NCBI RefSeq assembly: GCF_009762795.1
Contig: NZ_CP046400.1
Location: 597,501 to 661,500 of the forward strand
Direction: 5' to 3'
Length of the DNA stretch: 64,000 nucleotides
From: Pseudodesulfovibrio cashew
Lineage (GTDB): Bacteria > Desulfobacterota > Desulfovibrionia > Desulfovibrionales > Desulfovibrionaceae
Below, piece by piece: positions 1 to 64,000 of this stretch. Position numbers and translations under genes: made by a program. Under the pieces are notes generated by a model. The model worked only from the letters and a program-made list of their open reading frames with translations, did not search any database and had not been told where the DNA came from. Positions within the stretch are counted from its first letter, which is position 1; the number at the start of each line of letters is the position of its first letter.

Positions 1-1581
1 GAACACGGACGCGCCTTCATCCTCAGCAGGTCAGGCGATCTCATCGCCCACGCCGACGTCGACAAGCTGAAGCACCACGGCGACGACGAGAAGATACGCC
101 TGACAAAGATCGACGAACTGGATGACACCGTCGCCCGGGAGGCGTTGCGCTCATTGAATAAGCCCCACGGCAACCTGAGCCTGACCGAACCGGTCTTCAC
201 CTCCTTCACCCTGGAGGGCGAAAAATACAACGCCATGTTCGCACCCTTTGTCGAGTCCCAGTGGCCCTGGATCATCGGCATCTACATGCCTGAGGACGAC
301 TATCTCGGAGCCATCAAGAAGAACAGCCTGCTGAATATCCTCATCGCCGTGTTCGCCGTGGGAATCGCCCTGTCCGCCGGACTGATGGTGGCCCGCAAGC
401 TGAACACGGCCCGCGAGACTGCCGAGTCGGCGGGGCTGGCCAAATCCCAGTTCCTGGCACGCATGAGCCACGAGATACGCACCCCCCTCAACGCCATCCT
501 CGGCGCCGGGGAACTGCTCGCCGAGACAAAGCTGGACTCGGAGCAACGACGCCTGGTCGCCATAAACCAGTCTGCTGGAGAACACCTTCGCGACCTCGTC
601 AGCGCAGTACTCGACATCTCCAAGATCGAAGCCGGGCGCTACCGCCTGGAGATCACCCCCTTCGACCTCTACGCCGTTACGGAAAAGGCCTGCCGAGTAT
701 TCACCCTGGCCGCACGGGAAAAGGGTATCGACCTGAAATGGACAATCGAACCGGGAACTCCCGAACGCCTCATGGGCGACCCTACCGTTTTCCGCCAAAT
801 CCTGGTCAACCTGCTGGGCAACGCCGTCAAATTCACCCATGAGGGAGCGGTGCGCCTTTCCGTGAACACCCTGGAGCGAAGGACCTATGCCGACGCCCCG
901 GACGAGGTGGTACTGGAGTGCCAAGTCGAGGACACGGGCATCGGCGTCACCGAAGACCAGATGTCCGTGATCTTTGAGCGCTTCACCCAGGCGGACGGCT
1001 CCACCTCGCGCAAGTACGGCGGGTCGGGCCTCGGCCTGTCCATCAGCCGGAACCTGGCCAGGCTCATGGGTGGTGAATTGACCGCGTCCAGCCGACCCGG
1101 CAAGGGTAGCGCCTTCCGTTTCACCGCGCCGTTCACCGTGGATGATAGCGCCGAGTCGACCCAGGACAACAACGGAACGGAGCAGGCGTCTTCCTCCCCC
1201 GTCCAGCCCAGACGAGTCCTGCTGGTCGAGGATGACGAGCGTAACCGGCTGCTCTTCTCCATGTTCCTCATGGACATCCCGCACACCCTGGAGACGGCGG
1301 AGTCAGGCGAAGAAGCGTTGAAACGGCACTTTTCCGAACCCTTTGACCTGATCTTCATGGATATCGAGATGCCCGGCATGGACGGCTACCAGACCACCGA
1401 GGCCATCCGGGCCCGCGAGGCAAAGGAAGGACTGCCGCCCGTCCCCGTGGTGGCGGTCACGGCCCACGCCCTCCTGGAGGCCGAGGAACAGTGCGCCAGG
1501 AGCGGCTGCACCGGCTATCTGCCCAAACCCTTGTCCAAAGAGGCGCTACGGCAGGCCGTGGACGACTACCTCAAGGGATAG
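1..1581 (+). CDS. Hybrid sensor histidine kinase, 5' end outside window
   Basis: The reading frame is open from base 1, so the gene starts upstream and its N-terminal sensor is incomplete. The first ~95 visible residues look like the end of a periplasmic Cache-type sensor, then one membrane segment (about nt 325-395). Next come a HisKA dimerisation domain with phospho-acceptor His in the SHEIRTPLN motif (His codon 469-471), a HATPase_c domain with N-box (NLLGNAVKF) and G-boxes (DTGIG, GGSGLGL), and a C-terminal receiver domain with acidic pocket (VEDDE), phospho-acceptor Asp in MDIEMPGMDG and the conserved Lys in LPKP. It autophosphorylates and passes phosphate to its own receiver; the final output partner is not in the window. 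It converges on the PLD-family gene with 4 bases between stops and no visible terminator. Confidence 0.93.
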   Translation, partial: EHGRAFILSRSGDLIAHADVDKLKHHGDDEKIRLTKIDELDDTVAREALRSLNKPHGNLSLTEPVFTSFTLEGEKYNAMFAPFVESQWPWIIGIYMPEDDYLGAIKKNSLLNILIAVFAVGIALSAGLMVARKLNTARETAESAGLAKSQFLARMSHEIRTPLNAILGAGELLAETKLDSEQRRLVAINQSAGEHLRDLVSAVLDISKIEAGRYRLEITPFDLYAVTEKACRVFTLAAREKGIDLKWTIEPGTPERLMGDPTVFRQILVNLLGNAVKFTHEGAVRLSVNTLERRTYADAPDEVVLECQVEDTGIGVTEDQMSVIFERFTQADGSTSRKYGGSGLGLSISRNLARLMGGELTASSRPGKGSAFRFTAPFTVDDSAESTQDNNGTEQASSSPVQPRRVLLVEDDERNRLLFSMFLMDIPHTLETAESGEEALKRHFSEPFDLIFMDIEMPGMDGYQTTEAIRAREAKEGLPPVPVVAVTAHALLEAEEQCARSGCTGYLPKPLSKEALRQAVDDYLKG

Positions 1582-1585
1582 CGGT

Positions 1586-2635
1586 CTAAACGGGCTTGCC
1601 GAAGGTGTCGGTTATCCGCTTGATCTCGCGCAACACCTCGGACGCCAGCCGGTACTGCTTGTAGGCGTCCCCTTCCTCCGGGTGGCCCATGACCAGGATA
1701 TTCTCGTCATTGAGCAACGTGGCGGGCCTGGTGTAGTTGAAACTTCCCGCAATGACGATGCGCTCGTCGATGACCATGATCTTGTGGTGCAGCTTGCGCA
1801 CGCCCTGCCCTTTGGGAATGGTGAACAGCTCGGCCCCGGCCGCCTTGACCGTATCCTTGGGGGCCCAGGACTGGGAGGCCATGGTCCCGTCCATGGCGCC
1901 GACGATCCTGACGCCCACCCGTGCCAGCTTGATCATGGTGTCGTCGATGCCCGAAGAGCGGGCAAAGGTGAAGATGGCGAAGTGAATGCTCTTCTCGGCG
2001 CGCATCATCTGCTTCATGATCTCCATCTCCGGGTTGTGATCCGGGGCGAAGAGCACCTTGACCGGGATGCCGGAGACCTCCACCGTGGACGGAGCCGTGT
2101 CATGCTCGCTCCACTTGCCGAAACGCCCCCTCCGTATTTCACGAAACTCGCGGGCATACTCGCCGGCCACCTTGCGGTCATGAATGACCACAATGTGGTT
2201 GAGGTTGGTACCGACCCCGGTGTCCGTGAAATTGGTCGAACCCGTCAGCAGGGACTCCCGGTCACGAACGACGAATTTCTGATGGAAGATAGCTCCGTTG
2301 TAATCGGACTTGACGTCTATCCCGGCCCTGAGCATGGCGCTCATGATCTCCAGGTTGGGCTCCAGCTTGCCCCTGGGAGTGGGGGTGAAGGGCTCGCCCT
2401 TGGGCGTGCCGAAACAGAGATAGTCACCCTCAAGCACAACCTGAACCCGTACGCCCCGCTGCCGGGCGCGGACAACGGCATGGGCGATCTCCATGCAATC
2501 CAGTTCCTGAACCGCGATCTCCAGGGTCTTGACCGCCCCATTCACGAAATCGATGATCACTTGCTTGAGATCGTCAGGGCCGCCGCATTCGCGAGGCCCA
2601 AGGTACATTTCCAGATTGCCGATCCTGCATCCCAT
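1586..2635 (-). CDS. Phospholipase D-family protein with two HKD motifs
   Basis: 349 aa. Two HxKx4D motifs are visible, each followed by the GSxN signature: HQKFVVRD...GSTNFTD in the N-terminal half and HHKIMVID...GSFNYTR near the C-terminus. This is the two-lobed PLD catalytic arrangement, in which both His residues act on a phosphodiester. No signal peptide is evident, so a cytoplasmic or nuclease-like role is as likely as phospholipid hydrolysis; substrate cannot be told from sequence. ATG start with a good ribosome site (CGGAGGT) 6-7 nt upstream. It is transcribed alone, converging on the histidine kinase. Confidence 0.85.
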   Translation of the reverse strand: MGCRIGNLEMYLGPRECGGPDDLKQVIIDFVNGAVKTLEIAVQELDCMEIAHAVVRARQRGVRVQVVLEGDYLCFGTPKGEPFTPTPRGKLEPNLEIMSAMLRAGIDVKSDYNGAIFHQKFVVRDRESLLTGSTNFTDTGVGTNLNHIVVIHDRKVAGEYAREFREIRRGRFGKWSEHDTAPSTVEVSGIPVKVLFAPDHNPEMEIMKQMMRAEKSIHFAIFTFARSSGIDDTMIKLARVGVRIVGAMDGTMASQSWAPKDTVKAAGAELFTIPKGQGVRKLHHKIMVIDERIVIAGSFNYTRPATLLNDENILVMGHPEEGDAYKQYRLASEVLREIKRITDTFGKPV

Positions 2636-2821
2636 GCCGCACCTCCGGGAAAGATTTTATCCATACTACATATAGATAAACCCGCCCGCCATGGCAACAG
2701 GCAAGGCATGACGGATGCGCAGGCGCAACAACAGCCCCACTAAAGTCATCTTCTTAGACAATGCAGCCAGTTGAAACGCTCGACAAACGCAGCAGGCAGC
2801 ACTGGTGACGGCAGGTTCAAA

Positions 2822-4069
2822 TCAATAGACTCGGGGCAGAATCCAGGCAAGCCATCCGGTGATGAGGACGGCGGCGGCCAGATTCAAAACCACGCCGAGC
2901 CCGAGCATGATCCGTAGCGATGCCCCGCGCATCTCCCCGAACGCCAGGGCGCTGGTCGGGGTGGCCACCGGAGTCATGAAGGCGCAGGTTGAGGCAAGGC
3001 TTATCCCGACCATGAGCGGAAGCGGGTCCATGCCGTGCCCTTGCGCCGCGTAGTAGGCGATGGGGTAGAAAGCGGCCACCACCGTGGTGTTGGACAGGAC
3101 TTCGGTGAGGAAGATGACAGCCAGGACGAGCAGGAAGAACAGCGCGAGTCCCGGCATATCGCTCTGGAGCGTCTCATGGGCAAGAACCGCCAACCGCTTG
3201 TCCATCCCGAGCCACTGGGCCAGACCGATGAGCACGGCCAGCCCCAGCAGGAAGATGAATCCGCGGCGCGGCAGGGAAGAGAGCAGGTCGATGGGTCGAA
3301 GCAGCGGGCCAATCCCGGCTGGCGAGGTCGGAGCCCGGCGGATGAAGACGAAAAAAAGGAAAAGGACGGTAAACGCGACGCAGACCCACGGAGCCAGGAG
3401 CGCGAACCCCGGTATGGCCTCCTGGGCCACGGCCTCCAGTATCCAGAACCCCATGTACACCCAGAAGAGCGTGCCCGCGTATCGCTGGCGGCCCGTGGTC
3501 CCGCCGCCTCCGGTCAGGCACTCCAGGTGTACGGCCTTGCCTCTTGCCGAGGCGGGCAGCCCGAGCCCTGCGGCCACCCCCCACGCGACCAGCACCAGCA
3601 TGGCGGCCAGGGGCAACGACCAGAGGAACCAGTTGAAAAAGGTGATCTGCTCCCGCCCCGCCACCTCGAACAGGTCGAGCGCGCCGAACAGGATGGCGTT
3701 GGCGGGCGACCCGATCATGGACCCGAACCCGCCGATGGCCGCACCGTAGATGGCCGCGCACATGAGCACCGTGGTCATGCCCCGGCCCCCGTTCTCCCGG
3801 AACGTATTGTCCAGCCGCTTGAGCAGGGGCAGCATCGTCAACACCGTAATGGCGTTGGGGATGAACGACGACAGCGCCGCCGCCGTGCCGATGACATACA
3901 GCAGCAACAGCGCGGGCCGTCCCCCGCTCTTGCGCAGCGCCCAGCAGACAAAGGCGTCGGTCAGCCGCGTCACGGCCATGATCTGGTAGACCAGATACCC
4001 GCCGCCAAAAAGCAGGAGCAGCGGCAAACGCTGCCAGAGGTAGCCAAGAATATCGCCGTTCAGCTCCAC
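2822..4069 (-). CDS. SLC13/DASS-family anion transporter
   Basis: 415 aa, strongly hydrophobic with about 10-11 predicted membrane segments. Two DASS signatures are present: an SFIPNAITVLTMLPL segment in the N-terminal half and SNTTVVAAFYPIA plus FMTPVATPTSALAFG near the C-terminus, matching the SNT-type re-entrant loops and the PVATPxNAxxFG motif of Na+-coupled di- and tricarboxylate/sulfate carriers. Substrate is unknown; dicarboxylate or sulfate would fit a sulfate reducer. The start codon is GTG (read from CAC at 4067-4069), supported by a GAGGA ribosome site. Divergent from dnaE across about 150 bases. Confidence 0.85.
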   Translation of the reverse strand: MELNGDILGYLWQRLPLLLLFGGGYLVYQIMAVTRLTDAFVCWALRKSGGRPALLLLYVIGTAAALSSFIPNAITVLTMLPLLKRLDNTFRENGGRGMTTVLMCAAIYGAAIGGFGSMIGSPANAILFGALDLFEVAGREQITFFNWFLWSLPLAAMLVLVAWGVAAGLGLPASARGKAVHLECLTGGGGTTGRQRYAGTLFWVYMGFWILEAVAQEAIPGFALLAPWVCVAFTVLFLFFVFIRRAPTSPAGIGPLLRPIDLLSSLPRRGFIFLLGLAVLIGLAQWLGMDKRLAVLAHETLQSDMPGLALFFLLVLAVIFLTEVLSNTTVVAAFYPIAYYAAQGHGMDPLPLMVGISLASTCAFMTPVATPTSALAFGEMRGASLRIMLGLGVVLNLAAAVLITGWLAWILPRVY

Positions 4070-4220
4070 GCGTCGGTCCTCGAAAAAACAGGGTTAAACG
4101 TCAGGGTAATGGAGCCTTTTCAGGCAATGCTGTCAATCGAAAACCGGGGCACCATTCCCCGCTGGAACTCCGAGCGAGATTTCGCTATCATCGGCCCCTT
4201 AACCAGAGAGGATTTTTCAA

Positions 4221-7200
4221 GTGGCCGAATTCGTTCATCTTCACGTCCATACCGAGTACAGTCTGCTCGACGGCGCCATTCGCATCAAGGACCTGCTCTC
4301 CAGGGCCAAGGACCTGGGCATGCCAGCCGTGGCCATAACCGACCACGGGTCCATGTACGGGGCCGTGGCCTTCTACATGGCGGCCATGGATATGGGCATC
4401 AAGCCGATCATCGGTTGCGAGGTGTACGTGGCCCCCGGCGATGTGGACGAGGAAGACGCGCATCTCAAAAAGAACAAGCCCGGCGGCTATCACCTGGTGC
4501 TTCTGGCCAAGAACCAGCGCGGCTACAAGAACCTGATCAAGATCGTGTCCGGCGGCTACCTGGACGGCTTCTACTACAAGCCGCGCACCTGCAAGAACGA
4601 GCTGAAGAAGCACTCGGAGGGGCTCATCGCCCTGTCCGCCTGCCTGGCGGGCGAGGTGCCGCGCAAGCTGATGAACGAAGGGCTGGACGAAGGCGTGGCC
4701 ATGGCCAGGGAGTACGAGGCCATCTTCCCCGGCAACTTCTACCTGGAGCTTCAGGACAACGGCATCGGCAAGCAGACGCGCCTGAACGATCTGCTCATCC
4801 AGTGCGCGGAAAAGACCGGCCTGCCCCTGGTGGCCACCAACGACTGCCACTACCTGACCGCCGAGGACTACGAGGCACACGACACCCTGCTCTGCATCCA
4901 GACCCAGACCACGGTGGACGCGGAAAAACGGTTCCGCATGGACACCAGGGAACTCTATTTCAAGACTCCCGAGGAGATGGAGCAGGCCTTCGCCCACGTG
5001 CCCGAGGCCATCGCCAACACCCAGCGCATCGCCGAGCGGTGCAACCTGGAGATCGAGCTCGGCAACTACTATTTCCCCGAGTATGAGCTCTCCGCCGACG
5101 TCTCCAACCTGGACGAGGAGTTCATCAAGCTCTGCCGCGCGGGCCTCAAGAAGCGGCTGGAGACCATCACCTACGAGGTGGACGAGCAGAAATACTGGGA
5201 CCGCCTGGACTACGAACTGGGCGTCATCACCGAGATGGGCTTCCCGGCCTACTTCCTCATCGTCCAGGACTTCATCAACTGGGCCAAGGACAACCGCATC
5301 CCGGTGGGTCCGGGCCGCGGCTCGGCGGCAGGTTCCATCGTGGCCTGGTCCCTCAAGATCACCAACCTCGACCCCATCCCCTACGACCTGCTCTTCGAGC
5401 GCTTCCTCAACGTGGAGCGCGTGTCCATGCCGGATATCGACGTGGACTTCTGCGAACGGCGGCGGCTGGAGGTGGTCAAGTACTGCGCCCAGAAGTACGG
5501 CCACGACCGGGTAGCGCAGATCACCACCTTCGGGACCATGAAGACCAAGGCGGTCATCAAGGACGTGGGCCGCGCCCTGGGCATGACCTTCGGCGAGACA
5601 GACCGCATCGCCAAGCTCATCCCGGACGACCCTGGGGTCATGGCCAAGCTGCTGGGCGTGGAGAAGGCCAAGATCAACGTGCCCAACGCGGTCAAGGGCG
5701 TGGTCGAGCTGGGCGACATGGTCGCCACCGACCCCAAGGTCGAAAAGCTCATCGATATTTCAACGAGGCTGGAGGGGCTCTGCCGCCACGCCTCCACCCA
5801 CGCGGCGGGCGTCGTCATCTCGGACAAGCCCATGACCGAGTATCTGCCGCTCTACAAGGGCAAAAAAGAGGAAATCGTCACCCAGTTCGACATGAAGAAG
5901 GTCGAAAAGGTCGGACTGATCAAGTTCGACTTCCTGGGGCTGCGAACCATGACGGTCATCGAGGACTGCCTGGACATCATCCGCGAGCAGGGCAAGGACG
6001 CCCCGAACCTGGACACCCTCCACCTGGACGACCCGGACACCTTCGCCATCTTCGCCAAGGGCGACACCGACGGCGTGTTCCAGGTCGAGTCCTCGGGCAT
6101 GCGCAAGTATCTCCGCATGCTCCGCCCGGACTGCTTCGAGGACATCGTGGCCATGCTCGCCCTCTACCGTCCGGGCCCCCTGGGCATGATCGGCGCCCAC
6201 GGCGTAAGCATGGTGGACGAGTTCATCATGCGCAAGCACGGCGACATCGACGTGACCTACCCGCACCCCTCGCTGGAGGACACCCTCAAGCCCACCTACG
6301 GCGTCATGGTCTATCAGGAGCAGGTCATGGCAACGGCCATGACCATCGCCAACTACTCCCTGGGCGAGGGCGACCTGCTCCGCCGCGCCATGGGTAAGAA
6401 GATCGCCGAGGAGATGGCCAAGCAGCGCTCCCGGTTCCTCGAGGGCGCACGGGAAAACAAGATCCCCGAGAAGACCGCCAACGAAATCTTCGACACCATG
6501 GAGAAGTTCGCGGCATACGGCTTCAACAAGTCGCACTCGGCCGCCTATGCGCTCATCTCCTACCACACCGCCTACCTCAAGGCCCACTTCCCGGTGGAGT
6601 TCATGGCCGCCCTGATGTCCTCGGAAATGAACAACACCGAGAAGATCATCATGTACATCAACGCCTGCCGCGACATGGACATCGCGGTCCGGCAGCCGAA
6701 CATCAACGCGGGCATGGCGCGTTTCTCGGTGCGGGAGGGCGAAATCCTCTTCGCCATGGCCGCCATCAAGAACGTGGGCGAAGAGGCCATCAACGAGATC
6801 GTGGTCGAGCGCAACGAGGGCGGCACCTTCAAGGATATTTTCGACTTCTGCGAGCGTGTCAACCTCAGGCGGGTGACCAAGCGCGTGCTCGAATCGCTGA
6901 TCAAGGCCGGAGCCCTTGACTGCTTCGACTGCCCACGCGCAGCCCTGATGGAGGACCTGGAAAAAGCGGTGGCCCTAGGCCAGAAAAAGGCCAAGGAAAA
7001 GGAGTCCGGCATGCTCAACATGCTGGACATGCTCGGCGGCGACGGCGGGAGCAAGTCCGAGGCGATCACGCCCACCTGCTCCTCCTGCGAAGAGTATGAC
7101 GACAAGGAAAAGCTCCAGTTGGAGAAGGAGGTCCTCGGCTTCTTCCTGTCCGGGCACCCCCTGCTGGCCTACCGCCAGGACATGGCACGGCTGCGCACCT

Positions 7201-7766
7201 CCACCCTGGACGAGTGCAAGTCCATACCCAACGGCACCGAGGTCCGCGTGGCCGTAATCATCCCGGACTTCAAGCAAATTCTGACCAGAAAGGGCGACCC
7301 CATGGCCTTCTGCACTGCAGAGGACCTGACGACCTCGGGCGAGATCACCATGCTGCCCAACGTCTGGGAGGAGGCCCGGGAGAAGGTCGAGGCGGATCGC
7401 CCGTTGTTCGTGCAGGGACGCATTGACCTGCGAGAGGAGCCGGGCCAGGAGGAAGCACCCAAGACGGCCAAGATCCTGGCGGAAAAAGTCCTGTTCCTGG
7501 CCGACGCGGCCCACGGGTCGGACAAGCCGGTCCCCCTGTGGATTGGCGAAAAACACGCCACAGACGAGCACCTTGATGCGCTCAAGGTCATCCTCAAGCG
7601 CTACCCCGGCACCACTGCCGTGAACCTCGGCGTGATCACCAGGGAATCGGTGGTCAACCTCAAACTGGGCAACGGCTGGCAGGTCATTCCCAGCCGGGAG
7701 TTCTGGAAAGACGTGGAAAAGTGGCAAAACGGAGACGCCCTGCGCCACTTGGCCGCCCCAAAATAG
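4221..7766 (+). CDS. dnaE: DNA polymerase III subunit alpha
   Basis: 1181 aa, close to the usual length of DnaE1 (about 1160). The replicative polymerase catalytic subunit. The N-terminal PHP domain starts HLHVHTEYSLLDGAI. The C-family palm carries the catalytic aspartates in PDIDVDF (D405, D407) and a third in KFDFLGLR (D570). GPGRGSAAGS and the RRAMGKK finger region follow, then helix-hairpin-helix and OB-fold regions after about residue 850. The start is GTG at 4221 with AGAGAGG just upstream; the family begins with FVHLHVHTEYS at this position, so no longer start is needed. Followed by an apparently independent PEP-CTERM gene. Confidence 0.98.
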   Translation: MAEFVHLHVHTEYSLLDGAIRIKDLLSRAKDLGMPAVAITDHGSMYGAVAFYMAAMDMGIKPIIGCEVYVAPGDVDEEDAHLKKNKPGGYHLVLLAKNQRGYKNLIKIVSGGYLDGFYYKPRTCKNELKKHSEGLIALSACLAGEVPRKLMNEGLDEGVAMAREYEAIFPGNFYLELQDNGIGKQTRLNDLLIQCAEKTGLPLVATNDCHYLTAEDYEAHDTLLCIQTQTTVDAEKRFRMDTRELYFKTPEEMEQAFAHVPEAIANTQRIAERCNLEIELGNYYFPEYELSADVSNLDEEFIKLCRAGLKKRLETITYEVDEQKYWDRLDYELGVITEMGFPAYFLIVQDFINWAKDNRIPVGPGRGSAAGSIVAWSLKITNLDPIPYDLLFERFLNVERVSMPDIDVDFCERRRLEVVKYCAQKYGHDRVAQITTFGTMKTKAVIKDVGRALGMTFGETDRIAKLIPDDPGVMAKLLGVEKAKINVPNAVKGVVELGDMVATDPKVEKLIDISTRLEGLCRHASTHAAGVVISDKPMTEYLPLYKGKKEEIVTQFDMKKVEKVGLIKFDFLGLRTMTVIEDCLDIIREQGKDAPNLDTLHLDDPDTFAIFAKGDTDGVFQVESSGMRKYLRMLRPDCFEDIVAMLALYRPGPLGMIGAHGVSMVDEFIMRKHGDIDVTYPHPSLEDTLKPTYGVMVYQEQVMATAMTIANYSLGEGDLLRRAMGKKIAEEMAKQRSRFLEGARENKIPEKTANEIFDTMEKFAAYGFNKSHSAAYALISYHTAYLKAHFPVEFMAALMSSEMNNTEKIIMYINACRDMDIAVRQPNINAGMARFSVREGEILFAMAAIKNVGEEAINEIVVERNEGGTFKDIFDFCERVNLRRVTKRVLESLIKAGALDCFDCPRAALMEDLEKAVALGQKKAKEKESGMLNMLDMLGGDGGSKSEAITPTCSSCEEYDDKEKLQLEKEVLGFFLSGHPLLAYRQDMARLRTSTLDECKSIPNGTEVRVAVIIPDFKQILTRKGDPMAFCTAEDLTTSGEITMLPNVWEEAREKVEADRPLFVQGRIDLREEPGQEEAPKTAKILAEKVLFLADAAHGSDKPVPLWIGEKHATDEHLDALKVILKRYPGTTAVNLGVITRESVVNLKLGNGWQVIPSREFWKDVEKWQNGDALRHLAAPK

Positions 7767-7822
7767 AATATTTTACAGAAAGACCGTCGGAAGACTTTAC
7801 ATCCAGCCGTCTGTATTTTTCT

Positions 7823-7839
7823 ATTGATCTAGAATCAAT
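7823..7839. repeat. Short inverted repeat upstream of first PEP-CTERM gene
   Basis: ATTGAT-N5-ATCAAT dyad about 14 bases upstream of the -24 element. It could be a regulator-binding site, but 6-bp arms occur by chance in AT-rich DNA. Confidence 0.25.
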
Positions 7840-7851
7840 GAACTTTTTGCC

Positions 7852-7867
7852 TGGAATAGATTTTGCT
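7852..7867 (+). promoter_or_regulatory. Sigma54-type (-24/-12) promoter candidate, PEP-CTERM gene 1
   Basis: TGGAATAGATTTTGCT has the invariant GG (7853-7854) and GC (7865-7866) separated by exactly 10 bases, with a T-run before GC as in TGGCAC-N5-TTGC sites. Predicted transcript start near 7878 leaves only about 11 leader bases, with AGAGG at its very 5' end; this tight spacing is the weak point. Confidence 0.45.
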
Positions 7868-7888
7868 ATTCACTGGCAGAGGTTCGCT

Positions 7889-8611
7889 ATGCATAAATCA
7901 ACCATACTGCTCCATATCTGTCTGTCCGCGTTGCTGGTAATGGCCCTCCATTCACCGGCGTTCGCCTATATTTATATCGAATACAACGAAGTCTATACAG
8001 GCGATACTCCCGGCGGCGATGCCCCGTGGCTTAAGGCCCTGTTCGAAGACGCGGGAGAAAACATCTTCTATAACGGGGACTTCAACTTCAGCTCCGGGGT
8101 GCTCCTGACGCTTTTCACGGACAATCTGGTGGCTGAAGAGTTCGTTTCCGACTGGTATTTCACCTTCAATCCGGACAAGAACGTCGAAGATCTGGTCTTT
8201 ACCTATATCTCCGGCGTGGAGCCCAACGTCAAAAAGAACGTCGATTGGACTGACGCGGACGGCTTCACCACCACGGGTGCCGCCATCCCGCTGGAAATCA
8301 ATGTCCCGTTCCTGAACGGCGACAGTGACCGTTTCGACGCCGGTCTCATCTGCCAGATCTGGATAACCGGCATTGACGACCTGACCTCCGAGGATTTCCA
8401 TTTCCTCATTGATGCCAAGGATGAAGAGTTCATTTCCGTGGCTCACATTCAGGGTATCGACATCTCGGAAGACGGCGCCGAGGCGAACTCTGAAGGCAGC
8501 GCTTGGGTCAAGGGTTACGACCCGCCGCTCCCGACCCCCGAACCTTCTACCTGGCTCCTTCTGGGCGTTGGGTTGGCACTCCTGCCATTGGCTCGTAGAA
8601 GACGCCGCTAG
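7889..8611 (+). CDS. PEP-CTERM sorting-domain exported protein 1
   Basis: 240 aa. An N-terminal signal peptide ends around HSPAFA (residues 1-25), and the C-terminus has the full tripartite exosortase signal: PEPSTW, a hydrophobic helix (LLLGVGLALLPLA), then RRRRR. Exosortase (EpsH/XrtA family) would recognise PEP, cleave and release or anchor the protein. The middle (about 190 aa) is acidic and beta-rich in appearance with no recognised domain. I chose ATG 7889 because a signal peptide begins there and AGAGG lies upstream; the longer open frame overlaps dnaE. Likely pairs functionally with the next gene. No exosortase gene lies in this window. Confidence 0.85.
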   Translation: MHKSTILLHICLSALLVMALHSPAFAYIYIEYNEVYTGDTPGGDAPWLKALFEDAGENIFYNGDFNFSSGVLLTLFTDNLVAEEFVSDWYFTFNPDKNVEDLVFTYISGVEPNVKKNVDWTDADGFTTTGAAIPLEINVPFLNGDSDRFDAGLICQIWITGIDDLTSEDFHFLIDAKDEEFISVAHIQGIDISEDGAEANSEGSAWVKGYDPPLPTPEPSTWLLLGVGLALLPLARRRRR

Positions 8612-8646
8612 CATTCCTGACGCGGAGTTCTGCTCATAGTGATTTT

Positions 8647-8665
8647 ATCTATAGCAGCGATAGAT
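8647..8665. repeat. Inverted repeat between the two PEP-CTERM genes
   Basis: ATCTAT-N7-ATAGAT, about 115 bases upstream of the second -24/-12 element. The distance suits an enhancer-type activator site; function is inference only. Confidence 0.3.
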
Positions 8666-8762
8666 AGTTGCAATTGTAAAGTTTTTTTCGTTTGTCGGAA
8701 AACCTCACACATTTCCCGCCGCGGTCATTTCCCTTTTTATGTAAAATTAAGGTGTTATCTTT

Positions 8763-8778
8763 CGGCTTGATTTTTGCT
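8763..8778 (+). promoter_or_regulatory. Sigma54-type (-24/-12) promoter candidate, PEP-CTERM gene 2
   Basis: CGGCTTGATTTTTGCT: GG at 8764-8765 and GC at 8776-8777 with exactly 10 bases between and TTTTTGC at the -12 side. Predicted start near 8789 gives a 37-base leader ending in AAAGGAAG, a good ribosome site. Control of PEP-CTERM genes by RpoN with the PrsK/PrsR system is known in other bacteria. Confidence 0.55.
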
Positions 8779-8825
8779 TACTCTTCTTAACATAGCTTCT
8801 CACATTTTTACAAAAGGAAGCCACC

Positions 8826-9857
8826 ATGAAGAGAGCAATCATAGCCATTCTTTTTATTGCCAGCATATTCCTCGTTGCCCGCCCCAATAACGCTAAGGCA
8901 TTCACCCTGCCTCCTGCAACGGATCCGGGCCTCACCCATACTTATGGCGACTTCTACTCGTACTCCCTTCCCATCCTCGAGGAGTTCTATGGATCTGAGT
9001 ATGCCGTAAAGTCCTCCGCCGGACAGATCAAGGACGCCATCGTCATCGCCACAGGTGCTACGGGACAGGACATCAGCACCAACGACGGCGACATGGATGA
9101 TCCCTATCAGACCCCTGGCGGCGAAAGCGGCGGCCCCGAATTCGAGACCGCTATCGCCCCTGATCCGGACCCCGACCTGGGGGCGAATGAAAACTTGACC
9201 ACCTGGGACTCCACCTTGGCGAGCCTCACTGCATATCTCGATGGACAGGCGCCGATATTCTTCTTCAACAACAACCAGGAGAACAGTGGCGACGCAGTCA
9301 ACCAGAGCCTTTGGGTCTGGGCCCAAATCATTCTCTGGAGTTCCGAAGGATTGGCCAATCCCATCTACTTCGAATTGACCAGCACCACGCGGGACGGCGC
9401 CGGTGATGAGAACGGCGATCCCTACGCCTTCGCCGCCAACATCTACAGTGATCCTTCCTACGTTCCGGAAAAGTACGATCCGCTCGATCCGGATGCAGGC
9501 ACCGATTATGTTCTCTCCGGCGGCGCCGTCTGTCTGGATGCCGCCTACTCGACCGTCAATTGCGGCAGCGCGGAAGCCGTGTATGGACCTTTCAACCACA
9601 ACCTGGGTGAAAACGAAGCTGCCTATGCGGTCATAGCGCCCGAACTGAATGATTTCCTGTTCGCTTGGGAACGGGGCGATTACCAGGAGTACGACACGTT
9701 CTCCATGGACCTCAAGATGACCGAGCTGAACGCCGGTTACGAACAGGCCTTCATCCTGCCCGGCACCGTGCAGAGCGCCGTGCCCGAGCCCTCCACCTGG
9801 CTGCTCCTGGGCCTCGGCATGCTGGCCCTGCCCTTTGCCCGCCGGTTCATCAGCTGA
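8826..9857 (+). CDS. PEP-CTERM sorting-domain exported protein 2
   Basis: 343 aa. Signal peptide at residues 1-25 (MKRAIIAILFIASIFLVA... ending AKA), then an acidic central region of about 290 aa without a recognised fold, and a C-terminal PEP-CTERM signal: VPEPSTW, LLLGLGMLALPFA, then RR. The C-terminal signal closely resembles that of the gene upstream (PEPSTWLLLG shared), so both are probably handled by the same exosortase. ATG is preceded by AAAGGAAG. Followed by a strong intrinsic terminator. Probably a surface or extracellular-matrix protein; role unknown. Confidence 0.87.
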   Translation: MKRAIIAILFIASIFLVARPNNAKAFTLPPATDPGLTHTYGDFYSYSLPILEEFYGSEYAVKSSAGQIKDAIVIATGATGQDISTNDGDMDDPYQTPGGESGGPEFETAIAPDPDPDLGANENLTTWDSTLASLTAYLDGQAPIFFFNNNQENSGDAVNQSLWVWAQIILWSSEGLANPIYFELTSTTRDGAGDENGDPYAFAANIYSDPSYVPEKYDPLDPDAGTDYVLSGGAVCLDAAYSTVNCGSAEAVYGPFNHNLGENEAAYAVIAPELNDFLFAWERGDYQEYDTFSMDLKMTELNAGYEQAFILPGTVQSAVPEPSTWLLLGLGMLALPFARRFIS

Positions 9858-9884
9858 CGGACGCTTGAACGAAAAGATAAATAT

Positions 9885-9909
9885 GGCCCCGCTTCGGCGG
9901 GGCCTTTTT
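9885..9909 (+). terminator. Intrinsic terminator after PEP-CTERM gene 2
   Basis: Perfect 8-bp stem GGCCCCGC / GCGGGGCC with a TTCG tetraloop, followed by five T residues. Confidence 0.92.
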
Positions 9910-10005
9910 CGTGAGGCGTTGGGACAGGAAACGGCGAAGCCGGGAAGCGCCCGCCACCTCCCTTCTTCGGTTGACAAACCGTTCGGCTCGACACACCATG
10001 CCTCC

Positions 10006-10374
10006 ATGCATGACTCTCTGAAAGAACTCACCAAGCGGCACCGTGTCTTTGTCGAGGAACGAAACTGGCAGCAACATCAATCGCCCAAGAACCTGATCAT
10101 GGCCCTGACCGGCGAGGTCGGAGAGCTCACTGAACTCTTCCAGTGGCTCACGCCGGAGGAGAGCTGGAAAGTCGAGGGTGAGCGCAGGCAGGCCGTGGCC
10201 GAAGAGATGTCGGACGTACTGCTCTATCTCGTGCGCATCGCCGACGAACTCGACATCGACCTGGTTGCGGCGGCCCATGAGAAATGCGAAAAGAACGACC
10301 GCAACTACCCTAGGGAAGAATTTCTGGACGGCAAACGCCGTCCGCACGAATACAAGGAAACCACAAGCAGGTAA
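10006..10374 (+). CDS. MazG-like nucleotide pyrophosphohydrolase (dCTPase type)
   Basis: 122 aa, the size of small all-alpha NTP pyrophosphohydrolases of the MazG/DCTPP1 group. The two metal-binding motifs are visible: GEVGEL (ExxE, residues about 36-41) and EEMSDVLLYL (ExxD). SPKNLIMALTGEVGEL is typical of dCTPase-like members. It would hydrolyse a non-canonical or surplus NTP/dNTP to NMP and PPi. Start ATG 10006 fits the family N-terminus; no strong ribosome site is seen. The stop is 2 bases from the queD start, so the two are translationally coupled. Confidence 0.83.
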   Translation: MHDSLKELTKRHRVFVEERNWQQHQSPKNLIMALTGEVGELTELFQWLTPEESWKVEGERRQAVAEEMSDVLLYLVRIADELDIDLVAAAHEKCEKNDRNYPREEFLDGKRRPHEYKETTSR

Positions 10375-10376
10375 CC

Positions 10377-10757
10377 ATGGCAGGAAAATGGCGTCTGACC
10401 ATCACCCGGGACTTCTCGGCCTCGCACCAGCTGCGCAACTACGGCGGCAAGTGCGAGAACATGCACGGCCACAACTTCGGCGTCGAAGTGGCGGTTGAAG
10501 GCGACAAGCTGGACGACAAGGTCCACTATCTGATGGACTTCAAGGAGCTCAAGCGCCACACCGACTCGGTGCTGGACAGGCTGGATCACAAACACCTCAA
10601 CGAGGTGGAATGTTTCACCGAGGCCAACCCGTCCTCGGAAAACATCGCCCGGTTCATCTATCGCGAACTCAAGGGGATGCTCCCGGAAAACGTCCGCCTC
10701 GTTGAAGTCTCGGTATCTGAAAAGGCCTCCTCCAAGGCGACATATTGGGAAGAATGA
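10377..10757 (+). CDS. queD: 6-carboxy-5,6,7,8-tetrahydropterin synthase
   Basis: 126 aa. QueD converts 7,8-dihydroneopterin triphosphate to 6-carboxytetrahydropterin for queuosine/preQ0 synthesis. Zinc ligands are visible as H17 (FSASHQL) and H30, H32 (MHGHNF). C26 in KCENMHGH is the catalytic Cys, LDHKHLNE supplies the Asp/His pair, and E115 in VSEKASSKATY binds the pterin. Second gene of a tight cluster; its TGA overlaps the next ATG. A PTPS-like paralogue for another pterin route cannot be excluded, but the Cys favours QueD. Confidence 0.9.
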   Translation: MAGKWRLTITRDFSASHQLRNYGGKCENMHGHNFGVEVAVEGDKLDDKVHYLMDFKELKRHTDSVLDRLDHKHLNEVECFTEANPSSENIARFIYRELKGMLPENVRLVEVSVSEKASSKATYWEE

Positions 10758-10999
10758 TGGCAGGACGCAAAGAAAAGCGCGAATCCGGGGAGATGTCCTA
10801 CGGCAGGATCATGACGTCCCTGCTTATCCCCAAGGACTCCCGCACCAATCCCAAACGCATCCTGTCCGGCATCGCCTTCCTGGCCTTTGTCTGCTTCTTT
10901 CTCTTTGCCGCCATGGGCAAGAGTTGCCAACGGACCGACGCGCCGGCGCAGGACGAGCAACGCGTCAGCGTCCTTGCCGTTTCCCCGCACAGGAGTTGA
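10754..10999 (+). CDS. Small single-pass membrane protein, unknown function
   Basis: 81 aa. Starts with ATG overlapping the queD stop (ATGA), with GGGAAG just upstream, a typical coupled start. A basic N-terminal cytoplasmic part (RKEKRE...NPKR) is followed by one membrane helix (about residues 37-55, ILSGIAFLAFVCFFLFAAM) and a short polar tail. No known domain recognised. Conserved placement between queD and dtd would support it being real; here the coupling and clean helix are the only evidence. Confidence 0.65.
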   Translation: MMAGRKEKRESGEMSYGRIMTSLLIPKDSRTNPKRILSGIAFLAFVCFFLFAAMGKSCQRTDAPAQDEQRVSVLAVSPHRS

Positions 11000-11002
11000 C
11001 CC

Positions 11003-11467
11003 GTGCGCATGGTTATCCAACGGGTATCGGACGCGAAAGTTACGGTGGGCGGCAAATCCCTGGGAAGCATCGGAACAGGCCTGCTGGTCCTGGTCGGCTT
11101 CGGCAAGCGCGACACCGCCGAGTTGCCCGATTCACCGGCCTGGAAAAAGCTGCTCGACAAACTGACGAACCTGCGCATCTTCCCGGACGACGAGGGCAAG
11201 CTCAACCTCTCTCTGGCCGATATCAAGGGCGGATTGATGCTCGTCTCGCAGTTCACCCTCTTTGCGGACTGCAAGAAGGGACGTCGCCCCTCGTTCACCG
11301 ACGCATGCCACCCCTATCTGGCCGAATCCCTGTTCAACCGGTTTGTGGAGGACGCCCGGTCCCTGGCTCCCGGCGACTTCGCCACGGGACGATTCGGAGA
11401 GGAAATGCACCTCGACTTCACCAACTGGGGACCGGTGACCATCATCCTGGACTCCGAAGACATATAA
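11003..11467 (+). CDS. dtd: D-aminoacyl-tRNA deacylase
   Basis: 154 aa, normal DTD length. It removes D-amino acids (and Gly from tRNA-Ala) mischarged onto tRNA. The family motifs SQFTLFAD (residues 82-89) and the Gly-cis-Pro motif in NWGPVT (143-144) are both present, as is the N-terminal RMVIQRVSDAKV. The start is GTG 11003 with AGGAG 7 bases upstream, giving the usual MRxVIQRV beginning; ATG at 11009 would put the ribosome site too far. Last gene of the pyrophosphohydrolase-queD cluster. Confidence 0.95.
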   Translation: MRMVIQRVSDAKVTVGGKSLGSIGTGLLVLVGFGKRDTAELPDSPAWKKLLDKLTNLRIFPDDEGKLNLSLADIKGGLMLVSQFTLFADCKKGRRPSFTDACHPYLAESLFNRFVEDARSLAPGDFATGRFGEEMHLDFTNWGPVTIILDSEDI

Positions 11468-11468
11468 T
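11463..11468 (+). promoter_or_regulatory. Possible -10 box for the diguanylate cyclase gene
   Basis: A perfect TATAAT overlapping the dtd stop codon, 40 bases before the next start. No convincing -35 element at 16-18 bases upstream, so only tentative. Confidence 0.3.
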
Positions 11469-11507
11469 CGGGTTGCCCATTCCAGTCGACTCCCCTATCA
11501 CTGTTTC

Positions 11508-12929
11508 ATGAGCATCAAAGCCCGCCTCCTCACCGCTCTCTCAGTCATCCTGGTGGCCGCGTTCGTGACCAGCAGCCTGATTAACTATTACGTGACCCGC
11601 CGGGCCGTGCGTGCAGAGCTGCTGACTTCCTCGCTCCCCCTGACCGGCAAGAACATCTATTCGGAAATCCATTCGGCCATGATGCGTCCCATCCTGGTCT
11701 CCTCGTCCATGGCCTCGGACACCTTCCTTCAGGACTGGGCGCTCAAGGGCGAAAACGTCGACGAAATCACGAAATACCTTAGCGAGATACAGACCAAATA
11801 CGGTTTCCTTACCGCCTTCTTCGTTTCCAGCACAACTGACCGGTACTTCTACCAGAACGGCGTGCTGAAAAAGGTGGGACCGCGCGATCCTCACGACGTC
11901 TGGTACTACTCCTTCGTCCGCACCAACAGGGAATACCGACTTGACGTGGACACCAACGAGGCGGAGCAGGGCAAGCTGACGATCTTCATCAACTACCGCG
12001 TGGAAGACAGCAACGGCAGGCTGCTGGGCGTCACGGGCGTCGGCGTGAGCATGGACCGGGCAACAGCCATGCTGGCACAGGCCAAACGGCAGTATCACCG
12101 GAACGTCTACCTCGTGGACCGGGATGGCCTGGTTCAAGTCGATTCGGACAAAAGCCGCATTAGAAAAACCTACATCACCATGGAGGACGGCATCCGCGAC
12201 GTGGCGGCCAGCATTCTCATACCAAGAGAAGACGCAGCCAACTTCGAGTACGAACACGACGGACGTCGCATCCTGCTCTCCACCAGCTACATCCCGGAAT
12301 TCAGCTGGCACCTCATCGTGGAACAGGACGAAGGCGAAGCCCTGGTCACGGCCCGGAGCAATCTCGCCCGCAGCCTGATCATCGGCCTGGCCTCATCCAT
12401 CCTGATCATCATCGTGTGCATGATCACGGTCAACCACTTCCAGAAGCGGCTTGAGCGCATGGCCAAGACAGACCCGCTGACCGGTGCGGCCAACCGGCAC
12501 GCCATGGAGGAGCGGTTCGAACTTTCCTCCTACCGGGCGGGCCGATACGGGGAGACCTTTTCCGTCATCCTCCTCGATCTGGATGACTTCAAGGCCATCA
12601 ATGACAGGCACGGCCACCTGGAGGGCGACAGGGTCCTCCGCGATGTGGCCCGAACCATAAGGGACACCATCCGGCCCGGCGACCTGCTGGCCCGCTGGGG
12701 AGGCGACGAATTCCTGATTCTCATGGATGGCGCGCCCAGCGACGCAGAGGCTCTTGCCGAACGGGTGAGAGAGGCTCTGACCAGCCCTTCAATGGAGACA
12801 CCCGTGGCCTTTTCCTGCGGCATCGCGGGCTACCGGAACGGCGACGGCATAGACGTCCTGACCCAGCGCGCCGACCGCGCTCTGTACCTGGCCAAGGCTG
12901 ACGGCGGCGGGAACACGCAGGCGGAGTAG
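11508..12929 (+). CDS. Cache-domain diguanylate cyclase (GGDEF)
   Basis: 473 aa. Membrane segment at about residues 7-27, a periplasmic double-Cache-like sensor (about 32-285), second membrane segment (about 287-308), then GGDEF domain. The active-site motif is intact GGDEF (398-402), with the product-inhibition I-site RPGD (389-392) at the expected distance, so it should make cyclic di-GMP from GTP and be feedback-inhibited. DLDDFKAINDRHGH is the metal/nucleotide-binding region. Ligand unknown. Ribosome site before ATG 11508 is weak. Confidence 0.92.
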   Translation: MSIKARLLTALSVILVAAFVTSSLINYYVTRRAVRAELLTSSLPLTGKNIYSEIHSAMMRPILVSSSMASDTFLQDWALKGENVDEITKYLSEIQTKYGFLTAFFVSSTTDRYFYQNGVLKKVGPRDPHDVWYYSFVRTNREYRLDVDTNEAEQGKLTIFINYRVEDSNGRLLGVTGVGVSMDRATAMLAQAKRQYHRNVYLVDRDGLVQVDSDKSRIRKTYITMEDGIRDVAASILIPREDAANFEYEHDGRRILLSTSYIPEFSWHLIVEQDEGEALVTARSNLARSLIIGLASSILIIIVCMITVNHFQKRLERMAKTDPLTGAANRHAMEERFELSSYRAGRYGETFSVILLDLDDFKAINDRHGHLEGDRVLRDVARTIRDTIRPGDLLARWGGDEFLILMDGAPSDAEALAERVREALTSPSMETPVAFSCGIAGYRNGDGIDVLTQRADRALYLAKADGGGNTQAE

Positions 12930-13090
12930 CCCCCAAGCCACGGCAAAGAGAGTCTTTCTTCACGTCCGGGGACGGCGCAGAGCCTTGGAACGTCTAACGG
13001 GTCCGTGCCCCAAGAGTTCATTTTCCCTCGACACCGCAGCCAGTTGAAATCCCGGCCTCCAAAAGCCGGAATGACAATTGCCGACACGCC

Positions 13091-13879
13091 CTAGCGCAGC
13101 AGCAACCGCTGTGCGGGAGAGAAGCAGCGACGCCGCACCAGACCGGTGACCAGCACCGCACCCAGCGAGGTGGCGGCCACGATCATGAGCATAACCACGA
13201 TCTGGTAGCGGATGGCCATGAGCGGGTCGGTGCCGGACAGGATCTGGCCGGTCATCATGCCCGGCAGCGAGACCAGGCCCACGGCCATGAGCGAATTGAT
13301 GGACGGGATCATGCCCGCCTTGACCGCGCCGCGCAGGATGTCCTGGGACGCCTCGCGGTAGTCCGCGCCCAGCGCCAGCTTCATCTCCACCTCGGCCCGA
13401 CGGGCCTTGAGGTCGGAGAAGAGCCGTTCCAGGGCGATGGCGATGGCGGTCATGGAGTTGCCCACGATCATCCCTGCCAGCGGAATGAAATACCGGGGCG
13501 TCCACCACGGCTTCGCTCCCACGATCACGGCCGTGACCACGGTGGTGACCAGCGCGTAGGAAAGGAGCATGGACACGAAGGTGGGGACCACGAACGGGAT
13601 GGACCGCTCCGAAACCCTCCCCCGGATGATATGCACGGCGGCGGTGATCATGCCTGTGAAGATGAGCATGACCAGCCAGCTGAAATTCACCTCGAAGACA
13701 AACTTGAGCACGTAGCCCATGAGGAACAGTTGGGCAAAGGTGCGGACCGTGCCCACGGCCAGATCCCGGCCCAGGCCGAGCCTGTGGTACAGGGACGCGC
13801 CCCCGGCCAGCATGACGAAGCCCAGGCACAGGGCGAGCTGAAGGGGGCCGATCTCGATGACGTGCTGCACGGGACTCAT
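13091..13879 (-). CDS. fetB: ABC exporter permease, FetB/UPF0014 family
   Basis: 262 aa with about 7 membrane segments. Matches the FetB (YbbM) family by the central PLAGMIVGNSMTAIAIALERL segment and the SINSLMAVGLVSLPGMMTGQILSG segment. In E. coli FetAB exports iron and protects from oxidative stress; the same role is inferred. The ATG overlaps the stop of the ATPase gene (ATGA), so the two are translationally coupled. Last gene of a three-gene minus-strand operon. Confidence 0.88.
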   Translation of the reverse strand: MSPVQHVIEIGPLQLALCLGFVMLAGGASLYHRLGLGRDLAVGTVRTFAQLFLMGYVLKFVFEVNFSWLVMLIFTGMITAAVHIIRGRVSERSIPFVVPTFVSMLLSYALVTTVVTAVIVGAKPWWTPRYFIPLAGMIVGNSMTAIAIALERLFSDLKARRAEVEMKLALGADYREASQDILRGAVKAGMIPSINSLMAVGLVSLPGMMTGQILSGTDPLMAIRYQIVVMLMIVAATSLGAVLVTGLVRRRCFSPAQRLLLR

Positions 13880-14529
13880 GCATACTCCAGTTTGTGGTCA
13901 CGGATAACGATGGTCCGGGAAGCGCCGTCTGGAACGGTTTCCGAGTGGGAGATCATGATAACGGTCATGCCCGCCGCGTTGAGTTCGGCGGTCTTGTCCA
14001 GCACCACCCTGGCGCTTTCCGCGTCAAGCGAAGCCGTTGGTTCGTCCATGAGGATGACCTCCGGGGCGAGGAGCAGGCTGCGGATCAGGCACAGCCGCTG
14101 CGACTGGCCCACGGAGAGGGTATCGGCCCGCGTCTCAGGGGTCACGCCATCGAGCAGAAAATCCCTGAGCCGCTCCAGGATGGCCTCATCACCGGGCGGC
14201 GTCAGCGCCTCGTTGGCCTTGAAGGAAAAGGGCAGCAGCAGATTCTCGCGCACCGTGCCCCGCAACAGGGTGGGCATCTGCTGGACGTAAGCTACGGCCC
14301 GCCGCAGGTCAGCGGGGGCGAGTTCCTCCACGGAGCGGCCCTGAAACAGGATCGCGCCGGACTGCGGTTCCTCCAACCGGCAAAGCAGCCTGAGCAGCGT
14401 GGATTTTCCCGCGCCGGAGGGGCCACGAACCAGGGAGTAGGTTCCGGCCTCAATGTGCAGGGACGCGTCCTCAAGGATAACAGGGCCGCCCTCATAAGCG
14501 AAGGAGACCCGGTCGAGGGCGAGGGACAT
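13876..14529 (-). CDS. fetA: ABC exporter ATP-binding protein, FetA family
   Basis: 217 aa. Walker A GPSGAGKST (about 36-44), Q-loop in VAYVQQMPTL, ABC signature LSVGQSQR, Walker B VILMDEPTAS and the switch His in MISHSE are all present, so it should be an active ATPase. The LSVGQSQRL form of the signature and the overlap with a UPF0014 permease identify it as FetA-like. Starts 3 bases after the upstream TPR gene's stop. Confidence 0.88.
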   Translation of the reverse strand: MSLALDRVSFAYEGGPVILEDASLHIEAGTYSLVRGPSGAGKSTLLRLLCRLEEPQSGAILFQGRSVEELAPADLRRAVAYVQQMPTLLRGTVRENLLLPFSFKANEALTPPGDEAILERLRDFLLDGVTPETRADTLSVGQSQRLCLIRSLLLAPEVILMDEPTASLDAESARVVLDKTAELNAAGMTVIMISHSETVPDGASRTIVIRDHKLEYA

Positions 14530-14532
14530 GGA

Positions 14533-15402
14533 TCAGCCTCCGCGTTTCTCCAGGTACTCGAGGAACTTCTTGGCCTCGTCAAAGCCGGGATGGATTTCCA
14601 GTGCCTTGGACAGGTTCTCCCGGCACTGGTCCACATCGCCCCGCTCGAAGTAGGCACGGGCGATGTTGTAGAAGAGATTTTCGTCGTTTTCGGTGAGCTC
14701 CAGGGCGCGGGAATAATAGGCCACGGCCTGGTCCAGCAGCTTGGACTTGCGCAGGTTGATGCCGAACTCGTTGAACAGGTGTTTGTGCTCCGGCGCAAAG
14801 GCCGCGTCCAGGCCGACCACGCGCTCGAACAGGTCCGCAGCCTTGGCCGCATCGCCCCGCTCCATGTAGGTCAGCCCGAGCCCGAAGTTGGCTCGAACGT
14901 TCTCCTCGTCCACAGCCAGGGCATTGGAGAACTCGAACTCGGCGGAGTAAAGCGCTCCCTGGTCACGCTGGGCCTCGGCACGCTGGATGGTGGTGCTGAG
15001 CTCCTTCATCTTGGGGAAGACCACCTTCTGGTGGTACTCGATCTCCGGGTTGAACCGGTCGAGAAAATCGGAGAGGGGGACCTCGTCCTTGGGGCCGGAC
15101 GGCACGTTGTTGGTGTTCAGGGGCTGGACCACGACCACGGGCTCCTCGCCGGGGGCAGGCGCCTTCTCCTCGGCGAACCAGTAGGCCTTCTGGATGGTCT
15201 TGCGGGTGGTGGTGCCGGTCCCGACCTTGGCCACGGTCTGACTGGAAAAAACGCCGGAGAGCCGCTTCCGTTTCACTCCGGGGGGAATGGGAGTCCCTCC
15301 CTTCTCATCCTTCCCGGGCGCGGCCTCGGATGAAGGTTCGGACGGTTTGTCGGCGGACTTGCTCGGCTTATCGAATGATATCTTGATCTCGTCGGCGCTC
15401 AC
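14533..15402 (-). CDS. Tetratricopeptide-repeat protein
   Basis: 289 aa. The first ~70 residues are polar and low-complexity (Lys/Pro/Ser rich), then a segment with YWFAEEKAP, and from about residue 140 at least four TPR units (e.g. GALYSAEFEFSNALAVDEENVRANFGL, AVAYYSRALELTENDENLFYN; fragments only). No signal peptide, so probably a cytoplasmic scaffold. Start is GTG (CAC at 15400-15402) with AAGGAA upstream. First gene of an operon with fetA and fetB; whether it works with the exporter is unknown. Confidence 0.8.
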   Translation of the reverse strand: MSADEIKISFDKPSKSADKPSEPSSEAAPGKDEKGGTPIPPGVKRKRLSGVFSSQTVAKVGTGTTTRKTIQKAYWFAEEKAPAPGEEPVVVVQPLNTNNVPSGPKDEVPLSDFLDRFNPEIEYHQKVVFPKMKELSTTIQRAEAQRDQGALYSAEFEFSNALAVDEENVRANFGLGLTYMERGDAAKAADLFERVVGLDAAFAPEHKHLFNEFGINLRKSKLLDQAVAYYSRALELTENDENLFYNIARAYFERGDVDQCRENLSKALEIHPGFDEAKKFLEYLEKRGG

Positions 15403-15827
15403 GGCTGTTCCTTGATGAGGTGTACCTTAGCCAATAAAATAACACTTCTACGGAGTTCTTGGCAACCTGCCCCGAGGCCCAAACCCGAATTTATCGCAAT
15501 TGACCTCCTTTCCACCCTCTTTTCAGGCCCGAAAGCGGACCATACAGGCGCCGGACAGCAGGCCGCTTTGCGGAATTGTCAAAAAACAAAATGCAAAACA
15601 GTACAATTCATCGAGCCGATACCGACCAAAAGCGAGGCAGACCGAGTCATTCAAGTACGCAAGCGGCATTGCGAGCCCGGCTTCGGACAATTCCGTCCTT
15701 TGCCGGATGACATTTTTTCCGGTTTCGGGTACAGGCAGGGGCTGCACAGTATTGTCTTCCGGCCAGCCTCGTTCCAGAAGATTGCACATATAGTCGTATT
15801 CATGAAACCGTTGAGGAGAAACAACGA
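15403..15827. other. 425-base non-coding divergent region
   Basis: Lies between the TPR operon (minus) and the first XRE-cupin gene (plus). It holds the promoter candidate for the TPR operon and the GAGGAG ribosome site of the XRE-cupin gene (just before 15828). No RNA gene or convincing ORF was recognised in the rest. Confidence 0.5.
15436..15465 (-). promoter_or_regulatory. Sigma70-like promoter candidate for TPR-fetAB operon
   Basis: On the minus strand TTGCCA (15460-15465) and TATTTT (15436-15441) with an 18-base spacer, about 35-60 bases upstream of the GTG start. Confidence 0.4.
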
Positions 15828-16388
15828 ATGAGCACCATCGGTAAAAGGATTCAGTCCTACCGTGAAAAACAGAATCTGTCCGTCGAGGACCTGGCCAACC
15901 GCACCGTCCTGCCCGAGGACTTCATCCGCGCCGTGGAGGAGGACGACATGTACCCCTCACTGCGCCCCCTGGTGAAGATCTCCCGCGCCCTGGGTGTGCG
16001 TCTCGGCACCTTCCTGGACGACCATATCTCCAGCGATCCGCTCATCATCAGGCTGGCCGAGCGCGAGGAGGAACTGGTCATGCATCCGGACGGCGAGGAG
16101 CCGGGCATGATTTTCCATTCCCTGGGTAAAGGCAAGACAGACCGCCACATGGAGCCTTTTTTCATCGAAATGCTGCCGGAATCCGCCAAGGACACGACCC
16201 TTTCCTCCCATGAGGGTGAAGAGTTCATCCTGGTCCAGTCCGGCAAGATGCGCCTCATCTACGGCCAGGAGGAGTCGATCCTCGAGCCGGGCGATTCGGT
16301 CTACTTCAACTCCATCGTCCCGCACAATGTTGCCTGGGCCGAGGGAGAGAAGGCCGAAATCTACGCTGTCCTCTATTTCCCGGAGTAG
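15828..16388 (+). CDS. XRE-family regulator with C-terminal cupin domain (module 1)
   Basis: 186 aa. An N-terminal helix-turn-helix of the XRE/Cro type (about 5-62: IGKRIQSYREKQNLSVEDLANRT) is joined to a C-terminal RmlC-like cupin (about 110-184; SHEGEEFILVQSGKMRLIYG and PGDSVYFNSIVPHNV). This layout is typical of small-molecule-responsive regulators placed next to their target gene. It sits 6 bases upstream of an acyl-CoA synthetase gene, so probably senses a fatty or organic acid or its CoA ester. Good GAGGAG ribosome site. It resembles the regulator at 18210. Confidence 0.9.
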   Translation: MSTIGKRIQSYREKQNLSVEDLANRTVLPEDFIRAVEEDDMYPSLRPLVKISRALGVRLGTFLDDHISSDPLIIRLAEREEELVMHPDGEEPGMIFHSLGKGKTDRHMEPFFIEMLPESAKDTTLSSHEGEEFILVQSGKMRLIYGQEESILEPGDSVYFNSIVPHNVAWAEGEKAEIYAVLYFPE

Positions 16389-16394
16389 GCCTCC

Positions 16395-18035
16395 ATGTCT
16401 GCACTCCGCGAAATCACCCTCGGACAACTGCTGGACGAAACCGTCGCCAACAACCCGGACACCGAGGCCGTGGTCTATGTGGACCGCGACTTCCGGCTGA
16501 CTTACCGGGAGTTCGGCGAACTGGTGGACACCGTGGCCAAGGGGCTCATGGCCCTGGGCGTGAAAAAGGGCGAAAAGGTGGCCGTCTGGGCCAACAACGT
16601 CCCCTATTGGGTGACCCTGCAATTCGCCACCGCCAAGATCGGCGCGGTCATGCTCACGGTCAACACCCACTACCGCTCCCACGAGCTCAAGTACCTGCTG
16701 GAGAACTCGGAAACCGAGAACCTCTTCCTCATAGGCGAGTATCGTGACCACGACTATCTGAACACCGTCTACGAGCTGATCCCCGAACTCAAGGTTCAGG
16801 AACGGGGCAGGCTCAAGACCAACAAGTTCCCCAAGCTCAAGCGGGTCTTCTACCTCGGCCACGAGAAGCATCGCGGCCTGTACTCCATCCCCGAGCTTCA
16901 GGCCATGGCTTCCATGGTCTCGGACGAGGAGTACAAGGCCCGCCAGGACGAGCTCGACCCGCACGACGTGGTCAACATGCAGTACACCTCGGGTACCACC
17001 GGGTTCCCCAAGGGCGTACAGCTCACCCATTACAACATCGCCAACAACGGCTACTGGATCGGCAAGAACCAGAACTTCCAGCCCGGCGAACGGCTCTGCC
17101 TGACCGTGCCGCTCTTCCACTGCTTCGGCTGCGTGCTCGGCGTGCTCGCCTGCATCAACCACGGCGTGACCATGGTCATCCTGGAGGACTTCGTGCCGCT
17201 GGACGTCATGCTCGCCATCGACCAGGAAAAATGCACTGCGGTCTACGGCGTGCCGACCATGTACATCGCCATCCTCGACCATCCCATGTTCGAGCGCTTC
17301 AACTACTCCTCCCTGCGCACCGGCATCATGGCCGGTTCGCCCTGTCCGGTTGAGGTCATGAAGCGGGTCATGGACAAGATGAACATGAAAGAGATCACCA
17401 TCTGCTACGGCCTGACCGAGTCCAGCCCGGTCATGTCCCAGACCAAGATCGGGGACACCATCCGGCAGATGACCGAAACCGTGGGCGCCGCCATGCCCGA
17501 AGTGGAACTCCGCATCACCGACCCCGAGACAGGCAAGGAATGTCCCGTGGGCACCGTGGGCGAGATCTGCTGCCGGGGCTACAATGTCATGAAGGGGTAC
17601 TACAACAACCCCAAGGGAACCGCCGAAGCCATCGACGAAGACGGCTGGCTGCACTCCGGCGACCTCGGCGTCATGGACGAGGACGGATATCTCACCGTCA
17701 CGGGGCGGCTCAAGGACATGATCATCCGCGGCGGCGAGAATATCTATCCCCGCGAGATCGAGGAGTTCCTGTACACCATGGACGGCGTCCTGGACGTGCA
17801 GGTGGCGGGCGTGCCCAGCGCCAAGTTCGGCGAAGAGGTCGGCGCGTTCATCATCCTCAAGGATGGTGCGGACGTGACCGCCGAGGACGTGATCGACTTC
17901 TGCCGAGGCAGTATCTCCCGCTACAAGATCCCCAAGTACGTGGCCTTTGTCTCCGAGTACCCCATGACGGCCTCGGGCAAGATCCAGAAGTACAAGCTGC
18001 GCGACATGGCCCACGAGATGTGGCCGGACGCGTAG
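16395..18035 (+). CDS. AMP-forming acyl-CoA synthetase (module 1)
   Basis: 546 aa, full length for the ANL superfamily. The P-loop-like AMP motif YTSGTTGFPKG is at 197-207; YGLTESSPV, the YxxGD-type motif (WLHSGDLG), the hinge GRLKDMIIRGGENI and the C-terminal catalytic Lys in TASGKIQKY are all present. It activates a carboxylic acid to acyl-AMP and then acyl-CoA; overall look is of medium/long-chain fatty acid ligases (FadD/YngI-like). Substrate not assignable. Co-transcribed with the XRE-cupin gene 6 bases upstream. Confidence 0.9.
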   Translation: MSALREITLGQLLDETVANNPDTEAVVYVDRDFRLTYREFGELVDTVAKGLMALGVKKGEKVAVWANNVPYWVTLQFATAKIGAVMLTVNTHYRSHELKYLLENSETENLFLIGEYRDHDYLNTVYELIPELKVQERGRLKTNKFPKLKRVFYLGHEKHRGLYSIPELQAMASMVSDEEYKARQDELDPHDVVNMQYTSGTTGFPKGVQLTHYNIANNGYWIGKNQNFQPGERLCLTVPLFHCFGCVLGVLACINHGVTMVILEDFVPLDVMLAIDQEKCTAVYGVPTMYIAILDHPMFERFNYSSLRTGIMAGSPCPVEVMKRVMDKMNMKEITICYGLTESSPVMSQTKIGDTIRQMTETVGAAMPEVELRITDPETGKECPVGTVGEICCRGYNVMKGYYNNPKGTAEAIDEDGWLHSGDLGVMDEDGYLTVTGRLKDMIIRGGENIYPREIEEFLYTMDGVLDVQVAGVPSAKFGEEVGAFIILKDGADVTAEDVIDFCRGSISRYKIPKYVAFVSEYPMTASGKIQKYKLRDMAHEMWPDA

Positions 18036-18051
18036 GAACGTGAAACAAACC

Positions 18052-18075
18052 GGGGACGCCCATACAGGCGTCCCC
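18052..18075 (+). terminator. Terminator-like hairpin after acyl-CoA synthetase 1
   Basis: Perfect 9-bp stem GGGGACGCC / GGCGTCCCC with a 6-base loop, 16 bases after the stop. No clear T-run follows (GTTCCCCC), so it may attenuate rather than fully terminate. Confidence 0.45.
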
Positions 18076-18209
18076 GTTCCCCCTCCCCCGGCCGCCGAGG
18101 AAACAGAGGGCAAAGCGACAAGACTGGCGGCGAATGGATGCGCAGGCCCCATCCGGGAACCCGGGCCCGCGCACCGCAAAACCTGTTTGCGAGCAAGTTG
18201 GAGGCTCAA

Positions 18210-18758
18210 ATGGAACAGTACAAGGATATCGCGCCCCGCCTGATCGGCGTGCGCGAAGGCATCGGCTGGACAGTGGAGGAAATGGCCGACCTGCTCGGCG
18301 TGTCCGCTGAGAAGGTGACCCAATACGAGTCCGGGACCGAAGAAATTCCGGTGGGCTACCTGCTGGACGTCTCCCGGCTCTGCCGGGTGGACCTGACCAC
18401 CCTTATCTCCGGGCGTGAACCCCACCTCAAGTCCTACTCCCTGGTGCGCAAGAGCGAAGGATTCTCTGTGGACCGGCGCAAGGACTACGACTACAAGTCC
18501 CTGGGCTACAAGTTCGCGGGCCGCGAGATGGAGCCCTTCCTGATCACCGTGCCGCCCAAGTCCGGCGATGACATGGCCGAGACCAGCCACCGGGGCCAGG
18601 AGTTCATCTACGTCCTCGAAGGACGGCTGGAAGTCCGCCTGGCGGGCGAACCGCTCATCGTCGAAGCCGGAGACTCCCTCTATTTCAACTCGGAAACGCC
18701 CCACGCCCTGCGCGGCCTGGACGGCAAGGACGTCAAGTTCCTCGACGTGATTCTATAG
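18210..18758 (+). CDS. XRE-family regulator with C-terminal cupin domain (module 2)
   Basis: 182 aa. XRE-type helix-turn-helix (about 9-65; VEEMADLLGVSAEKVTQYE) and cupin (about 115-180; SHRGQEFIYVLEGRLEVRL, EAGDSLYFNSETPHAL). ATG 18210 is chosen for the TTGGAGG ribosome site 6 bases upstream; the frame is open further but without coding character. Same architecture and same position relative to an acyl-CoA synthetase as the gene at 15828, though the two proteins are clearly diverged outside the cupin motifs. Confidence 0.9.
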   Translation: MEQYKDIAPRLIGVREGIGWTVEEMADLLGVSAEKVTQYESGTEEIPVGYLLDVSRLCRVDLTTLISGREPHLKSYSLVRKSEGFSVDRRKDYDYKSLGYKFAGREMEPFLITVPPKSGDDMAETSHRGQEFIYVLEGRLEVRLAGEPLIVEAGDSLYFNSETPHALRGLDGKDVKFLDVIL

Positions 18759-18852
18759 GGCCGGACAGCTCGCCAGCGTCCCGCCCGAACCAAGTGTGCC
18801 GGTTCGTTACCAACATTCAGACATACCAACACGGAATCACGGAGTAAAACCC

Positions 18853-20487
18853 ATGCTCGTCAAGGAACAATACGACAACTACGAGGACTTCTGCCGCCGC
18901 TACAAACCCGAAGCGCCGGCCAACTTCAACTTCGCCTACGACTTTCTGGACAAGGCCGACCCGGACAAGCTCGCCCTTGTCCACCTGGACGACGACGGCA
19001 ACCGCCGCGAGTTCACCTACGGCTTCTTTCAGGAGCGCTCTGCCAGGCTGGCCAACGCCCTCATGGCCAAGGGCGTCAAGAAGGGCGACCGGGTCATGCT
19101 CGTGCTCTACCGCCGCGTGGAGTACTGGACCGTCATGCTCGCCATGCACCGCATCGGCGCGCTGCCCATCCCCTCCCCGTCCCTGCTGACCAGAAAGGAC
19201 ATCACCCAGCGCGTCAACTACGCGGGCATCTCCGCCATCATCTGCGAAGACTCCATCTGCGAACGCGTGGATGAGGCCAAGGGCGACTGCGAGGGACTGA
19301 AGATCTTCGTCCAGGTAGACGGTGAGACCAACGACGGCTGGCTCGGCTACGAAGCCCTGCTGGCCGAAGGGGACGCCTCCTGCCCGCGCACGGACGCCAC
19401 CCCCTGCGGCAGTGATCCCATGGTCATCTTCTTCTCGTCCGGCACCACCGGCCTGCCCAAGATGGTCATGCACACCTTCGACTACCCCTGCTCCCACTTC
19501 ACCACGGGCGCGCACTGGCACGACCTGGAGGACGGCGACCTGCACCTGACCCTGTCCGACACGGGCTGGGCCAAGTCGGTCTGGGGCAAGTTCTACGGCC
19601 AGTGGATGGCCGGCGGCGCGGTCTTCGTCTGGGATTTCCGGGGCAAGTTCGAACCCGCCGAGCTGCTTCGGATCATGGCCGAAAACAAGATCACCACCTT
19701 CTGCGCCCCGCCCACGGTCTACCGCTTCCTGGTCCGCGAGGAGCTCACCAAGTACGACCTGTCCGGCCTGCGCCACTGCACCACGGCGGGCGAACTGCTC
19801 AACGACTCGGTCTTCCACGCCTGGCAAAAGGCCTTCGACATGCCCATCTACGAGGGCTATGGCCAGACCGAGACAACCCTCCAGGTGGGCACCTTCAAGT
19901 TCATGACTCCCAAGCCCGGCTCCATCGGCAAGCCCGTGCCCGGCTGGGATATCGCGCTCCTCGACGAAGAGGGCAACGAAGTGCCCCAGGGCGAGGAAGG
20001 CGAAATCTGCATCCGCATCGACAAGCCGGTCCTCGGCCTGTTCGACTCCTACATGGATGAGCCCGAGAAGACCGCCGCGGTCAAGTTCGACGGCTGGTAC
20101 CACACCGGCGACAAGGCCTGGGCCGACGAGGACGGCTACCTCTGGTTCATGGGCCGCACCGACGACCTGATCAAGTCGTCCGGCTACCGCATCGGCCCCT
20201 TTGAGGTCGAGTCCGCCCTGGTCGCCCACGAGGCGGTCATCGAGGCGGCGGTCACCGGCGTGCCCGACGACGTGCGCGGCCAACTGGTCAAGGCCACCGT
20301 GGTCCTGGCCCCCGGCTACGAGGGCAACGAAGAGCTGACCAAGGCCCTCCAGGCCTTTGTCCGCGAGCTTACTGCGCCCTACAAGTACCCGCGCATCATC
20401 GAGTATGTGAGTGAGTTGCCCAAGACCATCTCCGGCAAGATCAAACGCAAGGACATCCGCGAGGCCGACCTGAAGAAAATGGCCTAA
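18853..20487 (+). CDS. AMP-forming acyl-CoA synthetase (module 2, ACSM-like)
   Basis: 544 aa. AMP-binding motif FFSSGTTGLPK at 193-203, LSDTGWAKSVWGKFYGQW typical of the acetyl-/medium-chain acyl-CoA synthetase branch, YGQTET, WYHTGDKA, the hinge GRTDDLIKSSGYRIGPFEVE and the C-terminal Lys in TISGKIKRKD. Likely activates a medium-chain, branched or aromatic acid. ATG 18853 has GGAG 8 bases upstream. It is not a recent duplicate of the ligase at 16395; the two belong to different branches of the superfamily. Confidence 0.9.
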   Translation: MLVKEQYDNYEDFCRRYKPEAPANFNFAYDFLDKADPDKLALVHLDDDGNRREFTYGFFQERSARLANALMAKGVKKGDRVMLVLYRRVEYWTVMLAMHRIGALPIPSPSLLTRKDITQRVNYAGISAIICEDSICERVDEAKGDCEGLKIFVQVDGETNDGWLGYEALLAEGDASCPRTDATPCGSDPMVIFFSSGTTGLPKMVMHTFDYPCSHFTTGAHWHDLEDGDLHLTLSDTGWAKSVWGKFYGQWMAGGAVFVWDFRGKFEPAELLRIMAENKITTFCAPPTVYRFLVREELTKYDLSGLRHCTTAGELLNDSVFHAWQKAFDMPIYEGYGQTETTLQVGTFKFMTPKPGSIGKPVPGWDIALLDEEGNEVPQGEEGEICIRIDKPVLGLFDSYMDEPEKTAAVKFDGWYHTGDKAWADEDGYLWFMGRTDDLIKSSGYRIGPFEVESALVAHEAVIEAAVTGVPDDVRGQLVKATVVLAPGYEGNEELTKALQAFVRELTAPYKYPRIIEYVSELPKTISGKIKRKDIREADLKKMA

Positions 20488-20507
20488 CGAAATAGGTGAG
20501 AATGAAG

Positions 20508-20547
20508 AGCCCGGCCCGCCGTCGATACGGTGTGGCCGGGCTTTTTT
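20508..20547 (+). terminator. Intrinsic terminator after acyl-CoA synthetase 2
   Basis: Perfect 9-bp stem AGCCCGGCC / GGCCGGGCT with an AT-containing loop and six T residues, 20 bases after the stop codon. Confidence 0.9.
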
Positions 20548-20727
20548 GCGCCTGCGGCGCGGCCGGAGAGTCAGTGTTGGGGCCGGCGGCCCCTCGCTTC
20601 CGGGTTCGTGCCTGTGGCGCAAAAAGAGCCGGTGTTGGAGCGTGCCGCTCCTCCCCCTCCGGGAATCGCGCTTGCAGCGCGAGAGAGCCGGGTTTGGGAG
20701 CTGCGCTCCCAAAAGCCCTCCATGCCC
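20548..20727. repeat. Three tandem copies of a 60-bp double-hairpin repeat
   Basis: Units start at 20548, 20608 and 20668, exactly 60 bp apart. Each contains two small stem-loops. Stem A: GCGCC/GGCGC, GTGCC/GGCGC, GCGCT/AGCGC. Stem B: GGGGCC/GGCCCC, GGAGC/GCTCC, GGGAGC/GCTCCC. The loop-closing pairs change on both sides, so the fold is kept while the sequence drifts. Confidence 0.75.
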
Positions 20728-20741
20728 TCCCGGCGGGGTCC

Positions 20742-20767
20742 ATTTCTTTTGCTGCGCCAAAAGAAAT
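20742..20767. repeat. Perfect 10-bp inverted repeat
   Basis: ATTTCTTTTG / CAAAAGAAAT with a 6-base spacer. Lies just after the 60-bp tandem repeat; function unknown. Confidence 0.7.
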
Positions 20768-21309
20768 AGACGAAAGAAAAGGCGCTTGGAGTGGTATCCC
20801 CGCCCCGGAGCTCCCGGACAAGAATCTCATCCAACCCGGTCGGCTCCGGACTTCGTTGAGTGGCGCGCACTGCCAGTTTTATCGTGCGGAGGCCGTCCCG
20901 CTCCGTGCGGGTTCCGACAAAAGAGCCGCCGCCCGGCTTGGTGAGCTTCTAGGCCCGTGAGCAAGGGGCTCAGGGCGGACCTCCGAAGGGAAGTCGAAGA
21001 GCCGAATGGCTTCTTTCCTATTTGTACAGAGGGGCTAGCCCAACTTGGCGAACCAAGGGCAGTCACCCGTATTACGTAGTTGGGCGCTAACCCGATCGGT
21101 CGGACAAAGACCGCTTGCCCCATCCGGCAAGTTACCAATCACCCAGGCAGCGACCGGTCATCGAGCTCGGGGCTTAGAGCCGCTTGCACACGGCTGAAGA
21201 GCAGCCCGAAGCGCGCCTGCCCGCAGGCTTTCGCTTTTCGGGCAGCGAAAGCCGTGTTCGGCTCTTAGGCCAGAGATCGCGCTGCAGCACAAAAAAAGAG
21301 CGACTTTTG

Positions 21310-21341
21310 CTTACTTTTGGGCGCTCCGGTCCAAAAGTAAG
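21310..21341. repeat. Perfect 11-bp inverted repeat
   Basis: CTTACTTTTGG / CCAAAAGTAAG with a 10-base spacer, immediately followed by a second hairpin (TCGGCCC-GAAA-GGGCCGA, 21342-21359). Resembles dispersed intergenic repeats rather than a gene-specific site. Confidence 0.7.
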
Positions 21342-21378
21342 TCGGCCCGAAAGGGCCGAAACCCTTCATCCATCAATC

Positions 21379-21395
21379 GCCGCCTAAGAGGCGGC
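21379..21395. terminator. Small hairpin, possible terminator
   Basis: GCCGCCT-AAG-AGGCGGC followed by TTCCTTAT on the plus strand. It could end any transcript from the repeat region. Confidence 0.35.
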
Positions 21396-21428
21396 TTCCT
21401 TATCTCTTCTCAGCACCTCAAAGCAGAA

Positions 21429-21454
21429 CGGCCCGGCAATTTCTTGCCGGGCCG
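21429..21454 (-). terminator. Hairpin downstream of flgE, probable terminator
   Basis: Perfect 11-bp stem CGGCCCGGCAA / TTGCCGGGCCG with TTTC loop, about 87 bases past the flgE stop. No strong T-run on the minus strand, so efficiency is uncertain. Confidence 0.5.
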
Positions 21455-21540
21455 CCTGCTTTCGATGTCCCGCGCTGGTCAGACGCGGAACGCTTGGAGA
21501 AGGAGTCTTTCAGTATGGGTTACTTAAGACCTCTATTGAC

Positions 21541-23226
21541 TTAACGCTTCATGGCGATAACTTCGCCGAGCATGGAGTCCGTTGTCGTGATGACCTTGGT
21601 GTTGGCCTGGAAACCGCGCTGTGTGGTGATCATGCGCACGAATTCCGTTGCCATATCCACGTTGGACATCTCCAGGGCGTTGCCGTCGATGGTGCCCTTG
21701 CCCGCGGACCCGGCCTGACCGGTCAATGCCGGTCCCGACTCGTTGGTCTGCGAGAAGAGGTTGCCGCCTTCCCGGCGCAGCCCGTGCTGGTTGGTGAACG
21801 TGGCAAGGGTGATTGCATAGAGTTCAAGCACCTGGCCGTTGGAATAGTTGCCGGACAGGATGCCGTCGCGGTTGACGGACACGTTCTGCAGGATGCCTGC
21901 GGAGTAGCCGTCCTGGCTCTGGAACAGGGTGGAAGAACCGCCGGTGTCGTAGGACTGGGTTGCCAGCGCGCTGACGGACGGCGACTTGAAGTTGGGCAGC
22001 CAGCCGGAGTTACTGATGTAGGACAACTGAGAGGCAGCGGCGGTGGTGGGCAGAGTGCCGAGAGCGGCGTCCCAACCCTTGGAGATGGCGCCGGAGCCAT
22101 CACTGGACAGGTCCTTGTTGATCAGGCCGAAGTCAACCTGGATGGGCGAGGCGTTGACCGCCTCCGCCGTGCTGGCGTTGGACTTGCCCAGGAAGTTGGC
22201 GGTCATGACCGGGTAGCCGCTGGTGGAAAAGTCCGCCAGGGTCCAGTTATCCAGGTCCTTGACGCCGCCGTATGCGCCGCCGTTACTCTTGAGCGTATAG
22301 GCGGACATGCCGGAGAGCTGCCCCGAGGTGAAGGTCAGGGTGCCGATCATGAGCACGCCCGCCGCGCTGGTCAGTCCCTGGCCGATGCTGGTCGTGTTGC
22401 CGTTTGCTCCAGAGAGCATGCGGTGATCCGCTGTAGGATCGACGGTGGCCATGAATTCCCAGACCGTATCGCCGCCCGCGTTGCTCAAGGCGACCTGGTC
22501 GAAGTAGAAAGTCAGGTTGTGGGCGGTGCCGATGTCATCATAGACCTTCAGGGTGGTCGAATACCCGTACAGGGTGGAGGCCAGCGGAGTGTCGGCCGAG
22601 CCGTCCCAATTCTGGAACATGGCAAAGTACGGGTTGGTCGAGGACACCGAGTTATCCGGGGAGGACGGGTCCAGGTTGGTAACGATGGACACGCTGCTGG
22701 TCGCCTTGGGCGGCGACTGGAAATTCTCCAGGCGAATGTCGGTGGGCACACCGATGATGCGCGTGGAAGAGGCGGAGCTCGACGTGTTCGAGCTGGTGGT
22801 GGACACCGTGGTCGAGGACTGCTCCACTTCCCATCCCTGGAGCACGTAGCCGTGGGGATCGGTCAGGTAGCCGTCGCTGTCGAAACGGAAGTTGCCCGCC
22901 CTGGTGTAGAAGGTGTCCTCCTCACCCGCCGGTGAGACGATGAAAAATCCGTTGCCCGAAATGGCCATGTCCGTGGACTCGGTGGAGTTCTCGAAGGACC
23001 CCTGGCCGTAGTCGGAATAAATGGACGACACGCGCGCGCCGCGACCCACCTGGCCCACGCCGTTGACCGTGGCGTAGTCCTGGCTGAGCAGGTCCTCGAA
23101 GTACATGCGCGAACCCTTGAATCCGGTGGTGTTGACGTTGGCGAGGTTGTTGCCGATGACCGTCATTCTTTCGGAATGCACCGTCAGGCCGGTGATGCCC
23201 GAATACAATGATGCTCCTAAACCCAT
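21541..23226 (-). CDS. flgE: Flagellar hook protein
   Basis: 561 aa, longer than the ~400-aa enteric FlgE because of an extra central domain, as is common in Desulfovibrio. N-terminal MGLGASLYSGITGL...NNLANVNTTGFKGSR and C-terminal LEMSNVDMATEFVRMITTQRGFQANTKVI are the conserved flagellar rod/hook coiled-coil ends; SGNGFFIV and LTDPHGYVLQGW mark the FlgE/F/G body. Start placed at 23226 since AGGAGGT lies 7 bases upstream and the family begins MGLG...; an upstream ATG at 23250 is less likely. Last gene of fliK-flgD-flgE. Confidence 0.95.
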   Translation of the reverse strand: MGLGASLYSGITGLTVHSERMTVIGNNLANVNTTGFKGSRMYFEDLLSQDYATVNGVGQVGRGARVSSIYSDYGQGSFENSTESTDMAISGNGFFIVSPAGEEDTFYTRAGNFRFDSDGYLTDPHGYVLQGWEVEQSSTTVSTTSSNTSSSASSTRIIGVPTDIRLENFQSPPKATSSVSIVTNLDPSSPDNSVSSTNPYFAMFQNWDGSADTPLASTLYGYSTTLKVYDDIGTAHNLTFYFDQVALSNAGGDTVWEFMATVDPTADHRMLSGANGNTTSIGQGLTSAAGVLMIGTLTFTSGQLSGMSAYTLKSNGGAYGGVKDLDNWTLADFSTSGYPVMTANFLGKSNASTAEAVNASPIQVDFGLINKDLSSDGSGAISKGWDAALGTLPTTAAASQLSYISNSGWLPNFKSPSVSALATQSYDTGGSSTLFQSQDGYSAGILQNVSVNRDGILSGNYSNGQVLELYAITLATFTNQHGLRREGGNLFSQTNESGPALTGQAGSAGKGTIDGNALEMSNVDMATEFVRMITTQRGFQANTKVITTTDSMLGEVIAMKR

Positions 23227-23292
23227 AATGACCTCCTGTATCTTCTCCAAGATCCCGGGCGTTTCCGCCCGGTGAAAATGCGCGGTTGGCGG

Positions 23293-24021
23293 TTACTGTT
23301 CTTCCGTGGTTTCCTCGGCTTCGACGACCTCGCTGCTGCCGGGGTCCACGACTTCCGTGATGTTCTCGAAACTCAGGAAACGACCGTCCTTGAGGCGCAG
23401 GTACTGGGTCCCGCTCTCGTTGACCACGGCATCGACCGTTCCCGAGACTTCGGTCTGGATCATGACGGCCTTGCCGTCCGCGTCCGTGCCGAGGATGCCG
23501 ATGCCGTATTGACCGTCCGGCAGCGATTCCCCGGCCTCGTTCTTGCCGTCCCACTCGTACTGGTAGGAACCGGCTTCCTTGCTTCCCAACTCCACAGTGC
23601 GCACGATGGCCCCTTCGGAGTCGTAAATATTCATCATGATGGCCGAAACCGTCTCGCCCATACCGTAGTAGATGGAGGACACGTTGCCGTCATTGATGGA
23701 AATCTTGTAGCCCTCGGCCTTGACCTCCTTGCCGATGAAGCTGACCGCGGTGAGCATGTCGTCCTTGGTCATGGTATCGCCCAGGCTCTTGACGTTCTCA
23801 TTGATGTTGGTGAGCTGCTCCAGGGAGGAGAACTCGGCCAACTGGGAGGTCATCTCCGTGTCTTCCATGGGGCTCAGGGGGTCCTGGTGGGTAAGTTGCG
23901 CCACCAGAATAGTCAGGAAATCGTCCTGATCCAGGCTGGTCTTGTGCTCTGGCGTGTTGGAGGCCGCGAGTCGCGACTCCTGCTGGCCGAGTATGCTTCC
24001 GGTGCTGTCAATGTAACCCAT
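23293..24021 (-). CDS. flgD: Flagellar hook assembly scaffolding protein
   Basis: 242 aa. FlgD caps the growing hook and is lost when FlgK is added. The N-terminal LDQDDFLTILVAQLTHQDPLSPMEDTEM fragment is the conserved FlgD motif (DFLxLLxxQLxxQDPLxP); a FlgD Ig-like/tudor body follows (YQYEWDGKNEAGESLPDGQY). The extreme C-terminus is acidic (VVEAEETTEEQ). GAGGT ribosome site; 12 bases after the fliK stop. Confidence 0.95.
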   Translation of the reverse strand: MGYIDSTGSILGQQESRLAASNTPEHKTSLDQDDFLTILVAQLTHQDPLSPMEDTEMTSQLAEFSSLEQLTNINENVKSLGDTMTKDDMLTAVSFIGKEVKAEGYKISINDGNVSSIYYGMGETVSAIMMNIYDSEGAIVRTVELGSKEAGSYQYEWDGKNEAGESLPDGQYGIGILGTDADGKAVMIQTEVSGTVDAVVNESGTQYLRLKDGRFLSFENITEVVDPGSSEVVEAEETTEEQ

Positions 24022-24033
24022 GATAGACCTCGC

Positions 24034-25758
24034 TTACGCGATGATGTGTAACCCTTGGTCGGCAACCATTGCCTGCCTGCCTACACTTTGCATGTCCTGG
24101 GCCAGAGCCGAGCCGTTTTCACGCATCTGCTGCATGTGCTTGCGCATGGCGACCATTGCCTCCCGCTCGCGGGACAGATTGTGCTCGTTCTGACCGAACC
24201 AGTCGTTATAGCTCTGATTGTTGGCCAGCCCGGTCTGGACATCCAGCTTGTCCACCTTGAGTCCCTGGGACTCCAGGGAATGGCGAATCATGTCGATATT
24301 GTCGGCGATGAGCCTGGCCGCATCGGCGTTCTCGGCCCGAATGGAGGCGGAGACTTCCTTGCCGTTGACCTGAAGCAGGATGTTCAGCTTGCCCAGGTCC
24401 TCGGGGGTCAGCTGCAGGGTGAGCTGCTTGCCGCCGTTGGCCATGTTTTTGATGACTGCATTTTCCACCTGGCGCATGACCTTGGGGGCGGAAATCTTTT
24501 CCATGGTCTTGGAGGCGTTCTTGGAAATCGAGTCGGTCAGTCCGGCCTTGAGCAGGGACTCGGTGTTCTCGGTCTTGCCGCCCAGCTTGTTGGCAGCCGC
24601 CTGCGACGAATCATCCCTCAGCTTGCCGAAAAAGTCGTTCCAGGTGTCGTCGGATTCCGAGGCATCCTGATCGGCCATGTCGGCCTGAGCCTGTTCGGGC
24701 ATGGCCTTCTGCTCGGTCTTGCGGGCGTTATTGGCGGGCAGGGAGTCCTTGCGGTTATCCACGGCATCCTTCAGCTCTTCCTTGGGCTGTTCCCTGGGGG
24801 CGTCCTCGCCCACCCTGGGCTTGAGGTCCACGGCCTCGCCGATATCCTTGGCCGCCGTGGTCTCCTTGCTCTCGTCACCCATGGCCTTGACAAACGCCTT
24901 GCTCACGGAGCGAACCAGGTTGCGGTCCTTCTCATCCATGTCGGCCAATTCCTGGCGGATCAGGGTGAAAGCCTCCTTGATCTCCTTGGGCAGCACGTTC
25001 TGGCCGAGCGCCTCCTTGATCTTGGAGGTGAACTCCTTGGAAAAATTCATTGCCGCGGAAAAGGCTTCCACCTCGTCCTTGGTCAGCATCAGCTGCTTGC
25101 CGTCGGGCATGGCGTCCAGCTTCTTCTGCAGGGCAGCCATGACTTCCTTCTGGTTGCCGTTCTCAAGTTGCTTGATCAGCTTGGCGGACTCGTCGGAGGA
25201 GAAGCCGAACTTGGCGAAAAAGTTTTCGAGCTGGGCCACCTGATCGTCGCTCAGGGAAACCTTGCGCATCTCCTTCATCTTGTGGGCGAGGGTGGAGACG
25301 AACTCACCCCAGGTCATGCCGTCCTCGGAGTTAACCTTGTCCTCGATCTCGGAAATTTCCTCTTCGGAGAAGCCGTACTCCTTGAGATCGTCCCGAACCT
25401 CGTCCAGGTCCTCCTGGGTCATCTTCTCGTCCTTGCCGTGCTGCTCCTTGACCTTGGCGCTTTGCTCAGCGCTCTTGTGGACGGAATTATTGTCCTCGGT
25501 GTGGGTGGCCACGGAGGATGTCGAGGCGGTGGAGGAGGAAGTGCTTGCGGGTTCGGCGATAGTCTCGCTGACAACATCGAGCATCTTCTCGTCGGACGTA
25601 ACCGGAGTGAGAGCCAGTTCGTTCTCGATCCGGGAGGAATGCTGATCAAACAGCTCGGAGAACAGCTGCTGCTGATCCTCCTTCTTGACCGATGAGTAGC
25701 TCACGGTCTTGATCTGCTCGTTCACCTTTTCCGCTGCGATGCCGGGAATATTTTGCAT
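24034..25758 (-). CDS. fliK: Flagellar hook-length control protein
   Basis: 574 aa. The C-terminal Flg_hook domain (about 440-520) has LTLQLTPEDLGKLNILLQVN and LRHSL/ESQGL-like sequence (IRHSLESQGLKVDKL), the part that switches FlhB export specificity. The long N-terminal two-thirds is acidic, Glu/Lys/Ser rich and probably disordered, acting as the molecular ruler. Several EF-hand-like or low-complexity acidic stretches are seen but no other domain. ATG with GGAG 9 bases upstream. First gene of the hook operon, behind a sigma54-like promoter. Confidence 0.9.
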   Translation of the reverse strand: MQNIPGIAAEKVNEQIKTVSYSSVKKEDQQQLFSELFDQHSSRIENELALTPVTSDEKMLDVVSETIAEPASTSSSTASTSSVATHTEDNNSVHKSAEQSAKVKEQHGKDEKMTQEDLDEVRDDLKEYGFSEEEISEIEDKVNSEDGMTWGEFVSTLAHKMKEMRKVSLSDDQVAQLENFFAKFGFSSDESAKLIKQLENGNQKEVMAALQKKLDAMPDGKQLMLTKDEVEAFSAAMNFSKEFTSKIKEALGQNVLPKEIKEAFTLIRQELADMDEKDRNLVRSVSKAFVKAMGDESKETTAAKDIGEAVDLKPRVGEDAPREQPKEELKDAVDNRKDSLPANNARKTEQKAMPEQAQADMADQDASESDDTWNDFFGKLRDDSSQAAANKLGGKTENTESLLKAGLTDSISKNASKTMEKISAPKVMRQVENAVIKNMANGGKQLTLQLTPEDLGKLNILLQVNGKEVSASIRAENADAARLIADNIDMIRHSLESQGLKVDKLDVQTGLANNQSYNDWFGQNEHNLSREREAMVAMRKHMQQMRENGSALAQDMQSVGRQAMVADQGLHIIA

Positions 25759-25784
25759 GGTTCACTCCTTCGTCCTCCTTTTCA

Positions 25785-25801
25785 TCAAAAGGCGTGCCAA
25801 A
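25785..25801 (-). promoter_or_regulatory. Sigma54-type promoter candidate for fliK-flgD-flgE
   Basis: On the minus strand TTGGCACGCCTTTTGAT: a perfect TTGGCACG -24 element and TTTTGA at the -12 position, 10 bases after GG. The last invariant base is A instead of C. Sigma54 control of hook genes is usual in polar flagellates. Confidence 0.6.
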
Positions 25802-25875
25802 GTGAAACAAGCAATATTCCGGCAAGTTAAACAGGAAAGAGGTGGGAAGAAAACGCCACTTCACCCCCCAAAGGG

Positions 25876-27282
25876 CTAGCGGCAGCAGGCAATAAGGGCT
25901 TCAAGATCGGCCATGGCCCTGACCCAGGAAGCGCGAGAATGGTCCCCATTTTCCAGGGCCATCTGCGCAAATCCGGTCAGGGGGCGAATGACCGTCGGGC
26001 TCCCAGACCAGAACGCGCCGTCACGGAGGCTTCCCGTCTTGAGGCCGTGGCTGAACTGGCGACCCATCTCCGGCAGGTGGGCGAGCAGGATGTCGGCGGC
26101 CTGCGGAGCATGTCGGGCCGCATCGGCCCAGGCGCGCGCGGGGCGATCCTCTCCCCAGAGGCCGAAGCGCGAGCCGAAGAACGCCTGCCAGAACCGGGCG
26201 AGCAGACGCTCCTCATCGGGATCGGTCCGGGCCACCCTCTCCAGGTGGTAAAGGCCGTCCCGCCTGCCTGTGACAAACAGGTCCAAGCCCGGCAACCGCA
26301 ACCCGGCCAGCTTGGCGGACGCAGCCCCGGCCACCAACCGCGCGGCCAATGCGGCGATCCTGCGGGGTTCGAAGGCCTCGTGGCAATGCAATTTCGAACG
26401 CGAGCAGTGCCAGCATCCTCTGGCGCATTCCAGGTCAGACCGCAGGACGTAGTGTCCCTCCGGATAGGGACCGGTCTCCCACGGATTGACGTGCCCCATG
26501 GAGAGATTCAGGCACTTGAGCCCGGTCCAGGCGGCCAGGTGCATGGGCCCCGTGTCCGGGGTGATGAACAGGGAGAGGGTCTGGCCCACAGCCCCGAACT
26601 CCTCCAGCCCGAGCTTGCCGCAGAGGTTGAGCACAGGCACCCCGGCCCGCCGCTCGATATCCGCGCCCAGCTCCTTTTCGGCGGGTCCGCCGAAGAGCAC
26701 GGGACGCAATCCCCGGTTCAACAGCTCGCGCAGGAGATCGGCCTGAAACGCCGCGTCCGGGCGCTTGGCCTCCTCACTAGCCCCGACGAACACGCCCACC
26801 TTGGCGTTGTCCGCGGGCATCGTGCGCGGCGGCTGGAACCGGGTGGCGGCCATGTCCGCATGGGGCACTACATCCAGGGCGTTGAGATCGGCCCAGTGGA
26901 AGCGGTTGTAGAGATTGTTGCCCACCAGCGAGGTCCGGTAGAGCTGCCAGTCACCATGCACGAAGCGGGAACCGTCAGGGGCCAGGACCGGGCCTATGAC
27001 GCGGTCGGCCTCCAGTTCGTGCGCCAGGCGGGCCGCCCTGTCCCGGATGGAGAGATTGATCACCAGTTCGTAGCGTTGCCCTCGAAGAACGCCTGCCCCT
27101 GACCAGGGGAAGTAGGTCGCCGCGGGGGAGAGCTTCATGAGCGGTTTGTAGAAGTTCTCCTCTGCCGCCACATAGAGCGGGTGGCCGGGATAGCGCCGGG
27201 CGAGCCAGAGCAGGAGCGGATAGGAGAGGATGAGGTCCCCCATGCGCTGCATCTGAAGAATCAGGATCGGCTTTTTGGACAC
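25876..27282 (-). CDS. Glycosyltransferase family 9 (heptosyltransferase-like)
   Basis: 468 aa, longer than LPS heptosyltransferases (~340) by a C-terminal extension of about 110 aa. N-terminal PILILQMQRMGDLILSYPLL is the GT9 start motif, and TPDTGPMHLAAWTG is the conserved sugar-nucleotide-binding motif near residue 250; GGPAEKELG is also typical. It would transfer a heptose or related sugar from ADP-sugar. A four-Cys segment (CARGCWHCSRSKLHC) follows the GT domain, possibly metal-binding. Placed 3 bases after a CgeB-like glycosyltransferase and just before the hook operon; acceptor may be LPS or flagellin. Confidence 0.85.
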   Translation of the reverse strand: MSKKPILILQMQRMGDLILSYPLLLWLARRYPGHPLYVAAEENFYKPLMKLSPAATYFPWSGAGVLRGQRYELVINLSIRDRAARLAHELEADRVIGPVLAPDGSRFVHGDWQLYRTSLVGNNLYNRFHWADLNALDVVPHADMAATRFQPPRTMPADNAKVGVFVGASEEAKRPDAAFQADLLRELLNRGLRPVLFGGPAEKELGADIERRAGVPVLNLCGKLGLEEFGAVGQTLSLFITPDTGPMHLAAWTGLKCLNLSMGHVNPWETGPYPEGHYVLRSDLECARGCWHCSRSKLHCHEAFEPRRIAALAARLVAGAASAKLAGLRLPGLDLFVTGRRDGLYHLERVARTDPDEERLLARFWQAFFGSRFGLWGEDRPARAWADAARHAPQAADILLAHLPEMGRQFSHGLKTGSLRDGAFWSGSPTVIRPLTGFAQMALENGDHSRASWVRAMADLEALIACCR

Positions 27283-27285
27283 GGC

Positions 27286-28494
27286 TTACTCGAAGGTCCG
27301 GCGCATGGTCTCCACCAGCGCGGCCATGCGGTGGTCGTAGGTGTGCTCGGCCAGGACTCGTTTGCGGGCGGCCTCGGCCACGGCCCGCCGCCGCTCGGGG
27401 TCGTTCAGGTAGAGGTCCACGAGGCCGGGAATCTGGTCAGGATGCTCGTAGTAAACGATCTCCGAACCAGGCTCGAACAACTCCTCCATCTGGCGGCGAT
27501 AATCGGTGAGCAGGAACGCGCCGCAGGTAGGCACGTCGAAGACCCGCTGATTCACCGCGCCCTTCATCTGCTGGCTGGTGCAGTTAAAATTGATCTCGCT
27601 CAGGGGATAGAAATCGGGCAGGTCGTCGTAATATGAGAGTTCGCCATGATAGCGCCACCCCTTGCGGTCCTTGAGCAGTTCTTTCCAGCCCGGATCGCCC
27701 ACGATGAGCGGGTCGAAATCGAGAATGCGCAGGACGCAGTCCAGTCGGTACATGAGCGTGGACTGCCAGGTGAGGAAAGTCTCGAAAGCCTGCTTGCGCT
27801 CGGGGCCCAGCGCTTCGAACTCGTCGCGCAATTCGGGGAAATGGCGGATCAGGAAACGGCCCGAACAAGGCTCATCGGATTCCCCGAAGGCCTTGGCCAC
27901 CATCAGCCCCGCCTCCACCAGCCGTTCCGAGGGGCGTGCCGCGGCGATGCGCTTCACCGTCTTGGTCAGCATGGAGTTGCCCACAAAGGAAATGGGCGCG
28001 CGCCACTCCTCCACCGGTTCGGTGCGGCGAGGCACCAGCCGGGTGGGGTCGGCTCCCAGAGGGAGATGAAAGACATTCCGGAAGCCCATCTCACGCAGGG
28101 AGTCGAGGTTGTCCGCGTCCCAGGAAAAAATGGCCGTGCGCGCGCCGTGCAGGTTGCTGTAGACCCCGAGGATCAGGTGGGGGTTGTCCACGAACCAGGA
28201 GGCCAAGGGCACGTCGAACTTGCGCAACAGCGAGGCCAGGACCCCCTCCCTGTCCACGCCAAGGTGATTGACCGTGAGCACGAAGTCCGGCTTGAACTGG
28301 GTCAGGGTGGAGACCATCCGGGAGACGAACGTATCCATGTCCATCTCCTTGGTGTCCAGATCCATGAGCAGATGCTCGATGCCCAGCCGCTCACAGGCGG
28401 CCTTGAGCTCGCCGATGAGAAAATACTGGCTGGTCAACAGCAGAATGCGGGGCAGCTTGCCCCGAAATTTTGGCCAGGCGGAAGATTCGTGCAT
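27286..28494 (-). CDS. CgeB-like glycosyltransferase
   Basis: 402 aa. N-terminal Rossmann-like half (PRILLLTSQYFLIGELKAAC; DFVLTVNHLGVDREG; DNPHLIL) and C-terminal glycosyl-transferase GT1_2 half with QRVFDVPTCGAFLLTD and ELFEPGSEIVYY, the hallmark of CgeB/DUF3880-type proteins. Commonly found in surface-polysaccharide or flagellin-modification clusters of Desulfovibrio. Good GGGAGGT ribosome site. First gene of the transcription unit leading into the GT9 gene. Confidence 0.82.
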   Translation of the reverse strand: MHESSAWPKFRGKLPRILLLTSQYFLIGELKAACERLGIEHLLMDLDTKEMDMDTFVSRMVSTLTQFKPDFVLTVNHLGVDREGVLASLLRKFDVPLASWFVDNPHLILGVYSNLHGARTAIFSWDADNLDSLREMGFRNVFHLPLGADPTRLVPRRTEPVEEWRAPISFVGNSMLTKTVKRIAAARPSERLVEAGLMVAKAFGESDEPCSGRFLIRHFPELRDEFEALGPERKQAFETFLTWQSTLMYRLDCVLRILDFDPLIVGDPGWKELLKDRKGWRYHGELSYYDDLPDFYPLSEINFNCTSQQMKGAVNQRVFDVPTCGAFLLTDYRRQMEELFEPGSEIVYYEHPDQIPGLVDLYLNDPERRRAVAEAARKRVLAEHTYDHRMAALVETMRRTFE

Positions 28495-28559
28495 TGCACC
28501 TCCCTATCGGCAGGAGCCCTTTTTGTCCATAGGGCTGGCCGAGATATGGCGGACGGAAC

Positions 28560-28590
28560 AAAAAAAGACACCCGCACGGATGCGGGTGTC
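28560..28590 (-). terminator. Intrinsic terminator of the CoADR-rhodanese gene
   Basis: Perfect 10-bp stem GACACCCGCA / TGCGGGTGTC, loop of four, followed on the minus strand by seven T residues. Confidence 0.93.
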
Positions 28591-28617
28591 TCATATATTC
28601 TATAGTAGTGGCTCCGA

Positions 28618-30312
28618 TCAGCGCTGGATGGCGAAGGGCCAGGCCATGATGCCGCCCTCCATGACCTTGACGTTGGTCCAGCCGTTAGCTTCCAGCACCC
28701 GCTGCGCTTCATAGCCGCGCATGGATATCTTGCAGAAGGTGATGATCTCGGCGTCCTTGTCCTGGGGCAGTTCGTCCAGGGCGTTACGCAGCTTGCCCAG
28801 GGGGATGAGCTTTTCGCCCACGCCGAGGCGCATCTCCTCGAACTCCGCCGGGGCGCGCACGTCCAGGATGAACGGCGTTTCGCCGGAATCAACCAGCTTC
28901 TTGACATCGGCGTTGCTGATGCCCGCCATGCGGCCGTCGATCTTGTTGCCGAGGATGTGCGCGGTGGTGATGAAGTGGTCGATGGCCAGGGAGAACGGCG
29001 GCGCGTAGGGAAGGTCGGCCACGCCGATGTCCCAGACCGTGTTGCCGTTCATGACCGCCATGGCCGCTTCCGCAACCTGCCGGTTGACCTCGCCGGGGCC
29101 CACGCACTGGAACCCGAGGATGCGCCCGGTCTTGGCGTCGGCGACCATCTTGGAGACCAGCAGCTTGGCGCCCATGAAACCGGGCTTGTCCATGCTGGCG
29201 TTGGTGGCGGTGACCACCTCGTAGCCTTCGTCGATGGCCCGCTTCTCGGACAGGCCGGTGGAGCCTGCGCTGAGATCGAAGACCTTGCAGATGCCGCTGT
29301 TGATGGTGCCGGGGAACACGGCCTTGTCGCCAAGGATCATGTTGTCGGCCACCACGCGGGCCTCCAGGTTGGCCAGGTCGCCGTAGGGGGCAAAGGCTTT
29401 CTTGCCGGTGATCCGGTTATTGATCTCCACGCAGTCGCCCGCAGCGTAGATGGAGGGATCGGAGGTGCGCATGTGCTCGTCAACCGCAACAGCGCCGGTC
29501 ACGCCGATCTCGAGTCCGGCTTCCTTGGCCAGGGAGACGTTGGGGACCACGCCGATGGAGACCACGGCCACTTCGCACGGGATGATCGTGCCGTCCTTGA
29601 GCTTGACGCCCGTGAGCTTGCCGTTCTCGCCGACGAACTCGGACACGCCGTTCTCGGTGTGCACGGTGACGCCCTTGGAGCCCACGTGACGCTCCACCAG
29701 CTTGGCGATCTCCCAGTCAAGAAAGAGGAGCAGCTGGGGCAGCATCTCGACCACGTCGACCTTCATGCCGGAATCGGCCAGGGCCTCGCAGACCTCGATA
29801 CCGATGAGGCCGCCGCCCACGATGACCGCGTTGTTCACCTGACCGGAGTCGCGCAGCTCGCGGAGCTTGTCCGCGTCCCGCATCTCGGACAGGCCACGCA
29901 CGCCCTCCAGGTCGATGCCCGGAATGGGCGGACGGCGCGGAGTGGCGCCGGTGCACAGCACCAGCTTGTCGTAGGGCAGCGTGCCGGACTCGCCGGTGGC
30001 GCTGTTGGTGAAGGCCACGGTCTTGTTGTCGCGGTCGATGGCCGTGACTTCCGTGTTCACGCGGGCCTTGACGCCCTTGGCCGCAGCAAAAAAGGCCTCG
30101 TCGCGGACCACGCCGGTGGGGGTGGCCAGCAGTGCGCTGCGCTCGTCGAAGTTGCCGCCGATGTAGTAGGGATAGCCGCAGGAGGCCATGGACAGCTCGG
30201 GGGCCTTCTGCAGCAGGGTCACGTCCGCGCTTTCGTCAAGCCGTTTGGCGCGGGCCGCGGCCTTGGGACCGGCGGCGGACCCGCCGACGACGATGATTTT
30301 CTGTTCGCTCAT
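28618..30312 (-). CDS. CoA-disulfide reductase-like FAD oxidoreductase with C-terminal rhodanese domain
   Basis: 564 aa. N-terminal FAD-binding motif VVGGSAAGPKAA, single redox Cys45 in SMASCGYPYYIGG (as in CoA-disulfide reductases and NADH oxidases), NAD(P)H-binding VIVGGGLIGIEVCEAL, FAD motif YAAGDCVEI, then from about residue 470 a rhodanese domain (FILDVRAPAEFEEMR) with active Cys527 in TFCKISMRG. This fusion (CoADR-RHD) reduces CoA disulfides/persulfides and polysulfides, fitting sulfur metabolism. ATG 30312 is chosen for AGGAG 7 bases upstream; the frame is open further up but carries no coding signal. Confidence 0.92.
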   Translation of the reverse strand: MSEQKIIVVGGSAAGPKAAARAKRLDESADVTLLQKAPELSMASCGYPYYIGGNFDERSALLATPTGVVRDEAFFAAAKGVKARVNTEVTAIDRDNKTVAFTNSATGESGTLPYDKLVLCTGATPRRPPIPGIDLEGVRGLSEMRDADKLRELRDSGQVNNAVIVGGGLIGIEVCEALADSGMKVDVVEMLPQLLLFLDWEIAKLVERHVGSKGVTVHTENGVSEFVGENGKLTGVKLKDGTIIPCEVAVVSIGVVPNVSLAKEAGLEIGVTGAVAVDEHMRTSDPSIYAAGDCVEINNRITGKKAFAPYGDLANLEARVVADNMILGDKAVFPGTINSGICKVFDLSAGSTGLSEKRAIDEGYEVVTATNASMDKPGFMGAKLLVSKMVADAKTGRILGFQCVGPGEVNRQVAEAAMAVMNGNTVWDIGVADLPYAPPFSLAIDHFITTAHILGNKIDGRMAGISNADVKKLVDSGETPFILDVRAPAEFEEMRLGVGEKLIPLGKLRNALDELPQDKDAEIITFCKISMRGYEAQRVLEANGWTNVKVMEGGIMAWPFAIQR

Positions 30313-30695
30313 GTGAAATCTCCTATGTTCGATTCGCTGCCTTGCAGCGATTGCAATACATGCCCGGATGGGCATCGGATGAGTCCTTGCCAGGCCGTCT
30401 CCCCAAAGGGACGGCGGACGCGTCTTGCGGAACTCTGCTGCGAATAAGGCCGCATGGCTTTTGTAGCCAGCCATGGCCGATTGTCTCCGCCGGACGCAAC
30501 TAGGGTCTACTCAATCCGCCATGCGATAACATTGATTGAGATCAACGGGTTGATTTTTTTTGCGGTCCTCCACCGCGCCGCGCCATCCGGGCCATTTCTT
30601 TTCAGGATCACGTCTTGTCCTTTGCACGCCAAACGGGTAATTTCCCCCGAACTCGGCACGCGCCCTCCAGAATAGAAACCGCAACGGGAGAGAAC
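30313..30695. other. 383-base divergent intergenic region with FNR-type site
   Basis: Between the CoADR-rhodanese gene (minus) and glmU (plus). Holds an FNR-type palindrome at 30532 and a small dyad CATGGCT-N9-AGCCATG near 30453. No ORF is supported. Confidence 0.5.
30532..30545. promoter_or_regulatory. FNR-type binding site
   Basis: TTGATTGAGATCAA is an exact match to the FNR/CRP-family consensus TTGAT-N4-ATCAA. Spacing to a plausible -10 (TAGACC on the minus strand at 30504-30509, centre at -41.5) suggests it may activate the CoADR-rhodanese gene. The same palindrome class occurs at 42093. Confidence 0.55.
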
Positions 30696-32072
30696 ATGTC
30701 AAACCCATCCGTCACCGCCGTCATCCTCGCCGCCGGCAAGGGCACCCGAATGCACTCGGACAAGCCCAAGGTTCTGCAGACGCTCCTCAACGAGCCCATG
30801 CTCCACTATGTCTACGCCGCCCTTAAGCCGGTCCTGGACACGGCCCTGACCGTGGTGGGACACGGCGCGGAGATGGTCGAAGCGGCCTTCCCCGACAAAA
30901 AAGACGGCTTCGTGGTCCAGGCCGAACAATTGGGCACGGGCCACGCCCTCCAGGTGGCCTGGGACGCGGTCAAGGCCAGCGGCGCCGAGTACTGCATGGT
31001 TATCAACGGCGACACCCCGCTGGTGACGAGCGAGGCGCTCTCCCGGCTGGCGGACGTGGCGGGCTGTTGCGACCTGGCTTTCCTGACGATCACGCCCAAG
31101 GACCCGGCCTCGTTCGGGCGGGTGGTCCGGGACGAAGACCGGAGAATAACCGCCATCGTCGAGGCCAAGGACTACGACATCAACGAACACGGACCTGTCA
31201 CCGGCGAGGTCAACGCAGGTCTGTACCTGCTCAGGGTTGCGACCATCGAGCCGTTGCTCGACGAATTGCGCAACGAGAACGCCAGCGGCGAATACTACGT
31301 CACCGACCTGGTCGGCCTGGCCGTGTCGCGCGGCTTGCGCGTGGACGGCGTGCAGTGCGGCGACGACCTGAGCCTCATGGGCATCAACTCCCCCAGGGAG
31401 CTGGCGGCTGCGGAAAGCGCCCTGCGGCGAGGCATCGTGTACGACCTCCTTGATAAGGGAGTGCTCATCCACAACCCGGAGACCGTGATCATCGGCCCCG
31501 AGGTGAACGTGGAGCCGGGCGCGGAAATTTTCGGTCACTGCGAGATCTACGGGCGATCCACGGTAAAGCGCGGCGCGCGACTGGGCTCGTACACCTACAT
31601 CACCGACGGCGTATTCGAGCCGGGCTGCGACGTCAGGCAGTTCTGCCACATCGAGGGCGCGCACGTGGGCCCCGGCGCCTGGGTGGGCCCCTACGCCAGG
31701 CTCCGTCCCGGCGCGGTGCTCAAGGAAGGAGCCCGGGTGGGCAACTTCGTGGAGATGAAGAAGGCGGTCCTGGGCGAAGGCTCCAAGGCGAGCCACCTGA
31801 CGTATCTGGGCGATACCGAGGTGGGAGCCGGGGCCAATATCGGCGCGGGCACCATCACCTGCAACTACGACGGCAAGAACAAGTTCAAGACCGTTATCGG
31901 CGACGGCGCGTTCATCGGTTCCAACACGGCCCTGGTGGCCCCGGTCACCGTGGGCAGGAACGCCCTGGTCGGAGCGGGCTCCACCATCACCAAGGATGTC
32001 CCCGATGAAGGTGCTGGAATAGCCCGGGGCAAGCAGGTAAACATCAAGAGGCGATTGAAAAAATCAGATTGA
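30696..32072 (+). CDS. glmU: Bifunctional UDP-GlcNAc pyrophosphorylase / glucosamine-1-P acetyltransferase
   Basis: 458 aa, standard length. N-terminal pyrophosphorylase motif LAAGKGTRMHSDKPKVL, QLGTGHA, INGDTPL and EVNAGLY; C-terminal left-handed beta helix from about residue 255 with hexapeptide repeats and the acetyltransferase residues in YLGDTEVGAGANIGAGTITCNYDG. Makes UDP-GlcNAc for peptidoglycan and LPS. ATG 30696 is preceded by GGGAG; longer open frame has no support. Heads the glmU-ZapB-like-zapA unit. Confidence 0.96.
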   Translation: MSNPSVTAVILAAGKGTRMHSDKPKVLQTLLNEPMLHYVYAALKPVLDTALTVVGHGAEMVEAAFPDKKDGFVVQAEQLGTGHALQVAWDAVKASGAEYCMVINGDTPLVTSEALSRLADVAGCCDLAFLTITPKDPASFGRVVRDEDRRITAIVEAKDYDINEHGPVTGEVNAGLYLLRVATIEPLLDELRNENASGEYYVTDLVGLAVSRGLRVDGVQCGDDLSLMGINSPRELAAAESALRRGIVYDLLDKGVLIHNPETVIIGPEVNVEPGAEIFGHCEIYGRSTVKRGARLGSYTYITDGVFEPGCDVRQFCHIEGAHVGPGAWVGPYARLRPGAVLKEGARVGNFVEMKKAVLGEGSKASHLTYLGDTEVGAGANIGAGTITCNYDGKNKFKTVIGDGAFIGSNTALVAPVTVGRNALVGAGSTITKDVPDEGAGIARGKQVNIKRRLKKSD

Positions 32073-32103
32073 TTTTTCATGGAAGCGAGGATAGATAAGA
32101 AGT

Positions 32104-32280
32104 ATGGAAATTGTTGAGAGACTTGAAGAAAAGTTTAACGGCTTATTAAATAAAATCAGTGAGTTGAGGGAAGAAAACCAGCGCTTGAAGGAACAGGTCG
32201 AAACCGAAAGGCAGACACGGCGCGACATCGAATCCCGCATCGATACACTTTTGGAGAAAATCCAAGACGAGCTGGAATAA
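32104..32280 (+). CDS. Small coiled-coil protein, ZapB-like
   Basis: 58 aa (MEIVERLEEKF...). Almost the whole protein is a charged heptad coiled coil with Leu/Ile at a/d positions (EKFNGLLNKISELREENQRL; ESRIDTLLEKIQDELE). Size, composition and position 12 bases before zapA match the ZapB-like cell-division proteins that sit upstream of zapA in deltaproteobacteria. It would bridge ZapA-FtsZ. Easily missed because of its length. Confidence 0.75.
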   Translation: MEIVERLEEKFNGLLNKISELREENQRLKEQVETERQTRRDIESRIDTLLEKIQDELE

Positions 32281-32292
32281 CGGCGATATACG

Positions 32293-32547
32293 ATGCCACG
32301 CTATACCCTGAATCTTTTTGGGCTCGAAATATCCTTCAAGACGGACGCGGAAAACGACCGCATCGAGGCTGCGCAGGAGTACCTGGAAAAGAAGTACGGC
32401 GAACTGACCGTAGCGGCAGGCGACCTGAGCAAGGAGAAGGTACTGACCTTCATGCTCCTGAGCCTGGCCGACGACTACCTGGTCAATCGGTCGCGGCTTG
32501 CGCAGTTGGAAGAGAGGATCGGAGAGATTTTGGAAAAGGCCGAGTAG
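32293..32547 (+). CDS. zapA: Cell division protein ZapA
   Basis: 84 aa. Contains the ZapA features: N-terminal beta region with LNLFGLEISFKTDAE, then helix EAAQEYLEKKYGEL and the coiled-coil tetramerisation helix LTFMLLSLADDYLVNRSRLAQLEERIGEI. Cross-links FtsZ filaments at mid-cell. Directly followed by 6S RNA, the arrangement seen in many proteobacteria. Confidence 0.9.
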   Translation: MPRYTLNLFGLEISFKTDAENDRIEAAQEYLEKKYGELTVAAGDLSKEKVLTFMLLSLADDYLVNRSRLAQLEERIGEILEKAE

Positions 32548-32591
32548 TCCCAAGCCGATGATAGGAACGGACGAAAGGCTGGCAAAGAATT

Positions 32592-32775
32592 TACCCCTGG
32601 GACGTTAGTGATCGCCTGGAGTGTTATTGAGCCAATACTCCCTAAAAGGGCGACGACTCCAGCGTGCTGGTGTGCAGGCCCGGCTTGGCCGGGAAGCCTG
32701 AAGGTGCGCGAGACATGCCCACCTGGACATACCAGGTTCAAAACAAACTGGCGACACGGCCTCCCGGGGACTTTT
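32592..32775 (+). ncRNA. ssrS: 6S RNA
   Basis: Located directly after zapA, the conserved position. The ends pair (CCCTGGGA at 32595-32602 with TCCCGGGG at 32762-32769), giving the closing stem. Inside, the segment TTGAGCCAATACTCC resembles the TGAGCCGATATTT region of the E. coli RNA, and GGCCGGGAAGCCTGAAGGTG and CACCTGGACATACCAGG resemble its 3' half, so a central bubble mimicking an open promoter can form. It binds sigma70-RNA polymerase in stationary phase. End points are approximate. Confidence 0.82.
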
Positions 32776-33110
32776 CCCGACCGGGCGCAAGCCCGGCGGG
32801 ATGATATAATCCACATTCAGCCTTCCATTCTCCTCCCGACACCTGCCCTTTCAGGCCCTTCATGGGCGATGGGCTTTTTCCAATAATCCCGCTGGACTGC
32901 GGCCGCGAGGCCAAATGTTGATCCAGAGGCGTCGCCTTGTGCGGCGCTCCAGACCCCGCCAGGCCCCAGCCGCGCGGCGGTTTAGGCGCAGGTAAAACCC
33001 GCGCTGTCCGGATTGGCGACAACACCGCGGAAGGCTCCGGTCATCCGCCACAGTAAAGGGCGAAAACAGGCCGCCCAAAGCCTGTCAACACTATATATAA
33101 GGAGAACCCC
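32776..33110. other. Leader region between 6S RNA and rny
   Basis: About 335 bases without an ORF. Contains a CCGGGC-GCAA-GCCCGG hairpin (32781-32796), the extended -10 above, and a possible nested hairpin ending in TTTTT near 32848-32880. The long leader could regulate rny, but no known riboswitch is recognisable. Confidence 0.4.
32802..32810 (+). promoter_or_regulatory. Extended -10 promoter candidate for rny
   Basis: TGATATAAT is a perfect TGn-TATAAT extended -10 just downstream of 6S RNA; a -35 element is not needed for this class. Predicted start near 32817 gives a leader of about 290 bases before rny. Confidence 0.5.
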
Positions 33111-34667
33111 ATGTTAACCGAAATCGCCATGATCGGCGCTGGAGCGGTTGCCGGCCTCGGAGCCGGGTTCATGCTCCATCGATACATATCCGAAAAACAG
33201 ATTTCTGATTCGCGGGGCTTGGCCGAACGCATCGTCGAGGAGGCCAGGAAGGAAAGTGAAGCCCTGAAAAAGGAGGCTCGCCTCCAGGCCCAGGACGAAA
33301 TCTACAACCAGAAGAAGGAGCTGGAACGGGAATCCAAAGACCGGGAAAACCAGCTCAAGAGCGAACAGAAACGCCTCCACTCCAAGGAAGAGAGGCTCGA
33401 CGCCAAGCGGGAACAAGTTGCGGACAAGGAAGCCCAGGTCGTCGAACTGGAAAAACAGCTCATCAAACAAGAAAAGCACCTCGCCGACCTCGAAGAGGAA
33501 CTGGACCAGAAGGCCGGTGAGCACGAACGCAAATTGCAGGAAATCTCCGGGCTGACCGTGGAGGAAGCCAAGGAAAACCTGATGACCGAAATCGAATCCC
33601 GCACCCGCCACGAAGCCGCCAAGATGATTCGCAACATCGAGATGGAGGCCAAGGAAAACGCCAGCAAGAAGGCCAAGGAGATTCTTTCCCTGGCCCTGCA
33701 GCGCTACGCGGGCGACTATGCGGGCGAACAGACCGTCACCGCCGTGACCCTGCCCTCCGAGGACATGAAGGGCCGGATCATCGGCCGCGAGGGCCGGAAC
33801 ATCCGCGCCCTGGAAGCGGCCACCGGCGTGGACCTGATCATCGACGATACCCCGGAGACCGTTGTTCTCTCCGCCTTCTCTCCCCTCAAGCGAGAGGTGG
33901 CCAAGCTGGCCCTGGAGCGGCTCATCCATGACGGGCGCATCCATCCCGCCCGCATCGAGGAGATCGTCAAGAAGGTCGAGGGCGAGATGGACACCAAGCT
34001 CAAGGAGATAGGCGAGCAGGCCACCTTCGACGTGGGCGTGCATGGCATCCACCCCGAGCTGGTCAACCTGCTGGGCCGCCTGCACTACCGGACCTCCTTC
34101 TCCCAGAATGTGCTCCAGCACTCCATGGAAGTCGCCTTCCTGTGCGGCGTCATGGCCGCCGAGCTCGGCCTCAACGAGAAGGAAGCCAAACGCGCGGGCC
34201 TGCTTCACGACCTGGGCAAGGCCGTGGACCACGAGATCGAAGGCCCTCACGCCATCATCGGCGCGGACATCGCCAAGAAACACGGCGAATCCAAGGAAAT
34301 CATCCACGCCATCGCCGCGCACCATGAGGATACTCCGCCCATGTCCATCCTGGCCAACCTGGTCCAGGCTGCGGACTCCCTGTCCGGCGCCCGCCCCGGC
34401 GCGCGCAAGGAGCTGCTGGAAAACTACGTCAAGCGCCTTGAAGAGCTGGAAGGCCTGGCCACCAGCTTCGACGGCGTGTCCAAGGCCTACGCCATTCAGG
34501 CCGGGCGCGAAATCCGCGTCATGGTCGATTCGGACAAGGTCGGCGACGAGAACACCTATGTCCTGTGCAAGGACATAGCGGAAAAAATAGAAAACAACAT
34601 GACGTATCCCGGACAGATACGGGTCACCGTCATCCGCGAAAAGCGGGCGGTCGGCTACGCCAAATAA
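33111..34667 (+). CDS. rny: Ribonuclease Y
   Basis: 518 aa, typical length. One N-terminal membrane anchor (about 3-22), a long charged coiled coil (about 30-185), KH domain with [12 protein letters not shown], and HD domain with metal-binding H366-D367 in [12 protein letters not shown]. It is the membrane-tethered endonuclease that starts mRNA decay. ATG follows an AAGGAGAA ribosome site. Ends in a strong terminator. Confidence 0.97.
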
Positions 34668-34676
34668 TGACACTAC

Positions 34677-34713
34677 GGGGGCCCGGTTCGCATCTGCGGA
34701 GCGGGCCCCTTTT
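34677..34713 (+). terminator. Intrinsic terminator after rny
   Basis: GGGGCCCG ... CGGGCCCC stem, followed by TTTT, 10 bases past the stop codon. Confidence 0.9.
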
Positions 34714-34843
34714 CCGTCCCCCCCCTCGCGTTCGGGAGGACACAAGTCGCGAAAGATTATCATGGCGTAAAATGTCCGCCATGACATAAAGTGGCATCGC
34801 TAGACGGTTTCGCATTCCGCCCGGCAAGGCCACAGGAAAGGCG

Positions 34844-35758
34844 ATGAACAGGAAACATCTTTTCAACGACAAAAAGGCCGCCCCCATGGACAAGGACGAC
34901 TTGAACAAATCCATGAAGAATACCATGCACATCTTCCGGGCGGAGATGGGCGATGACGAATTCAGCCGTTTTGCACAGTTGATCCAGAGCGAGTTCGGCA
35001 TCAAGATGCCGCCCACCAAGAAGACTCTGCTCCAGTCCCGTTTCCAGAAGAGGCTCCGCGCCCTTGGCATGCAGTCATACAAGGAATACTGCGACTACGT
35101 TTTTTCCGAGAAGGGACGGGAGATGGAACGCTCCCACCTCATCGACGTGGTGACCACCAACACCACCCACTTCTTCCGCGAACCCAAGCACTGGGATATT
35201 CTGGACCGTCTCGTCATGCCGGACATCTGGCGGCGCGGCATCGGACGCAGCAAGCCGCTTCAGATGTGGAGCGCGGGATGCTCCAGCGGCGAGGAGCCCT
35301 ATACTCTGGCCATGATCCTCTCGGAATACCAGGCCACCCACAACGGCTTCGACTACACCATCCTGGCCACCGACATCTCCAACGAAATCCTCCAGAAGGC
35401 GGAACGGGCCATCTATCCCCTGGAAAAGGCCGACGACATCCCCATGGAGCTGAAAAAGAAATACCTGCTCAAGTCCAAGAAAAAGCCGCTGATCAAGATC
35501 GACGACTGCCTGCGCAAAAAGGTCCGCTTTCAGCGCCTCAACTTCATGGACAACTTCAAGCTCCAGGAGCAGCAGGACATCATCTTCTGCCGCAACGTGG
35601 TCATCTATTTCGACCGCGACACGCAGGTGGTTCTGTTCAACAAGTTCTGCAACAATCTCCGGCAGGGCGGCTACCTGTTCATCGGCCACTCCGAATCCCT
35701 GTCCGGCATGCAGCTTCCCATTCGGCAGGTGGCCCCCACGGTCTTTCAGCGGATTTAG
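34844..35758 (+). CDS. cheR: CheR chemotaxis methyltransferase
   Basis: 304 aa. N-terminal helical CheR_N domain (MGDDEFSRFAQLIQSEFGIKM), the receptor-binding region TTNTTHFFREPKHWD, SAM-binding motif MWSAGCSSGEEPYTLAM, ATDIS, and C-terminal IIFCRNVVIYFD and YLFIGHSESL. Methylates glutamates on chemoreceptors. Isolated here from other che genes; an adaptation partner for the two receptors at 56-62 kb is plausible. ATG 34844 has AGGAAAGG upstream; a shorter start at 34886 is possible. Confidence 0.93.
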   Translation: MNRKHLFNDKKAAPMDKDDLNKSMKNTMHIFRAEMGDDEFSRFAQLIQSEFGIKMPPTKKTLLQSRFQKRLRALGMQSYKEYCDYVFSEKGREMERSHLIDVVTTNTTHFFREPKHWDILDRLVMPDIWRRGIGRSKPLQMWSAGCSSGEEPYTLAMILSEYQATHNGFDYTILATDISNEILQKAERAIYPLEKADDIPMELKKKYLLKSKKKPLIKIDDCLRKKVRFQRLNFMDNFKLQEQQDIIFCRNVVIYFDRDTQVVLFNKFCNNLRQGGYLFIGHSESLSGMQLPIRQVAPTVFQRI

Positions 35759-35854
35759 AACAAGTTCGCTGCCGTAAGCCAGGGTGACGTCTCAACCGGG
35801 AAAGGGATCGCAGCCGCACTTATGGCGACGCGCCCTAAAACCCGCTCTAGCCGG

Positions 35855-35883
35855 TTGACCTCCCGCCGCCGTATGATTATGCC
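35855..35883 (+). promoter_or_regulatory. Weak sigma70-like promoter candidate for ymdB-tyrS
   Basis: TTGACC, 17-base spacer, TATGCC, ending 45 bases before the start. The -10 is poor (3 of 6). Confidence 0.3.
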
Positions 35884-35927
35884 ATCCCTGACGTGAATCA
35901 ACTCTCTCCTCAAGGACATAATCCGTC

Positions 35928-36725
35928 ATGCGAGTACTCTATCTCGGCGACATCGTGGGCCGCCCCGGTATGCAGGCCATCAAGTCCGATCTGCACCGCA
36001 TTCGCAAGGAACAGGAACTGGACCTCGTCTTCGCCAATGGCGAAAACGCCAACGGCGGCTACGGCATCACGGCGAAACAGGCCCGCGACCTGCTCAATTG
36101 GGGCGTGGACGGCATCTCCGGCGGCAACCACATCTGGCGGGTCAAGGACCTCTATTCCATGCTGGAGACAGACGGACGGGTGCTCAGGCCGCACAACTAC
36201 GCCGACCACCTGCCCGGCACCGGCGTGCGCATCTTCCGCAAGAAGGGGCTGCCCCCCATTGCCCTGATCAATCTCATCGGGCGCACTTTCATGCCGCCCA
36301 TCGACTGCCCCTTCGCCGCAGTGGAGACCGCCCTGGACGAGCTCTCCGCGGATATCCCGGTGATCATCGTGGACTTCCACGCCGAAGCCACTGGCGAGAA
36401 GATCGCCATGGGCTATTTCCTCGAAGGCAAGGTCTCGGCCATGGTCGGCACCCACACCCACGTGCAGACCAACGACGCCAAGCTGCTGTCCGGCGGCACC
36501 GCCTATATCACCGACCTCGGCATGTGCGGGGCCAAGGATTCCTGCCTCGGCATGAAGCCGGAAATCATCCTGGATCGCTACCTGACCGGCCTCCCCCGAC
36601 AGCTGGAGGCCGCACCCGGCCCCGGGGTTTTACAAGGCGCGATTTTTAACATAGAGGATACCACCGGACGGGCGACTTCCATCGCCGCGTTCCAGCAGGA
36701 CAAGATGCCGCAGAAACGCGGCTGA
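35928..36725 (+). CDS. ymdB: YmdB-family metallophosphoesterase (cyclic nucleotide phosphodiesterase type)
   Basis: 265 aa. Belongs to the TIGR00282/YmdB family: D8 (LGDIVGRPG), E39-N40 (NGENANGG), N67/H68 (GGNHIW), H in DFHAEATGEK and the GTHTHVQT pair form the di-metal site. Bacillus YmdB hydrolyses 2',3'-cyclic nucleotides and affects biofilm formation and RNase Y-dependent mRNA levels. The rny-ymdB association recurs widely and is seen here with cheR between. Next gene, tyrS, follows after 22 bases. Confidence 0.92.
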   Translation: MRVLYLGDIVGRPGMQAIKSDLHRIRKEQELDLVFANGENANGGYGITAKQARDLLNWGVDGISGGNHIWRVKDLYSMLETDGRVLRPHNYADHLPGTGVRIFRKKGLPPIALINLIGRTFMPPIDCPFAAVETALDELSADIPVIIVDFHAEATGEKIAMGYFLEGKVSAMVGTHTHVQTNDAKLLSGGTAYITDLGMCGAKDSCLGMKPEIILDRYLTGLPRQLEAAPGPGVLQGAIFNIEDTTGRATSIAAFQQDKMPQKRG

Positions 36726-36747
36726 TCACAGGGAATACGAGGACTCA

Positions 36748-38028
36748 ATGAATATCTACGACGACTTGAAGTGGCGCGGGCTGATCAACCAGGTTTCCGA
36801 CGAGGACAAGGTGCGCGAGTACCTCTCCACCCCCGGCGCAAGCATGTATTGCGGCTTCGACCCCACCGCCGAATCCCTGCACGTGGGCAACCTGGTGCCC
36901 CTGCTCTGCCTCGTGCGCATGAAGCGCGCCGGACATCACCCCCTCTATCTCATGGGCGGCGCAACCGGACGCATCGGCGATCCCTCGGGCAAGGACAAGG
37001 AACGCGAGCTGGCCGACACCGAACTCATGGACACGCGCCTGGAGAAGATCAAGGCCCAGGTCCGCCGCTTCGTGGAGCGCAACACAGGCGAACGCCCGGA
37101 TATCGTCAACAACTACGACTGGACCAAGGACATGACCGCCATCGAGCTGCTGCGCGACGTGGGCAAGTTCTTCACGGTCAACTGGATGCTCCAGAAGGAG
37201 TCCGTCAAGGGCCGCATCGGCCGTGACGAGGTGGGTATTTCCTACACGGAATTCTCCTACATGATCCTCCAGAGCTACGATTTCTACCATCTCTACAAGA
37301 ACCGGAACTGCAAACTCCAGATTGGCGGCGGCGACCAATGGGGCAATATCACCGCCGGTTGCGAATTCATCCGCCGCCGCGAGGCCCACGACGGAGAGCA
37401 AGGCGAGGCCTTTGCCCTGACCTTCCCGCTCATCACCACGGCCTCGGGCAAGAAGTTCGGCAAGTCCGAAAAGGGCGCCATCTACCTCAACGCCGAGGTC
37501 ACCGCGCCCTACGCCTTCTACCAGTTCTTCATCAACACCGATGATCGCGACGTGATCAAGTTCCTCAAGCTCTTCACCTTCCTCGACAAGGCCGAAATCG
37601 AGGCCCTGGAAAAGGAAATGGAAGAGGCCCCGCATCTCCGGTCCGCCCAGAAACGGCTGGCCGAAGAGGTGACCCGTATGATCCACGGCCAGCCCGAGCT
37701 GGACCGCGTCCTGTTGGCCACCGAGGCCCTGTTCGGCAAGGGTGACATCCGAGGCGTGGACCCCGCCACCCTGCGTGCGGCCCTGGAATCCGCCCCCACC
37801 TTCCGCTACGCACCCGGCGACGTGCCCGACCTGCCCCAGATGCTGCTCGACCTGAACCTGGTCAAATCCAAGGGACAGGCCCGCAAGGACATCAAGGGCG
37901 GCGGCCTCTACATCAACGGCGAACGCGTGGAGGATGGCCAGGAAATCCAGGATACCGACTTCATCGGCGGCGAACTGCTGGTTATCCGCAAAGGCAAGAA
38001 GAACTACGGCCTGATCACCAAAGGCTGA
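36748..38028 (+). CDS. tyrS: Tyrosyl-tRNA synthetase
   Basis: 426 aa. Class I signature CGFDPTAESLHVGNLVPLL (HIGH-type HVGN), QIGGGDQWGNIT, KMSKS-type loop KFGKSEKG, and a C-terminal S4 RNA-binding domain (about 355-426; LNLVKSKGQARKDIKGGGLYINGE fragment region). Charges tRNA-Tyr. GAGGA ribosome site. Followed by a strong terminator. Confidence 0.97.
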   Translation: MNIYDDLKWRGLINQVSDEDKVREYLSTPGASMYCGFDPTAESLHVGNLVPLLCLVRMKRAGHHPLYLMGGATGRIGDPSGKDKERELADTELMDTRLEKIKAQVRRFVERNTGERPDIVNNYDWTKDMTAIELLRDVGKFFTVNWMLQKESVKGRIGRDEVGISYTEFSYMILQSYDFYHLYKNRNCKLQIGGGDQWGNITAGCEFIRRREAHDGEQGEAFALTFPLITTASGKKFGKSEKGAIYLNAEVTAPYAFYQFFINTDDRDVIKFLKLFTFLDKAEIEALEKEMEEAPHLRSAQKRLAEEVTRMIHGQPELDRVLLATEALFGKGDIRGVDPATLRAALESAPTFRYAPGDVPDLPQMLLDLNLVKSKGQARKDIKGGGLYINGERVEDGQEIQDTDFIGGELLVIRKGKKNYGLITKG

Positions 38029-38057
38029 TCACACGCAAGCCGCTCCAAAGACCTTCC

Positions 38058-38093
38058 AGAGGCATCCCGTCAACGCGGGGTGCCTCTTTTTTT
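38058..38093 (+). terminator. Intrinsic terminator after tyrS
   Basis: Stem AGAGGCA / TGCCTCT with inner CCCG/CGGG pairs, followed by seven T residues. Confidence 0.92.
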
Positions 38094-38174
38094 GTGCATG
38101 CCGCGTTCTTCCGGATCAGGGAGAACCTCCGGCGCCCTACCGGGGGTCGCCTCGCCGGCGGGCGTCTCCGACGG

Positions 38175-38206
38175 CTTAAGAACCCTTTAGGAAAAGGGTT
38201 CTTAAG
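38175..38206. repeat. Perfect 14-bp inverted repeat
   Basis: CTTAAGAACCCTTT / AAAGGGTTCTTAAG with loop AGGA. Its CCCTTT/AAAGGG core also forms the inner stem of the large hairpin at 55109. Confidence 0.8.
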
Positions 38207-38433
38207 CATCTCCTAAACCTTTCAGGTTCGCTTCGCTCAGAGCCGTGCGTAGCCATGTCCGTGCCATATTTACGGGGACAGAATGTTCGCTCGGCCCCGC
38301 CGTGCCGGATCGCGAGGGTTGTTTTTTACAACTTGTCGATAACCTTATGATTCCTTTCCAAGCAGAACAATGCATGAGATCAGAAAGCACCAAAGGATAT
38401 CTCTAAAGAGGGCTCAACAAACTACCCCGATCT

Positions 38434-38490
38434 CGCCGAAGGCGGGCCAAAGAGTTTAGGAGGGGAGATGGGGTTGGGGGAGCCAGGGGG
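38434..38490. repeat. G-rich dispersed repeat, copy A
   Basis: CGCCGAAGGCG followed by CAAAGAGTTTAGG and a GGGGAGATGGGG...GGGGG tract. The same order of blocks occurs at 55062-55115, each time at a gene's 3' side and each time near a CCCTTT/AAAGGG hairpin. Confidence 0.6.
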
Positions 38491-38492
38491 CA

Positions 38493-38876
38493 TCACCGCA
38501 ATCCGATAATACCGCGTTGGCCCAGGGTTTTGAGGAAAGCGGTGACGCTGAGTTCGGCTTCTCGGGGCTGGACTTCGTATTCCTCGACAAGGGCTTGGGC
38601 GATGGCGCGGACGGATCGCCTGCCGTCGATGCGTTGCCAGACGAAGGAGCCCATTTCGTCGAGTTCGAGTTGCTTGATCATGGGTCGTCCGTCCCAGAGG
38701 CCGACCTTATCCGCGAGCCTGCCGAACCACGGTTTGACCGCGAGGGGGTAGGCGAGCCGAATCAGGCCGCCGTCCAGGGGCGTCTCCTCCACCTCGGTGT
38801 TGCGTACCGGCACCATGCCCAGGGCCTCGGCCCGGGAGACGGTGGGTTGTGGGGAACGTTTCTCAAACCAGGACAT
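38493..38876 (-). CDS. PqqD-family protein
   Basis: 127 aa. The C-terminal 80 residues fit the PqqD fold: MGSFVWQRIDGRRSVRAIAQALVEEYEVQPREAE and LGQRGIIGLR (fragments), with LDEMGSFVW corresponding to the usual vWxxlDG start. PqqD domains bind precursor peptides and hand them to radical-SAM maturases, but no such enzyme or precursor is visible nearby. The start overlaps the end of the 308-aa gene by 14 bases, so the two are translationally coupled. Confidence 0.75.
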   Translation of the reverse strand: MSWFEKRSPQPTVSRAEALGMVPVRNTEVEETPLDGGLIRLAYPLAVKPWFGRLADKVGLWDGRPMIKQLELDEMGSFVWQRIDGRRSVRAIAQALVEEYEVQPREAELSVTAFLKTLGQRGIIGLR

Positions 38877-39789
38877 AGGACTCGCACACGGTGTTGAAGG
38901 TTTCCTCGATCAGGGGAACGCTGCCGGAGGCGCGGACCGCGAGGATGGCGTTGCCCGCACCCGTGGTCCAGACGCGTCCCTGGCAGTGGACGCGGCGGCG
39001 CAGGGCGGCGCGGAGAAAGGAGTCCTTGGCGAATCCGGTCCAACGGACGGCTTCCCGACTTTCCTTGTGCCCGGCCTGCATGGGCAGGGATTCGGGCGGC
39101 GGGTCCTCCAGGGTATCGCGCACCCAGGTCTCAAGGGTCGTCCCTCTGAGCAGCACGCCTGCAGGCGCGAAGCGCTCGAAGACAAGAGAGGTTCCCGGTC
39201 CCTTTCCCATGGGCGCCCGGCCCGCGTTGCGGCCGGAACGGGGCCGCCAGTATTTCACGGCGTAGTGCCCGGGCCGAAAGGAGAAGGTGTTCAAAAGAAA
39301 GTCCGCGGGCACCCTCGCGGCCAGGCCGAACAGAGACCAGGGGACGGTCTTTCCGGCTGAGACGTCGCGGAAGGAGGCGAGGACCTCGGCGGCCAGGGCG
39401 TCTTCGCTCTCGGCACGAAGAAAAAACTGGATAAGCGCGGCCAAGCCCGTGCCCGGATTATGCAGGGCGGCCCCGATGCCCTGGTCGACCTCGGTGCGCC
39501 AGAGAAAGGAGTGGGCCGAGAGTCCGGAACCGGCCAGCCGGGCGAGGCTTTCGCGCCATGGTCCCGGCGTGTCGGCAGATTCCAGGGGGCGCATGTCCAC
39601 GCCCTTGTGTCCCTTTTGCAGCCGTTTGAGGTGCTTTTCAAAAGAAAAGGTTCCCTGCACGTTCCGCCACTTGAGCTCGCACCGGGGGCGTCCCTGTTCC
39701 TCCAGCAGAAAGCCGTCACGCTCCAGGGCCGAAACCTCCCAGTCGTCGGGCGCGGACAGCCCCACGCCGTTCCAGCGGTACTCGATCAT
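38863..39789 (-). CDS. Unknown 308-aa protein in PqqD operon
   Basis: 308 aa, no signal peptide or membrane helix, no recognised domain. Rich in Arg, Trp and Phe, starting MIEYRWNGVGLSAPDDWEVS, which suggests a small beta domain. RWRP-like basic stretches (YWRPRSGRNAGRAP) in the middle. Overlaps the PqqD-family gene by 14 bases and starts 1 base from the stop of the secreted-protein gene, so the three form one operon. GG-rich codon use is like neighbours; no sign of recent transfer. Confidence 0.7.
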   Translation of the reverse strand: MIEYRWNGVGLSAPDDWEVSALERDGFLLEEQGRPRCELKWRNVQGTFSFEKHLKRLQKGHKGVDMRPLESADTPGPWRESLARLAGSGLSAHSFLWRTEVDQGIGAALHNPGTGLAALIQFFLRAESEDALAAEVLASFRDVSAGKTVPWSLFGLAARVPADFLLNTFSFRPGHYAVKYWRPRSGRNAGRAPMGKGPGTSLVFERFAPAGVLLRGTTLETWVRDTLEDPPPESLPMQAGHKESREAVRWTGFAKDSFLRAALRRRVHCQGRVWTTGAGNAILAVRASGSVPLIEETFNTVCESYVLV

Positions 39790-39790
39790 C

Positions 39791-40396
39791 CTAGCGGGGC
39801 AGGAACTCGTCGAGGCTCTTGATCCGGGTCGGGCCGCCGTTGCGCGCCTCCCGACGGTTGAACTCCCTCATGAAGGCCTTGTATTCGCTGTCCACCAGGG
39901 AATCGAGGGTCATCTTGATGGACACCCCGGGCCGCATCTCGGATTCACGGCTCCACATGAGCAGCACGGACACCCGCTCCTTGCCCCTGGAAAAATTCCA
40001 TTTCCAGGCGATGACGTTACGGAAGGCATCGCCCTCGTAGCTGTCCGGCTTGCCAAAGGCGTTCTCATACCGCCTCAACAGCTGGTCGAAAAATTTTTGG
40101 CTGCGGTTATGAAACTTCAGCTTGATGCGCACCAGCTTTCCTTCTGCCTCGGCATTGGCGAAGGTCAGTGAACCGCCGCGAATACCGGGGATGGAGTCGG
40201 ATTTGAGGTGTACTTCGGTCAGGTACGGCGCATCCGGAATGGGGCTGGCCCTGTCCATGTCGCAATGCTGGGAAAAGTCGTCGAAGTCCTGTCCCAGCGT
40301 AAATCCGGCCAGGGTGGTGGGGAACGTCCCGCCGCCGTGAGCCAATGAGACGGAGAGCACCATCGTCACCAATATGAGAGAGCATGTCTTGATCAT
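39791..40396 (-). CDS. Secreted protein of unknown function, PqqD operon
   Basis: 201 aa with a clear signal peptide (MIKTCSLILVTMVLSVSLAHG). The mature part has GFTLGQDFDDFSQHC near its start, a pattern seen in small periplasmic proteins whose fold repeats 'F-x-LGx(3)' segments, and a basic C-terminus. No catalytic motif recognised. First gene of the three-gene operon; only one Cys (in QHCDMD) in the mature protein. Confidence 0.7.
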   Translation of the reverse strand: MIKTCSLILVTMVLSVSLAHGGGTFPTTLAGFTLGQDFDDFSQHCDMDRASPIPDAPYLTEVHLKSDSIPGIRGGSLTFANAEAEGKLVRIKLKFHNRSQKFFDQLLRRYENAFGKPDSYEGDAFRNVIAWKWNFSRGKERVSVLLMWSRESEMRPGVSIKMTLDSLVDSEYKAFMREFNRREARNGGPTRIKSLDEFLPR

Positions 40397-40494
40397 CGTG
40401 ATTCGTCACCTTCTTGAAAAGACTTGTCCACTTCGTCCGTGGTGTCTTATGATTAAACGAGAAATCAGCCGTTGGCAAAGGGGAGAGATAAAAA

Positions 40495-40623
40495 TTGAAG
40501 ACAATTCGGAGAAGAGGAGTGCCGCCGTGGCGAGTGCTGGCCTATGCGCTCGTGGCCGTTGTAGGCGGCGCAGTCTACGGCGGCCAGGTCTGACCGCTTC
40601 TGGTAAGCCTCCCGGTCTGGGAG
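40495..40623 (+). other. Likely 5' coding part of the phosphatase gene, interrupted by an in-frame TGA
   Basis: TTG at 40495 has a good GGGGAG ribosome site 9 bases upstream. From there the frame reads as a basic N-terminus and first membrane helix (KTIRRRGVPPWRVLAYALV...), then meets TGA at 40591-40593, and continues without another stop into the SpoIIE phosphatase. Both sides of the TGA look like coding sequence. A 5-bp stem CTCCC/GGGAG with loop GGTCT lies 15 bases after the TGA. See findings. Confidence 0.55.
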
Positions 40624-42069
40624 TTGGGCATAATTATTCTGATTCCGCTGGCCGCGGCACTTTCGTTGCGGTCGCCACTGGAGCGGCGATACGTGGACCG
40701 GGCCGCCCCCATCCGCCGGACCGCCCTCCAATTCCGTCTGGACCTGGGTCTCTATCTGGCCGCCGGACTGGTTATGGCGCTGATCCTGCTCCTGCGATAT
40801 CACTTCCCCCTTTTGCAGAGCGGCATGAAGCTGGTCCTCGGCGTGTTCACGGTGGGGCTGTTCGCGGCCCTGGACCTGGCCCTGGCCCGAGAGCGCGACG
40901 TCATTCACCTGGCCCACCATCACGGCCCCTTCTCTCCGCCAAAGGAACTGACGCCCCTTTCCAAACGCTTTATCCTGGTCACCGCAGTAATCCTGGGACT
41001 CATCACGGCCATCCTGCTGCTGGTGCTCATCCGCGACGTCAACTGGCTGGCCTCGCAGGGGCTTAACCAGGAATCCATCGGCACTCTGGGGCGGTCCGTG
41101 CTGCAGGAAATCCTGTTCATCATGGGATTTCTCCTGCTGATGACCATCAACCTCGTCTTTTCCTTCGCCCGTAACCTCAAGATTCTCTTCCACAGCGAGA
41201 CCCGAGTCCTGAAGGCGGTCAGCCGGGGAGACCTCTCCCGCCGTGTTCCGGTGGCCACCAGCGACGAGCTGGGAGTCATCGCCGGATACACCAACACCAT
41301 GATCGCGGCCCTGCACGAAGGAGTCCGCATGCGCGAAGGACTGCTCATCGCCCAGGAGGTACAACGCAACTTCCTGCCCGACGAATCCCCGGAACTGCCC
41401 GGACTGGACATCGCCGGCTCCGCCACCTTTTCCGACGAGACGGGCGGCGATTTCTACGACTTCGTCCACTGCGAACCCGACGGGTGCTCGCGCATCACGC
41501 TGCTGGTGGGCGATGTTTCAGGGCACGGCATCGGCGCGGCCCTGCTCATGGCCTCGGGCCGGGCCACCCTGCGCCAATCCGTGAACCAGGACGCCGGACT
41601 AGCCCGAAACATCGCCGCCGCCAACATCCATCTGTCACGGGACCTGGACGGCACCGGACGCTTCATCACCCTGTTCGCCCTTGGGCTGAATCCCCTTGAG
41701 CGCACGGTCTCCTGGGTCAACGCAGGGCATCAGCCCGCCCTTCTCTACGACCCCGCCAGCGACCTTTTCGCGCAGCTCAAAGGGGTGGATATTCCCCTGG
41801 GCGTAATGGAGGATTGGGACTACCATGAATTCTCCCTACCCTATCCGAAGCCGGGCCAGGTGCTGCTCATCCTCACCGACGGCGTGCCCGAGGCTCACAG
41901 CCCCGACGGCGAGATGTTCGGCCAGGAACGACTACTGGAAACGATTCGGGGAAACGCGGAGCGGGACGCCGAAGGCATCATCCGGGCCGTGTCGCAAGCG
42001 GTGGCCGGATTCACGCGAAACGCCGTCCTTGAAGACGACCTCACCCTGGTCGCCATCAAGGGAATCTGA
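40624..42069 (+). CDS. Membrane SpoIIE-type serine phosphatase with HAMP domain
   Basis: 481 aa from the TTG at 40624; the natural protein is probably longer (see the 40495 entry). At least four membrane helices in the first ~190 residues, a HAMP domain (about 190-240; VLKAVSRGDLSRRVPVATSDELGVI), then PP2C/SpoIIE domain with AQEVQRNFLPD, DETGGDFYDF, VGDVSGHGIGAALLM, VNAGHQPALL, LILTDGVPEAHS and LEDDLTLVAIK. All metal-binding Asp/Gly motifs are kept, so it should dephosphorylate an anti-sigma-factor-antagonist-type partner; none is nearby. The TTG at 40624 has no proper ribosome site. Confidence 0.85.
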   Translation: MGIIILIPLAAALSLRSPLERRYVDRAAPIRRTALQFRLDLGLYLAAGLVMALILLLRYHFPLLQSGMKLVLGVFTVGLFAALDLALARERDVIHLAHHHGPFSPPKELTPLSKRFILVTAVILGLITAILLLVLIRDVNWLASQGLNQESIGTLGRSVLQEILFIMGFLLLMTINLVFSFARNLKILFHSETRVLKAVSRGDLSRRVPVATSDELGVIAGYTNTMIAALHEGVRMREGLLIAQEVQRNFLPDESPELPGLDIAGSATFSDETGGDFYDFVHCEPDGCSRITLLVGDVSGHGIGAALLMASGRATLRQSVNQDAGLARNIAAANIHLSRDLDGTGRFITLFALGLNPLERTVSWVNAGHQPALLYDPASDLFAQLKGVDIPLGVMEDWDYHEFSLPYPKPGQVLLILTDGVPEAHSPDGEMFGQERLLETIRGNAERDAEGIIRAVSQAVAGFTRNAVLEDDLTLVAIKGI

Positions 42070-42092
42070 GAAGCGAAAAAGAATCGCAATAC

Positions 42093-42106
42093 TTGATGTA
42101 GATCAA
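42093..42106. promoter_or_regulatory. FNR-type binding site
   Basis: TTGATGTAGATCAA exactly fits TTGAT-N4-ATCAA. Its centre is 41.5 bases upstream of 42141, with TAGAAA (42129-42134) at the right place for a -10, the layout of a class II FNR-activated promoter. Confidence 0.6.
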
Positions 42107-42140
42107 CGACGGCCCGCGCGAATGGAGCTAGAAAGTATTC

Positions 42141-42248
42141 AAGACGTTCAAACAGCCATCAACAACGTCCGTCACACTCGCCGAGCCCTTCTATCGGCAT
42201 CCTGACCTCCTCTACCAGGACAAGCCCCGCAAGGGGCTCGTCTTGTTT
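42141..42248 (+). ncRNA. Candidate FNR-controlled small RNA
   Basis: About 107 bases from the predicted FNR-type start to the terminator T-run. No good ORF is driven by this promoter: the only small frame (28 codons from 42122) starts upstream of the predicted transcript start and has no ribosome site. Entirely predicted; the terminator may simply serve the phosphatase gene. Confidence 0.3.
42219..42248 (+). terminator. Intrinsic terminator
   Basis: GAC-a-AGCCCC-GCAA-GGGGCT-c-GTC hairpin followed by TTGTTT. About 150 bases after the phosphatase stop. Confidence 0.85.
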
Positions 42249-42307
42249 CGGACCTCTGGCCACCTCTTCACGATTTGCTGGATTGTTGCCGGGAAAGGCT
42301 TTATCCC

Positions 42308-42979
42308 ATGGGCATGGCACACACGAACCCCACCCAGCCCGAGATCCTGAAGGCCGCCGAGCGACTCGGCAGGCGCGTCACGCCGGATCAGGCCGAGAGC
42401 CTGGCCGCCTACCTGGACCAGCTCGTCAAGTGGAACCGCAAGATGAACCTGGTCGGCAAGGCGGACTGGCGCGAGGTCTTCGACAGCCTGGTGGTCGATT
42501 CGCTGTTCCTGGCCGATTTCCTGGGCGGAATGCGGCTGCCGGACAAGCCACTGACCCTGGACCTCGGAGCCGGAGCGGGCCTGCCCGGCATTCCCCTGCG
42601 GACGCTCTGGAGCAATGGCGATTACTGGCTGGTGGAGGTCCGCGAAAAGCGCGCCCTGTTCATGCGTTCGGTGCTTGGCAGGATGAAGCTGCCAGCCACG
42701 CACGTCTTCCACGGCAAGGCCGAGGACGCTCTGGACCGCCTCGCCGAAGCAGGGCACCACGCCACTGCGGACGTGATCCTGAGCCGAGCCTTCATGCCCT
42801 GGGAAAAGCTCCTCGACTTCACCCGCTCCATGCTGCGCGAGGGCGGCGTCATTATCATCCTGGCCAACGAGCCTCCGCCCGAGGAAACAGCCCTGCCCGA
42901 GGGCTGGGAACTGGGCGACGTGGCCGCCTACCCCGCCGCCGGGACGCAACGCTATTTCTGGTCGCTGATAAAGCGCTGA
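42308..42979 (+). CDS. rsmG: 16S rRNA (guanine527-N7) methyltransferase
   Basis: 223 aa. RsmG/GidB family: KWNRKMNLVGKADWREVFDSLVVDSL (fragment pattern NLTxxxxxxEVxxxHxxDSL, with diverged His), SAM motif LDLGAGAGLPGIPL, VEVREKRALFMR and SRAFMPWEKLLD. Methylates G527 in the decoding region. Start ATG 42308 (AAAGG upstream) or 42314. The His of the usual 'HxxDS' motif is replaced, a minor oddity. Confidence 0.88.
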   Translation: MGMAHTNPTQPEILKAAERLGRRVTPDQAESLAAYLDQLVKWNRKMNLVGKADWREVFDSLVVDSLFLADFLGGMRLPDKPLTLDLGAGAGLPGIPLRTLWSNGDYWLVEVREKRALFMRSVLGRMKLPATHVFHGKAEDALDRLAEAGHHATADVILSRAFMPWEKLLDFTRSMLREGGVIIILANEPPPEETALPEGWELGDVAAYPAAGTQRYFWSLIKR

Positions 42980-43041
42980 GCCTGCCTAGATCTTGCAGGC
43001 GAACGATCTCCTGCCCCGCTCACCTCTTTCCCAAATGAAAA

Positions 43042-43068
43042 GCCCCGGACCGCTCTGCGATCCGGGGC
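43042..43068 (-). terminator. Terminator of cydAB (bidirectional)
   Basis: 8-bp stem GCCCCGGA / TCCGGGGC; on the minus strand it is followed by TTTT. Also suits rsmG on the plus strand (GTTGTTT). Confidence 0.88.
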
Positions 43069-43090
43069 GTTGTTTCGGCGTCGGGTCCGC

Positions 43091-44140
43091 CTAGTAGTGG
43101 ATGTCGCCTTCCGCCATGGGCGTGGCGAACTTCTTGTAGACCCAGAACTGGTAGGCGATGACGATGGGCACGAAGACCAGGGCCACGCCGAGCATGATCT
43201 GCAGGGTCAGCTGGCTGGACGCGGAGTTCATGATCGTCAGCGAGTTTGCCGGGTTGGGGTTGGACGGGATGATGGCCGGGAAGATGCCGACCACGCCGAA
43301 CAGGGCCGTGCCCGCGATGTACACGCAGGAGGCCGCCCAGGACATCCAGTACTGACCGCTTCCCAGGTAGGTGCGCATGAGCACCAGGCCACCCACGGGC
43401 AGGGCCAGAATGACCAGAAGCACCGGGTAGAGGAAGTAGTTGCTGAACAGATTGGTGGCGAAGGCGGTGTAGGCCAGGAAGAGCACGGTCAGCACCACCA
43501 GCAGGGGCCAGGTCACGCGCGCCGTGGTCAGGGCCCTGGCGTGCAGGGCTCCGGTGGCGCGGATGGTCAGCCAGAGAGCACCGTGCATCAGGAAGATGAC
43601 CACGAACAGGACGCCGCCGGCCAGGCCGTAGGGATTCAGGAGGCCGAAGAGCCCGGCCTGGCTGAAGCCCGTCTCATCCAGGGGCAGCCCCTGGAAGATG
43701 TTGCCGAAGGCCACCCCAAGCAACAGGGCTGGCAGAAAGGAGCCCAGGAAGTGGGCCGTATCCCATATCTTTTTCCACGTCTCGCTCTCGACCTTGGAGC
43801 GGAACTCGAAGGACACCCCGCGCACGATGAGCGCGAAGAGCAGGAGCATGAGCGCGGTGTACAGCCCGGAGAACATCTGGGCGTACGCATAGGGGAAGGC
43901 GGCAAAGGTGACGCCGCCCGCCGAGATGAGCCACACTTCGTTGCCGTCCCAGAAGGGGCCGGTGGAGTTGAGCATGGCGCGTTTTTCGGATTCATCCTTG
44001 GCCAGGAAGGGCAACAGCGTGCCCACCCCGAGATCGAAACCGTCCAGGATGAAGTAGACGGCCCACAGGACGCCCCACAGGACGAACCAGATCATAGCCA
44101 GATAGTAGTGCCAGGTACCTATTTCCATGATGTCAACCAT
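43091..44140 (-). CDS. cydB: Cytochrome bd ubiquinol oxidase subunit II
   Basis: 349 aa, about 8-9 membrane helices. Conserved CydB N-terminus WFVLWGVLWAVYFILDGFDLGVGTLLP, MLNSTGPFWDGNEVWLISAGG and FVFR-type SFEFRSK are present; the Asp in DGFDLGVG is the key conserved residue near the heme region. Pairs with CydA directly upstream (33-base gap). AGGAG ribosome site before ATG 44140. Confidence 0.95.
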   Translation of the reverse strand: MVDIMEIGTWHYYLAMIWFVLWGVLWAVYFILDGFDLGVGTLLPFLAKDESEKRAMLNSTGPFWDGNEVWLISAGGVTFAAFPYAYAQMFSGLYTALMLLLFALIVRGVSFEFRSKVESETWKKIWDTAHFLGSFLPALLLGVAFGNIFQGLPLDETGFSQAGLFGLLNPYGLAGGVLFVVIFLMHGALWLTIRATGALHARALTTARVTWPLLVVLTVLFLAYTAFATNLFSNYFLYPVLLVILALPVGGLVLMRTYLGSGQYWMSWAASCVYIAGTALFGVVGIFPAIIPSNPNPANSLTIMNSASSQLTLQIMLGVALVFVPIVIAYQFWVYKKFATPMAEGDIHY

Positions 44141-44172
44141 CGTCAGATCTCCTTTTTTATCAGTATCTCAGG

Positions 44173-45486
44173 CTAGACCTGGATGGGGGTGTTGTCTTCG
44201 GGGCCCTTCTTGGCCAGCTTGATCATCAGCCAGATGCCGACGGCGCCGAGCAGTGCGTAGAGCGCGCACATGAACAGCAGGGTGAAGCTCACCTGACCGG
44301 TGGTGATCGGGGAGACGGCGTCGGAAGTGCGCATCAGCCCGTAGACGATCCACGGTTGGCGGCCCACCTCGGCGAGCACCCACCCCGCCTGCATGGCGAT
44401 ATAGGGGATCGGGATACAGAAAGGCAGCATTTTCAGATACCAGGGATACTTATCAAGCCGGTTGCGCATGACCCAGCCGAACAGGGCGATGAGCGGCATG
44501 ATTGTGCCCAGGCCGACCATGATGCGGAAGGCGGCAAAGGTGATGAGCACGGGAGGACGGTCTTCCTTGGGGAAGTCGTTCAAGCCCTTCACCTCGGCGT
44601 TGAAATCATTGTAGGCCAGGAAGCTCAAGGCGCCGGGAATGGGCAGGGCCTCGATCAGGTTGCCCTCGGAACCGGGCACGAGAAGCAGATACATGGGTGC
44701 GGACTTCTGGGTCTCCCAGTGGGACTCCATGGCCGCCAGCTTGGCGGGCTGCTTCAGGGACATGTTGTTGCCGTGGATGTGCCCTTCCGCCGCCACGAAG
44801 ACGGAGAAGATGACCGCCACGGAAACGGCCAGGTTGAAAGACTTCTGGAAGAAGGCGGTCTCGCTCTTGCGGATGAGGTGCCAGGCGGAAATGCCCATGA
44901 TCAGGAACGAGGCCACCAGGATGGCCGCAGGCACGACGTGGAAGAACTCGAGCCAGGCCCACTTGTTGGTGATGACCGCCACGAAGTCGGTCAGTTCGGC
45001 GCGGCCGTTGCGCAGCACGTAGCCGGTCGGGTCCTGCATGAACCCGTTGGCGATGAGAATCCAGATGGCCGACAGGTTGGAGGCTCCCGCCACCAGCCAG
45101 GCCACGATGGCGTGCGCCTTGGGAGAAAGTTTTTCCCAACCGAAGTGCCAGACGCCGATGAAGGTGGACTCCAGGAAAAAGGCCGCCGTGGCCTCGATGG
45201 CCAGCAGCGAACCGAAGATGTCGCCCACGAACATGGAATAGCGGGACCAGTTGGTGCCGAACTGGAATTCCAGGGTGATACCGGTCACCACGCCCAATGC
45301 GAAGTTGACCAGAAAGATCTTGCCCCAGAATTTGGCCATTTTCTGCCAAATCTCGTTGCCGGTGCGCGCGTACGCCGTCTCCATGCACGCGATGAGAATG
45401 GAGAGCCCGAGCGTCAACGGGACGAAAATGAAGTGAAACATGGTGGCTGCCGCGAATTGCAGCCGGGAAAGCATCAATACATCCAT
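44173..45486 (-). CDS. cydA: Cytochrome bd ubiquinol oxidase subunit I
   Basis: 437 aa, shorter than the E. coli protein (522), so of the short-Q-loop type. Heme ligands are visible at expected places: H18 (FHFIFVPLTLGLS), H183 (FFHVVPAAI) and M323 (RIMVGLG), and the proton-channel glutamates E98 and E106. GRQPWIVYGLMRT is the conserved Q-loop-side motif. The enzyme reduces O2 to water with quinol and gives oxygen tolerance in a sulfate reducer. Start has AAGGGGG upstream. Follows pfkA on the same strand. Confidence 0.96.
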   Translation of the reverse strand: MDVLMLSRLQFAAATMFHFIFVPLTLGLSILIACMETAYARTGNEIWQKMAKFWGKIFLVNFALGVVTGITLEFQFGTNWSRYSMFVGDIFGSLLAIEATAAFFLESTFIGVWHFGWEKLSPKAHAIVAWLVAGASNLSAIWILIANGFMQDPTGYVLRNGRAELTDFVAVITNKWAWLEFFHVVPAAILVASFLIMGISAWHLIRKSETAFFQKSFNLAVSVAVIFSVFVAAEGHIHGNNMSLKQPAKLAAMESHWETQKSAPMYLLLVPGSEGNLIEALPIPGALSFLAYNDFNAEVKGLNDFPKEDRPPVLITFAAFRIMVGLGTIMPLIALFGWVMRNRLDKYPWYLKMLPFCIPIPYIAMQAGWVLAEVGRQPWIVYGLMRTSDAVSPITTGQVSFTLLFMCALYALLGAVGIWLMIKLAKKGPEDNTPIQV

Positions 45487-45601
45487 ACAAACCCCCTTGC
45501 GGATATACCCTTATTGCATCTGCCAAATTAAAAAAATACTCAACAGTCCGAGCAAATTACATGAACGATTTCAAGAAGGCAAGAACAATTATCATTCCTG
45601 T

Positions 45602-46936
45602 TTAGCTTTTATCATTCCTCATGCTGATGGGCTGGCCAGTGGATTCGAGCACCGCCCGCCAGTAGTTGGAACAGGTTGAGATACGCTTTTTGCACCGGGT
45701 GACCTCCTCCATGGGGATATGCACATAGCGGCCGTTCCAGCGCGAGATGACCAGTCCGGTGCGGCCCGACATGCCCGCATGCACGGCGTTGATTCCGAGA
45801 AAGGAGCAGTAGATGCGGTCGTTGGCATTGGCCGGAACCGAACGGATGATGTAGCTCGGGTCGATGTATTTGAGGGTCGGATCGACGCCCTTCTCCTTGA
45901 AATACTGGATGATTCTTTCCTTAAGCAGCAGAGCGAAATCCCCCAGCTTGACGTTGCCGGAGGCGTCGGTCTTGCCCGAGCCCTCCAGGTGCTCCTGTCC
46001 CGCGCCTTCGGCCACCACGATGACCGAGTTGCCTCTTTCATGCATGCGCCTCTCCAAGGCTGCGAGGAACCCGTTCTCCCCGTCGATGTCGAAGGGGTCT
46101 TCGGGAATGAGCACGAAATTGACTTCCTGGCAGGAGAGCGCGGACTGGGCTGCGATGTACCCCGCATGGCGGCCCATGACCTTGACCAGGCCAATGCCCC
46201 ATGGCGCGCCCGTGGCCTCCACGTGCGCCCCGCGAATGGCCGTGGTGGCTGTCTCGACGGCGGTGTCGAAGCCAAAGGACGGCGAAGCGAAATTGATGTC
46301 GTTGTCGATGGTCTTGGGCAGCCCCACCACCGAGATGGCCAGCCCGCGCCGGGAAATCTCGGCCACCACCTTGCTCGCCGCGCGCATGGTCCCGTCACCG
46401 CCGATCATGAACAGGATGGAGACGTTCATACGCTCCAGGGCGTCCACTATGTCCTCGGGGTCCTGCGGGCCGCGCGAGGAACCGAGGATGGTGCCCCCGA
46501 ACTCGTGAATGCGGCTGACGTAGTCCGGGGTCAGCTCGATGACGTCGTAGCCGTACTCCGGGATGAACCCTGCCAGGCCGTACTGAATGCCGAGCACGGA
46601 CGGCACGTTGTACTGGTGGTAGGCGGTCATGACCACGGCGCGGATGACGTCGTTGAGGCCCGGGCAGAGGCCGCCGCAGGTGACCACGGCGCACTTGGTC
46701 TTGCTGGTGTCGAAATAGACCTTTCCCCTCGGCCCGGCGGATTCGAAATACTGGTGTACCACCTTCTTCCGCGATTTCGCACTCTTGTCCATATACCGCT
46801 TGGAAATGTTCACAAGTACCGCGTCGTCCTCCACGACGAATCTTCCGAACTTGATGGGGTTCTTGATCTTGGCCTCACCCACCACCGGGATGGTGGTATC
46901 CTTGGGTTGGCTATTCTCATCAACACATGTTTTCAT
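45602..46936 (-). CDS. pfkA: 6-phosphofructokinase, long (group III-like) form
   Basis: 444 aa. PFK motifs: VTCGGLCPGLNDVIR (phosphate-binding loop), GGDGTMRAASKV, PKTIDNDINF (catalytic Asp), VKVMGRHAGYIAAQSAL and the substrate site IPEDPFDIDGENG. GGDGT with T/M context suggests ATP use, but long PFKs of this group can be PPi-dependent; the ATP/PPi decision cannot be made safely. The start 46936 is chosen for the GAGGG ribosome site; open frame further upstream lacks coding character and would run into the divergent gene's promoter. Confidence 0.9.
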   Translation of the reverse strand: MKTCVDENSQPKDTTIPVVGEAKIKNPIKFGRFVVEDDAVLVNISKRYMDKSAKSRKKVVHQYFESAGPRGKVYFDTSKTKCAVVTCGGLCPGLNDVIRAVVMTAYHQYNVPSVLGIQYGLAGFIPEYGYDVIELTPDYVSRIHEFGGTILGSSRGPQDPEDIVDALERMNVSILFMIGGDGTMRAASKVVAEISRRGLAISVVGLPKTIDNDINFASPSFGFDTAVETATTAIRGAHVEATGAPWGIGLVKVMGRHAGYIAAQSALSCQEVNFVLIPEDPFDIDGENGFLAALERRMHERGNSVIVVAEGAGQEHLEGSGKTDASGNVKLGDFALLLKERIIQYFKEKGVDPTLKYIDPSYIIRSVPANANDRIYCSFLGINAVHAGMSGRTGLVISRWNGRYVHIPMEEVTRCKKRISTCSNYWRAVLESTGQPISMRNDKS

Positions 46937-47088
46937 TATTTCCCTCACAAAGAGCAATATTCCGAGATTACAAAACATTGTTATCCCCATTTCAACTTTG
47001 GCGCAATGGTAAATCCATTTTTGGACCGGTTGTTTCCAGGGGGACAAATAATCATTGCGCCCGACACTCCGATGAGTAGGATGCCCGC

Positions 47089-47826
47089 ATGAAGCTACTG
47101 CGATACTTTTTCCTGGCGGCACTCTTCGCCGTATTGCCGCTTCGAGCAGCCACGGCTGAAGACGCCACCCTGCCCATCGTGTTCGAAGATTACCCTCCCT
47201 ACGAGTACGTTGAGGACGGAGAGGTCAAGGGCATCAACCTGGACCTCATCCGAGAAGCCTTCAGACGCATGGGGGTCACGCCCTATTTCGAGCCGCGCCC
47301 CTGGAAACGGGCCATCTACCAATTGCAGGCAGGCGAAATCCTGGCGCTTTCCTCCGGATTCAAAACCCCCGAACGCGAAAAATTCGCCCTTTTCCCCGCT
47401 CCCCTGGCCATGGAAACCAACGTCATAGCCTGCCGCGCCGGCCTGAACGCGAACGTGCACTCCCTAGAAGACATCCGGGACCTGCGGGTCGGGGTGGTCA
47501 GTGCCTATGTCTACGGCGACCCTTTCGACTCCATGACAGGCCTCAACAAGGTCGAGGCACAGTCAAGCGAACACCTGTTGCGCATGCTCCTGGAAAACCG
47601 CGTGGACGTGGCCGTCGGCAACAAGGCGGTTTTCCGCTACCTGGCCCTCAAGCTGAACCGGGAAAAGGATATCCGCATCGCCTACGTCCTGGGGAGCCAA
47701 CCGCTATACGTCATGTTCTCCAAAATTCGAGGCCCCAAGACCGCCGAGCTGGCTAAACGGTTCGGCAACGTCATGAAGGGCATGGTCAAGGACGGCACCT
47801 TCGACAGGATTCTCAAGCGGTACTGA
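47089..47826 (+). CDS. Periplasmic solute-binding protein, family 3-like
   Basis: 245 aa with signal peptide (MKLLRYFFLAALFAVLPLRAATA). The mature part has the bacterial extracellular solute-binding family 3 look: IVFEDYPPYEYVEDGEVKGINLDLI at the N-terminus and LEDIRDLRVGVVSAYVYGD in the hinge region. No ABC permease or ATPase is adjacent, so it may serve a distant transporter or act as a sensor-type protein. Divergent from pfkA. Confidence 0.85.
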   Translation: MKLLRYFFLAALFAVLPLRAATAEDATLPIVFEDYPPYEYVEDGEVKGINLDLIREAFRRMGVTPYFEPRPWKRAIYQLQAGEILALSSGFKTPEREKFALFPAPLAMETNVIACRAGLNANVHSLEDIRDLRVGVVSAYVYGDPFDSMTGLNKVEAQSSEHLLRMLLENRVDVAVGNKAVFRYLALKLNREKDIRIAYVLGSQPLYVMFSKIRGPKTAELAKRFGNVMKGMVKDGTFDRILKRY

Positions 47827-47887
47827 TTCCCCTCCCAAAACAGCCTTGACGCCTCCCTCGGGAGGACGTGCATATTTCGGCGCACAC

Positions 47888-47915
47888 TTGACCTGGCCGC
47901 TCGAATTCCTATCTT
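47888..47915 (+). promoter_or_regulatory. Sigma70-like promoter candidate for htpX
   Basis: TTGACC (47888-47893), 16-base spacer, TATCTT (47910-47915), about 35 bases before the htpX start. A heat-shock (sigma32) pattern was looked for and not found convincingly. Confidence 0.4.
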
Positions 47916-47949
47916 TAGCGAGCAATCAATTTTCGGAGGAATTCCCAAC

Positions 47950-48801
47950 ATGACCAGTCAGATAAAAACCGTCTTGCTGCTTTCCCTGCTCACCGGCCTG
48001 TTGATGCTTATCGGCGGGTTCATGGGCGGCAGGGCCGGACTCGTCCTGGCCTTCGGTTTCGCCATGCTCATGAACGTGGGCAGCTATTGGTATTCGGACA
48101 AGATCGTCCTCAAGATGTACAAGGCTCGCCCCCTGTCTCCGGGCGACGCGCCGCACATCCACCGCGTGGTGGAGGAGATGGCCGCCGCAGCAGGCATTCC
48201 CAAGCCGCGCATCGTGCTCATCCCCCAGGATGCTCCCAACGCCTTTGCCACGGGCCGCAACCCGCAGAACGCCGTGGTGGCCGTCACCCGAGGCATCGTC
48301 AACATCCTCAACCCCGACGAACTCAAAGGCGTCCTGGCCCACGAACTGGGTCATATCGCCAACCGCGACATCCTCATCCAGACCATTGCCGCGGTCATGG
48401 GCGGAGCCATCGTCTTCATAGCCAACATGCTCCAGTTCACGGCCATCTTCGGCCTGGGCGGAGACGACGATGACGGCAACCCCCTGGCCGCCCTGGCCAT
48501 GGCCTTTCTCGCGCCCATCGCGGCCGGGCTCATCCAGATGGCCATCTCCCGCTCCCGCGAGTACCTGGCCGACGAGACCGGCGCGCGCCTCTCGCGCAAC
48601 CCGCTCTTCCTGGCCAGTGCCCTGGGCAAGCTCGACTCCGCCTCCCGCCAGGTCCCCATGCAGGGCAGCCCGGCCACGGAAAACATGTTCATCGTCGCCC
48701 CGTTCAGCGGACGCGGTCCGGCCTCGCTCTTTGCCACTCATCCGCCCATCGAAGACCGCATTGCCAGGCTGCGCGCCATGGCCCAAGGAAACAACCGATG
48801 A
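47950..48801 (+). CDS. htpX: Membrane zinc metalloprotease HtpX
   Basis: 283 aa. Two N-terminal membrane helices, the zinc motif HELGH at 131-135 and the third-ligand region SREYLADETGARL, with two further membrane helices between. A cytoplasmic-facing M48 protease that degrades misfolded membrane proteins. A GGAGGAA ribosome site precedes ATG. Its stop overlaps the start of the Deg protease (ATGA), tying membrane and periplasmic quality control together. Confidence 0.95.
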   Translation: MTSQIKTVLLLSLLTGLLMLIGGFMGGRAGLVLAFGFAMLMNVGSYWYSDKIVLKMYKARPLSPGDAPHIHRVVEEMAAAAGIPKPRIVLIPQDAPNAFATGRNPQNAVVAVTRGIVNILNPDELKGVLAHELGHIANRDILIQTIAAVMGGAIVFIANMLQFTAIFGLGGDDDDGNPLAALAMAFLAPIAAGLIQMAISRSREYLADETGARLSRNPLFLASALGKLDSASRQVPMQGSPATENMFIVAPFSGRGPASLFATHPPIEDRIARLRAMAQGNNR

Positions 48802-50132
48802 AACGCCACACCACCTCGCTCACCCTCGTCCTCTCCCTGGCGCTCTGTCTGCTCCTGGCCGCTCCGGGCCACGCCGCCGACCGGCGGACCCCAGTGGTCC
48901 GCGCCGTAGAGTCCGTCTCGCCTTCGGTCGTCAACATCACGGTGGTCAAACAGACCCAGGCAGGCGCGGTCTCGCCCTTCGGCGACCCGTTCTTCGACCA
49001 GTTCTTCAAGCATTTCCAGGGCGGTCGTCCCCGCCAGTCCCGTTCCCTGGGCTCCGGCGTGATCATCGACGGGCACAAGGCTCTGGTCCTGACCAACGCC
49101 CACGTGGTCGCGGGCGGCGCGGCCATCACCGTCCGCCTCAAGGACAGCCGCGAGTTCCAGGCAGAGCTGGTGGGCTCGGACACCGACTTCGACCTGGCCG
49201 TGCTCAAGCTCAAGGACGCCCACGACCTGCCCCAGGTCGCCATGGGCGACTCCGACGGCATCTACATCGGGGAGACCGTCATCGCCATCGGCAACCCCTT
49301 CGGCTACTCGCATACCGTGACCACCGGCGTGGTCTCCGCCCTGAACCGGCCCATGCAGACCAGCAACGGTTCCTACGGCTCCTTCATCCAGACCGACGCG
49401 GCCATCAACCCCGGCAACTCGGGCGGCCCGCTGCTGAACATCAACGGTGAACTGATCGGCATCAACACCGCCATTCAGGCACGGGCCGAGGGCATCGGCT
49501 TCGCCATCCCGGTGAACAAGGCCAAGGTGGTGATCAGCGAGCTGCTCGACACCGGCCACGTGGCCCCCATCTGGCTCGGTCTCTTCGGACAGGACCTGAA
49601 CCAGGGCACGGCGCGCTATTTCGACCTCAAGGATCTCAACGGCATGCTCGTGGCCCAGACCTATCCCGGCACACCTGCGGCGAACGAGGACATCCGGCCC
49701 GGCGACGTGATCCTCGCCTTCAATGATGCAAGAATCCATAATAAGCAGGAGTACCTTAACAAACTCTTCGGAATGACCCAGAACGAGGAAGTCCGGCTGA
49801 CCGTCCTGCATGAGGGCGACAGGCGCACCGTAACCCTCGCCCCCCAGGCCCTCGACAAGGCCAAGGCTCTGGAACTGGTGCGCACCCGCTGGGGCTTCGA
49901 GCTGGCAGACCGCAGTCAGGGCCCCGGCGCCGAGGTGACCATGGTCGTGTCCGGCGGGCCAGCCGAGCGCCTCGGCCTCGAGCAGGGCGATATCATCCAC
50001 CGGATCGGCAATCGCCGCCTTGGCTCAGGCATCGACCTGCTCAACGCCTTCCTGCGCAATCGCATGCAGCAGACCGTGCTCATGCAGGTCCAGCGCGGGC
50101 GCAACCTCTACAACGTTCGGCTGCAGCTGTAG
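48798..50132 (+). CDS. degQ: Periplasmic Deg/HtrA serine protease
   Basis: 444 aa. Signal peptide (about 1-27, ending GHAA), trypsin-like domain with triad H102 (NAHVV), D132 (DFDLAVLK) and S208 (GNSGGPL), and two PDZ domains (about 255-350 and 365-444). The length and two PDZ domains suit DegP/DegQ ('Do' family); which one is uncertain. It degrades misfolded envelope proteins. Translationally coupled to htpX by a 4-base overlap. Confidence 0.93.
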   Translation: MKRHTTSLTLVLSLALCLLLAAPGHAADRRTPVVRAVESVSPSVVNITVVKQTQAGAVSPFGDPFFDQFFKHFQGGRPRQSRSLGSGVIIDGHKALVLTNAHVVAGGAAITVRLKDSREFQAELVGSDTDFDLAVLKLKDAHDLPQVAMGDSDGIYIGETVIAIGNPFGYSHTVTTGVVSALNRPMQTSNGSYGSFIQTDAAINPGNSGGPLLNINGELIGINTAIQARAEGIGFAIPVNKAKVVISELLDTGHVAPIWLGLFGQDLNQGTARYFDLKDLNGMLVAQTYPGTPAANEDIRPGDVILAFNDARIHNKQEYLNKLFGMTQNEEVRLTVLHEGDRRTVTLAPQALDKAKALELVRTRWGFELADRSQGPGAEVTMVVSGGPAERLGLEQGDIIHRIGNRRLGSGIDLLNAFLRNRMQQTVLMQVQRGRNLYNVRLQL

Positions 50133-50142
50133 GGAGGCCGGA

Positions 50143-50171
50143 CCGGCAACAGGATTTTTCCTGCCGGTTTG
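50143..50171 (+). terminator. Terminator-like hairpin after degQ
   Basis: ACCGGCA ... TGCCGGT arms with an inner CAGG/CCTG stem and a TTTTT loop, followed by TT. Ends the htpX-degQ unit. Confidence 0.6.
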
Positions 50172-50243
50172 GCTTGCCCCCGCCGTCAAGGTGCAGTAAA
50201 TCTGTACTCGTAATCCAAACTCCAGACGTTCGGAGGTATCGTC

Positions 50244-50882
50244 ATAGAAGGTCAACGAACTTACTGGACGGAGAAAGGCCCGGACAAAACGTTCACCACT
50301 CCGTTCAATATCGATCTTTTCTCAGCCCATGTTCCCAGGGACGCCCGGATCCTCGATTTCGGCTGCGGCTATGGCCGATCCCTGGTCCAGTTACGCGACA
50401 GCGGCTTCACCGACCTCACGGGCATCGACTTTTCCGAGCCCCTGGTCCGGCGCGGGCTTGCGGACAATCCCGACCTGAACATGACCGCCTACGAGGGGGG
50501 TCCCCTCCCCTATGAAGCCAACGCCTTTGACGCGGCCCTGATGCTCGGGGTGTTCACCTGCATAATCGAAACCCGCAAGCAGGCCCAGGCGCTCATTGAG
50601 CTCAAGCGCGTCCTGCGCCCGGGGGGCTATCTCTACGTCACCGACTTCCTGCTCAACCGCGACAAGCGCAACCTGGACCGATACAGGATCGGCCAGGAAA
50701 AGCACAGCATCTACGGCATCTTCGAGACCTCCGACGGCGGCGTCATGCGTCATCACGACCGCAACCATATGGAAGCCCTGTTCTTCGATTTCGAGACCCT
50801 CGCCTTCGAAGAGGCCGTGTTCGAAACCATGCACGGCCACCAGTCTCAGGGATTCATCGCCATGCTGAGAATGCCGGAATAG
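50244..50882 (+). CDS. SAM-dependent methyltransferase with non-standard start
   Basis: 212 aa if read from ATA 50244. SAM-binding motif ILDFGCGYGRSL, TGIDFSEPLV, and post-motif VLRPGGYLYVTDF are class I methyltransferase features. No ATG, GTG or TTG exists in frame between the upstream stop (TAA 50211) and ATG 50481, which lies after the SAM motif and would destroy the fold. CGGAGG sits 7 bases before the ATA, an ideal ribosome-site spacing, so the start is taken as ATA (or a mutated ATG). Substrate unknown. Confidence 0.75.
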   Translation: MEGQRTYWTEKGPDKTFTTPFNIDLFSAHVPRDARILDFGCGYGRSLVQLRDSGFTDLTGIDFSEPLVRRGLADNPDLNMTAYEGGPLPYEANAFDAALMLGVFTCIIETRKQAQALIELKRVLRPGGYLYVTDFLLNRDKRNLDRYRIGQEKHSIYGIFETSDGGVMRHHDRNHMEALFFDFETLAFEEAVFETMHGHQSQGFIAMLRMPE

Positions 50883-50916
50883 CCGCCCGAAGGAAGTCCG
50901 GCGGCAGCTGCGAAGG

Positions 50917-51306
50917 CTAGCCCAACTCGGCCCGAGGCCCCGGTCGCGCGCCCTTCAAGGCGTGCGCGACGATACCCAGTCCGGGCGGAATGAACAGCCA
51001 GAAACCGGAAACCGGAAGCACGAGGCCGCCCACCAGGGCAAAGGCGAGAAAGGCGATGCCGAGAAAGATCGGCAGGGCTCCGGTCTTGCGGATAACCCAC
51101 AGCGAGAGGCCCGCGATGGCGAACATGAGCAACCCGCTGAACATGAACCACAATGCAGCGAGCCGGTCGAACCGGGGCGCCTCCGCAGGCCCCACGCCTC
51201 CGACTAGCAGTCCGTGGAGGGCGTCTCCATAGATCGCCAGTCCCACGGCCGTGTGCAGGACTGCGGCGAACACCAGAAACCAGATACATCCCTTAAGCAG
51301 TCTCAT
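50917..51306 (-). CDS. Small membrane protein, TetR-coupled
   Basis: 129 aa from ATG 51306, four predicted membrane helices (near 5-25, 45-65, 70-90, 95-115), no known catalytic motif. Overlaps the end of the tetR gene by about 14 bases, so the two are translationally coupled and this is probably controlled by that regulator. Composition is like DUF-type four-helix membrane proteins that often accompany TetR genes. A GTG at 51309 is an alternative start. Confidence 0.72.
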   Translation of the reverse strand: MRLLKGCIWFLVFAAVLHTAVGLAIYGDALHGLLVGGVGPAEAPRFDRLAALWFMFSGLLMFAIAGLSLWVIRKTGALPIFLGIAFLAFALVGGLVLPVSGFWLFIPPGLGIVAHALKGARPGPRAELG

Positions 51307-51874
51307 CACGCCCCTCCTTGAGGTAGGGTTTCAACATTTCAGTCCACAAACCGAGCAACTCGCGTATGCGGGCCTTGTCCAGCCCGGGCATGATCTGCCG
51401 CGAACCGACGAAGGCGGCGTACTCGAGCAGGGCGAAAACCGAGGCCCGCTCCGATCCCCCGAGCATCTCCGAGTAAAGCTTTTCCAGATATTCAATACGC
51501 ATGCGATCGATACGTTCCTGGTACTCCCGGGCCTGCGGGTCGCGCTGCGCCCAGGTGCGTACAGCGACTTCCACGTCATCGTCGGTTTCCTGGGAAACCG
51601 CGTCCAGATTGCGATACCGTTCCTCTGCGGAGTCCTCCCGATCACAAAACTCGATGAACCGCCAGGTGTGCTCCCGGGCCCAGTAGTCGAGCAGATGCCG
51701 CCTGAAGTCGTCCTTCGAACCGAAATGGTGGTAGAACGACCCCTTGGTCACATTCAACCGCTTGCACAGCGATTCAATGGTCAGGGCTCCTTCCCCGTGG
51801 CGGGCCAGGATGTTCAGCCCTGCCTTGAGCAGGTCCTCCCGGGAACGGCGTTTGCGTTTTCCTTCGTGTTCCAT
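51293..51874 (-). CDS. TetR-family regulator
   Basis: 193 aa. Helix-turn-helix (about 14-55) with LTIESLCKRLNVTKGSFYHHFGSKDDF, the TetR recognition-helix pattern; the rest is the usual all-helical ligand-binding domain with no motif to tell the ligand. ATG 51874 fits SD AGGAGGTG 3 bases upstream; a GTG at 51880 would have the ribosome site directly abutting. Autoregulated through a large palindrome over its own ribosome site (see operator). Confidence 0.9.
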   Translation of the reverse strand: MEHEGKRKRRSREDLLKAGLNILARHGEGALTIESLCKRLNVTKGSFYHHFGSKDDFRRHLLDYWAREHTWRFIEFCDREDSAEERYRNLDAVSQETDDDVEVAVRTWAQRDPQAREYQERIDRMRIEYLEKLYSEMLGGSERASVFALLEYAAFVGSRQIMPGLDKARIRELLGLWTEMLKPYLKEGRDETA

Positions 51875-51880
51875 TTCCAC

Positions 51881-51917
51881 CTCCTAAACATACCATACTT
51901 TATGGTATGTTTAGGAG
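51881..51917. promoter_or_regulatory. TetR operator: perfect 17-bp palindrome
   Basis: CTCCTAAACATACCATA / TATGGTATGTTTAGGAG with a 3-base centre. It covers the predicted -10 and transcript start and includes the AGGAG of the ribosome site, so a bound repressor would block both RNA polymerase and, by hairpin, translation of its own gene. Confidence 0.85.
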
Positions 51918-51936
51918 AAAAGGACAATCGAGTCAA
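51908..51936 (-). promoter_or_regulatory. tetR promoter candidate
   Basis: TTGACT (minus strand, 51931-51936), 17-base spacer, TAAACA (51908-51913); the -10 lies inside the operator. Confidence 0.5.
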
Positions 51937-52011
51937 GACGGCCTGGATAAAAGCATCAACTCTCAGAAAGAACAGCAATGGAATTGCGAGGCGAAGGGCC
52001 CCCTCCGGCTT

Positions 52012-52830
52012 CTATAGCCCGAAAAAGCGCCGGGCGTTGTCGCCGGTTATCTGCCAGAGGTCTTCCAGGGGGCGGCCCTTGATCTGGGCTATGCGTCTGG
52101 CCGTGAAGCCCACGAGGGCGGGATGGTTGCGCTTGCCGCGCCAGGGTTCGGGCGCGAGGTAGGGGCAGTCGGTCTCTATGAGCAGCCTGTCAAAGGGGAT
52201 GCGGGCCACGGCGGCCTGGAGATCGTCTGTCTTGCGGAAGGATACCGGGCCGGGCACGGAAATGTGCCACCCGTTGTCAACCAGGGTCTTGGCCAGCTCA
52301 AGCCCCGCGCCGAAGCAGTGCCAGAGAACTGGATATCCCTTGAAGCCCTGCTCCTCCAGGATGGCAACGCAATCCTCGTTGGCGTCGCGTGAATGGATGA
52401 TGACCGGCAGGGAGAACTCGCGTGCCAGATCGAGCTGGCGGATGAAGGCCTGTTTCTGGACGTCATGATCCACCCGCTCCCAGTAGTAGTCCAGGCCGAT
52501 CTCGCCCACGCCCTTGATGCGGGGGTAGAGTTTCAGGTGCTCCCGCATGCGGCCGAGCGCCTCTTCGGTGAGCTTGTCCGCGTCGTTGGGGTGGACGCCG
52601 AGCAGGAAGGAGACCTGCGGGTGGTTGTCGAAGAGTCCCTTGTTCCGCTCAAAGGCGTCGGGCCCGAGAAAGACGTTGATGATATGACTGACGCCGCAGG
52701 CCATGGCGCGGGCAAGGATGGACTCGCGGTCCTCGTCAAAGTCCTCGAGGTCTAGGTGGGCATGGGAATCCACCCCGCACAGGGGCAGTTCCAGGGATTC
52801 GGGTTCCTGGCGGGCTTTCTTTCGTGACAT
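52012..52830 (-). CDS. tatD: TatD-family metal-dependent hydrolase (DNase)
   Basis: 272 aa. TatD motifs: DSHAHLD near the N-terminus, GVHPND, GEIGLDYYW, IIHSRDA, WHCFGA and the C-terminal ETDCPYLAP. These give the two-metal site of the TatD exonucleases, which act on DNA during quality control. Lies 27 bases downstream of a glycosyltransferase gene on the same strand. Its own ribosome site is weak. Confidence 0.92.
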   Translation of the reverse strand: MSRKKARQEPESLELPLCGVDSHAHLDLEDFDEDRESILARAMACGVSHIINVFLGPDAFERNKGLFDNHPQVSFLLGVHPNDADKLTEEALGRMREHLKLYPRIKGVGEIGLDYYWERVDHDVQKQAFIRQLDLAREFSLPVIIHSRDANEDCVAILEEQGFKGYPVLWHCFGAGLELAKTLVDNGWHISVPGPVSFRKTDDLQAAVARIPFDRLLIETDCPYLAPEPWRGKRNHPALVGFTARRIAQIKGRPLEDLWQITGDNARRFFGL

Positions 52831-52857
52831 GTCGGATGGCGTGAAAAGGTTATCGGC

Positions 52858-53853
52858 TCACAGGGCGTCCCACAATCGGAGGACAGCCCGGCGCTGCTCT
52901 TCGGTGGAGTATGCGGCGGCGGTATCCTGTCCGGCCAGGAGCGCGGCGTCAAGGTAAAGGCCGCCCTCGCGGATCATCGCCACGGCGTCCTTGAGGCACA
53001 GGGCCGCATCGAGCACGTCGCCGTCGGCGCACCAGAAGCCGTTGCCCGGCCAGTCCACCTCACGCAGGGGCCACCACGGGGTGAACCGAGGGGCTTCCTG
53101 AACCTGCCTCATGTAATCCCAGCCGCCGAAGCCGGTGAATCCCACGGGCAGGCAGCCACAGGCCATGGCCTCCAGGGGGGGCAGCGGGCACCCTTCGGGG
53201 TAGCCTGTTGCCAGGAAGATGTGGGCGCTGCGCAGAGCATCGGCCACGCCATGGGCATCCATGCCGTCGATTTCCAGCCAACGGATGTCATCCATGCCCG
53301 TCCCGCCGCACATGTGGTCGAAGATGGCCTTCACCTGAACAGAGGCGGCCTTGTTCTTGCGCGGCATGTAGGCAACGGTGACCCTGCCGGACGGCTTGGA
53401 CTCGGGAGGATAGAAGATGGCCGGGTCTATGCCGGGCCGCAGCACCGGAGCGTCCTTGCAGGTGGTGTTCTTGATGAAATAGGAGACCGGGTCGGACACG
53501 GCCAGGAACTCCACGGGCAGGTTGTGCCAGTCCACCCCCGAAGGCAGGGAGGAAAAGAGGTAGGCCCAGTTCTGGACATAGCTGATGCAGGTGGCGCGCG
53601 CCTCCAGCCCCGGAGTCAGGGCGTTGACCCATCCCTCCGGCACGAGCCAGAGGTCCTCTCTGGAGAGCTTCAGGTCTCCCCAGGGGATAACCGGAGCGGC
53701 ATCGACCAGACCTTCGGGCGTCCAGCCTGTGGCATCGCGGACCACCAGACAGGCATCGCGCCCGTCCTGATACAGGATGTCGGCCATCTGACGAAGGACC
53801 GTGACACCGCCGGTAGGCCTCTTCACAGGGGGCAGGAATATACATGTTTTCAT
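52858..53853 (-). CDS. Glycosyltransferase (GT4-like)
   Basis: 331 aa from ATG 53853 (GGAG 7 bases upstream). KTCIFLPPVKRPTGGVTVLRQMADIL is the donor of a GT-B N-terminal Rossmann half; C-terminal GYPEGCPLPPLEAMACGCLPVGF is the E-x7-E type motif of GT4 enzymes (EGCPLPPLEAMA). Acceptor unknown. The frame is open further upstream but that part encodes no recognised sequence. Shares a transcript with TatD. Confidence 0.83.
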   Translation of the reverse strand: MKTCIFLPPVKRPTGGVTVLRQMADILYQDGRDACLVVRDATGWTPEGLVDAAPVIPWGDLKLSREDLWLVPEGWVNALTPGLEARATCISYVQNWAYLFSSLPSGVDWHNLPVEFLAVSDPVSYFIKNTTCKDAPVLRPGIDPAIFYPPESKPSGRVTVAYMPRKNKAASVQVKAIFDHMCGGTGMDDIRWLEIDGMDAHGVADALRSAHIFLATGYPEGCPLPPLEAMACGCLPVGFTGFGGWDYMRQVQEAPRFTPWWPLREVDWPGNGFWCADGDVLDAALCLKDAVAMIREGGLYLDAALLAGQDTAAAYSTEEQRRAVLRLWDAL

Positions 53854-53973
53854 AGCATCTCCAGTGAAACCACACTCAACCGGCTTTGGCAAGGGCGTTA
53901 GTCCGGGGAGGGGCTCCGGCCGTAGCCTGGTTTCGGGCCGGGAAGTGAAGATCCGGCAACAATGCGGCTGCCC

Positions 53974-54012
53974 AAAAAAAGCAGCCCGGAACCGCAAGGG
54001 TGTCCGGGCCGC
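53974..54012 (-). terminator. Intrinsic terminator of folD
   Basis: GCGGCCCGGA ... TCCGGGCTGC stem on the minus strand, followed by seven T residues (A-run 53974-53980). Confidence 0.88.
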
Positions 54013-54034
54013 TGTTTTGCTTGTTGCCGAAGGG

Positions 54035-54892
54035 CTATGCGCCCACGTGGAGCTTGAAGGCCTCCAGGGTGTTGACCATGAGCTGCGCTATTGTCATGGG
54101 GCCGACGCCGCCGGGCACCGGGGTGATGGCGTGGACCTTGTCCTTGAGCCCCTCGAAGTCGCAATCGCCGGCCAGACCTTCGTCGGTCCGGTTGATGCCG
54201 ACGTCCACGACCACCGCGCCTTCCTTGACCATGTCGGCGGTGACGAAGTTGGGCACGCCCACGGCGGCGAAGACGAAATCCGCCTCCAGGCACTCGGCCT
54301 TGAGGTCCTGGGTGCGGGAGTGGCACAGGGTGACCGTGGCGTTGGCGCACGGGCCGGACTGGGAGAGCATCATTGCCAGGGGCTTGCCCACGATATTGGA
54401 GCGCCCGATGACCACGGCCTTCTTGCAGGCGGGGTCGAGGTCGTACCGCTTGAGCAGGTTGATGACGCCCGCCGGGGTGCACGGCTTGAAGCCGGGCAGG
54501 CCGAGGCTCATCTTGCCCACGTTGACCGGGTGGAATCCGTCCACGTCCTTGTCAGGATCGATCAGGTCCAAAATTTTCTGTGAGTCCAACCCCTTGGGCA
54601 GGGGCAGCTGGACCAGGATACCGTCCACGCTCACGTCGCGGTTCAGCTCCTGAATCAACCCCTCCAGCTCGTGCTGGGTGGCGGAGGCCAGACGGTGCGG
54701 GACGGACCGGATGCCGCAGTCCTCGCAGGCGCGCTCCTTGTTTCGCACGTAGACCTGGCTGGCCGGGTCCTCGCCCACCAGCACAACGGCCAGACCGGGC
54801 GCGCGCCCGTACTTGGCCTCCAGTTCATCCACCTCTTCCCGGATCTCGGCCCGTATGGTCTTGGCCGTTTCCTTGCCGTCCAGTAAAATCAT
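54035..54892 (-). CDS. folD: Methylenetetrahydrofolate dehydrogenase / cyclohydrolase
   Basis: 285 aa. Catalytic [11 protein letters not shown] (Tyr-x3-Lys), [29 protein letters not shown] (NADP loop) and C-terminal [10 protein letters not shown] are diagnostic. Interconverts 5,10-methylene- and 10-formyl-tetrahydrofolate. ATG 54892 chosen for GGAGAGAG just upstream and the family N-terminus [10 protein letters not shown]. In Desulfovibrio folD is needed for one-carbon flow including the Wood-Ljungdahl-type branch. Confidence 0.96.
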
Positions 54893-55061
54893 GTCTCTCT
54901 CCACGCTGAAATATACCGATTTCGCCCTCAACCGCTGGCCGCCAACTAGACTAAAAGGAAACGGATTGCAACTCCGCCCATACCGTCCTTCGGGGAAAAT
55001 CAGAGAAACCAGGTGCCCCGACGGAATCGTCGCATTGTCCCTCCCATACCATTCACCGCCC

Positions 55062-55115
55062 CGCCGAAGGCGCGACAAAAAGTTTGGGGGGTGAAAGGGG
55101 ATGGGGGTCCGGGGG
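55062..55115. repeat. G-rich dispersed repeat, copy B
   Basis: CGCCGAAGGCGCG, then CAAAAAGTTTGGGG and GGGGATGGGGG...GGGGG, matching copy A at 38434 block for block. Followed at once by a very large hairpin. Same order on the same strand. Confidence 0.65.
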
Positions 55116-55167
55116 AAGGGGAGAGAGGCGACCCTTTACAAAGGGTCCCTCTCTCCCCTTCCCCCGG
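55109..55167. repeat. Very large near-perfect inverted repeat between eno and folD
   Basis: Outer arms of 20 bp (55109-55128 and 55148-55167) are perfect complements; a single unpaired C (55129) separates them from inner arms GACCCTTT / AAAGGGTC (55130-55137, 55140-55147). Total about 59 bases. It may serve as terminator of eno, although the nearest T-run on the minus strand is some 25 bases further on. Confidence 0.8.
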
Positions 55168-55182
55168 CCGTCGGAGACAATC

Positions 55183-56804
<1,622 letters not shown>

Positions 56805-58736
56805 ATGAAACTGTCCACCAAGTTGTACCTGGGGTTCGGCACAACTCTGGTCCTGCTGCTGCTTGTGGCGGGCATTTCGCTTTGGGCCATCGACAACTCG
56901 ACGCAAGGCTTCACCCAGTATCGGGGCCTTGCCCGGGACACCAATCTGAGCGGGCGCCTGCAGGCCAACATGCTCATGGTGCGGATGAACGTGAAGGACT
57001 TCGTCATCACCGGCTCGGACAAGGACCTGGAACAATACTCAAACTACTTCGCCAAGATGCAGTCATTCCTCAAGACCGCAGAGGAGGAGATCGTCCAGCC
57101 GGAGCGGGTGCGGCTAGTGAATCTCGTGCGCGACCACACGGCGGAGTACGGAGCGGAATTCGAAAAGGTCAAGCAGTTCCGCGATCAGCGCAACCACCTG
57201 GTCAACGACATCCTGAACAAGGTCGGGCCGAAAATGGAAAAGGACCTGACCGCGCTGCTCCTCTCTTCGGCGAGCGCCCAGAACCAGGAAGCGGCTTACC
57301 GCAGCAGCCTGGCCCTGCGCCGCCTGCTCCTCGGACGGCTCTATGTGGTCAAGTTCCTGGACGACAATTCCCAGGCTTCAGTGGACCGCGTCAACAAGGA
57401 GATGGGAGAGTTGCGGGATGAACTGGGCCGCCTGGACTCGGCGCTGGTCTCCCAGGCTCAGCGGACGCAACTGGAGCAGACGGTTGCCCTGGAAAAGGAA
57501 TACAGCGCCGCCTTCAGTGAGTTGAGCAAGGTCATTTTCGACCGCAACGAGGTGATAACCGGCAAGCTCGACGTACTTGGCCCGCAGATCGCCAAGGAGG
57601 TGGAGGACGTCAAGCTGTCGATCATGGAGGAGCAGGACAGGCTCGGCCCCGAACTGCAAGCCGCCAACGACCGTTCCACCATGCTGCTGATCATCCTGGG
57701 CGCCATCGCCCTGGCTGTGGGCTCGCTCACCGCCCTGTTCATCACCCGGACCACCAACAGGCAGTTGGGCCAGGACCCGGCGGTCATCGCGGACATCGCC
57801 GAGACCATTTCCAAGGGAGACCTCAAGCTCTCCTTTGAGGACAGGGCCAACGGCGTCTACGCGCACATGAAGGAGATGGCCACGCAACTGGCCGGCGTGG
57901 TCGCCGAGGTCAGGGAGAGTTCCTCCAACGTGGCCTCGGGCAGCCAGGAGATGTCCGCCTCTGCCCAGTCCCTGTCCCAGGGAGCCACCGAGCAGGCCGC
58001 GTCCATCGAGGAGATATCCTCGTCCATGGAACAGATGGGCAGCAACATCCAGCAGACCTCGGAAAACGCCAGGGCCACGGAAGAGATAGCAACCCTGGCG
58101 GCCACGGAGGCGGCAACCAGCGGCTCGGCGGTCAACGAGGCGGTTACGGCCATGAAGGACATCGCGGAAAAGATCTCCATCATCGAGGAGATCGCCCGCC
58201 AGACCAACCTGCTCGCCCTGAACGCGGCCATCGAGGCCGCCCGCGCGGGCGAACACGGCAAGGGGTTTGCCGTGGTGGCCGCAGAGGTGCGCAAACTGGC
58301 CGAACGGAGCGGCGTGGCTGCAGGGGAGATCGGAGAACTCTCCGTAACCACCATGGACGTGGCCGAAAAGGCCGGGAAAATGCTCGAGACCATGGTCCCG
58401 AACATCCAGAAGACGGCGGAACTGATCCGGGAGATCACCGTGGCCAGCAACGAGCAGAACGCCGGGGCCGAGCAGATAGGCCAGGCCATTTCCCAACTGG
58501 ACGAGGTCATCCAGCAGAACGCTTCTGCTGCAGAGCAGATGGCCTCCACCTCCGAGGAACTCTCGGGGCAGTCGGCGCAGTTGGAACGAGCCATGGCCTT
58601 CTTCAAGGTCAACGGAAACTCGGCGGCGGCAGCCAGGCCGCGTCTCGCGTCATTGCCCGCTCCGGAGGCTCCTCCGCCACCCCGGGGCGTCGAGCTTGCG
58701 CTGGAGGGAGGCGACGAGGACTTCCAGCGGTTTTAA
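56805..58736 (+). CDS. Methyl-accepting chemotaxis protein, HBM-type sensor
   Basis: 643 aa. Membrane helix at about 8-29, a ~250-residue all-helical periplasmic bundle (HBM-like), second membrane helix near 298-318, short HAMP-like linker, and the cytoplasmic signalling domain with hairpin tip [20 protein letters not shown] and [25 protein letters not shown]. The C-terminus is [10 protein letters not shown], ending in a DFxRF tail shared with the receptor at 59673 (see findings). Senses an unknown ligand and controls CheA. Confidence 0.93.
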
Positions 58737-58745
58737 TAACGCAAC

Positions 58746-58775
58746 ACGCCCCGTCCGGCACAGCCGGGCGGGGCG
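58746..58775 (+). terminator. Terminator after chemoreceptor 1
   Basis: CGCCCCG-t-CCGGC-aca-GCCGG-g-CGGGGCG hairpin, followed by a T-rich tail (CTCTTCTTT). Confidence 0.7.
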
Positions 58776-58809
58776 CTCTTCTTTCGGCAAAAGTAATACG
58801 GGATACCGT

Positions 58810-59580
58810 TTATTGATTGTAGTAGGCCATCCACAATCCTTCCATGACAAGCTCGGGACGGAGCTCGTCGATGCGCTCGCTGACCTGGGCGATGGTCCGG
58901 GCCAGCCCCCCGGTGGCGACCACAAAGGGGTCCCGCATACGCAGGGAGAGCTTGTCCACCAGGCCGTCGATCATGGACGCGAAGCCGAACACGAGCCCCT
59001 GGTTGAGGCACTCCTCCGTTGTCGTGCCCCAGCTCAGGCTGTCGCCGTCGATGGTCAGGTCCACGTTGGGAAGCTTGGCCGTGCCGCTGGCCAGGGCGGT
59101 CCGGGAGGACAGCACGCCCGGGCAGATAAGCCCGCCCTTGAAGGCGTTGCCCTTGACGCAGGCCAGGGTGGTGGCCGTGCCGAAGTCTATGACGATCAGG
59201 TTGTCGTGGTCATAGGTCAGCCGGGCGGACAGGCAGCCCACCAGGATGTCCGCGCCCACCTTTTCGGGCCGGGCGTATTCGTTGTCCAGATCCAGAAGAA
59301 GGTCGCGGCCCACGAACACGGCCTCGCACTCGAGAAAGCGGCGGGCCATGCGGCTGATGAGCGGATCGAGCGGCGGAACCACGCTGGAGATGACGCACGC
59401 CTCCACGCTGCGAGGCTCAACGCCCTCGCGCTGCAGGATCGCCTCGATCTTGAGGCCCCAGTCGTCAGCGGTGTTGGCCGGTCGGGTCGGCAGGGAATAG
59501 CTCTCGCCCAGCCCGTTCTCGTCGGCCAGACATATCTTGGTATTGGTGTTTCCGGCATCTAAAAGCAGTACGTTGCCCAT
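58810..59580 (-). CDS. coaX: Type III pantothenate kinase
   Basis: 256 aa. LLLDAGNTNTKICL (ATP phosphate motif), VEACVISSVVPPLD, GADILVGCLSA and IVIDFGTATTLACV are the CoaX/ASKHA signatures. Phosphorylates pantothenate in CoA synthesis with a monovalent cation. ATG 59580 is chosen for AGGAG upstream; the longer open frame is unsupported. Sits alone between the two chemoreceptor genes. Confidence 0.95.
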   Translation of the reverse strand: MGNVLLLDAGNTNTKICLADENGLGESYSLPTRPANTADDWGLKIEAILQREGVEPRSVEACVISSVVPPLDPLISRMARRFLECEAVFVGRDLLLDLDNEYARPEKVGADILVGCLSARLTYDHDNLIVIDFGTATTLACVKGNAFKGGLICPGVLSSRTALASGTAKLPNVDLTIDGDSLSWGTTTEECLNQGLVFGFASMIDGLVDKLSLRMRDPFVVATGGLARTIAQVSERIDELRPELVMEGLWMAYYNQ

Positions 59581-59610
59581 GGCGTTCTCCTTTCCCGGAG
59601 GTTCTACCCT

Positions 59611-59655
59611 TTTCGGAACAAAAGACAAGGCCCGCGCCCAGGGGCGCAGGCCTTG
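59611..59655 (-). terminator. Terminator of chemoreceptor 2
   Basis: CAAGGCC-GCGCCC / GGGCGC-GGCCTTG type hairpin (59626-59655), followed on the minus strand by TCTTTTGTT. Confidence 0.8.
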
Positions 59656-59672
59656 CCGGGATAGCTGCCTGG

Positions 59673-61817
59673 TCAGAACCTTTCGAAGTCCCCGTCGTCA
59701 TCGTCCATGTCAAGTGTCAGGCCCTTGCCCGTCCCCTTTGCCGGAGCCGCGTCCAGGGCCCGAGGCTCGGACCGGACCACCCGCTGCGAGGGGATGTTCC
59801 CGGCACCTGCCGACGCCTCCAGGCGGAAGTAGCCGATGATTTCCTGAAGCTGTGCGGCATGTCCGGCCAGGGTCTCGGACGAAGCGGCCACGTGCTCGGC
59901 CTCCGCCGAGTTCTGCTGCACCACACGGTCAAGCTCGAGAATGGCGTCCTTGATCTGGGTGGAGCCGGTGTGCTGCTCGGTGCTGCCCGCAGTGATCTCC
60001 TGAACCAGTTCCGCAGTGCGGGTGATATCCGGAACCATCTTTTCCAACACCTTTCCCGCCTCTTCGGCGATATCCACGCTGCTGGCGGAAAGCTGGCTGA
60101 TCTCACCGGCCGCCACACCGCTCCGCTCGGCCAGCTTGCGCACCTCTGCGGCCACCACGGCAAACCCCTTGCCGTGCTCGCCCGCGCGGGCGGCCTCGAT
60201 GGCTGCGTTCAGGGCGAGCAGGTTGGTCTGGCGGGCGATCTCCTCGATGATGGAGATCTTGTCCGCGATCTCGCGCATGGCCTCGATGGTCTGCGAAAAG
60301 GACTTGCCGCCGCGCTTGGCGTCTTCAGCCGCCTGGCGGGCGATCTTTTCCGTCTCCTGCGCGTTGTCGGTGTTCTGCTCGATGTTCGAGGTCATCTCCT
60401 CCATGGACGAGGAGACCTCCTCCACTGACGCGGCCTGGTTGGTGGCGCCGTCCGACAGCGCCTGCGAGGTGCCTGCCAGCTCCAGGCTTCCTGCGGTCAC
60501 GCTCTCGGCCGAGAGCTGAACGTTATGGACCACTTCCCGCAACTGGTCGGACATGGAATTGAGCGCAACGGCCAGTTGCTCGAGCTCGTCCCTGGGCCTG
60601 CCTTCCCGTTCAGGCAACCGCTCCACGAACAAATCGCCCCGATTGATCTGAGTCATGGCCGAAGCCACCCTGCCGATGGAGGCGCTCATGGCGCGAGCAA
60701 AGTAGAGGATGACAAGAATAGCCACCACGACCATGACCAGGCTGATGCCGCCGGACCACAGGGCCGCGTTGGCAAGGGCGTCGTCCGCGGCCCGCTTTCC
60801 GGCCATGAACTCGTCCTCGTAGCCGGTGCCGAGAACAACCCAGCCCCAGGGACTGAACTCCTCGGCGGTCAGCAGGACCCGCTTGCCATGCAACGAGGTG
60901 CGGATGGTGACCGGCTTGCCACCGGCCTCCCGCGCCTTTTCCACGGCGGTTCGGTAGACGGTGTCCCCGCCATCGTCACGCACATCGGCCCAACTTCTCC
61001 CTTCCTGCCCGGAATCCTTGTGCATACGGACCACGCCCAGTGACTTTTCCATGCCGCTCAGGACGGTCAACGCGCCGGACTCGCCGAGCACGACGGACAT
61101 GAGCCCCTCGCGCAACTGCTTGACGCCCTCCTGCAGGATGCCCACATACAGGCAGCCGATGACCTTGCCGTTCGCATCCTTGATGGGCCGGTACTGGGTC
61201 AGGTACCAGGCGTTCACCACGTAGGCGGTCCCCCGGTAGGTCTCGCCCGACCGGATGCTCCTGGCCACCGCCGAGGAACTGGGGATGTACGTGCCCACGG
61301 CCCGCTTGCCGTCGGTCTTCAATATGTTGGTGGCCACTCGCAACAGGTCGCCCTGTTCATTCATGGTCTGGAAGACCGTGCAGGTGGTCCCGGTCAGCTT
61401 CATGATCCGATCCACCAGCGGCGTACGCACGCCAGGGTCGGCATTGTTGCCCAGCCACTGCCCGCCCATCATCATCCTGGGCAAAGCGACGGTCGATTGG
61501 GCCTTGGTAATCTGATTCACCGCGTTCCACTTCGCCCGCTCTGCGGACAATCGCAGCCCGCCGCCCTGCTCCACCATGTCGAGCAGGACGCGCATGTCGT
61601 TTTCCAGTTCCTTGGTAAGGGTGGCGTGCTGCGTCGCCAGCAGGCTGGTTGCGTCGCCCACGGCCAATTCCATTTCGTGCTTGGCCTGCTTGTCAAAGAA
61701 ACCCGCCAGGGTATCGCCGACAATCGCATTCCGCCACAGGAACATGGCCAGAATACAAGCGGCAGTTGCGCCGAGCAGCACCACGCCAAGCAATGTCATC
61801 TTGGGTCCTATCTTCAC
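59673..61817 (-). CDS. Methyl-accepting chemotaxis protein, Cache_3-Cache_2-type sensor
   Basis: 714 aa. N-terminal membrane helix, a periplasmic region of about 300 aa with [22 protein letters not shown] and [22 protein letters not shown] (fragment features of the Cache_3-Cache_2 sensor), second membrane helix near 350-370, HAMP, and the signalling hairpin almost identical in its tip to that of the receptor at 56805. C-terminus [13 protein letters not shown] start (CAC at 61815-61817) with AAGGGGAT upstream; ATG seven codons in is an alternative. Confidence 0.93.
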
Positions 61818-62020
61818 CTCAATATCCCCTTGAAATAGATTCCTTCCCTTCGGCTCGAACTCATACCCGAAGGTTTGATGCCATTGTACGACACGAGAAG
61901 AATTTTCCCATTATAATCCGGCATGATCCGCATTAAGTGCCCAATGGTGGTAATGAAGGACGGGTTGTATTCGCAGGGTAAATCACCTATACGGTTAAAG
62001 GAAAATCCAAGGAGGCGCCC

Positions 62021-63064
62021 ATGAATCCGGCCACGCTCATACCGGTTCCAGACCCGCTGCCCATCCCCTACGGGTGGTTCGACGTGCTGCTCATCGTCAC
62101 GTTTACGGTTCACATCATCCTGATGAACGCCCTGGTGGGGTCCGCTGCCATCGGCCTGGTCAGGTCGTTCAAAGGCAAGAGCCAGCTGGCAAAGGACATC
62201 GGGCAAAAGCTGCCGCCACTGCTCGCCCTGACCATCAACCTGGGCGTCGCCCCCCTGCTCTTTCTCCAGGTCAACTACGGCCACTTCGACTACGTCAGCT
62301 CAGTGCTCATGGGTGGCTGGTGGCTGGCCATCATCGGCGCGCTGCTCTTCTCCTACTACGGATTCTACTTCTACAAGTTCCGTTTCGAGTCCCTGTCCCT
62401 GAGCTGGCGCAGACTGATCTTCGGCTCGTCCCTGGCGGGGCTGCTCTTCACCGGGTTCATGCTCACCAACAACATCTCGCTGATGCTCGTCCCCAATAAC
62501 TGGCTGCAATATTTCTCCGGCCAGGGCGGATTTCTCAACCTGGCCGACCCGACCCTCATCCCCCGCTACCTGCACTTCATGGTCGGGGCCGTAGCCGTCG
62601 GCGGCCTGTGGGTGGCCCTGCTCGGCCAGATGCGCAAAGAGGACGAATACGTGGAGTCGGGCATGAAGTGGCTGACCCACGCCACCATCGCCAACCTGGC
62701 CGTGGGCCTCTGGTTCCTCATGGCCCAGCCCCGGGAAATCCTGCTCGCCTTCATGGGCGGCAATGTCCCGGCCACCGCCACCCTGGCGGCGTCCCTGGGC
62801 GCGGCGGGCATGCTGCTCTTTTCGGGCTTCCGCAAGAACCCCAGAAGCGCGGCAGTGTGGGCGGTCATCACGGTCTTCCTCATGGCCTGCGCGCGCCATT
62901 GGCAGCGCGTACTCATGGTCTCCCCCTGGAAGGAAATGGACGCCATCCCGGTCACCCACCAGTACGGCTCCTTCTACCTCTTCCTCGGCTTCCTCGTGGG
63001 CGGCCTCGCCCTGATCGCCTACATGGTCAAACTCTACTTCAAAGCGCGCACGGGGAGGGCATAA
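62021..63064 (+). CDS. Multi-spanning membrane protein, CydA-like (pair 1)
   Basis: 347 aa, about 8-9 membrane helices. The N-terminal TM region (TFTVHIILMNALVGSAAIGLV) has a His at the place of the CydA first heme ligand, and LTINLGVAPLLFLQVNYG, GGWWLAIIGALLFSYYGF follow the CydA helix order. A second His is in RYLHFMVGAVAVGG. Probably a member of the cytochrome bd superfamily that lost the Q-loop. Transcribed with the next gene (3-base gap). The AAGGAGG ribosome site is good. Confidence 0.7.
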   Translation: MNPATLIPVPDPLPIPYGWFDVLLIVTFTVHIILMNALVGSAAIGLVRSFKGKSQLAKDIGQKLPPLLALTINLGVAPLLFLQVNYGHFDYVSSVLMGGWWLAIIGALLFSYYGFYFYKFRFESLSLSWRRLIFGSSLAGLLFTGFMLTNNISLMLVPNNWLQYFSGQGGFLNLADPTLIPRYLHFMVGAVAVGGLWVALLGQMRKEDEYVESGMKWLTHATIANLAVGLWFLMAQPREILLAFMGGNVPATATLAASLGAAGMLLFSGFRKNPRSAAVWAVITVFLMACARHWQRVLMVSPWKEMDAIPVTHQYGSFYLFLGFLVGGLALIAYMVKLYFKARTGRA

Positions 63065-63067
63065 CCC

Positions 63068-64000
63068 ATGGAATATCCCATCTGGCAACTGACCACCCTG
63101 GGCGGCGGCTTCTGGATCGCCCTGATCGCGACCCTGCATGTCTACGTGGCCCACTTCGCCGTGGGCGGCGGCCTGCTGCTGGTGCTTGTCGAGCAGGCGG
63201 CCTACCGCAACAACAACGTCCACCTGCTGGACTACGTCAAGAAGCACTCCCGCTTCTTCCTGCTCCTGACCATGGCCTTCGGCGCGGTCTCGGGCGTGGC
63301 AATCTGGATCACCATCGCGCTCCTTGCACCACAGGCAACCATCACGCTCATCCACCAGTTCGTGTTCGGCTGGGCGGCTGAGTGGGTCTGCTTCCTGGGC
63401 GAGATCGTGGCCCTGATCGTCTACTATTACACCTGGGAAAGCATGGACCGGCGCGACCACCTGACGGTGGGCTGGCTCTACTTCCTCTTCGGCTGGCTCT
63501 CTCTCTTCCTGATCAACGGCATTATCGGGTTCATGCTCACTCCCGGCGACTGGATCACCACCAAGTCCTTCTGGGACGGCTTCTTCAACCCGACCTTCTG
63601 GCCCCAGCTCGTGTTCCGCAGCTTCTTCTCGGCGGCCTGCGCGGGGTTGTTCGGCTTCGTTACCGCCACCCGCATCCAGGACGAGGACACGCGCCACGCC
63701 ATGGTCAGGACCTGTTCGGTCTGGACCACCCTCGGCATCGTGGCCACCATCCTCTCCGGCCTGCTCTACATGGCCGCCCTGCCGCCCGCGCAGATGGAAC
63801 TGATCACCCTCAAGTCCCACCGCGTGCTCGGCTTCATGACATGGTTCTGGATCTTTGCCGGGGTGACTCTGGTGGGCGGGCTGATCCTGGCCTTCAGGAT
63901 GCCCCGGACCATGTCCTTTTCCCTGGCCATGCTGGTCATGCTCTCCGGCCTCGGCCTGTTCGGCTCCTTCGAGTTCATCCGCGAGGCGGGCCGCAAGCCC
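63068..64000 (+). CDS. Multi-spanning membrane protein, CydA-like (pair 2), 3' end outside window
   Basis: 311 residues visible, running off the window end. N-terminal HVYVAHFAVGGGLLLVLVEQ parallels CydA's FHFIFVPLTLGLS helix; LTMAFGAVSGVAIWITIAL parallels GVVTGITLEFQFG; AAEWVCFLGEIVALIVYYYTWE has Glu residues where CydA has E99/E107; WLYFLFGWLSLFLINGIIGFMLTPGDW parallels its next helix. So this looks like a distant quinol- or cytochrome-c-coupled CydA homologue. Gene starts 3 bases after the first of the pair; GGGAGG is upstream. Confidence 0.75.
   Translation, partial: MEYPIWQLTTLGGGFWIALIATLHVYVAHFAVGGGLLLVLVEQAAYRNNNVHLLDYVKKHSRFFLLLTMAFGAVSGVAIWITIALLAPQATITLIHQFVFGWAAEWVCFLGEIVALIVYYYTWESMDRRDHLTVGWLYFLFGWLSLFLINGIIGFMLTPGDWITTKSFWDGFFNPTFWPQLVFRSFFSAACAGLFGFVTATRIQDEDTRHAMVRTCSVWTTLGIVATILSGLLYMAALPPAQMELITLKSHRVLGFMTWFWIFAGVTLVGGLILAFRMPRTMSFSLAMLVMLSGLGLFGSFEFIREAGRKP

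Follow-up and report, generated by a model that had tools for sequence, protein, structure and literature searches.

A predicted selenocysteine in the MASE10 sensor domain of a SpoIIE-type membrane phosphatase from Pseudodesulfovibrio cashew and its relatives

The window analysed here is a stretch of 64,000 nucleotides from the Pseudodesulfovibrio cashew genome. It contains a gene for a MASE10-HAMP-SpoIIE membrane phosphatase whose reading frame includes an in-frame TGA. There is strong comparative evidence that this UGA, at 40591, is read as selenocysteine, which would involve SelB, tRNA-Sec and the hairpin downstream of it. Taken as a whole, the best explanation, and a highly probable one, is that this is an intact selenoprotein gene encoding a HAMP receptor, in which the selenocysteine, Sec33, is most likely the sensing residue. 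The arrangement is common to many sulfate-reducing bacteria and their relatives and is absent from the tables of selenoprotein families in PMC13188914 and PMC9312934. The features of the locus are listed in Table 1.

Table 1. Features of the selenoprotein gene and its divergent neighbours, in window coordinates.
Feature	Position	Strand	Basis
PqqD-like protein, divergent neighbour	38493..38876	-	PF05402, E 8.5e-16
308-aa protein, divergent neighbour	38863..39789	-	no Pfam match
201-aa protein, divergent neighbour, signal-peptide-like start (by eye)	39791..40396	-	no Pfam family at E 0.1
GGGGAG ribosome site and TTG start	40480..40497	+	sequence; start candidates compared with relatives
Predicted selenoprotein gene, MASE10-HAMP-SpoIIE (PP2C) membrane phosphatase	40495..42069	+	one-TGA frame, Pfam, orthologues
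First membrane helix, residues 11-32, YGGQV motif at its end	40525..40590	+	AlphaFold2 helix; alignment
MASE10 membrane sensor domain (PF20970)	40552..41118	+	Pfam 121.1 bits, cut-off 27
TGA predicted to encode Sec33	40591..40593	+	TGA or Cys codon in same column in homologues; Ser in three divergent ones
SECIS-like hairpin CTCCC-GGTCT-GGGAG	40609..40623	+	sequence; conserved form; weak by itself
HAMP signal-relay domain	41203..41319	+	Pfam 25.1 bits, cut-off 25 (just at cut-off)
SpoIIE / PP2C-type phosphatase domain	41491..42060	+	Pfam 144.5 bits, cut-off 25; structure match 6k4e

The reading frame and the residue encoded at the TGA

A preliminary description of this DNA had the frame opening at a TTG with a good ribosome site, and a GGGGAG (40480-40485) does sit 9 bases 5' of the TTG (40495-40497). 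From there, 32 codons lead to the TGA and the same frame then runs on to a stop ending at 42069, for a product of 524 residues with the TGA read as Sec33. That the frame beyond the TGA encodes a SpoIIE phosphatase, as had also been proposed, agrees with the Pfam match of 144.5 bits. An in-frame GTG at 40519, likewise 5' of the TGA, is an alternative start. In most relatives the candidate start is an ATG, 21 to 34 codons 5' of the site. In comparison with 25 Sec-type orthologues, the differences at codon positions 1, 2 and 3 number 158, 96 and 264 over the 20 codons 5' of the TGA, and 1670, 1181 and 2214 over the 150 codons 3' of it. Conserved coding sequence is therefore present on both sides of the in-frame TGA, as is the case in selenoprotein genes.

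At least 96 distinct homologous loci, including that of the window, have a TGA in the same alignment column (80 plus 16). In a set of 60 genomes, including that of P. cashew, the matches listed include 36 SpoIIE-type loci that reach the site; the weak end of the matches is not part of this set, and its counts are those among the matches listed. One in-frame TGA is present in 27 of these loci, in a single alignment column, and the 9 loci without a TGA have Cys there. The 36 genomes of the genus account for 24 of the TGA loci and 8 of the Cys loci among the matches listed, and four of them (G006, G018, G031 and G033) have no SpoIIE-type locus reaching the site among those matches. Six more distant paralogues among the matches listed also reach the site, with Cys in L042 to L046 and Ser in L047; of the distant paralogues scanned, L043, L044 and L046 are cyclase-type. 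Two copies of the P. cashew locus itself (L001 and L051) were dropped before the counts were made.

A scan of named contigs gave 73 relatives, 11 of which, judged by length, are on the same contigs as loci of the 60-genome set. There are 57 with a TGA at the site, 15 with a Cys codon and one, L143, that ends there and was dropped before the counts because it is truncated. Searching with the MASE10 Pfam model found the domain in 10 of 395 genomes of the phylum, where 5 of the 11 matches have one TGA, and in 49 of 199 genomes of the family, where 28 of the 55 matches do. New and distinct loci make up 16 of these 28, and in all 16 the TGA is in the same column. Four family loci without a TGA, fetched alongside, have Cys (3) or Ser (1). 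Alignment of the homologues, which the preliminary description had put forward as a check, thus placed either Sec or Cys there in all but three divergent homologues, which have Ser (L047, L056 and L195); the site residue is therefore not absolutely required.

The site usually lies in a YGGxV[U/C]P motif, located where the first membrane helix is predicted to end on the periplasmic side. Residues Y28, Cys/Sec33 and P34 are invariant in the alignments of 34, 70 and 73 rows (Sec entered as C), an invariance that is partly by construction because the rows of alignments A1, A5 and A6 were picked by the site motif. Outside the motif-picked alignments there are exceptions, with Phe28 in L031 and neither Cys nor Sec in L047, L056 and L195.

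Record titles of the Sec forms include Desulfobacterales, Desulfobulbaceae, Desulfocapsaceae, a Syntrophobacterales MAG and Olavius symbiont Delta 1 (L112). Cys forms are also found in MAGs named Rhodospirillales, Lambdaproteobacteria and Myxococcota. Viral contigs gave 12 pattern matches, with no relative among them. Some genomes have two copies, these being a Sec and a Cys form in G039 (among the matches listed) and a Sec and a Ser form in G482. In a quick tree of 110 rows, made from the 250 residues after the site, the distribution of Sec labels requires at least 10 changes, of which the starred branches force 6; as the tree is unrooted, gain and loss of Sec are not told apart by it. Three related MASE10 proteins with the family code f54, L055, L056 and L057 (from G162, G290 and G427), have Sec, Ser and Cys, respectively, and are a natural series for testing the site residue. 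In G005 a Sec-type orthologue is found in two frames, L040 and L080, split around residue 220 through assembly error or decay.

Among the readings of the TGA offered in the preliminary description, selenocysteine is by far the best, given the Cys and Sec residues of the homologues and the presence of the sel genes. A further reading is that the UGA acts as a regulated stop, with the full receptor made when selenium is present and a 32-residue peptide when it is not, so that the gene also reports selenium supply. Such an effect would follow from any Sec codon 5' of an effector domain, which is the position of the codon in the Sec forms examined. Repeated interchange of Sec and Cys would abolish control of this kind, however, and there is no evidence of termination being used as a signal. 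This reading is therefore considered improbable. The chemistry of the residue seems to be the thing kept, since Sec and Cys interchange repeatedly.

The suggestion that the TGA is a true stop, with translation restarting at TTG 40624 to make a shorter phosphatase without the first helix, is very improbable. A frame of 481 amino acids does open at this TTG, but comparison with the 25 orthologues shows coding-type evolution over the 20 codons 5' of the TGA, the motif is conserved across the site and the Cys forms are single uninterrupted proteins that read through it. A recent nonsense mutation or a sequencing error in this strain, in favour of which there is nothing beyond the TGA itself, has next to no probability and is refuted because the same TGA is found in 26 other loci among the matches listed, as well as in the 57 of the 73 named loci, from many assemblies.

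The hairpin after the TGA and the selenocysteine machinery

The SECIS-like hairpin is made up of CTCCC (40609-40613), GGTCT (40614-40618) and GGGAG (40619-40623). It begins 15 bases after the TGA and its loop is at 20 bases, both as first described. The rules for bacterial SECIS elements in Fig 2A of PMC13188914 are a loop of 3-9 nt, a stem of 4-16 bp, a G in the first two loop positions and a distance of 16-37 nt from the UGA to the loop. The hairpin of the window (L006) fits this geometry, with a loop of 5 nt (GGUCU) that has G first, a stem of 5 bp and a distance of 20 nt. The free-energy threshold used was -7.5 kcal/mol or lower. At -6.9 kcal/mol, the bare 5 bp stem of the window is the fifth weakest among the 80 Sec loci scored, and against 200 synonymous recodings the hairpin gives a p of 0.129. 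The 60-nt stretch has a z of -0.08 against shuffles, its minimum-energy fold being another structure. The 30-nt local fold is at -8.9 kcal/mol, yet the 60-nt fold favours this different structure. The window's own hairpin, taken alone, is not significant. Its significance comes from the recurrence of the TGA, the Cys alternatives and the hairpin across many genomes.

For the scoring of hairpins, 14 of 120 genes were removed because their first 300 bases were identical to those of others. L031, L047, L056 and L058 are outside this scoring and all four are inside the 110-row tree. A stem at or below -7.5 kcal/mol is present in 67 of the 80 Sec loci against 8 of the 26 Cys loci, and at p<=0.05 the hairpin outscores synonymous recodings in 45 of the Sec loci and 2 of the Cys loci. 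A Mann-Whitney comparison of z between Sec and Cys loci gives 1.4e-9, from related sequences that are not independent. Of the 13 Sec loci above the -7.5 threshold, eight are so by 0.2 or less. Two Sec loci, L118 and the cyclase-type L055, have no convincing hairpin by the criterion applied.

The 80 Sec loci divide into 52 sequences of a Desulfobacterales type (alignment A3), 27 of the type of the genus and its order (alignment A4) and L055, which is in neither alignment. The A4 hairpin is GCUCCC-GGUCU-GGGAGC and the A3 hairpin is GCCCCC-CGUGNNNNU-GGGGGC plus variants. Among the 52 A3 sequences, 47 of them distinct, 94.2% of cells are paired and both sides have changed in 3 of 7 pairs. The A3 covariation score of 0.290 is reached by none of 500 shuffles and compares with 0.028 to 0.118 in slid controls. 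Weaker measures are matched more often, the number of pairs with both sides changed by 17 of 500 shuffles and the further pair types by 42 of 500; the shuffles ignore relatedness among the sequences. In A4 the score is reached by 40 of 500 shuffles, which is uninformative because the sequence of the genus type is almost invariant. Compensatory change thus appears to keep the hairpin in the Desulfobacterales type, while the window's own type hardly varies. The Cys form L014 has kept the stem and has GGCCU as its loop, as might be expected after a recent change from Sec to Cys. An Rfam search over 40300-42200 gave three matches far below their gathering scores, none of them a SECIS.

The selA, selB and selC genes had been named as something to look for, and the genome contains SelA (608.5 bits), SelB and tRNA-Sec (80.8 bits, gathering 47), as well as SelD. 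The SelD gene has its own TGA, followed by a hairpin that shares the GCUCC/GGAGC base, and two formate dehydrogenases also have a TGA. SelB is above the cut-off in 58 of the 60 genomes. The two without are G008, which has the Cys form, and G029, which has the TGA form, each 82% complete.

Receptor structure and the proposed role of Sec33

The N-terminal domain belongs to MASE10 (PF20970), at 121.1 bits against a cut-off of 27. An AlphaFold2 model made with 70 sequences has a pLDDT of 93.8 and helices at residues 11-32, 41-67, 72-102, 106-143, 155-187 and 192-243, followed by HAMP and PP2C, with the Sec just after helix 11-32. By the positive-inside rule, a basic N-terminus lies inside the cell. 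With the basic N-terminus taken as inside, Sec33 is predicted to be at the periplasmic end of helix 1. The closest structure to the phosphatase domain is the SiaA PP2C domain 6k4e (Z 27.1, rmsd 2.8, 242 aligned), the next nearest being RsbU-type and then SpoIIE. A model of MASE10 alone has a pLDDT of 90.6 and no clear match in the PDB comparison, in which the best hit is a designed helical protein (Z 8.0, rmsd 6.5) and the other rows are mainly pores, designed bundles and GPCRs. Rows with a Z of 8 or less are generic, and the absence of a clear match is not evidence of a new fold. Among the scanned homologues, the domains attached to MASE10 are SpoIIE, adenylate/guanylate cyclase or HD. The cyclase-type L055 also carries a TGA, its hairpin being doubtful.

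The product would thus be a HAMP receptor in which a MASE10 domain of six membrane helices is linked through the HAMP relay to a cytoplasmic PP2C phosphatase, and the presence of HAMP suggests that it works as a dimer. Sec33 is most likely a chemically reactive sensing residue, because of its position at the end of a helix, the Pro next to it and the Cys that nearly all relatives lacking Sec have in its place. At the outer membrane face it may react with an oxidant, a metal or an electrophile. There is no Cys in the first 233 residues of the window protein besides the Sec site, and 17 of 73 rows likewise show no other Cys in the sensor part. The MASE10 domain of the window would therefore have no thiol partner within the sensor of one subunit, and the likely chemistry would then be a Se-Se bond between two subunits, or the taking up of a metal, oxidant or electrophile by Sec. 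This chemistry could alter HAMP and in turn reset the phosphatase. The substrate of the phosphatase may be a phosphorylated STAS protein of a partner switch, an output proposed because of the likeness to SiaA, RsbU and SpoIIE and the STAS genes near some relatives.

Alternatively, Sec33 might be structural, or might hold a metal or heme as a static ligand, and not be a switch. Cys-Pro dipeptides are able to act as ligands of heme or soft metals, and the lack of a Cys partner in the window domain would also agree with this alternative. His17, a possible second ligand, is present in just 43 of 73 rows and is Tyr in the window, so that no fixed second ligand was found there at position 17. Three Ser forms also exist, and a static role for Sec33 is regarded as rather unlikely. 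Sensing by Sec33 remains the preferred reading. In the branch with Cys87 or Cys117 (42 of 73 rows, 41 of them Sec forms, in alignment A6), these residues may be partners of Sec. Positions 87 and 117 are within membrane helices, and in A6 the Cys is present in 33 and 36 of the 73 rows, respectively, nearly always together with Sec.

A broader proposal, which is on balance slightly favoured, is that MASE10 is a family of transmembrane receptors in which the sensing atom is selenium. A Sec at the outer face, with Cys in nearly all other members, would report redox state, soft metals or electrophiles to PP2C and, in homologues, to adenylate cyclase or HD outputs. If so, a family of selenoproteins dedicated to receiving signals would be spread through the sulfate reducers. 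The natural series of Sec, Cys and Ser forms makes the mechanism directly testable.

Known systems and gene neighbourhood

The C-terminal domain is of the same family and fold as the SiaA, RsbU and SpoIIE partner-switching phosphatases, but the window protein differs from these systems in its sensor, a MASE10 domain with Sec. With the frame from TTG 40624 as the query, the SiaA equivalog model NF038263 gives 38.1 bits against a cut-off of 700, and no matching NCBIfam model reached its cut-off. In the largely open-access literature searched, MASE10 was met in a single paper, as locus tags, with PF20970 absent and no mention of Sec. No report of a MASE10 signal was found in it, and no description of a selenoprotein with SpoIIE or MASE10 was recognised among the papers listed.

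The May 2026 catalogue has 119 prokaryotic selenoprotein families or subfamilies (PMC13188914 Table 1). Neither this table nor the list of 2022 (PMC9312934 Table 1) has a MASE10, SpoIIE, cyclase, HD-GYP or membrane sensor entry, and the nearest entries by name in these two sources are the putative regulatory protein FmdB and a TonB-dependent receptor. The catalogued families and the window gene have in common an in-frame TGA, Cys homologues and a downstream hairpin. The bacterial selenoproteins in these tables are mostly enzymes, redox carriers, and transport or binding proteins. In the window protein the Sec belongs to a signalling receptor's input domain and has been exchanged with Cys in evolution, which points to the sensing atom. 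Three of the nine new families of deep-Sep are hypothetical proteins without domains (PMC12013277), and by the family names alone none of the nine is of this kind. The available part of PMC1914089 contains nothing similar.

The nearest precedent comes from GOS metagenome reads, in which a PP2C-type phosphatase is fused to a peroxiredoxin that is a selenoprotein (PMC2398784). As in the window protein, a selenoprotein is joined to a PP2C phosphatase, and no claim is therefore made for the first selenoprotein with such a partner. In that fusion, as presented in the portion of PMC2398784 available, the partner is the peroxiredoxin and apparently contains the Sec, whereas here the Sec is in the membrane sensor domain of a protein found widely in genomes. 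Gene finders that stop at TGA would probably truncate this receptor in many anaerobes.

The divergent trio of genes for the 201-aa, 308-aa and PqqD-like proteins is beside the gene in all 14 loci of the genus compared by tblastn, including that of the window. PqqD-like matches are also found in the loci of three Desulfobacterota relatives (L093, L109 and L126). The cytochrome bd genes (43091-45486) were dropped as a functional link, a cydB match being present in just one of the 14 genus loci, that of the window itself.

STAS genes are present in the loci of 12 of the 73 relatives (flanks up to 5 kb). In L078, L082 and L146 the STAS gene adjoins the MASE10 gene and is convergent with it, and in eight other loci it is about 3.5 to 4.3 kb off. 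The P. cashew genome has six STAS matches, none of them within the window, and the best, at G000:C1:884359-884646, is no more than about 500 bases from another SpoIIE gene. The neighbour counts for STAS and cyclic-nucleotide genes are from clustering on crude ORF calls, the STAS count having been checked by blastp. Close to the MASE10 gene, 15 of the 73 loci (L098 and 14 others) have a gene with a cyclic-nucleotide-binding domain, one member of the cluster having been scanned.
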